Shown: positions 1 to 23,230 of the stretch, piece after piece
Layout of the letters: each line of letters begins with the position of its first letter
Numbering within the stretch: position 1 is the stretch's first letter
IMG/VR virus record: IMGVR_UViG_3300029448_000290
Location: 1,828-25,057 of that record
Direction: 5' to 3' (one strand)
Origin: a virus
DNA: 23,230 bases
Made by a program: the position numbers and the translations under genes
Notes under the pieces: generated by a model
Databases searched by the model: none
What the model saw: the letters and a program-made list of their open reading frames with translations, nothing else
What the model was told of the DNA's origin: nothing

Positions 1-187
1 TAGCCAGAAACACCATGTCACCAGCGTTGAGCTTAATGTCGGCAGTGATTTGAGCGGTTGAAGTGTTTGCCAGCGTCAGACCAATTACAACTGTAGTGGT
101 AGAACTTGGCGCGGTGTAAACAGCCATATCTGAATTAGCTAGGCTGCTATCACCGTTAAACACCTTATTTTTAAAGGTATTAGCCAT
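1..187 (-). CDS. Partial phage structural protein, C-terminus beyond the window
   Basis: The reading frame starts with ATG at 187 and is open to the window edge, giving 62 residues beginning MANTFKNKVFNGDSSL. The visible part is rich in Thr, Ser, Ala and Val with alternating hydrophobic residues (for example TTTVVIGLTLANTS), which suggests a beta-sandwich virion protein. I recall similar short N-termini, with a 'YTAPSSTT' stretch about 25 residues in, from marine phage tail or fibre-region proteins. It follows the 149-residue gene at 198-647 by only 10 bases in the same orientation, so it belongs to the same late operon. AGGAGTAGGAC lies just upstream of the ATG and is a good ribosome binding site. 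The exact virion role is unknown. Confidence 0.8.
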   Translation of the reverse strand, partial: MANTFKNKVFNGDSSLANSDMAVYTAPSSTTTVVIGLTLANTSTAQITADIKLNAGDMVFLA

Positions 188-197
188 GTCCTACTCC

Positions 198-647
198 TTA
201 TACATCATCAAGCAAAGCGCATACGATGACCTCTGCGGTTGATGCAGACGATATAGCATGTATATCTGCTACGGTTGTGTTCGGTAATCTTGCCGTAAAA
301 GACTCGCTTGGACCTATGGTAATCCCATCAGCCGCACTAGACGATGCAGTGCCAGCGTCTAAAACTATGTAAATACTACGACTGTTAGTGTCGATGTTCT
401 TGATAAACAAAAACTTCACCTTATCGCCTGTAGCCACAGCAGTAGGTGCAGTGTCGTCATCTACGGCTGTGTAATCAAGATAATTTCCAGCGATCAAGTC
501 TGTGCTAGAGTTAGATACGCTAGTCTTTTTGTAATACCACTTATCGTTGGCATCACTAGGGGTAACAGTCGTGCTTGCTGAAAAAGTCTTTGCAATTTCA
601 TCTGGCAAAACTGTCACTTGCATTGTCACTTGAGCATCATTTGCCAT
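198..647 (-). CDS. Small beta-rich putative tail/virion protein
   Basis: This encodes 149 residues starting MANDAQVTMQVTVLPDEIAK. The composition is Thr/Ser/Ala/Asp-rich with short beta-prone strands and no membrane segment, coiled coil or catalytic motif that I can see. The centre (KVKFLFIKNIDTNSRSIYIV) resembles part of the next protein upstream, 660-1172 (KFFIIKNSLTGSRAATIT). Both have an FxxIKN...SR core followed by an I/V-GP or SIPNGT turn, so the two may share a fold or be distant duplicates. The gene sits between two other structural genes with gaps of about 10 bases. It is probably a minor tail or decoration protein; the family is not identified. Confidence 0.75.
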   Translation of the reverse strand: MANDAQVTMQVTVLPDEIAKTFSASTTVTPSDANDKWYYKKTSVSNSSTDLIAGNYLDYTAVDDDTAPTAVATGDKVKFLFIKNIDTNSRSIYIVLDAGTASSSAADGITIGPSESFTARLPNTTVADIHAISSASTAEVIVCALLDDV

Positions 648-659
648 CTTCTACTCCTA

Positions 660-1172
660 TCAACCAAGCGCGATTGCTAATGCGGTCGCTGTGCCAGCAA
701 CCTCTGTGTTATCTGCTAAATTCAGTGAGGCCGCAACCCCCGTGACAGCCGCTCCAGACCCAGCCCCATCACAAAACACAATGTCAGTCGTTCCATTTGG
801 TATCGACACTGTGGCTCCTGTTCCTTGTGTTATGGTAGCCGCTCTGCTACCAGTCAAAGAATTTTTAATAATAAAGAACTTAGTAGCGTTATTTGGTGCA
901 ATAGTCACGACATTTACGCCGCCTAGATCAGATCCGCTATCTTTAAGATTGATAACCGCAAACATTCCAGTCTGAACATTACTCTGCCCAGACGTAGGTG
1001 AAGCGGCTCTTATGGTAAGATCTGTCGTAAGGTCAGAAGCGGTAAGGTCAGAAGCACCCAAGACTCTGTCAAATATGTCAAAGTTAAAATTGGTGACATC
1101 ACCCCAACTACCCGATAATTCTCCAGTAGCTGGCTTTTCTATACCAAGATTTGTACTAAACGAGCTTGCCAT
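660..1172 (-). CDS. Putative tail fibre-type protein
   Basis: The 170-residue product starts MASSFSTNLGIEKPATGELS. An N-terminal motif of the type 'LGIEKPATGE.SGSWGD..N.N' at about residues 9-30 is one I recognise from the start of many phage tail fibre or tail-associated proteins in marine phages. The rest is Ala/Thr/Gly-rich and beta-prone. The protein ends in a hydrophobic ATALAIALG tail without an adhesin-like tip domain, so it could be a short fibre, a fibre adaptor or a decoration protein. It lies in a run of repetitive structural genes, with spacings of about 10 bases on both sides. The plus-strand open frames overlapping it at 691-975 and 1012-1242 are shadows. Confidence 0.75.
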   Translation of the reverse strand: MASSFSTNLGIEKPATGELSGSWGDVTNFNFDIFDRVLGASDLTASDLTTDLTIRAASPTSGQSNVQTGMFAVINLKDSGSDLGGVNVVTIAPNNATKFFIIKNSLTGSRAATITQGTGATVSIPNGTTDIVFCDGAGSGAAVTGVAASLNLADNTEVAGTATALAIALG

Positions 1173-1181
1173 ACGGTACTC

Positions 1182-1805
1182 CTACGCCGCTATATCTGTC
1201 CAATTTGGATTCTGCGAGGGTGTCTGCGTAGACCAGGACTGAGACGCTGTAGTGACGGCAGTCCAATTTGGTGTCTGACTAGGCACAATGCTCGTATATA
1301 CGAGGACTATACCACTATTTGCAGTGGCTGTAACCCCTGTAACTAAATACTTGGATTCTAGCGTAACTGTACCAATTGCGCCAGTGCCAACATTTCCTGT
1401 TAAAGAAAGTAGAGATGATGCGGTCACAGACGCAGAACCAGCCGCACTGGTGCCAACATTCCCAGTAACAGCGACCAAAGCTCCCGCAGTGACTGCTTCT
1501 TCACCAAGATTTGTTGTGGCTACTGCGCCAACACCAACAACATTTGCTGAACAATTTGTCTGCTCTTCACCAAGGGCAGTCGTGCCAGCCGCACCTGTTG
1601 GCGCAACTACACTTGTACCAGTGACAGTAACAGAACCAACAGCACCTGTGCCAACTACTGTAGTAACATTAACTTCTATTGAGGGTATTGCGGTGGCATT
1701 TCCTACAGATCCTGTAGCAGAAACACCAGTGACAATAACGGGTATGGCTTGGTTCCAAGCTGACTGACCCCAGGTGCCTCGACCCCAACCTGTTACGTTT
1801 GCCAC
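1182..1805 (-). CDS. Repetitive beta-structured tail-region protein
   Basis: This encodes 207 residues. The N-terminus has a Trp/Gly motif (GWGRGTWGQSAWNQ, residues 6-19) that I associate with marine phage structural proteins. It is followed by several degenerate units of about 20-25 residues with the theme V-x-V-T-G-x-x-G-T-x-A-x-G-S-V/A, for example VTVVGTGAVGSVTVTG and VTGNVGTGAIGTVTLE. The C-terminus holds two copies of a Trp-containing motif, QTPNWTAVTT and QNPNWTDIAA. Such architecture fits an elongated fibrous virion protein. The repeats are short and diverged, so copy number may vary between relatives. The plus-strand open frame at 1288-1767 is an antisense shadow of this repetitive sequence. 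Confidence 0.75.
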   Translation of the reverse strand: MANVTGWGRGTWGQSAWNQAIPVIVTGVSATGSVGNATAIPSIEVNVTTVVGTGAVGSVTVTGTSVVAPTGAAGTTALGEEQTNCSANVVGVGAVATTNLGEEAVTAGALVAVTGNVGTSAAGSASVTASSLLSLTGNVGTGAIGTVTLESKYLVTGVTATANSGIVLVYTSIVPSQTPNWTAVTTASQSWSTQTPSQNPNWTDIAA

Positions 1806-1815
1806 AGTTAACTCA

Positions 1816-2268
1816 CTACGCTATGCGTATAATAGCGTTACTTGCGTCTGCTGTGGGGAACTGAATAGTGAACGTGCCAGAAGTAGACGTTTTGTTTGAA
1901 GAAAAGTCCAACACTGCAACAGCTTTATTACTGTTTGTGCTATTGTATATCAAAGCACCCATAGCTGTGATGGTTGCTGTAGTAAAGCTAAGATCCGCAA
2001 AATCAGTAAACGCTGTGGTTCCAGATGTTGTTGGAGCAACCTTAGTAAGCGTGCCGCCACCTGTGGCATATGTCCCGCTAGAGGCTACTTCGCCAGTTGT
2101 AACAAAAGCCGTGGAAGCCGCTCCTAAAGTTGCCGTAGTGCTGGATTTACCACCACTGCCCTCTGCATACAGAGCCAGTTTAAAAGCATTACCGTTTGTT
2201 GCGAAATTGTGCGTGCCCAACATCAATTCTTGCTTGAATGCGGTACACATTGCTTGTGCTATTGCCAT
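1816..2268 (-). CDS. Conserved marine-phage structural protein
   Basis: The 150-residue product starts MAIAQAMCTAFKQELMLG. The pattern 'MAIAQAMC..FKQEL..G.HNF' at the start, 'FKLALY' near residue 30, 'ALIYN' about residue 106, and 'FTIQFPTADASNAIIRIA' at the end matches a protein I have repeatedly seen in uncultured marine phages. I recall no established function for it; a tail-tube, fibre or decoration role is possible. The ATG at 2268 overlaps the stop of the upstream gene in a TAATG arrangement, which fixes the start and implies translational coupling. The open frame at 1868-2284 on the opposite strand is a shadow. Confidence 0.8.
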   Translation of the reverse strand: MAIAQAMCTAFKQELMLGTHNFATNGNAFKLALYAEGSGGKSSTTATLGAASTAFVTTGEVASSGTYATGGGTLTKVAPTTSGTTAFTDFADLSFTTATITAMGALIYNSTNSNKAVAVLDFSSNKTSTSGTFTIQFPTADASNAIIRIA

Positions 2269-2555
2269 TATAGTCTCCTTATAGCGTCAGCTAGTTGATG
2301 TTGACCCGCCTCACGGACCTTCGCGCAAATTGTAGCACGTTCTTCCTTTCTAGCCAACTCTACATAATATTGCACTAAATTTCGGACTCGATCCTTAAAA
2401 GCCTCCGCTTGTAAGCGTATAGGCTCTGGAGCTTCATCCGATATATACATTATCTTATTAGCCGCCATGTCAGCTATCTGATCGTTGGAAAGTCCTCCAT
2501 TATCAGACGAAACGACATTCACTGATCCTACTGATGCAACATTTACCTCAAACAT
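2268..2555 (-). CDS. Small conserved phage protein of unknown function
   Basis: The frame is open from 2591, but I place the start at the ATG at 2555 (MFEVNVASVGSVNVV). A GGGAGA ribosome binding site at 2568-2563 lies seven bases ahead of it, and this start shortens the overlap with the gene upstream to eight bases. An ATG at 2561 would be only two bases from the same GGGAG. The 95-residue product has a beta-prone N-terminus and a helical, charged C-terminal half (residues about 45-95) with a KEERATICAKVREAGQHQ segment. There is no signal peptide or membrane helix. It lies between structural genes, so a virion-assembly role is plausible but unproven. Confidence 0.75.
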   Translation of the reverse strand: MFEVNVASVGSVNVVSSDNGGLSNDQIADMAANKIMYISDEAPEPIRLQAEAFKDRVRNLVQYYVELARKEERATICAKVREAGQHQLADAIRRL

Positions 2556-3225
2556 TATCATGTCTCCCAAAGATAATCGGATTTGACTCAACTGGTTCAG
2601 GAGGTTCTATCTCCGATTGTTTTGTTATTAATAATCCTCCATCTTGCACTGTTTGAACAAGAGGATCGTCTAATCTATGATAACCATACAACTTTTCGTT
2701 ATCTGGCACATTGGTATCTAACAAGCTAGATTTACTGGCTATTTCTATTTTTATACCTTTTGAAACAGCTATCGCACACCAGAACTCGACACAGGCTCTG
2801 CCTGACTCAGCCATGCTTACGTTTTTATATGTGTAATCAATCCCGTATAAACATATAGTGCCTGCTTTTGCCCAGATCGCATACGCTACGGCGTATGCCA
2901 CCGTGTTGTTAAAATAACAATAACCTAGTTCCGTAGCCACTTCTTTAAGAGGAAACAGCTCTAGGTGCTTTACACGCTTGTCTAACTGACATGTTATTAT
3001 GGGTTTTTTGTTTGTTTTTAAAAACTCACGAGCAATGCCCGTTTGAGATCCAGCATTCTCAGTATCAAGAAATCTAGACACTGGATCCATCATGAAGGTC
3101 TTATCAACGTGAATAATACCGCCAATACAGTTTATTCCCCAGATTTCATCAAATTCATGCGAGGCAACTCGTGCAGCTATATAATCGGAATAGCTACCGC
3201 CAAGTCCAACAATAGCAATCTTCAT
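2548..3225 (-). CDS. Rossmann-like conserved phage protein
   Basis: The product is 225 residues long. It begins MKIAIVGLGGSYSDYI, a beta strand followed by a Gly-rich turn (G7-x-G9-G10-S11) typical of nucleotide-binding Rossmann folds. Further conserved-looking blocks are DEIWGIN (about 26-32), HVDKTFMMDP (39-48), YCYFNNTVAYAVAYA (about 102-116), CLYGIDYTY (about 124-132) and LLDTNVPDNEKLYGYHRLDD (about 168-187). The layout recalls DUF115/MptE-like or sialyltransferase-type proteins ('VxxxGxGxS ... D.x.x.N'), but I cannot assign a reaction. I recall close relatives in marine phages. An ATGA overlap couples it to the adaptor-like gene upstream. An enzyme-like fold inside a tail cluster is unusual; modification of a virion or host surface component is one possibility. 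Confidence 0.75.
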   Translation of the reverse strand: MKIAIVGLGGSYSDYIAARVASHEFDEIWGINCIGGIIHVDKTFMMDPVSRFLDTENAGSQTGIAREFLKTNKKPIITCQLDKRVKHLELFPLKEVATELGYCYFNNTVAYAVAYAIWAKAGTICLYGIDYTYKNVSMAESGRACVEFWCAIAVSKGIKIEIASKSSLLDTNVPDNEKLYGYHRLDDPLVQTVQDGGLLITKQSEIEPPEPVESNPIIFGRHDNV

Positions 3226-4076
3226 GTTCTTGTTCTTCTAACCAATCCCATTCGATACGCATCAGCATTTTCTCTAGCTTCTCCATAATCCTTCAAGCGT
3301 ATCAACGATTCATTAAACCTGTCGCCATACATCTTCATAACGTCAGGCTCACCCTTCATAAATGTGTAAGCCTCAACCAGGCTACCATATAACATTGCAT
3401 TTGGAGCATTCTCACTAAGCCAAGTCTCTGTTGTATCTGCGCTTGTAGACACTACCGTACCCGTGGCTCCACTCGTGGCACCTGTAACAGTTTCGCCTAC
3501 AGTGAAGTCAGTGCTTGGAATTACGATAGTGAACACAGTAGCAGACGTTATCGAGGATATCGTTGTACTGGCTCCGCTCGTGCCACCTGTTATAGTTTCT
3601 GAGGCTTGAAATGTACCGCTCACGCTGCTAACAGTAAGAACGAATTGACTAGCTGTTAGACTGGTAGGACGGTAATAATAATGCAGTTCTGCCGTAAATG
3701 CCGCATTAGGCGTGGGAGCCAATATAAAGTTGTTTACATCATACAGAGCATAATACTTAGGAACGCCTGTGGTAGCTATTGTTGAATTATATTCTTGTAC
3801 AAAATTAACATCTTTTTGAACGATGAACTCTCTTGCTCCAGAGTTCTCTATAGCCAAGCTAAACGAAGCTAAATAATCATCAGGAACAGCTAAAAACTCA
3901 TTGCTGGCTGTTGTTGTTCCGTTAACGTTTTTACGAAAAAAATCAAGATCTACGCTTTTGAAAATACGTTCTTCTGCTGATGATATAAAATCAGATAGAT
4001 GAGAAACAAAAGTTGTCTCTTGATTCTCTGTGTAATCCTTAATCGCAGTTTTCAATGTTGTGTATGTATAACTCAT
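3222..4076 (-). CDS. Adaptor-like virion protein with an inserted repeat region
   Basis: The 284-residue protein has an N-terminal helical part (MSYTYTTLKTAIKDYTENQE), then a 'FLAVPDDYLASFSL' strand, and 'YYALYDVNNFILAPTPNAAF...LHYYYRP' near residues 104-136. The C-terminal helical part contains LYGSLVEAYTFMKGEPD. This layout matches podovirus-type tail-tube/adaptor proteins and parallels the neighbouring protein at 4387-5052. Between YYYRPTSLT and ETWLSENAPN sits an extra Ser/Thr/Gly-rich stretch of about 75 residues, with two copies of a 'F.(A/V).ETxTGxTSGA(S/T)' unit. These are probably small beta domains inserted in a loop. The start overlaps the upstream stop (ATGA), and its own stop overlaps the next start. 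The assignment rests on pattern recognition only. Confidence 0.75.
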   Translation of the reverse strand: MSYTYTTLKTAIKDYTENQETTFVSHLSDFISSAEERIFKSVDLDFFRKNVNGTTTASNEFLAVPDDYLASFSLAIENSGAREFIVQKDVNFVQEYNSTIATTGVPKYYALYDVNNFILAPTPNAAFTAELHYYYRPTSLTASQFVLTVSSVSGTFQASETITGGTSGASTTISSITSATVFTIVIPSTDFTVGETVTGATSGATGTVVSTSADTTETWLSENAPNAMLYGSLVEAYTFMKGEPDVMKMYGDRFNESLIRLKDYGEARENADAYRMGLVRRTRT

Positions 4077-4387
4077 GATACGCTCACTGTAACTGTCCCT
4101 ACAGAACCTATAGCTATAGGAATCAATTCATATTCAAAAGTTTGTAAACTAAAGGAAGGGAACCGAACAGTCGCCGGAATGCTATTATTGCTATCTGGTC
4201 GTGGATCACGAAGAGCTTGACGATCTGCAATTACTCTTCTTGGTTCTAGTTGAGGATGCTTCTCTTCATACTCATCCTCTCCAACAAGCAATCCGTTCCA
4301 TTCTTTCCGCATGTTTCGCAGGCGGTATCGAAAGCCAGAACGATCTGATATTCCATAAGCATTTTTACCGACTGCAAATTTAGCCAT
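4073..4387 (-). CDS. Small conserved virion-region protein
   Basis: This encodes 104 residues starting MAKFAVGKNAYGISDRSGF. The N-terminal two thirds are rich in Arg, Glu and Asp. The segment YRLRNMRKEWNGLLVGEDEY resembles small proteins lying beside tail-tube or adaptor genes in marine phages, and it is followed by a 'HPQLEPRRVIAD.QALRDPRPD' type segment. The last 30 residues are hydrophobic and beta-prone (LIPIAIGSVGTVTVSVS). The gene is locked between the two adaptor-like genes by TAATG at its start and ATGA at its end, so the three are very likely translated together. No enzymatic motif is visible; a structural or connector role is inferred from context. Confidence 0.75.
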   Translation of the reverse strand: MAKFAVGKNAYGISDRSGFRYRLRNMRKEWNGLLVGEDEYEEKHPQLEPRRVIADRQALRDPRPDSNNSIPATVRFPSFSLQTFEYELIPIAIGSVGTVTVSVS

Positions 4388-5052
4388 TATACCCTCAAAT
4401 ATTGAATGTCAGGTTGAAGTTTCAAAGAAACCCTATCCTCATCCTCATCCGCTGCACGTTGGAACTCTTCTTCATACAACGTTTTTAAAAGCTGTACACG
4501 TTCTGGAGCCTTCTTTAATGCAATGTAATATGCCATGCCAGCCGCCGCGCAAGGCAGAAAACGGAACGGAAGTTCCATTGTGTTGACCAATGCATCTGCA
4601 TCTTCTATGCGTCTTACATAGTAGTAAACAAGTTGATCAGTGCTGTTTTCTGGTGTAGGCCATAACGTTATTTCAGGCGCGATCTGTCTATTGAAGAAAT
4701 ATTGAGAAGGTCTACCCTCTGTGGTTTTGGAGGGCTGAGACAAATAGTTGCTTCTACTAATCTTACTTACTGTAAAATCTGTGTTACTTCTTCTGACGAC
4801 AACCTCTAAGAGATCTACAACATCAGCACCGAGTGTAATTGTAGCTTGACCAGACGTTAACGTAGTTGTGGCTTGACGAACGGTCCAAAGATTAACACCT
4901 CTGTTCGCCCAATCAGCAAACATCAAGTTCATGGAACGCCTAGCTGTTCTCGCATCGTATCCGGTGCGGACTTCTAATCCGCACCGTTCATACGCCTCTT
5001 CGATGATCTCAGCTACGTCAAGATCAAAATCTCTTGAGTTTGAAGTTGCCAT
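4387..5052 (-). CDS. Putative head-tail adaptor / tail-tube A-like protein
   Basis: The 221-residue product starts MATSNSRDFDLDVAEIIEEA. It has the features of podovirus-type adaptor proteins: an N-terminal helix bundle with 'EIIEEAYERCGLEVRTGYDA..ARRSMN', then 'LWTVRQ', a beta region, 'EITLWPTPENSTDQLVYYYVRR' (about 129-150), and a C-terminal helical part with 'LPFRFLPCAAAGMAYYIALK' and an acidic 'EEEFQRAADEDEDR'. These proteins form a ring beneath the portal in known podoviruses. The ATG at 5052 overlaps the stop of the 47-residue gene upstream (TAATG). The neighbour at 3222-4076 has a similar strand order and a matching 'xxTPxxxxxxLxYYYxR' motif, which suggests an old duplication or two successive ring proteins. 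Confidence 0.78.
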   Translation of the reverse strand: MATSNSRDFDLDVAEIIEEAYERCGLEVRTGYDARTARRSMNLMFADWANRGVNLWTVRQATTTLTSGQATITLGADVVDLLEVVVRRSNTDFTVSKISRSNYLSQPSKTTEGRPSQYFFNRQIAPEITLWPTPENSTDQLVYYYVRRIEDADALVNTMELPFRFLPCAAAGMAYYIALKKAPERVQLLKTLYEEEFQRAADEDEDRVSLKLQPDIQYLRV

Positions 5053-5195
5053 TACTTAGACCTAACTTTACCACCGCGCATCATCTTCTTCATGCCTACT
5101 TTACCACCGCGCATCATCTTCTTCATGGGAAGTTTTGCCTTAGTCATTCCACCACCACGCATACGTTTCATGGCTTTTTTCTTAGCACCTGGCAT
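5052..5195 (-). CDS. 47-residue Met/Lys/Gly-rich repeat protein
   Basis: I found this short frame by translating the gap directly. The ATG at 5195 opens a 47-codon frame closed by TAA at 5054-5052, and that TAA overlaps the ATG of the adaptor-like gene (TAATG). The start lies inside the last codons of the 155-residue gene upstream, as expected for coupled translation. The protein is almost entirely basic and repetitive. A unit KKMMRGGKV occurs twice, 11 residues apart, and degenerate versions (KRMRGGG) precede it. There is no membrane helix and there are only a few non-charged residues. I recall comparable Met/Arg/Gly repeats from small marine phage proteins, function unknown; nucleic-acid or capsid binding is a guess. 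Confidence 0.75.
   Translation of the reverse strand: MPGAKKKAMKRMRGGGMTKAKLPMKKMMRGGKVGMKKMMRGGKVRSK
5065..5127 (-). repeat. Two 30-base direct repeats within the 47-residue gene
   Basis: Bases 5065-5094 and 5098-5127 are identical over 30 bases, with a period of 33 bases, which is 11 codons. The repeat encodes the duplicated MKKMMRGGKV unit in the minus-strand gene. Exact identity, including third codon positions, points to a recent tandem duplication or to continuing slippage, so copy number may differ in relatives. Confidence 0.9.
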
Positions 5196-5649
5196 CTTCT
5201 CGTCTCCTTCTTCTTGTTAAGATTAAGTTAAGGTAGTCTTCCTTCGTGTAATTCTCATAATACCCTGTCTTCTCCAGTATCTTACTCGCATCGTCTAGTT
5301 CTGACAATCTTTGTATAAAAACCATGGTGAAATCAGTTTGAAAAGATAGCAGCCATAGATCTAATTTATTGCAGGCAAACCATTCATTCATTGCTACACA
5401 AGCGGCCTCGACTTCTTCATATGCCTGGCTTGGTTCCTCTTCTAAACAAATTATAACAGAATATTTTTTACTAAAATTTTTGCATTTTGTGGCTACGGTC
5501 TTCCACAAATCATCTTTATCAAGACACTCAACAACTAATAACTTGTCATCTTTCAAAGCCTTTTTTGCAAAAGGACAAGGGGCATATCCCACATCTGGAT
5601 CAACTACACTTAAATCATTGTGAACCCACTCTTCTATAAGTTCACGCAT
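5182..5649 (-). CDS. Conserved phage protein with a CPFAKKAL motif
   Basis: The 155-residue product starts MRELIEEWVHNDLSVVDPDV and contains CPFAKKAL at about residues 25-32. I recall this arrangement (WxxxxLSVxxPxxxxxPCPxAKxA) from hypothetical proteins of marine phages and cyanophages, and it loosely resembles DUF1415-type bacterial proteins that also carry a C-P-F/Y-A motif. The remainder is a mixed alpha/beta pattern with strands KLLVVECL, YSVIICLEE and LWLLSFQTDFTMVFIQRL. It ends in LILTRRRRREDARC, a basic tail. No metal-binding or catalytic cluster is obvious beyond the single CPFA Cys. It is embedded among very small basic protein genes and ends inside the start of the next gene. Function unknown. 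Confidence 0.78.
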   Translation of the reverse strand: MRELIEEWVHNDLSVVDPDVGYAPCPFAKKALKDDKLLVVECLDKDDLWKTVATKCKNFSKKYSVIICLEEEPSQAYEEVEAACVAMNEWFACNKLDLWLLSFQTDFTMVFIQRLSELDDASKILEKTGYYENYTKEDYLNLILTRRRRREDARC

Positions 5650-5651
5650 CC

Positions 5652-5930
5652 TTACTTCTTCTTCCTACGAACAGACTTTACACGCCTTGGTTTGCCTGCT
5701 GGCTGCCCCAAACGTTTCTTCTGAGCAATGCGAGAAGACTTTTCTTTTGAAGACATTTCTTTGGTTGTCTTCGGGGTTTTGGATGATACCCGCTTAGACG
5801 GGCGACAATAAGGGACACCACGCTTTTCTCCTTTTTTACGACCACATTTTTTGCCCGTGCTAACGTCTTTCCAGTCCTCTTTAAACCATCTTTTAAGAGC
5901 CAAACCAGCTTTTGTTTTTCTAACTGCCAT
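5652..5930 (-). CDS. DUF5872-like small basic protein
   Basis: The 92-residue product is strongly basic. It has the signature 'LKRWFKEDWKDVSTGKKCGRKKGEKR' at about residues 12-37, followed by 'YCRPSKRVSSKTPKT' and 'EMSSKEKSSRIAQKKR'. This matches the small Lys-rich proteins annotated as DUF5872 in cyanophages and other marine phages; the comparison is from memory. The two Cys residues (C29 and C42) lie on either side of the KGEKRGVPY loop and might bind a metal. The ATG at 5930 overlaps the stop of the 43-residue gene (TGATG). Function is not established; nucleic-acid binding or packaging with the genome is suggested only by charge. Confidence 0.8.
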   Translation of the reverse strand: MAVRKTKAGLALKRWFKEDWKDVSTGKKCGRKKGEKRGVPYCRPSKRVSSKTPKTTKEMSSKEKSSRIAQKKRLGQPAGKPRRVKSVRRKKK

Positions 5931-6061
5931 CAGGATTGCTCCACTGCGCCTTTAGTTCTTTTTCTTCGCTTCGGCAATACTTTGCCGCAACCTCTCGCTA
6001 CCGCCGTGCCCTTGATATTTTTGCCGCGAAATTTCCGCTTCGGTTTGGACGGAGCAGCCAT
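5930..6061 (-). CDS. 43-residue RGCG-type basic peptide
   Basis: I found this frame by translating the 5930-6064 interval. ATG at 6061 begins MAAPSKPKRKFRGKNIKGT, and the frame closes with TGA at 5932-5930 overlapping the ATG of the DUF5872-like gene. The central VARGCGKVLPKRRKRTKGA stretch matches an 'ARGCGxVxxxRRKxTK' motif that I recall from many marine phage small proteins. Another gene in this window (11619-11921) ends with the related MSRGCGAVVRGKKFAGTF. The junction geometry (TGATG) and the motif make this frame much more convincing than the longer overlapping frame at 5952-6137, which I treat as a shadow. Function unknown. Confidence 0.8.
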   Translation of the reverse strand: MAAPSKPKRKFRGKNIKGTAVARGCGKVLPKRRKRTKGAVEQS

Positions 6062-6063
6062 CA

Positions 6064-6246
6064 CTAGAATGTCTTACCTTTGCGTTTAGTAGAGCGATTC
6101 TTTCTTTTAGTCTTTTTACTTTTTCCTCCAGTTCCATAATTTGCCGCTCCTACTTTTCGGCATTTTGCAATAGCCCCTGAAGCATACGCTGACGGAAAAA
6201 CTTTATAACGTGCTTTAACCTTTTTATAACAAGCGTCTTTTGGCAT
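6064..6246 (-). CDS. Small basic conserved phage protein
   Basis: The open frame extends upstream to 6315, but I choose the ATG at 6246 (MPKDACYKKVKARYKV). This start removes an overlap of about 68 bases with the membrane-protein gene and matches the 'MPKDxCYxKVKxRYKVxPSAYASGAxxKCRKVGAANxG' signature that I recall from cyanophages and other marine phages. The 60-residue product has two Cys, C6 and C31, and a Lys/Arg-rich tail ending KRKGKTF. The final KTF faintly resembles the FKGTF/FAGTF ends of other small proteins in this window. It is probably DNA- or capsid-associated, but this is inference from charge and neighbours. Confidence 0.8.
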   Translation of the reverse strand: MPKDACYKKVKARYKVFPSAYASGAIAKCRKVGAANYGTGGKSKKTKRKNRSTKRKGKTF

Positions 6247-6247
6247 T

Positions 6248-6523
6248 TTAGAGTTCCTCTTCGATAGAGGTTTTGAAATTTGTTTTTGCATTGAGCTTCG
6301 CGAGATTGCCATCATACGTCCTTCCCGTGAAATCTTCCCACATAGGTCTAATCATCTCATGAAGTTGATCTATTTTTTCATTATTAGCATCAATCTTCAA
6401 CGCCATGACCGCTACATTTCTATCTACGGCAATAAGCGTTGTTGAAATCCATGTGAGACCAGTTACACATGCACCTATAAAAGCAACAAAGATCGTTCCT
6501 GCAATGAAGTTAGCACTTAACAT
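6248..6523 (-). CDS. Small membrane-anchored protein with coiled coil
   Basis: A GTG at 6529 would also open this frame, but AGGAG lies about nine bases from the ATG at 6523 and only three from the GTG, so I start at MLSANFIAGT. The 91-residue product has one hydrophobic segment near residues 5-27 (FIAGTIFVAFIGACVTGLTW), then a short heptad-like region (KIDANNEKIDQLHEMI), and a charged end. This topology fits an inner-membrane protein with a soluble C-terminal domain. It could be a holin-like or spanin-like lysis component or a superinfection protein, but nothing in the sequence decides between these. It lies among genes for small basic proteins rather than in the main membrane-protein block. 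Confidence 0.7.
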   Translation of the reverse strand: MLSANFIAGTIFVAFIGACVTGLTWISTTLIAVDRNVAVMALKIDANNEKIDQLHEMIRPMWEDFTGRTYDGNLAKLNAKTNFKTSIEEEL

Positions 6524-6801
6524 TTCCACCTTCTCCTTGCCTGACGCAAACGTGAATTTGGATTCTTTGCCGCTTTTGGAAACTTTTTCATTTGACCAGC
6601 GGATCTAGCGCAAAATGACTTACGTCTCTTTGCTGCCTTACTACCTTTTTTGACTTTTCCAGTAACAGCCGTTTTTAGCTTGCTGCCTGGATTGTCTCTG
6701 CGGTATTTAGCGACACCAGCCTTAGTCATTCCCGCTCCACTTTTTGTGGAGCGGAAATACTTTTTCGTCTTCGGAGGCTGTTTGTCTCCTTTACGAGCCA
6801 T
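6517..6801 (-). CDS. DUF6321-like small basic protein
   Basis: The 94-residue product is very rich in Lys and Arg. It carries the block 'TGKVKKGSKAAKRRKSFCARSAGQMKKFP' at about residues 47-75 and ends 'NSRLRQARRRWKC'. I recognise this pattern, a TGKVKxGSKAAKRRKSFCAR core followed by a terminal RRRWxC, from cyanophage and other marine phage proteins grouped as DUF6321. The N-terminal MTKAGVAKYRRDNPGS segment is also typical. The conserved Cys pair (C64 and C94) is notable in such a basic protein. Its stop lies seven bases inside the next start. Role unknown; the conservation across phage types suggests a virion or nucleoid-interacting function. Confidence 0.82.
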   Translation of the reverse strand: MARKGDKQPPKTKKYFRSTKSGAGMTKAGVAKYRRDNPGSKLKTAVTGKVKKGSKAAKRRKSFCARSAGQMKKFPKAAKNPNSRLRQARRRWKC

Positions 6802-6803
6802 TA

Positions 6804-7205
6804 CTAGTAGCTCTTCATCACTTGCATGATGATGGTGTATGTATCAGCAGATGAATGACCAACAGTCGTGAACATTATGTCTCCTGTTACACCAGTGCTT
6901 GCAGGATTTGTTAAACCCCCAAAAGGAGTGTAATCATGATGTCCACTTTGATTTTCACCAAGTTCGATACAAAAGTCATCTGTGGTTGCATCAAACAGAA
7001 TCTTGACTTTCATCCCGTTACACTGCCACCAGATTTTTTCTATAGTAGCCCTTGTACAGGCACTACCATCTATGTTTGCAGACAACGCAGATACATCGAC
7101 CTTCTTTACCGCACTTTCACCTGAACCATCAGAGATATTGGTGAATTTAAGCACGGCTGTTTTTGGACCATCAACAAGCGTTTGTGAGGTTACAGCGTCA
7201 GCCAT
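6804..7205 (-). CDS. Conserved marine-phage structural protein
   Basis: The 133-residue protein starts MADAVTSQTLVDGPKTAVLK and continues KFTNISDGSGES. I recall this start from structural proteins of marine phages, where 'DGP(K/R)TAVLKFTNxSDGTGE' is characteristic. The body is beta-rich, with a 'KIWWQCNGMKVKILFDAT' stretch and a polar 'HHDYTPFGGLTNPA' loop, and ends in IIMQVMKSY. There is no membrane segment. It pairs with the 182-residue structural gene just upstream (18-base gap, with GGAG ahead of the ATG at 7205), and both are transcribed after the tandem terminators. It is likely a tail or head decoration component. Confidence 0.8.
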   Translation of the reverse strand: MADAVTSQTLVDGPKTAVLKFTNISDGSGESAVKKVDVSALSANIDGSACTRATIEKIWWQCNGMKVKILFDATTDDFCIELGENQSGHHDYTPFGGLTNPASTGVTGDIMFTTVGHSSADTYTIIMQVMKSY

Positions 7206-7223
7206 ATCAATCTCCTAAATCAA

Positions 7224-7772
7224 CTACGCAATTTGAACGTACTCGATGATGAACGTAAAAGAACCCGCTGTTGTAGCGTCCACAGTATTTGTGATGTTAC
7301 AATAAATTGTTCTTTCTGTGTCGGTGTACTGAACAGAAGCTGGGGCTGTTGTGCCATCTTGCGTCTGAAGAACCAAACTGGTCACAGTTACGTTGTGAGC
7401 AACAACGGTTGTACCACCATCAAGGATCTCATCTGTTTGTGCAGCAACAATCTGTGCTCCAGAGCTTGATGTGCCAACCTCATATCCGATATCACCTGTT
7501 CCAATAACGGGAGAGACATCACAAAATATTTTAATGTCAGTGATGATTGTGTTGGCTGGCTGCGTAAATTCACCAATAGCTGGGCTATCACCTGCTGTTG
7601 TGTTAACGGTGACACCAGTGGCATAGCCAACATGCTTCACATATTTGTTGGTGACAATGCCTGTAGAAGCTATAGAGGAAGTTTCTGTTATCGCACCCGT
7701 GGTTGAGTTTTTATTGATAACTTTAAAACCATTTTCAGAGCGGACTGCCCCGCTAAAAGTAGTAGTAGCCAT
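7224..7772 (-). CDS. Conserved beta-rich structural protein
   Basis: The 182-residue product begins MATTTFSGAVRSENGFKVIN. The 'FSGxVRSxxGF' start is one I associate with virion proteins of marine phages. The remainder is Thr/Val/Gly-rich with alternating hydrophobic residues and ends SFTFIIEYVQIA, typical of a beta-sandwich virion protein. It is the first gene after the two intrinsic terminators at 7841-7959. It is therefore either transcribed by read-through from the capsid gene or from a promoter in the 7773-7840 interval that I could not identify. CAGGAG lies ahead of the ATG at 7772. Candidates are a tail-tube or decoration protein. Confidence 0.78.
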   Translation of the reverse strand: MATTTFSGAVRSENGFKVINKNSTTGAITETSSIASTGIVTNKYVKHVGYATGVTVNTTAGDSPAIGEFTQPANTIITDIKIFCDVSPVIGTGDIGYEVGTSSSGAQIVAAQTDEILDGGTTVVAHNVTVTSLVLQTQDGTTAPASVQYTDTERTIYCNITNTVDATTAGSFTFIIEYVQIA

Positions 7773-7840
7773 TTAAGTTCTCCTGTCGTGGCTAATGTCA
7801 GTCACCCAATGCGACTGTCAGGATAAAAACATCATACACG

Positions 7841-7873
7841 AAAAAAAATGAAGCCGCAATTACTACGGCTTCA
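7841..7873 (-). terminator. Intrinsic terminator, second of a tandem pair
   Basis: On the minus strand, TGAAGCCG and CGGCTTCA form an eight-base-pair stem around a nine-base loop (arms at 7873-7866 and 7856-7849), followed by eight T residues. It lies about 110 bases beyond the capsid gene stop and points in the direction of late transcription. The T-run is followed by CGTGTATGAT, which resembles the bases after the first terminator. Confidence 0.85.
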
Positions 7874-7930
7874 AGTTAAGGGAGGATTTGATATCTCAAC
7901 AATGCGTAAGATACAAAAGTATCATAACAC

Positions 7931-7959
7931 AAAAAAGGGCGACTAAAAAGCCGCCCTTT
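7931..7959 (-). terminator. Intrinsic terminator after the major capsid gene
   Basis: On the minus strand, AAAGGGCG and CGCCCTTT (7959-7952 and 7941-7934) form an eight-base-pair stem with a ten-base loop, continuing into a run of six T residues. It begins 23 bases downstream of the capsid stop codon, a typical position. Together with the hairpin at 7841-7873 it would strongly reduce transcription into the tail genes, setting high capsid expression relative to them. The T-run is followed by GTGTTATGAT. Confidence 0.88.
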
Positions 7960-7982
7960 AACCCAGTATGGAGGACTAGGGT

Positions 7983-8894
7983 TTATGCACCAGGTGAACC
8001 AAATACACAACGAGGATCGGAGAAGCCGAAGCTGTAACGCTCACGAGCCTTGAAGCGCATGTTGCCAGTGTCAAAGTCTGCTTCCATCTGTGTTGACAGT
8101 GGAACACGCTCAAAGTGGAGGAATCCACGAGGAGCATCTGTCAACAGGAAGAATGCATCCGTGTCAGTGAGGAAGTCGTTAACGGCATAACCGTCAGGCA
8201 ACATACCCATTGAACGAATTGCATTGACATCGTTGTCAGCAGTACCCACACGAAGATTTGAAACCATCAAACGCTCGGCAACAAACTGTAGTTGACGAGG
8301 AACAACAAGTTTCATTCCGCGTAGAGCAACCTTCAAACCACGCTCATCAACAAAACCAGCAATGCTAATCAGAGCGTCCTCAAGAGAGGTTTCGTTCAAG
8401 TCAGCGGCAGTGCTTGGCTCGTTGTTGAATGTGCTACCATTTGTCAATGGGTGAGATGCATCACACAATGCAACTCCGTCACCACCAGCAAACGCACCAG
8501 CCGAGAACGCATTGTTTAGAATGCTGGCTGCTTTGACCTGCTTGGTATGTGCCATTGAACGGGCAAGAGCACGAGTGTAGCGGCTTGAGAGACGATCATA
8601 AAGATTGTCCTCGACTGCTTCTTCAGTAATGCTAAATGCCAAGGCAATGGTTTCATGGTTGTACCGAGCGGTAAATGCTTCGTTGGCATCATCAAAACTG
8701 ATGGCAGAACCCTCATCCTTAGTGGGAGCAGCTCCAAAGCCAGAAAGCATAACCTCTTCTTCAAATGCACGATCTGAAGACTCGGTGGTGAAAATTTCGG
8801 CGTGCTGGTTTTCATACCTGTCATACTCCATTCCAAATAGAGCATTTAGGCCAGGCTCCAGCTCTTTCGCCAGTTGTGCGCGAGAAATAGCCAT
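7983..8894 (-). CDS. Major capsid protein, HK97-fold type
   Basis: The 303-residue product shows the usual pattern of compact HK97-fold capsid proteins. It has an N-terminal helical arm (AISRAQLAKELEPGLNALFG), an E-loop-like region with 'GFGAAPTKDEGSAISFDD', and a long helix containing 'TRALARSMAHTKQVKAASILNNAF'. Then come a P-domain-like region with 'GLKVALRGMKLVVPRQLQFVAERL' and a C-terminal beta region ending 'RYSFGFSDPRCVFGSPGA'. Identification is by overall pattern and by context: scaffold-like gene upstream, strong AAGGAGG ribosome binding site seven bases before the ATG, and tandem terminators just after the stop. The strong translation and termination signals are what one expects for the most abundant virion protein. 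Confidence 0.88.
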   Translation of the reverse strand: MAISRAQLAKELEPGLNALFGMEYDRYENQHAEIFTTESSDRAFEEEVMLSGFGAAPTKDEGSAISFDDANEAFTARYNHETIALAFSITEEAVEDNLYDRLSSRYTRALARSMAHTKQVKAASILNNAFSAGAFAGGDGVALCDASHPLTNGSTFNNEPSTAADLNETSLEDALISIAGFVDERGLKVALRGMKLVVPRQLQFVAERLMVSNLRVGTADNDVNAIRSMGMLPDGYAVNDFLTDTDAFFLLTDAPRGFLHFERVPLSTQMEADFDTGNMRFKARERYSFGFSDPRCVFGSPGA

Positions 8895-8906
8895 AACTGA
8901 GCCTCC

Positions 8907-9551
8907 TTATACGCCAGTCGTAGAAACAGTGCCCTGTGCAATACTGCCCGTAGGAGCATTGAAGTGGTTGTTTATACGAACGATTAACGGGATACCAGCA
9001 GCAGTGAAGTCTGAGTTTTCAGGGTCATCAAGAATACCCATGATACGCAGAGCATGCGTGTTGGTGGTTGCGATAGTATTCAAATCCGCAGTAGCAGAAG
9101 AAATACCTGTTGTGGTAGAACCGCTGTTACCAGTTGCCATTTGAATGTTTGCAAACACTGCGGCGCGAATCTCTGCTTCAGTATTAGCAGCAGAAACCAC
9201 GTTTGATGTTGCAATCGTAAACAACTGTGATGGACTATCATACAAAAAGGCTTTAACGGGATGATTAGAATCCGCGCCAGAACCAGGCCAGTAGTTAGAA
9301 CGAACTACTTCTCCAGTGGTAGAACTGACATACTCACATCCGTTGAACACACCCACGATTGACACTGATCCACCAGCAGCAGCTTGCAGATCATCAATCA
9401 CTCCGGCAGCAAGCGGGATAACCGCCATACCTTGGAAGATCGGGTTAGAGTTGGTAGACGCGATGCGATACTCAGTCGTACCAGTGGAATTAGGTGCTGA
9501 ACCCAGCATCCCATACGGCCTCAAGCCGAAACTTCCATTGGTGTTTGCCAT
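8907..9551 (-). CDS. Conserved head-region protein, possible decoration protein
   Basis: The 214-residue protein starts MANTNGSFGLRPYGMLGSAP and contains 'YRIASTNSNPIFQGMAVIP', then a small-residue-rich beta region, 'GCEYVSSTTGEVVRSNYWP' and 'IMGILDDPENSDF', with an 'RINNHF' near the C-terminus. I recall this 'NGxFGLRPxxxLGSAxNSxG' start from virion proteins encoded beside the capsid gene in marine phages. There is no membrane helix. The start has AAGGAG eight bases ahead. It lies immediately before the capsid gene with a 12-base gap, so it is likely made in large amounts and may decorate or stabilise the capsid. That role is inferred. Confidence 0.78.
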   Translation of the reverse strand: MANTNGSFGLRPYGMLGSAPNSTGTTEYRIASTNSNPIFQGMAVIPLAAGVIDDLQAAAGGSVSIVGVFNGCEYVSSTTGEVVRSNYWPGSGADSNHPVKAFLYDSPSQLFTIATSNVVSAANTEAEIRAAVFANIQMATGNSGSTTTGISSATADLNTIATTNTHALRIMGILDDPENSDFTAAGIPLIVRINNHFNAPTGSIAQGTVSTTGV

Positions 9552-9578
9552 GAGAATAACTCCTTATCTCACTATGGT

Positions 9579-10040
9579 TTAATTGGAGCCGCCTTTGCGA
9601 CCTCCAAAACTTACACGACTTTGCCTCTCATTAGTGATTGGCATCGAAGGATGTTGTTCCTTCATTAAGTCCTGATCCACAGCAGTCATCTGTTCGCGTG
9701 TCCGATCACGGTAATATGCGGTTCTTTCCTGCGCTGTCTCTTCAGGGATCCTTGCTAACATTAACCCGCCGTTTCCTATAACACCTGCGTGATTACCATC
9801 TTCAATAACAGCAAAATCGGATCCAGAATACTCATCGGCTCTGACAGGTTCCCATCCTTCACGAAGTTTCGCATGGACGTTCATCTTGTCTTCATCACCT
9901 CTGAGGGCTGTTCTAATCCAACGGTGCCTATATCCGTCAGGTGCTTCAGGTGCTTCTAAACGACTGGGCGGTGCCCAAGGCTTTCTGCGCGATGTCTTTT
10001 CGCGGGTTTCGGTAGACCGTGGTTGTCTTGTGTCACTCAT
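9579..10040 (-). CDS. Conserved charged head-region protein
   Basis: The 153-residue product begins MSDTRQPRSTETREKTSRRK. It has an Arg-rich, apparently unstructured N-terminus, a core 'APDGYRHRWIRTALRGDEDKMNVHAKLREGWEPVRADEY' (about residues 33-71), and an extended C-terminus ending SFGGRKGGSN. I recall the 'GYxxRWI...GxxDxxNVxxxLxxGWEPVRADE' block from genes between scaffold and capsid genes in marine phages, always of unknown function. There is no signal peptide or membrane segment. Its location suggests a head-assembly or minor capsid role. The terminal GGRKGG resembles, very loosely, the Gly-rich tags on other small proteins here. Confidence 0.78.
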   Translation of the reverse strand: MSDTRQPRSTETREKTSRRKPWAPPSRLEAPEAPDGYRHRWIRTALRGDEDKMNVHAKLREGWEPVRADEYSGSDFAVIEDGNHAGVIGNGGLMLARIPEETAQERTAYYRDRTREQMTAVDQDLMKEQHPSMPITNERQSRVSFGGRKGGSN

Positions 10041-10043
10041 AGC

Positions 10044-10964
10044 TTAGTCCTTTACATACTTAGCGTATTCTTCAAGTGGAACACCAAGTTTCTTAGCCAT
10101 TGCTACTTGTGACGGTGTCAACTTGACGGTCCTGCGCCCCTGTTTTGAACTGCGGGAAGCGGAAGTATCAGCCGAGGCGACTCTTGTACTTCCTCCGGTT
10201 TGTTTTCCTCCCATCTCATTTGGAAAACGAGATTTTAAACGGGAATCCAACTCATCATAATACTCTTCGCCGTCTGGGTCAAACCCTTCTTCGGTCACAA
10301 GTTTATTATGAATGACAAAAGCGGCTTGAGTCATTATCTCATCTTCGCCAAACCACTCATTCTTTTCAGCCCACTTCTGCGCCTTTGGATCTGGCTGTGC
10401 GGCGGGTTGAGCCTGTTGTTGCGCGGCGGGTTGAGCCTGTTGTTGTGGCACAGGTTGTCCACCTTGCTGTTCTTGCCGCTGTTTTGCTAATCGAAAGCGT
10501 TCTTGTTCTATAGAAATCTTAGATAAAGCCTGTTGAGCATCAAACATTGCATCAACATCGCCGCGATCATGAGCTTCACGATAGGCTCTTTTCGCAGTAT
10601 CTAACTGAGAATCAATGCGAGTTCCGTACTCGCTCAAGTATCCTTGATCTAGATTTGTTAAACGGTACTTCAGATCTTCGTTCTCTTTTTTGAGAACGTC
10701 TGCAATACGGGCAGCTTCTTCTTTATCTCTCTCCGCGTAGCGGTACTTTTCAGTAAGTTTCTTTATCCGCTTCTGGACACCTTTACTGTAGTTATCCAGT
10801 TCCTCTCCCTCTGAATCTTCTTGAACAGTGACTTTTGGCTTGTCATTAAGCTCTAAATCCTGTTGAACAGGCTCTTTCTCAGCAGACTCGTCAATTGTGA
10901 CTTCTACGTTTTCTTCTTCAACAACTTGTGCTTCAGCCTCTGCCACTACCGCCTCCTTAGACAT
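10044..10964 (-). CDS. Putative capsid scaffolding protein
   Basis: The 306-residue protein is acidic at its N-terminus (about residues 1-58, rich in Glu, Val and Asp). It has a long predicted coiled coil (about 60-160, starting KGVQKRIKKLTEKYRYAERD), a Gln/Pro/Ala low-complexity linker (about 166-194) and a basic C-terminus with 'RRTVKLTPSQVAMAKKLGVP' before a final EYAKYVKD. This acidic-coil-basic architecture, and its place two genes ahead of the capsid gene, is the classic appearance of phage scaffolding proteins. In these, a C-terminal basic helix binds the capsid protein. No protease domain is visible. The start overlaps the GroES-like gene by eight bases. Confidence 0.8.
   Translation of the reverse strand: MSKEAVVAEAEAQVVEEENVEVTIDESAEKEPVQQDLELNDKPKVTVQEDSEGEELDNYSKGVQKRIKKLTEKYRYAERDKEEAARIADVLKKENEDLKYRLTNLDQGYLSEYGTRIDSQLDTAKRAYREAHDRGDVDAMFDAQQALSKISIEQERFRLAKQRQEQQGGQPVPQQQAQPAAQQQAQPAAQPDPKAQKWAEKNEWFGEDEIMTQAAFVIHNKLVTEEGFDPDGEEYYDELDSRLKSRFPNEMGGKQTGGSTRVASADTSASRSSKQGRRTVKLTPSQVAMAKKLGVPLEEYAKYVKD
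10399..10445 (-). repeat. 23-base tandem repeat in the scaffold linker
   Basis: The plus-strand sequences at 10399-10421 and 10423-10445 are identical over 23 bases with a 24-base period, encoding two copies of an AQPAAQQQ-like octapeptide in the scaffold linker. Identity at the DNA level suggests recent duplication; linker length may vary among relatives. Confidence 0.85.
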
Positions 10965-11424
10965 GTTTCACATCATCTGGCTCAAGGATCGTAGCAATGA
11001 CCTCATCGTCATTGATTATGCGAACCTCACCGCCATCAATTTTAAACCTGGACCCTGCATATCTGCCAATACAAACCCACTGACCCTCTTCACACCAAGG
11101 GTCAGGACTGTCACCGAATTTGTTAGGATCTTGATACGCCAAAGGCCCTAGCTTTAAAACATATGCCACCACAGTAGCTAATGCCTCACGCTCTCGTGCC
11201 TCGTTGGGGATTATGATGCCGCCTTCTGTCTTCATCTTACCTTGGTAAGGCATGACAAGTATCCTCCAACCAGTTGGTTGAGGCAGGCGTTCTTTCAAAG
11301 ATTTGTCTACTAAACTGGGGTCTAAAACTCGCTTTTCAGCCTCCACATAGGCGGCTTCTGTTGATACGGGTTCTTTTGCTTTAGACTTTGCGAGATGTTC
11401 AGGAACGTATAATGTCTTCGCCAT
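10957..11424 (-). CDS. GroES-like (Cpn10) co-chaperonin
   Basis: The 155-residue product has a GroES-like core from about residue 48 to 148. It includes 'GWRILVMPY' (like the first strand RPLxDRVxVxx), a mobile-loop-like 'KTEGGIIIPNEARE' (65-78), 'ATVVAYVLKLGPLAY', 'WCEEGQWVCIGRYAGSRFKID', and 'EVRIINDDEVIATI' near the end (the GroES pattern 'xxEVLIMxExDILAIV'). About 47 extra N-terminal residues precede this core. GroES rings cap GroEL and encapsulate folding substrates; phage versions such as T4 gp31 let the host GroEL fold the capsid protein. Its place directly before the scaffold and capsid genes fits that role. No groEL-like gene is present in the window. Start ATG at 11424. Confidence 0.82.
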   Translation of the reverse strand: MAKTLYVPEHLAKSKAKEPVSTEAAYVEAEKRVLDPSLVDKSLKERLPQPTGWRILVMPYQGKMKTEGGIIIPNEAREREALATVVAYVLKLGPLAYQDPNKFGDSPDPWCEEGQWVCIGRYAGSRFKIDGGEVRIINDDEVIATILEPDDVKHV

Positions 11425-11611
11425 CTTCTAGGTTTCTCTCCAGCAGGGTTTTGATCTCTTCCTTGGCGTAGACAAGTCCCTGTACTTCTCCAACCAACCG
11501 CTGATACTGTTCAAAGTTTGAAACACCACCAGATGTTAACATGTCAGCGATCTGTTCTTCTCGCTGTGCTAACAACTTATAAACATGTTTTGCGAAGTCT
11601 GCAACATCCAT
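11399..11611 (-). CDS. Small helical conserved phage protein
   Basis: The 70-residue product starts MDVADFAKHVYKLLAQREEQ. It is almost entirely helical by composition, with heptad-like hydrophobic spacing and Glu/Arg-rich faces through 'YQRLVGEVQGLVYAKEEIKTLLER', and has an acidic end (EDGEDII). It overlaps the GroES-like gene by 26 bases in another frame, which suggests translational coupling. I recall small proteins of this kind beside head genes in marine phages. It may be a small coiled-coil partner or chaperone, but no function is known to me. There is no Cys, signal peptide or membrane segment. Confidence 0.7.
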   Translation of the reverse strand: MDVADFAKHVYKLLAQREEQIADMLTSGGVSNFEQYQRLVGEVQGLVYAKEEIKTLLERNLEDGEDIIRS

Positions 11612-11618
11612 TATACAA

Positions 11619-11921
11619 TTAAAATGTCCCTGCGAACTTTTTACCTCTTACAACGGCACCACAGCCTCGGCTCATATTAGGTGCATCTACGCTCATTCCC
11701 TTGCTAAAACCTTTTACACCACGACCTTTTAAAATGTCTTTTTGTGTAACTTTTCCGTCACCTGTCAAATCAGGAAAACTAGTGCTACCACCATCTGCAA
11801 AAATTTTAACCTCGGTATTATCATCTCTTTCCTTAAAAAGATCAGACTCGGCAAGCTCTTTAGCATCTTCACTACCAAATTCTTCAAGTTCTTCTAATTC
11901 AATAATTCTTGGATCAGTCAT
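11619..11921 (-). CDS. Acidic protein with a dockerin-like Ca loop and a FAGTF C-terminus
   Basis: The 100-residue product has an acidic N-terminus (about residues 1-38). Residues 51-62 (DLTGDGKVTQKD) fit a dockerin/EF-hand-type calcium-binding loop with ligands at D51, T53, D55, T59 and D62. A Gly/Lys-rich stretch follows, and the protein ends MSRGCGAVVRGKKFAGTF. The RGCG motif is shared with the 43-residue peptide at 5930-6061. The last FxGTF resembles the FKGTF/FKGSF ends of three small genes between TerL and portal (16664-17759). The single calcium loop would probably need a partner loop to bind tightly. It lies between the holin-like gene and the small helical protein gene. Function unknown. 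Confidence 0.78.
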   Translation of the reverse strand: MTDPRIIELEELEEFGSEDAKELAESDLFKERDDNTEVKIFADGGSTSFPDLTGDGKVTQKDILKGRGVKGFSKGMSVDAPNMSRGCGAVVRGKKFAGTF

Positions 11922-11930
11922 TAAAACCTC

Positions 11931-12314
11931 CTACTTCTTAAAAAACTTGGTTGCTGCACGGGTTCCAAATGAAGCCGATACAATGATCCCCAATGTGTAC
12001 CTATAATACTCCGGCATGGCCTGTAAAGCAACAAAACCATCTTCTACGATCTGCCTGCCCCAATCTCCACAAAAAGCTAAGATAAGTGGAACCGAAAACA
12101 AAATGGTAAGCCATTCGTCTTTCCAGCTATTTGCAGATGCGTCAGCCATTTTAAGATCCCAGTCGATCTCTCCTGTGGCTTTCTTCTCCATAATGACAGC
12201 TTCTGCCTTGGCTTTCGCGACTTTCGCACCAGCTTCAGCTTTCTTGGTTTCAACCTTCCCCTCAAGCCATGTCGAAGCAAGACTGCCCAATGGTCCTAAA
12301 AGTGCCTGTATCAT
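11931..12314 (-). CDS. GTA-type three-TM holin-like protein
   Basis: The open frame extends to 12383, but the ATG at 12314 (MIQALLGPLGSLASTWLEGK) overlaps the upstream stop as ATGA and is the likely start, giving 127 residues. The pattern is an N-terminal amphipathic or hydrophobic part, a Lys/Ala/Glu-rich helix (VETKKAEAGAKVAKAKAE), a 'SWKDEWLTILFSVPLILAF' membrane segment, and a 'MPEYYRYTLGIIVSASFG' segment. It matches the 'Holin of 3TMs, for gene-transfer release' family, known from the gene transfer agents of Alphaproteobacteria and common in marine phages. Holins form inner-membrane lesions that time lysis. The gene sits in a block of small membrane or secreted proteins. Confidence 0.82.
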   Translation of the reverse strand: MIQALLGPLGSLASTWLEGKVETKKAEAGAKVAKAKAEAVIMEKKATGEIDWDLKMADASANSWKDEWLTILFSVPLILAFCGDWGRQIVEDGFVALQAMPEYYRYTLGIIVSASFGTRAATKFFKK

Positions 12315-12538
12315 TCTATGATCCTCACAATGTAATTTGTGCCATCTTCGTTCTTCTCGATTACAACGGTTTTGTTTTCGCAAGCATACCTAACCGCTGT
12401 TGATTTCTTATATAGGTTTCTCTCTATTTTTCGCTTGGTCTTTAGGCATTTAGATATTTTTTCAAACGCTGTATGCTCTGCAACATCACCGCCCATATAG
12501 AGTATCAATGTGATTGTTTCAGTTACCACGTTGTTCAT
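12311..12538 (-). CDS. Small hypothetical protein next to the holin-like gene
   Basis: The 75-residue product begins MNNVVTETITLILYMGGDVA. A hydrophobic stretch near residues 5-16 may be too short to span a membrane. The middle is basic (KCLKTKRKIERNLYKK) and the end is beta-prone (KTVVIEKNEDGTNYIVRIIE). Two Cys, at about residues 31 and 53, could pair if the protein is exported. It overlaps its upstream neighbour by 20 bases and the holin-like gene by ATGA, which supports translation in this frame. No family recognised. Confidence 0.65.
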   Translation of the reverse strand: MNNVVTETITLILYMGGDVAEHTAFEKISKCLKTKRKIERNLYKKSTAVRYACENKTVVIEKNEDGTNYIVRIIE

Positions 12539-12923
12539 TCCTCATCTTTTCAATCTGTGCTTCAATATTCGTTAATCGCTTTTCGTAAAAGTCTAACACC
12601 AGTTTGGTTTGCTGATCCGCTGGTGCGCGACCAGCCTCGATTATTGTTTGCAGCTTTTCAAACTGACCTGAAAGGTGTTCGATAAGCATATTTTGTTCTT
12701 GATCACTTGCAGTAAGACCTAACTCCCCACGCGGAAATTTTATTCTAAATTCTGTGTTTTGACTAAGATCAGCCTCTATAAGAATGATTTTGTTTTCGAT
12801 GCTGTTGAGTCGTTCAATAACCCCAAAATATGCCCATGTCGCAACAGCCGCCCCAACTACCATCGCAATTAAGTTGCGTATAGGCATTGATAGTTCAGTG
12901 TTTTCACTCAGCTTTGTTGCCAT
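12519..12923 (-). CDS. Membrane-anchored coiled-coil protein
   Basis: The start is the ATG at 12923, overlapping the upstream TGA as TGATG; a GTG three bases earlier is less likely. The 134-residue product (MATKLSENTELSMPIRNLIA) has one membrane segment at about residues 15-33 (IRNLIAMVVGAAVATWAYFG). It is followed by a long helical, heptad-patterned region (ERLNSIENKIILIEADLSQN ... FYEKRLTNIEAQIEKMRNEQ) interrupted near residue 65 by a Pro/Gly-containing turn. This is the topology of an inner-membrane protein with a periplasmic or cytoplasmic coiled coil. It could be a spanin component, an antiholin or a virion-ejection protein; no motif decides. Confidence 0.72.
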   Translation of the reverse strand: MATKLSENTELSMPIRNLIAMVVGAAVATWAYFGVIERLNSIENKIILIEADLSQNTEFRIKFPRGELGLTASDQEQNMLIEHLSGQFEKLQTIIEAGRAPADQQTKLVLDFYEKRLTNIEAQIEKMRNEQRGN

Positions 12924-13144
12924 CACTCACAAACTGTCTTACCTGCACAGTCTTTTGGAAAACAATGCATAGCCATCTGATAATGTTTATTATCATAGAC
13001 CGCTGACCATCGATCATCTTCCAACATCCAGTGACATTGTTTTTGACTCATCGGCTGTTGCAAGCTCATTTGACCAATATAGTGATCCGTCACTCCATCA
13101 TTTCCCCACATAGAAATCACCAAAATGTACTCTCTCAAGGCCAT
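12923..13144 (-). CDS. Small Cys-containing protein
   Basis: The 73-residue product begins MALREYILVISMWGNDGVTD. It has four Cys residues (C37, C61, C66 and C72), conserved-looking spacing 'QCHWML' and 'AMHCFPKDC', and few charged residues at the start (EYILVISMW), but no clear signal peptide. The Cys spacing suggests disulfides, and hence a periplasmic or virion location, or a metal site. The next gene upstream, 13144-13356, is a small protein with a signal-like N-terminus and two Cys. The two may be a pair of exported factors, perhaps for lysis or superinfection exclusion, which is inference. The ATG at 13144 directly abuts the upstream stop, and the gene's own stop overlaps the next ATG. 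Confidence 0.7.
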   Translation of the reverse strand: MALREYILVISMWGNDGVTDHYIGQMSLQQPMSQKQCHWMLEDDRWSAVYDNKHYQMAMHCFPKDCAGKTVCE

Positions 13145-13356
13145 TAGTATAACTCTTTGTCCGCACTCACCTTAACTGGTTTACAATATGCCGTTGCCTT
13201 ATGTTCTGAGGGAACTCCACTGTAATGTTGATAGTTCCCATATCTCTTTGTTACCTGTGATGCGAAAAAATTGCAATCCGTTACGGATCTGAAGTACATA
13301 TCTTGACTTTGCACTTTGCCGCCTAATACAACCACCAATAAAAACGCATGAATCAT
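13144..13356 (-). CDS. Small putative exported protein
   Basis: The 70-residue product starts MIHAFLLVVVLGGKVQSQDM. The hydrophobic segment at residues 3-12 followed by a polar S-Q boundary near residue 18 resembles a short Sec signal peptide, although no positively charged residue precedes it. Two Cys (C28 and C58) are placed to form a disulfide in a mature protein of about 52 residues. The gene is linked by ATGA to the EF-hand membrane protein upstream. I recall similar short secreted-looking proteins in marine phage membrane-protein blocks, with no established role. Confidence 0.7.
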   Translation of the reverse strand: MIHAFLLVVVLGGKVQSQDMYFRSVTDCNFFASQVTKRYGNYQHYSGVPSEHKATAYCKPVKVSADKELY

Positions 13357-13673
13357 TTCTTACTCATCCAGGCCGTTGTGCCCATGTAAGCTCCCACAAT
13401 ACCTGCGCCTGACAGAAATATCAAATCGGTGACAACTCCAAGCCCCTCCAGTTTTTCAGGAGAACACCATGGAGATGCCAAGAATACGGCGTAGAGACCC
13501 ATGAAGATCAACGTGTATCGAGCCATGCGAAGTTGAGCCACATTCTTGCGTAACTCTGTTTCCGTTTTCTTTATCTCTTTAACATGACTAAGTTCCGCGT
13601 CACTTACGATGCCGTCACCATCTTCATCATAGTCTGAATATACACTGTCTTTTTGTAACTTCTTCTGCGCCAT
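13353..13673 (-). CDS. Two-TM membrane protein with a canonical EF-hand
   Basis: The 106-residue protein begins MAQKKLQKDSVYSDYDEDGD. Residues 16-27 (DEDGDGIVSDAE) fit the EF-hand consensus exactly: D16, D18, D20, G21, I22, S24 and E27. A charged helix follows (about 28-50), then two membrane segments near residues 52-66 (YTLIFMGLYAVFLAS) and 82-97 (TDLIFLSGAGIVGAYMG). I recall proteins of this architecture, a 'Y..YDxDGDGxVSDxEL' loop followed by two helices, as recurring in marine phages, sometimes annotated as holin-like. Calcium could regulate it if the N-terminus faces the periplasm or if cytoplasmic calcium rises on membrane damage. Start ATG at 13673. Confidence 0.8.
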   Translation of the reverse strand: MAQKKLQKDSVYSDYDEDGDGIVSDAELSHVKEIKKTETELRKNVAQLRMARYTLIFMGLYAVFLASPWCSPEKLEGLGVVTDLIFLSGAGIVGAYMGTTAWMSKK

Positions 13674-13674
13674 T

Positions 13675-14160
13675 TTAACCTCTTACAATTGTCCATAACA
13701 TGCCGATTAAAAGAGAACCCATAACAATGATCACAGCCATAACTATTAAAAAGTTCTTTACGGCCTCCCACTGTTCTTTTTCTTTTCGTATTTGCTCTCT
13801 GCGTGCGTTAGCAGCGGCCTCCTTCGCAGCCTGTATGCGTCTAGCACGCTCATCTACGATCCCGCGCCATGTGCCGTGACCGAAACGTAAATCTACAAGA
13901 GTGGCTATCTCGCGCACTTTTTCCTGCGCCAGTTTAGCGTCAATGACTTCTCGTGCCACATTCTCCACACCAAATTGATCGGTTAGACTCTGACCAGACT
14001 TTTTGTTCCGAGCCTTTTGAGCCTCACCCTCACCGCGCAACAAATCATCTATCTGACCCGCCAACGAGCCGATATCCTTTGCCGTATTTACGTTTGATTT
14101 AATGAAATCTGTGGCTTGCTTAACTAACGCAAGTCCAGTCAAGACCTCTGCAACGACCAT
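13675..14160 (-). CDS. Tail-anchored membrane protein with a long helical region
   Basis: The 161-residue product begins MVVAEVLTGLALVKQATDFI, continues with a helical, charged region (residues about 20-130, including RARRIQAAKEAAANARREQI), and ends with a hydrophobic segment at about 137-157 (FLIVMAVIIVMGSLLIGMLW) followed by TIVRG. This is a tail-anchored arrangement with a cytoplasmic coil. I recall homologues directly after the portal gene in uncultured marine phages. A role in lysis or ejection is possible, but nothing decides it. It is the first gene after the portal, with a gap of 29 bases, and the first of the membrane or secreted block that runs to the holin-like gene. Confidence 0.75.
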   Translation of the reverse strand: MVVAEVLTGLALVKQATDFIKSNVNTAKDIGSLAGQIDDLLRGEGEAQKARNKKSGQSLTDQFGVENVAREVIDAKLAQEKVREIATLVDLRFGHGTWRGIVDERARRIQAAKEAAANARREQIRKEKEQWEAVKNFLIVMAVIIVMGSLLIGMLWTIVRG

Positions 14161-14189
14161 GCCTCATAACTCCAGTCCCGCTTATGCGG

Positions 14190-16664
14190 TTACTTGGAGC
14201 GCAATGCCAGGTCCCTCTGGGTCTGGATGCGCTCACGATTCACATCTGCCCTTTCTTCTGCGATCTCTTCTTGGAGTTCGATCCGTGCTGCGTCAGTCGT
14301 TGCTCTTTGCTGAACCTTCTGACGTTCAAGGTCTAATTCTGCGGCATCCTGTTGTGCCCTGCGCTGAGACTCAGCGGCCTTAATTGCAAGCTCCTGCTGT
14401 CTTATCTGTACGAGCGGATCTTGCTGTCCCTCTGGTGGTGCAAGCATCTGTATGATTTCCTGAGTGAACTGAGCCTCTAGTTTTGCAACCTCGGACTCTA
14501 TAACTTCCTCAGACATCGCAGATGCCGCCTGCATTTGTTGTTGTGCCATCATGGGATCCATCGCACCCATTTGTGCTGCTAACGCCGCTTGCTGTGCCTG
14601 CGCCTGCTGTTGTTGTACTTGTGCCATAACAGTCAAGCGTGCCTTCATAGATATATGATCCTGAAGATGCCCCATGAATGTAGCATAAATGTTGGGCGAT
14701 GTAGAGACCAAAGGCAGTTTCATAAATGTCACATGCGTCATAATGTGAGCGTCATGGTCTTGCTGTTGAAACGCTGTCAACAGTTCTCCTTGCATGCCTT
14801 TTGCGTTCTCGATGCTCGGACTCGTGGGTTGTGGCTCTTTCTTGGCAGGCAGTATCTGGTCAATGTTCTGAACCTCCAACGCCTGATACATGCGCTTGTA
14901 TGCCTCATGCAGATTATGGATGTTGGGGTTGGATTGCGCCAGTTGAAGCTGTGTTTGCGCCAATGTCACACGCTGCGCCATCGAAAAGATGTTCGGATCA
15001 GAAACAGGTATAACATCCACCCGTCCATCAAAGTCCTGCGCTTTCACCTCGGAAGGTGCTCCGGCTACCTCATACGGATATGTTGAAGGGAGATTTTCCG
15101 CGAAGATTCTGGCGAGGAGCCGGAACTCTGTTTTCTGTGCGTAATGTAAACGTTTATGAATAGCCGACATGACCTTCATACCACGTTCCAACAACGCTAC
15201 AGTTGTGCCTACGGGCATATCTCCGCTTTTGCTCTCTCCAATCTGCTGATCGGCTATAGAGACAAAACGGCGACCACCTTCAATAAGTGACGCTAATAGC
15301 TGTGCTAGGGTGCCTGAAGGCTCTTTAAACGGCAATGGAATGATTGAGTTACGGATGTCACCGCCAGGGGCATCAATGTCCCTGAACTCACCAGGTGCCA
15401 GCGGCTCGTCATCGTTTCGTATGCGTATGCCGCGTGCCTTAAATCCTGACGGCAGATTGGCAAGTGTGCCGGAATCTATAAGCTGACGTAATATACTGGT
15501 GGTTGCTCGACCCAAGCCACCAATCATATGTATCAGGCCGTAGCCATAAAAGCCCAGACCAGGTAGGAACTTGTAATGCACAAAATACTGCCGTTTGCGC
15601 TTTAAGGGGTCTTGCTGGTCGTAATTACGGGTTATGGACAGGATTTCACCAGATCCAACGTCTAACGTCACTATATATGGTAATTTGATGCCTGTGAACT
15701 CACCTTGCTGATCTACGTCCTCAAAACCCTCAAGATCCATCTCGATATGCATCTCAAGGATCGTGTGCACCTCATCCAGATAACCCTTACTGACACCATC
15801 TATCTCGTCTACCTTGTCACGAACTTTATCATCAGATTCCTGACTCGTGGATACCTCTACATCACGATAAATGCCTGCAACCTGCATTTTACGGACTTGA
15901 TTCTCATCCATACGCAATACATGCGTAATTCTTGAGGCTGTTGACAAATCTGTAGCAGAATACGGTACTACCAGATCTTCTGACGGTACAAACGCCGATA
16001 CAGCGCGGTTTCTGGTAGGATCAAAGTAAACCTTCTTAAAGGTAGAGCCTGACAGCGGTAAATAGAACAGCATCTGATCCGTATCAGGATCAAACTCCTC
16101 CATGACCTCAGTAACCTGATAGTTCATGAAGTTCTTGACTCTAGCTGCCTGTGATTCCTTTTCGGCGGTTCTTGCGCCTATGACCTGTGTTTTCACAGGA
16201 CCACCAGCAGGCAGAAGCTCTTTGTACGCTTGTGCTTGAAACTGTGTTACGGACTCGGCAATCAGCGGATGTGTTACGCCGGATGCGCCATCAAACGGTT
16301 GGCTGCGCTCCTGATACTTGATACCAAGAAGATCCAGACCCTTGGTGTATGCTTGATGCCAGTCCTCACGAGATTCCGTGTCTTCTTCGTACATCTCACG
16401 AAGTTCACTAGATATCTCGCCTAAAACAGCCTCATCTATGATTTCAGCCAAGTTAGCGTTGTGATCATACTGTTCTGTCTGTACTTCCACGCCCTCTGGC
16501 TCACCGCCCATCAATGCCTGAACGATGGCACTTCCGTCCGCACCCTGCATAACCTCTGCACCGCCAGCAAAGTCCTCGGCCTGTGGCACTTCTACCATCA
16601 TGCCCTCTACTGCTTCGATGCCGGAATCCGTCAAACTTCCTGTGGGTCGTGGAGGTAGTGCCAT
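14190..16664 (-). CDS. Portal protein
   Basis: The 824-residue product begins with a Gly/Glu-rich N-terminus. It has a core resembling podovirus-type portals: 'EDWHQAYTKGLDLLGIKYQE', 'QPFDGASGVTHPLIAESV' (about 122-139), 'GGPVKTQVIG', and later 'GFYGYGLIHMIGGLGRATTS' and 'IADQQIGESKSGDMPVGTTV'. It ends in a very Gln/Ala-rich helical region (for example QVQQQQAQAQQAALAAQMGA) and a charged coiled coil (ELDLERQKVQQRATTDAARI). Portals form the dodecameric ring through which DNA enters and leaves the head, and on which the terminase docks. The length fits podovirus-style portals with a C-terminal barrel. Position downstream of TerL, start at 16664 overlapping the previous stop (TAATG), and the domain pattern make this secure. 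Confidence 0.9.
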   Translation of the reverse strand: MALPPRPTGSLTDSGIEAVEGMMVEVPQAEDFAGGAEVMQGADGSAIVQALMGGEPEGVEVQTEQYDHNANLAEIIDEAVLGEISSELREMYEEDTESREDWHQAYTKGLDLLGIKYQERSQPFDGASGVTHPLIAESVTQFQAQAYKELLPAGGPVKTQVIGARTAEKESQAARVKNFMNYQVTEVMEEFDPDTDQMLFYLPLSGSTFKKVYFDPTRNRAVSAFVPSEDLVVPYSATDLSTASRITHVLRMDENQVRKMQVAGIYRDVEVSTSQESDDKVRDKVDEIDGVSKGYLDEVHTILEMHIEMDLEGFEDVDQQGEFTGIKLPYIVTLDVGSGEILSITRNYDQQDPLKRKRQYFVHYKFLPGLGFYGYGLIHMIGGLGRATTSILRQLIDSGTLANLPSGFKARGIRIRNDDEPLAPGEFRDIDAPGGDIRNSIIPLPFKEPSGTLAQLLASLIEGGRRFVSIADQQIGESKSGDMPVGTTVALLERGMKVMSAIHKRLHYAQKTEFRLLARIFAENLPSTYPYEVAGAPSEVKAQDFDGRVDVIPVSDPNIFSMAQRVTLAQTQLQLAQSNPNIHNLHEAYKRMYQALEVQNIDQILPAKKEPQPTSPSIENAKGMQGELLTAFQQQDHDAHIMTHVTFMKLPLVSTSPNIYATFMGHLQDHISMKARLTVMAQVQQQQAQAQQAALAAQMGAMDPMMAQQQMQAASAMSEEVIESEVAKLEAQFTQEIIQMLAPPEGQQDPLVQIRQQELAIKAAESQRRAQQDAAELDLERQKVQQRATTDAARIELQEEIAEERADVNRERIQTQRDLALRSK

Positions 16665-16942
16665 TAGAACGTTCCTTTGAAATTTTTAATAGAACCGCCT
16701 CTTTTAAAACCTATCTGTGAAGCGATTGACTCACCATCTTTTTCTTCTGAACCAGCACGACCAATGATTGTGCCGCCTGTAAGTCTGCCATTCTTATCTC
16801 TTTTGGCACCTCTTACAACGACCTTCCTGCCGCCAATTATTCTGGTGCTCAGATCATTGTTCGGAGCTTCCAACTCATCACGTTTAAGAGCGTCACCTAT
16901 GGACTCTATCAATGATGCTATGATGCCCTGTTCATCTGCCAT
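16664..16942 (-). CDS. Small protein with an FKGTF C-terminal tag
   Basis: The 92-residue product starts MADEQGIIASLIESIGDALK. It has a helical N-terminus and a beta-prone centre (TRIIGGRKVVVRGAKRDKNG...TIIGRAG). It ends IGFKRGGSIKNFKGTF, a degenerate version of the FRNGGKVSLGNFKGSF tag on the two genes upstream. The centre resembles a short basic beta hairpin. Start (TAATG at 16942) and end (TAATG at 16664) both overlap neighbours, so it is coupled to the portal gene. No family recognised. Its place between TerL and portal suggests a head or packaging role. Confidence 0.75.
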   Translation of the reverse strand: MADEQGIIASLIESIGDALKRDELEAPNNDLSTRIIGGRKVVVRGAKRDKNGRLTGGTIIGRAGSEEKDGESIASQIGFKRGGSIKNFKGTF

Positions 16943-17382
16943 TAGAAGCTACCTTTGAAATTGCCTAATGAAACCTTGCCGCCGTTACGAAAACCCTGTT
17001 CTTTCTTCACACGGGCAATCGCATCGTTCAAAGAACCGCCCTTGGCGTTCTTAACAACCTTCTTCTGATCTTTCTTGAGTTCAGCGATCTTTCGTTCAAG
17101 CTCTTCTATTGTGGCAGTCGTAAGATCAAACTTTTTAGTAGCCATCAGAAGCTTCCCTTTAAAATTACCTAATGAAACTCTACCACCATTTCGGAACTCA
17201 TAAAATAAACCTGGGCCATCTTCGCCAACCTTGAACACTTGAATATCGCCCGTGCTACGACCTTCTCTAAGATCCGCTTTATAGCCTAAACCTTTTAATC
17301 TTTTTTGTGTTTGTCGTGCGGTGCTTCTTTCTGTGGCATAGTCCGATAATGCATCCTGAACCGCTTGGCTATAGTCTGACAT
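16942..17382 (-). CDS. Tagged small protein, probably two genes fused by one extra base
   Basis: As sequenced this is a 146-residue frame starting with ATG at 17382 (a TTG at 17385 also exists) and coupled to the upstream stop by TGATG. It contains the tag twice: internally as EFRNGGRVSLGNFKGKLL, just before an in-frame MATKKFDL at 17145, and at the end as GFRNGGKVSLGNFKGSF. If one of two T residues at 17153-17154 is removed, the internal tag reads FKGSF followed by TGA overlapping the ATG at 17145, exactly like the other junctions. The first unit (MSDYSQAVQDALSDYATERS) is helical; the second (ATIEELERKIAELKKDQKK) is a short coiled coil. Either a real fusion or an indel error. Confidence 0.75.
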   Translation of the reverse strand: MSDYSQAVQDALSDYATERSTARQTQKRLKGLGYKADLREGRSTGDIQVFKVGEDGPGLFYEFRNGGRVSLGNFKGKLLMATKKFDLTTATIEELERKIAELKKDQKKVVKNAKGGSLNDAIARVKKEQGFRNGGKVSLGNFKGSF

Positions 17383-17759
17383 CAAAAGCTCCCCTTAAAC
17401 TCACCCAACGAAACCTTACCGCCATTGCGGAACTCACCAACAACGACCTTGTCACCTGGTTTGATCTTATCAGGATCTTTGATGCCGGAGGCTTTTGCCA
17501 TCTTTTTTACAACTTCTAGAGCCTCACGAGGGCTAAACCCTGCCTTACCTGTAGAAGATCGAATTGATGATCCACCGCTGTCTCCTAAAGCGATGTCATA
17601 CATCGTATCACCCTTAGAAACGGTATATATCTCTCTTCTAGGAGGATTGCTTTTAGACTGTCCCCTGTTCGGAAATTTGCCCTTTGCTCCATCACGGAGT
17701 TTTTGCAGGCTCTCTTGAGTCTTCCTGCGTCTCTCTAAATCTTTTTTACTGTCAGCCAT
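17382..17759 (-). CDS. LysM-like protein with FKGSF C-terminal tag
   Basis: The start is ATG at 17759, overlapping the TerL stop (TGATG); a TTG at 17762 is less likely. The 125-residue protein has a basic, polar N-terminus, then YTVSKGDTMYDIAL (residues about 45-58) and 'ASGIKDPDKIKPGDKVVV' near 91-108. These match the opening and closing parts of a LysM peptidoglycan-binding domain ('YTVxxGDTxxxIAx ... xNxIxxPDxIxPGQxLxI'). The region between is longer than usual, with a 'SSIRSSTGKAGFSPREALEV' insertion, and the protein ends EFRNGGKVSLGEFKGSF. It carries no catalytic domain, so it may anchor a virion component to the cell wall rather than digest it. No signal peptide is visible. Confidence 0.78.
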   Translation of the reverse strand: MADSKKDLERRRKTQESLQKLRDGAKGKFPNRGQSKSNPPRREIYTVSKGDTMYDIALGDSGGSSIRSSTGKAGFSPREALEVVKKMAKASGIKDPDKIKPGDKVVVGEFRNGGKVSLGEFKGSF

Positions 17760-19225
17760 CAATAATACTCCCGTTTTCTAGGATACCAGTCACTGTTATC
17801 GTTCTCACCTTCAAGTTCGATAAACCCACCCTGCCGGAAACGCATCAAAGCCATCGTCATGCTATCAACAAAGTCGTCATGCTCTCCATGCGGAAACGCA
17901 AGACATTCCTCGATAACTTCCTCCGAGAACTTCTGTTCCGGTGCCCACACCATCCCCGCCTCAAAGAGCGGTGCTACCGTGTGCATACGGGTGATCTTAT
18001 CACGACCCTTGCTCGGTGTATAGTTCATAACAGGAATGCCTGCCGCACGCATCTCGTCCGTCAGCGGTTGCCCTGAAGCCTTCGCTTCAATGATGACCAT
18101 ATCCGGTTCCCAATACTCATACTCCTCTCCAGCAACTGCTTTAAGCTCTGGAAAATTCCATCTACCGCGTCTCGCATCCATGAGAATAACATTGTCAGCC
18201 CCTGTCTCTTCATTAACAAATACCCCCCATGTCGTAATCGCAGAATAGTCTGCCGTCTCTTTCTTACTAAATGCCGTATCATACGCCTGTATTATGTAAT
18301 TTACAGTGGGTATTTCCTCCTTTTGCCACATGTTCCACCATTCTTTCTTGACAATCGCCCCCTCTTCGGCTGTCGGATTCTGCTGCCACTGTGCATTCCA
18401 CTTGGCTACAGGCAAGGATGCCTTGACCTTGACCAGCGAATCATGATCCCAGAACTCAGGCCATAGGGGTTTGTCTGATGGTAGTATGGCGGGGAACTCA
18501 ATAACCTCCCATTCGTCCGCTAAAGTGTCAGATCCCTGCATTTTGATGACCTGACCCGTCAAATCCTTCATTCCCCAGCGTGTCATAACGATAATTATGG
18601 CTCCACCAGGCTGTAAACGCTGTCTTGGACCGGAGGTATACCATTCAAAGGCGTTATCGAACGCCGTAGACGACAATGCGTCCTGTTCCGAGTGCGGATC
18701 GTCAATAATCAACAGATCTGCACCGCGTCCAGTCATTGCAGCACCCACTCCGGCAGCAAAATACTCGCCTCCAGCCGAAGTTCCCCACCTTCCGGCGGCT
18801 TTATCGTCCGCTTTTAGTCCCGTTTCGGGGAAAATGGTGTGATAATCGGGTGTATCGATCAAATCCCGCACTTTTCTGCCAAATCTAACCGCCAACTCCG
18901 TGTTATGGGTGGCCTGAATGATCTTGAGCTTCGGATTTCGCCCCAAAAACCACGCTGGCATCAAATATGAGGCAAATTCCGACTTGGAATGACGCGGTGG
19001 CATGTTCACAATCAGCCTTTTTAGCTTGCCTTGCGCCACTTGTTCCAGTTTTTCGGCAATAACGCGGTGATGACGGCCTTCTATGAACCCGTCATACACA
19101 TGATGCACGAATGGCATGAACTGATCGCGTGCTTTTTCGCGTATCGAGAGTCGAACCTGCTGGTTCTGAAGGGCATATATCTCCTTCAGAGCCTCTTCAG
19201 GTATCGTATCAAATCTGTCTACCAA
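17759..19225 (-). CDS. terL: Terminase large subunit
   Basis: The 488-residue product has both terminase domains. The ATPase part shows a Walker A-like NMPPRHSKS (residues 74-82), Walker B LLIIDDPHSE (171-180) with D175/D176, and a coupling motif MTRWGMKDL (214-222). The RNase H-like nuclease part contains 'QAYDTAF' with D316, IIEAKASG with E380 and 'HDDFVDSMTMAL' with D450, D451 and D454, all in expected order. TerL drives ATP-dependent DNA translocation into the prohead and cuts the concatemer. The first usable start is TTG at 19225, overlapping the previous stop region by 17 bases with an AGGGG-like sequence ahead. A small terminase subunit was not recognised; one of the two upstream genes could encode its equivalent. 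Confidence 0.93.
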   Translation of the reverse strand: MVDRFDTIPEEALKEIYALQNQQVRLSIREKARDQFMPFVHHVYDGFIEGRHHRVIAEKLEQVAQGKLKRLIVNMPPRHSKSEFASYLMPAWFLGRNPKLKIIQATHNTELAVRFGRKVRDLIDTPDYHTIFPETGLKADDKAAGRWGTSAGGEYFAAGVGAAMTGRGADLLIIDDPHSEQDALSSTAFDNAFEWYTSGPRQRLQPGGAIIIVMTRWGMKDLTGQVIKMQGSDTLADEWEVIEFPAILPSDKPLWPEFWDHDSLVKVKASLPVAKWNAQWQQNPTAEEGAIVKKEWWNMWQKEEIPTVNYIIQAYDTAFSKKETADYSAITTWGVFVNEETGADNVILMDARRGRWNFPELKAVAGEEYEYWEPDMVIIEAKASGQPLTDEMRAAGIPVMNYTPSKGRDKITRMHTVAPLFEAGMVWAPEQKFSEEVIEECLAFPHGEHDDFVDSMTMALMRFRQGGFIELEGENDNSDWYPRKREYY

Positions 19226-20792
19226 GTGCTGCCCCTGTTGGAGACACTCCCTGAATGCCCTGCGCTACCCTAGATGCACCAATGTTCTGTGCCTGCATTG
19301 GTGTATAAGGCTGTAAGACAAACGGATTGATCTGGTTTATCGGAGTTGCCTGCGTGATAGGCTGGAACGTAGGTGGAGCCGTTGGAGGCTGCATAACAAA
19401 ACCGCTACCTGGACCGCTACCTGCATCTCCACCCGCCTGATCCACGGGTGTGCATACGCCGTCCTTCAGTACAAATCCCTCTGGACATGGATCCATTGGA
19501 GACTTGACCTCTCCACCATCATCACTGCCATCCATTCCAACTTGTGACCCTGGACCATATCCGGTGTATACACTTCTATTTAACAAATCCTCCACACTTT
19601 CTGGTGGACCCAAGAGAGCGTTCGTTAGAAGTTCCATACCTGCGCCAACCATACCGCCGCCGCCAGGTCTTCCAACTATGCCCGTTACGTTTCCTTGAGC
19701 ATCAAGCTCGTAACCGTAAGCGGTATCAAGTGGATTACCAAAAATGGTGTCCTGTAGACCACCCTCTTCTGGGTTCATGTAACCAGGCATGTTGTCACGT
19801 TGCGCCTGTGTCAAACCTGCTAAGTTTGTGGTCGCAGTTATGCCTTGATTGTTTGTGAACGTCTGTAATCCTGTGGGTAATCCGCGTGCATCGTAACCTA
19901 TGCCTGCATCAATCTGCGCTTGTGTCAGTCCACCTCGCTGACCCATTTCAGCAAAATCGTCATCTACCATCTTATCAAGGTTAGCTAACTCTTGAGCGGT
20001 AAGTTGACCAGGTGCAACCGGAGCCGTGATACCCCTCTGATTAGGCATAAGATCATTGACCTTGCTCATATCGTCAGTGCCGCCACCAAGAACCACCTGT
20101 GCGTTTACTTGCGGTGCAGAGGTTATTCCTGCTATGCCTCTTGGCGCAAATCCATATTGCGCTTCAAAATCAGCAGGGTTCATGGTTCTTTCGTCTTGAC
20201 GCATTGGATCATTCAAAACAGCCGAATATACAGGTGTATCCCCTAACGTCCCCCCTGGAGGACTAAGAGTCTGTATGCCTACAGGAGAAGGAGCGAATGT
20301 AGCCGCCTGATTTCTAGCCGCATCAAGTTGTTGCTGTGCCGCTATTTGTTGCTGTTCGACAGGAGACATGTCTGTGACCATGCCCGTGTCTGCGGTGAAA
20401 ATATCTTCAGCAGCCCGTTGCTCCCGCTGCTGCTGTTGATCCACGATGTTCTGTATATCTTGCGCCGTGGAACTAAACTGCCGCTCCGCAGCCTGCCGCT
20501 CTAACTCTTGCGCCGCGCCAAAATCGCCTCTGTTAACGGCTTCGGCAAAATCATCGCGACCTTGATCCCCAGTAAAGCCCAGACTCTCTCGGAAATCTTG
20601 TTCTCTCGCAGCCATCTCTGCGGGATTTGAACGATCAGGACGATCACTGCCTGGCTTGTCTCCACCACCACCGCCAGAATCATCAGGTCCACCAAACAAA
20701 CCAAAACGAATCTCATGATAATCACGAGTGTCGTCAAAAAGATTCAGACCGTCAGACCACGACCTCTTTGTTTCTGGGAATATTCCGCGCAT
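19209..20792 (-). CDS. Large low-complexity Gln/Gly/Pro-rich protein
   Basis: The 527-residue product starts MRGIFPETKRSWSDGLNLFD, with GGAG five bases ahead of the ATG at 20792, and overlaps the acyltransferase gene by 41 bases. A Gly/Asp-rich stretch (GPDDSGGGGGDKPGSDRPDR, about 35-54) leads to helical, Gln-rich segments (for example QRAAEDIF and VEQQQIAAQQQLDAARNQ) and long Gly/Pro/Ala/Thr linkers. Near the end is CPEGFVLKDGVCTPVD (C436 and C447) and then a proline-rich tail. I recall 'CPEGFxxxxGxC' motifs from extended proteins of marine phages. No enzymatic or membrane domain is visible. It is probably a virion or ejected protein. Expression with the acyltransferase makes it one possible substrate, which is inference. 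Confidence 0.75.
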   Translation of the reverse strand: MRGIFPETKRSWSDGLNLFDDTRDYHEIRFGLFGGPDDSGGGGGDKPGSDRPDRSNPAEMAAREQDFRESLGFTGDQGRDDFAEAVNRGDFGAAQELERQAAERQFSSTAQDIQNIVDQQQQREQRAAEDIFTADTGMVTDMSPVEQQQIAAQQQLDAARNQAATFAPSPVGIQTLSPPGGTLGDTPVYSAVLNDPMRQDERTMNPADFEAQYGFAPRGIAGITSAPQVNAQVVLGGGTDDMSKVNDLMPNQRGITAPVAPGQLTAQELANLDKMVDDDFAEMGQRGGLTQAQIDAGIGYDARGLPTGLQTFTNNQGITATTNLAGLTQAQRDNMPGYMNPEEGGLQDTIFGNPLDTAYGYELDAQGNVTGIVGRPGGGGMVGAGMELLTNALLGPPESVEDLLNRSVYTGYGPGSQVGMDGSDDGGEVKSPMDPCPEGFVLKDGVCTPVDQAGGDAGSGPGSGFVMQPPTAPPTFQPITQATPINQINPFVLQPYTPMQAQNIGASRVAQGIQGVSPTGAALGRQI

Positions 20793-21183
20793 AACAGCTC
20801 CTACCGTTTGGTCGCCTCCAGTATCCTATCTGATGACCCGTATGCTCAGGGATAAATCGGCGCATGTCTTTCGCAATGTATGATACACTATCTACCGCTA
20901 CCATGTCTATAACCCACGCCTGTTCACCCTCAACTCTCGCAAACGCTTCCGTACCATCATATTTTTGAGTCCGACCCTCCTCCTCGGTCAAAAAACACCA
21001 TGTGCAAAAACCTATCAACGAATCGTCACGAAGATAATATCGAACCTTGCCATGCTCTATTGCAGGAATGAATCGGTAGCCAAGATTCTTGATGCTCTGA
21101 TCACGATAATGGGGCGCAGAGTCCAGTAACACGCACATACGACCAAACATCTCAAATGAATTTATTTTTGAAATTTTTTCCAC
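20752..21183 (-). CDS. HlyC-like toxin-activating lysine acyltransferase
   Basis: The 143-residue product is read from GTG at 21183, with AAAGGAG nine bases ahead; the next in-frame ATG would remove the N-terminal helix. It resembles the RTX toxin-activating acyltransferases (HlyC, CyaC): a helix 'SFEMFGRMCVLLDSAPHYRD' (9-28), 'FIPAIEHGKVRYYLRDDSLI', 'GFCTWCFLTEEE' (58-69, compare HlyC AYCSWANLSLEN), 'AWVIDMVAV' (89-97, compare KWFIDWIAP), and 'MRRFIPE'. In HlyC, His23 and Asp92 are catalytic; H25 and D93 are the likely equivalents. These enzymes move a fatty acyl group from acyl carrier protein to toxin lysines. No RTX toxin is present in the window. It is the first gene of the late operon. 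Confidence 0.82.
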   Translation of the reverse strand: MEKISKINSFEMFGRMCVLLDSAPHYRDQSIKNLGYRFIPAIEHGKVRYYLRDDSLIGFCTWCFLTEEEGRTQKYDGTEAFARVEGEQAWVIDMVAVDSVSYIAKDMRRFIPEHTGHQIGYWRRPNGRSCYARNIPRNKEVVV

Positions 21184-21282
21184 CCCTAGGGACTCCTTTA
21201 GCTATTCCTACAATTTAATTGTGGAACTTGCAACCTGAACCTGGGTTCAATGGAAAAACACATGAATAAATGTACCCATCTA

Positions 21283-21297
21283 GGGCGGGAGGGTGGG
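21283..21297 (+). other. Predicted four-tetrad-run G-quadruplex motif
   Basis: GGGCGGGAGGGTGGG has four runs of three G with single-base loops, the type expected to give a very stable parallel quadruplex. The G-rich strand is the plus strand, which is the template for the leftward late operon if the promoter lies to its right. Formation has not been tested. Confidence 0.75.
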
Positions 21298-21314
21298 CGC
21301 GGCGCGGCCTGGTT

Positions 21315-21395
21315 TTTGTCAAGGGGGTCGGGGGTCAAACATTTGACACATCCCGCCCGATCCGACCAAGTAACCCCTGTCAAATTACTGACAAA
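21315..21395. promoter_or_regulatory. Cluster of TGTCAA/TTGACA half-sites, operator-like
   Basis: Within about 80 bases there are a TGTCAA at 21317, an inverted repeat GTCAAACATTTGAC at 21334-21347, and a second inverted repeat TGTCAAATTACTGACA at 21378-21393. The half-site TTTGACA/TGTCAAA recurs five times with small variations. TTGACA is also the -35 consensus, so some copies may be promoter elements; however, no good -10 was found at the right distance. Binding by the helix-turn-helix protein of 22249-22461 is a natural hypothesis. Confidence 0.5.
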
Positions 21396-21446
21396 TAAAA
21401 TGTGTTTTACTTGTTGTATTGTGTTGCATGTTGTCTCATATGGTAG

Positions 21447-21464
21447 TAATGTCGAAGGACATTA
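21447..21464. promoter_or_regulatory. Small inverted repeat in the leader of the rightward genes
   Basis: TAATGTC and GACATTA are perfect seven-base arms around a GAAG loop. It lies about 65 bases ahead of the ATG at 21530 and could be an RNA hairpin in the leader or an operator. There is no T-run, so it is not a terminator. Confidence 0.45.
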
Positions 21465-21529
21465 AGGGAAATCGGACGGCAATAGCCAAGCGACCCCAAA
21501 GCAATCTTAATCTTATGGAGGATTATATT

Positions 21530-21748
21530 ATGACAACACAATTTCCTAGAGCGCATCAGTTCAACAAACTCGATGCAAAGCAACAACATGAGTTCGCTAA
21601 AGAGATGGCGAAGTTATGGGGTGGCATTGTTAAAGAGATTGAAGCGCAAGCGGTAGACAATGGCAATGCCTACTATCGCGAACAGGAATTTTCGTACAAG
21701 GCAAAAGCTGCCTATACGCAAGTTCGCAACATGTTCACTTGGAAATAG
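21530..21748 (+). CDS. Small helical protein, first rightward gene
   Basis: The frame extends upstream to 21419, but the ATG at 21530 has TATGGAGG about eight bases ahead and is the likely start. The 72-residue product (MTTQFPRAHQFNKLDAKQQH) is helical and polar, with 'EFAKEMAKLWGGIVKEIEAQ' and 'FSYKAKAAYTQVRNMFTW'. No membrane segment or motif is visible. The SD sequence resembles those of the next rightward genes (ATGGAGGGC at 21791, TATGGAGGA at 22775), so these genes share translation signals distinct from the coupled junctions of the late operon. Early expression is inferred from position. Function unknown. Confidence 0.72.
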   Translation: MTTQFPRAHQFNKLDAKQQHEFAKEMAKLWGGIVKEIEAQAVDNGNAYYREQEFSYKAKAAYTQVRNMFTWK

Positions 21749-21755
21749 TAACCTA

Positions 21756-21778
21756 GGCTAGGGCATAATGCCCTAGCC
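21756..21778 (+). terminator. Perfect ten-base-pair hairpin, possible terminator or processing site
   Basis: GGCTAGGGCA and TGCCCTAGCC form a ten-base-pair stem around a TAA loop, seven bases after the stop of the first rightward gene. There is no T-run (ATTACC follows), so efficient intrinsic termination is doubtful; a role in mRNA stability or processing, or a bidirectional block, is equally possible. Confidence 0.5.
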
Positions 21779-21806
21779 ATTACCTAGCCAATGGAGGGCT
21801 AATATA

Positions 21807-22064
21807 ATGACTAAAGAACGTAAACTTCCTTTTGATTGTGCAGTCGGTACTGAACCGGAGACTGTTCAGAATATATTCGGCGGCGATAGCGTGACTATCC
21901 CTGCTGATGCTGTTGCAGTTTATGACGTTATTATGGGGTCAAGTATGATGGCAGAAAAAGCCACCAACCCAAAAGCGCAAGCCAGACTTTATAAAGAGGT
22001 TCGCAAGGGTCTGGATTGGTTCATGAAACATGAGCCAAAAGCCTATATGGTTTTGTTAGACTAA
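21807..22064 (+). CDS. Conserved small phage protein
   Basis: The 85-residue product starts MTKERKLPFDCAVGTEPETV and contains 'IPADAVAVYDVIMGSSMMAE' and a C-terminal 'VRKGLDWFMKHEPKAYMVLL'. I recall the 'AVAVYDxIMGA ... VRKGLDWFxKHxPxAYMVLLD' pattern from small early-region proteins of marine phages, with no known function. No membrane helix or catalytic cluster is present. GGAGGG lies about nine bases ahead of the ATG. Its stop TAA overlaps the ATG of the next gene (TAATG at 22062-22066). Confidence 0.78.
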   Translation: MTKERKLPFDCAVGTEPETVQNIFGGDSVTIPADAVAVYDVIMGSSMMAEKATNPKAQARLYKEVRKGLDWFMKHEPKAYMVLLD

Positions 22065-22249
22065 TGGTTAGGCTGTTCTTCGTGCTAGCAGGATTATTCC
22101 TGCTAGCTACAGCTCATTCACTGTACGGATTAACTACAGTAATGAGTATGGACGTTGATAGCATTATCAGGCTATCGATTATCGTGCACGCTGTCGCGGC
22201 ATTCTATTGCGCTGGCGTAATTCATCTAATAGTGAAAGGCAGGAGATAA
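22064..22249 (+). CDS. Small two-TM membrane protein
   Basis: The 61-residue product (MVRLFFVLAGLFLLATAHSL) has two hydrophobic segments, residues about 4-23 and about 38-56, joined by a short polar loop (TVMSMDVDSI), and ends with KGRR. This is a simple alpha-hairpin membrane protein with both ends probably inside. It is coupled to both neighbours: TAATG at its start and at its end. Small membrane proteins in early phage regions often act in superinfection exclusion or host takeover, but nothing in this one identifies its target. Confidence 0.72.
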   Translation: MVRLFFVLAGLFLLATAHSLYGLTTVMSMDVDSIIRLSIIVHAVAAFYCAGVIHLIVKGRR

Positions 22250-22461
22250 TGAAAATAATGACCCCTCGAAAAATTGTTGAGATGCGAGAGCGTCACGGCA
22301 TTCGGTCAGCCACTAGGCTGGCCGAAATTATAGGCGTTGGTCCAACGACTATAAAACGATATGAGGCGGGTTATTTGAAACCTACTAAAGCAATCAACAA
22401 TCTTTTTAGATTGTTTGATAAGCACGGGGAAAGGTTGTTTAATGAATTGGATAACTGTTAA
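22249..22461 (+). CDS. XRE-family helix-turn-helix regulator
   Basis: The ATG at 22249 overlaps the previous stop as TAATG with AGGAG just ahead, giving 70 residues (an upstream in-frame ATG at 22207 lies inside the previous gene). Residues about 6-55 form a typical Cro/CI-type helix-turn-helix: 'PRKIVEMRERHGIRSATRLA', then 'EIIGVGPTTIKRYEAGYLKP', with the recognition helix around GPTTIKRYEAG (31-41). The closing 'NNLFRLFDKHGERLFNEL' is usual for such proteins. Lacking a separate dimerisation or cleavage domain, it is more Cro- or antitoxin-like than CI-like. It could bind the half-sites at 21317-21393 or a site near its own promoter. Confidence 0.85.
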   Translation: MKIMTPRKIVEMRERHGIRSATRLAEIIGVGPTTIKRYEAGYLKPTKAINNLFRLFDKHGERLFNELDNC

Positions 22462-22672
22462 TGATTGTATGCCAAACGTGGGAGACCGCGTTTGGTATTT
22501 TTTTGAACCCGTTGGCGTATGGCAAGGCCAGTTTGACGGGTATTATCAAGATGAAGACGGGCGGGAATGGAAAGGAATGCATGTTTTCAGCAACCCGAAA
22601 GGATGGCTGACTGGTGACGTAACCCATTGGATGCCCGATATTGGTCAACCCGAACCGCCCGAACCCGAATAA
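22442..22672 (+). CDS. DUF551-like small protein
   Basis: I start at the ATG at 22442 (MNWITVNDCMPNVGDRVWYF), which overlaps the regulator gene by 20 bases and has AAAGG about eight bases ahead. The 76-residue product matches the DUF551 pattern 'MxWIxVxDxxPxxGxxVxxx ... VTHWMPxxxPPxP': W3, P11, G14 and a closing 'DVTHWMPDIGQPEPPEPE'. DUF551 proteins are widespread in phages of enteric and other bacteria and have no established function. The two Trp (W23 and W43) and the beta-rich pattern suggest a small compact domain. An alternative start at 22415 would lie deeper inside the regulator gene. Confidence 0.82.
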   Translation: MNWITVNDCMPNVGDRVWYFFEPVGVWQGQFDGYYQDEDGREWKGMHVFSNPKGWLTGDVTHWMPDIGQPEPPEPE

Positions 22673-22678
22673 TTTAGT

Positions 22679-22706
22679 TTGTTTTTTGTTTGTGTTCGTA
22701 TATAAT
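22679..22706 (+). promoter_or_regulatory. Sigma70-like promoter
   Basis: TTGTTT at 22679-22684 and a consensus TATAAT at 22701-22706 are separated by 16 bases within an AT-rich stretch, directly after the DUF551-like gene. Transcription would begin near 22713, at the base of the hairpin that follows. The -10 is consensus and the -35 matches at TTG only. Confidence 0.65.
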
Positions 22707-22713
22707 CATTCAT

Positions 22714-22766
22714 GAGGGGTCGCCATGACCGCCGACCAGACACGCGAACAGCACCCCTCTTTTTTT
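22714..22766 (+). terminator. Terminator-like leader hairpin, possible attenuator or small RNA
   Basis: GAGGGGT (22714-22720) and ACCCCTC (22753-22759) pair over seven bases around a 32-base loop and are followed by seven T residues. The preceding promoter would start RNA almost exactly at the hairpin. An alternative stem, GGTCG (22718-22722) with CGACC (22733-22737), would break the terminator stem. An in-frame ATG at 22725 lies inside the loop with GAGGGG ahead of it, so translation or ligand binding might control read-through into the gene at 22788. Confidence 0.6.
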
Positions 22767-22787
22767 AACCTGTCTATGGAGGACAAA

Positions 22788-23099
22788 ATGAATATCACAT
22801 TTATATCAGATGAGAGTCACGGTTGGGGCATCGTAACACAGCATCAATTGATGGCTGTCGCACGCATGTCGCCAATGGATTTTTCTTCATTCTCATACGA
22901 AACCCCTAATGAGGAAATGTATGCCTTGGAGGAAGATTGCGATTTTCCTAAATTCCTAAACAAGTTGGACAGCATGGGCGTTAAGTATGAGATAAAAGAT
23001 CGTACTGTCACACGCGACCATGATGACAACCCTAGGAATTGGAGAGGCATCACTAATTGGACAGATTATTTTCTGGCAGACGGATGGGTACGTTCTTAG
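22788..23099 (+). CDS. Small soluble phage protein
   Basis: I choose the ATG at 22788, which has TATGGAGGAC ahead. An earlier in-frame ATG at 22725 lies inside the hairpin loop and would add 21 residues (MTADQTREQHPSFFNLSMED). The 103-residue product starts MNITFISDESHGWGIVTQHQ, has a mixed alpha/beta pattern, an acidic middle (EEDCDFPKFLNKLDSMGVKY), then a basic/acidic 'KDRTVTRDHDDNPRNWRGI' and an aromatic-rich end (NWTDYFLADGWVRS). No family recognised. It is preceded by its own promoter and leader, so it may be regulated apart from the genes upstream. Confidence 0.72.
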   Translation: MNITFISDESHGWGIVTQHQLMAVARMSPMDFSSFSYETPNEEMYALEEDCDFPKFLNKLDSMGVKYEIKDRTVTRDHDDNPRNWRGITNWTDYFLADGWVRS

Positions 23100-23194
23100 A
23101 AACTCAAGATTGGGATAGCCTATTCGTAATAGGCTATCTCGTTCTTTGTGTGATCGGACTGGTAACCATGCTATACGTCACCAGGAATGATTGA
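23084..23194 (+). CDS. 36-residue single-TM peptide
   Basis: This short frame was found by direct reading. ATG at 23084 lies in the last codons of the preceding gene, and TGA closes the frame at 23194. The peptide (MGTFLETQDWDSLFVIGYLV then LCVIGLVTMLYVTRND) is an acidic N-terminus, one membrane segment at about residues 13-31, and a short polar tail. Small membrane peptides of this kind, often ending YxTRND, are ones I have seen in cyanophage and other marine phage early regions. The ribosome binding site is weak, so translation would rely on coupling. The hairpin at 23114-23138 falls within it. Confidence 0.6.
   Translation: MGTFLETQDWDSLFVIGYLVLCVIGLVTMLYVTRND
23114..23138 (+). other. Perfect 11-base-pair hairpin
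   Basis: GATAGCCTATT and AATAGGCTATC pair perfectly around a CGT loop, 14 bases after the stop of the 103-residue gene and inside the 36-codon frame. The downstream sequence (TCGTTCTTTG) is only moderately T-rich. It may be a terminator for the gene before it, an RNA-stability element, or an incidental feature of the short gene. Confidence 0.5.
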
Positions 23195-23198
23195 TTTA

Positions 23199-23219
23199 AT
23201 ACTAGTCCTCCATACTAGT
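23199..23219. repeat. Two ATACTAGT direct repeats at the window edge
   Basis: ATACTAGT occurs twice, separated by CCTCC (23199-23206 and 23212-23219). ACTAGT is itself a palindrome, so the pair can also form small dyads. The feature lies at the edge of the window, and its continuation cannot be seen. Confidence 0.5.
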
Positions 23220-23230
23220 AGGACGGGGAG

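Follow-up and report, generated by a model that had tools for sequence, protein, structure and literature searches.

A short G-run motif in the window, by which we mean the whole stretch of 23,230 nucleotides analyzed here (positions 1,828 to 25,057 of IMG/VR virus record IMGVR_UViG_3300029448_000290), is part of a conserved noncoding element of ~230 bp, at positions 21152 to 21377, that lies upstream of the leftward operon containing terL and the structural genes and is found in relatives of HTVC023P-type phages. Judged from sequence, this unique cis-acting site at the head of the terminase and late operon may be the region where DNA packaging is initiated or the DNA is cleaved, comparable to a cos or pac site. 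We give this reading a probability of about 0.38, which would place it somewhat ahead of a late promoter, with recombination and replication origin functions as further rivals. In tailed phages, cos and pac sites, of which lambda cos is an example, are unique, noncoding, located beside the terminase genes, and built from repeated binding units. The element shares these properties: it is unique in the genome, noncoding, adjacent to the terminase genes, and contains repeats. To our knowledge, no cos or pac site includes a G-run module, and a search of openly accessible literature turned up no description of a conserved phage G-quadruplex (G4) at a terminase operon.

The motif, GGGCGGGAGGGTGGG, occupies positions 21283 to 21297 on the plus strand and consists of four G3 runs with three 1-nt loops, which places it among G-quadruplex-forming sequences (four runs of at least 3 G's with loops of 1 to 7 nt); it may fold as a quadruplex in the cell. 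No other G3N1-7 motif occurs in the window, both strands considered, nor does a second G3N1x4 motif occur in the whole 29,033-base record; the expectation is 0.0002 to 0.001 G3N1x4 copies in the window under Markov models of order 1 to 3 trained with the motif removed. The GC content is 65.6% over the 96 bases from 21283, compared with 45.6% for the window, and the richest of the sampled 96-mers start at 21273 and 21281. High G content extends beyond the motif, since the top 25-nt G4Hunter window (1.72 at 21310) sits over the neighboring sequence GGGGGTCGGGGG. The surrounding noncoding gap of ~346 bases, in which no convincing gene was found, extends from a leftward open reading frame start at 21183 to a rightward gene that most likely begins at the ATG at 21530, which has GGAGG ahead of it (the listed open reading frame starts at 21419). 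Leftward genes (encoding proteins of 143 and 527 amino acids, TerL, and portal) flank the gap on one side and small rightward genes flank it on the other. The original prediction, which described a G-quadruplex motif with three single-base loops in a GC-rich patch of a moderate-GC genome, within a noncoding interval between divergent operons and with the plus strand as the template for leftward transcription, is thus correct on each of these points. A hairpin fold of the G-rich strand was considered and rejected, as it scored no better than shuffled sequences (z = 0.28).

On the plus strand, the element runs in the order u1, spacer, u2, G4 motif, a GC-rich stretch with AAGGGGGTCGGGGG, TTGAC palindromes, and CCAAGTAACCCC; a profile of it built from 21 sequences matched many further contigs. 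The u1 unit (21152 to 21196, minus strand) is a 45-bp repeat ending CCTAGGGACTCC that was recognized by its ungapped alignment with u2 in aligned relatives. Read leftward, it is GGAGTCCC...AAATTCATTTG, of which GGAGTCCC does not vary among the 24 aligned relatives, and in the window the first leftward gene begins within this unit. The second copy, u2 (21247 to 21291, minus strand), ends CTAGGGCGGGA and aligns with u1 over 45 columns without a gap; the GGG at this end doubles as the first G-run of the quadruplex motif. The two copies are 95 bp apart in the window, 94 to 96 bp apart in loci L007, L009, L014, L032, and L083, and ~175 bp apart in L069. In profile searches at E < 1, they were the sole pair in the window and in three contigs of 56 to 58 kb; in the L069 genome (G015), the match to u1 was weak (E = 0.27). 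A pair that is unique in each genome or long contig searched is what a packaging site or an origin would have, which favors the packaging reading.

To the right of the motif, a GC-rich swap region (21298 to 21340) that includes GTCAAGGGGGTCGGGGGTC (21318 to 21336) differs between lineages. Also on this side are the TTGAC-type palindrome GGTCAAACATTTGACA (21331 to 21346), which recurs in relatives from this group and, as read from its sequence, may be operator-like, and the right border CCAAGTAACCCC (21366 to 21377, plus strand), which is conserved across most relatives. A second TTGAC-type palindrome, TGTCAAATTACTGACA, begins just right of the border, and other groups of relatives carry different operator-like repeats on the right side of the element. 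The reverse complement of CCAAGTAACCCC holds GGGTTACTT, which is predicted to pair with GGAGTCCC of u1 without covariation. RNAalifold analysis of the element leader returned 7 pairs with a covariation term of 0, and an Rfam search of the element matched no family; a conserved leader RNA structure was rejected on these two grounds. In the rightward operon, a small helix-turn-helix repressor-like protein (22207 to 22461; PHROG transcriptional regulators) is a candidate binder of the TTGAC palindromes, and a further palindrome, GGCTAGGGCATAATGCCCTAGCC (21756 to 21778), between two small rightward genes may be a terminator or a binding site.

Relatives were collected as 80 IMG/VR loci by a search with TerL (17759 to 19225, minus strand), whose nearest cultured or named counterparts, those of the HTVC023P-type pelagiphages 023Pt_psg01, HTVC027P, and HTVC023P and of DSL-LC04, are 56 to 62% identical. 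The same motif on the equivalent strand, CCCNCCCNCCCNCCC, lies ~1.8 to 2.7 kb upstream of terL in most of the close loci that cover the region and farther from terL in some outer relatives. Among 30 records searched whole, 14 contained exactly one G3N1x4 motif, so that the motif is not scattered through these genomes, a check that the original prediction had proposed; extra copies occur in the outer relatives L068 and L083. In the named phages, 023Pt_psg01 has GGGGGGGAGGGTGGG upstream of terL, and both it and HTVC027P have a AAATTTTTT-type motif directly upstream of terL, whereas HTVC023P, HTVC027P, and DSL-LC04 differ from the window in being without G3N1x4. The main text of an mSystems study of 80 uncultivated HTVC023P-type genomes does not contain the words "intergenic," "quadruplex," or "promoter" (PMC9599517).

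In the window's record, the element is ~2 kb from terL and ~3.6 kb from terS, which lies to its right at about 26715 to 27269 of the record. In the divergent phages L410, L383, L423, L427, L461, L464, and L401, a degenerate element, consisting of u1 with GGGACTCC followed by AGGGGGGTGGGGG, lies between terS and terL, in a gap of ~445 bp (e.g., in L410), and in L371 and L431 the element is still upstream of terL even though terS is inside the leftward operon. The element thus stays in front of the terL operon whether terS lies across the gap, inside the operon, or to the right, and both this constancy and the occupation of the terS-terL gap by the degenerate element favor the packaging reading. 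Between the element and the terL start of L410 (~2000 to 2370) are GAGAACGTTCTC palindromes that appear operator-like. In most relatives, terS is adjoined by the gene for a nuclease-like protein of 151 amino acids (L087 6337 to 6792, minus strand), which we take from its sequence to be VRR-NUC-like.

A late promoter would occupy the same place, which weakens the packaging reading. It is possible, at somewhat less than that reading's own odds, that the element is the control region of the late operon, in which u1 and u2 would be tandem leftward promoter units (a CCCTAG box, an AT-rich core, and TTTTCATTTG), with the G-run tract serving as an upstream activator site or as an insulator between the divergent operons. 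Several features would suit a promoter: in the window's group and in several relatives, the first leftward gene begins within u1 or immediately after it; the operator-like palindromes on the right side vary by lineage; and two of the five same-strand GGGNGGGTGGGCCC repeats in the terS-terL interval of 023Pt_psg01 precede TTGACA-like sequences. However, sigma-70-like sites between 20900 and 21900 were not above chance, the genomes searched contain no further copies of the u unit, whereas a promoter serving several operons would recur, and in the L410-type phages it lies between a leftward terS and terL, with u1 ~170 bp from the terL start.

The G-runs themselves appear to be under selection. 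Across 33 distinct homologous alleles that were selected for carrying the full motif, every one of the 12 G columns is preserved, whereas 4, 3, and 2 different bases occur at the three loop positions. Because these alleles were chosen by motif presence, the unbiased evidence is the absence of near misses: no homolog was seen in which one run is broken without compensation. The only remodeled homologs observed, L046 and L465, have GGGTGGGTGGAGTGGGTAGGG and keep four G3 runs, and L055 has three G-runs followed by the contig end. The intact columns and the retention of four runs in L046 and L465 favor the packaging reading. The motif is nevertheless replaced wholesale in related lineages, by CAGCACAGCACAGCAC (allele B) in L011, L032, and L118, by AACTAACTGCA in L070 to L081 and others, and by short hairpins in L371, L417, and L436; the TerL proteins of L011 and L032 are 93% and 90% identical to that of the window despite their non-G4 allele. 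The conservation of the four G-runs in related phages, which the original prediction had offered as a test, is therefore largely borne out, the runs being intact within the homologous alleles but lost where unrelated sequence has been swapped in. The motif appears to be selected where it is present and yet exchangeable, and it is not itself indispensable, since some of the lineages that have replaced it are close by TerL. Nine allele changes are needed on the TerL tree. Structure-forming DNA is not a property of every allele; hairpins are predicted in some (L417, z = -3.8) but not in alleles B and C.

It appears quite improbable that the motif is a G-rich repeat kept by homology and a common assembly artifact, without quadruplex function. 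The absence or replacement of the motif in related lineages and the possibility that contig ends there reflect sequencing dropout are compatible with such an explanation, whereas the variation of all three loops with 0 of 12 G's varying in the 33 alleles (chosen for the full motif) and the failure to find a homolog with a single uncompensated broken run argue against it.

Among contigs ending 1 to 4 kb upstream of terL, 7 of 47 end within a 22-bp site (binomial P of ~6e-8, for a site chosen post hoc, its limits having been set after seven ends were picked by eye), and two near-complete contigs, of 55,098 and 57,328 bases, begin at the element, each lacking ~75 to 130 bases. This clustering favors a packaging site. 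The ends inside the motif are not base exact, one of the seven (L071) carries a non-G4 allele, and several near-complete contigs run unbroken through the motif; the inexact ends and the contigs that cross the motif argue against the packaging reading. Illumina read quality drops from the first base of a G4 onward (PMC8516911), which makes sequencing dropout the simpler cause of the contig ends and a physical end the less likely one, and their inexactness is more in keeping with G4 or GC dropout than with a fixed cut. As a sign of quadruplex folding, the ends are only suggestive. No terminal repeats were found in the HTVC023P and HTVC027P records, and the cultured records are circular or lack a terminal repeat, which also argues against the packaging reading.

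The motif coincides with a module boundary. Identity between L011 and L116 or L007 is 0.90 to 0.93 over the 40 bases preceding the motif but 0.46 to 0.50 from its first base, and more broadly these sister phages are 0.83 to 0.96 identical up to the motif and 0.40 to 0.54 identical from its first base. A similar fall, from 0.75 to 0.90 in the 400 bases before the motif to 0.40 to 0.54, separates L032 and L031, and L116 and L007 rise from 0.84 to 0.95 before the motif to 1.0 after it. Because sister identity falls from ~0.9 to background exactly at the first base, the motif marks the boundary, and protein comparison breaks at the same place, with late genes alike and accessory genes unrelated.

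Such junctions raise the alternative of a recombination-promoting quadruplex, at which the motif would break or open and the accessory block would be exchanged. In Neisseria gonorrhoeae, a short G-run motif near the pilE gene, together with its associated small-RNA promoter, is needed for recombination, as determined by recombination assays (PMC3547852). By analogy, the pilE G4, likewise a short G-run motif near a gene, is the nearest functional analog for a boundary role, although the evidence here consists of sequence junctions only. The fall in identity at the first base of the motif and the abundance of quadruplex-forming arrays in the accessory block relative to the late block would fit this explanation. 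It is nonetheless unlikely, since the conserved flanking repeats alone would give the homology for exchange, several lineages exchange without a G4 allele, and neither u1 and u2 nor the fixed place beside terL would be needed for such a role alone.

If the element is a packaging site, the G-run motif would be a selected, strand-specific part of a nucleoprotein site. Its constant half, formed by u1 and u2 with a usual spacing of about nine helical turns, would travel with the terL and structural module, and terminase proteins would assemble on these repeats; the G-run half, which abuts u2, would go with the accessory module and be swapped as a block. The tract, either as a duplex or as a G-quadruplex formed upon strand opening, may then act as an exchangeable recognition or pausing element. 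We infer terminase binding to the site and cutting of the DNA there from this arrangement. The site would then be a natural case of phage quadruplex-motif G-runs under selection while the loops drift, at a single site beside packaging genes; the natural replacement alleles would be ready controls, and the site would tie G4 DNA, in a testable way, to terminase action and to the mosaic exchange of gene modules among phages.

L011 and L032, which carry allele B, are apart in the TerL tree, each beside G4-type phages. Their TerS proteins group with that of the other allele B phage, outside the main G4 group, which favors the packaging reading, with weak support for the trio (46/90). TerS does not track the allele strictly, as L053, with the G4 allele, and L056, with a hairpin allele, encode TerS proteins that are nearly identical; this breaks a strict TerS-allele coevolution, argues against the packaging reading, and suggests that the coupling may be plain linkage. 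Within the right block, no gene family cognate to the G4 allele was found.

A replication origin, with the G-rich strand aiding opening or stabilizing an R-loop, has the slimmest chance of the readings considered. Direct repeats, an AT-rich spacer, and a G-rich strand at a divergent intergenic site would suit an origin, and GC skew changes sign there. However, skew broadly tracks gene direction at the element and elsewhere in three contigs of 56 to 58 kb, without a switch independent of gene direction, and because it follows gene direction it is silent on an origin; skew was rejected as an indicator. The origin suggested in the original prediction thus gained no independent support, whereas its suggestion of a protein-binding or control site is strengthened by the conserved element around the motif. 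New relative to that prediction are the 45-bp repeats, the association with the terminase genes, the module boundary, and the G4 arrays of the accessory block.

Counted on both strands, G3N1-7 motifs number 1 in 255 kb of the late block, 31 in 8.6 kb of the element, and 49 in 134 kb of the accessory block to the right of the element, where they are mostly TTCGGG-like arrays with the G's on the opposite strand. Of the 18 G4-allele loci with sufficient sequence, 17 contain such arrays, compared with 2 of 7 other loci (Fisher P = 0.002, relatedness being ignored). It is conceivable, if rather doubtful, that the G4-forming tract is an exchangeable recognition or pausing module and that the arrays mark accessory gene junctions, the whole organizing both packaging and modular exchange. 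In the window's record (L087), CCCGAAACCCGAAACCCGAA (TTTCGGG) arrays lie between accessory genes at ~5050 to 5150 (~25.05 to 25.15 kb of the record) and ~6390 to 6420, and a run of N's (an assembly gap) is located beside the array at ~5060. In L083 (IMGVR 3300025653_000442), a module is repeated 4.3 to 7.0 kb upstream of terL, in the order G3N1 tract (plus strand), ~25 to 60 bp, TTCGGG array (minus strand), promoter-like sequence, and gene, and two of its copies come after a terminator-like hairpin.
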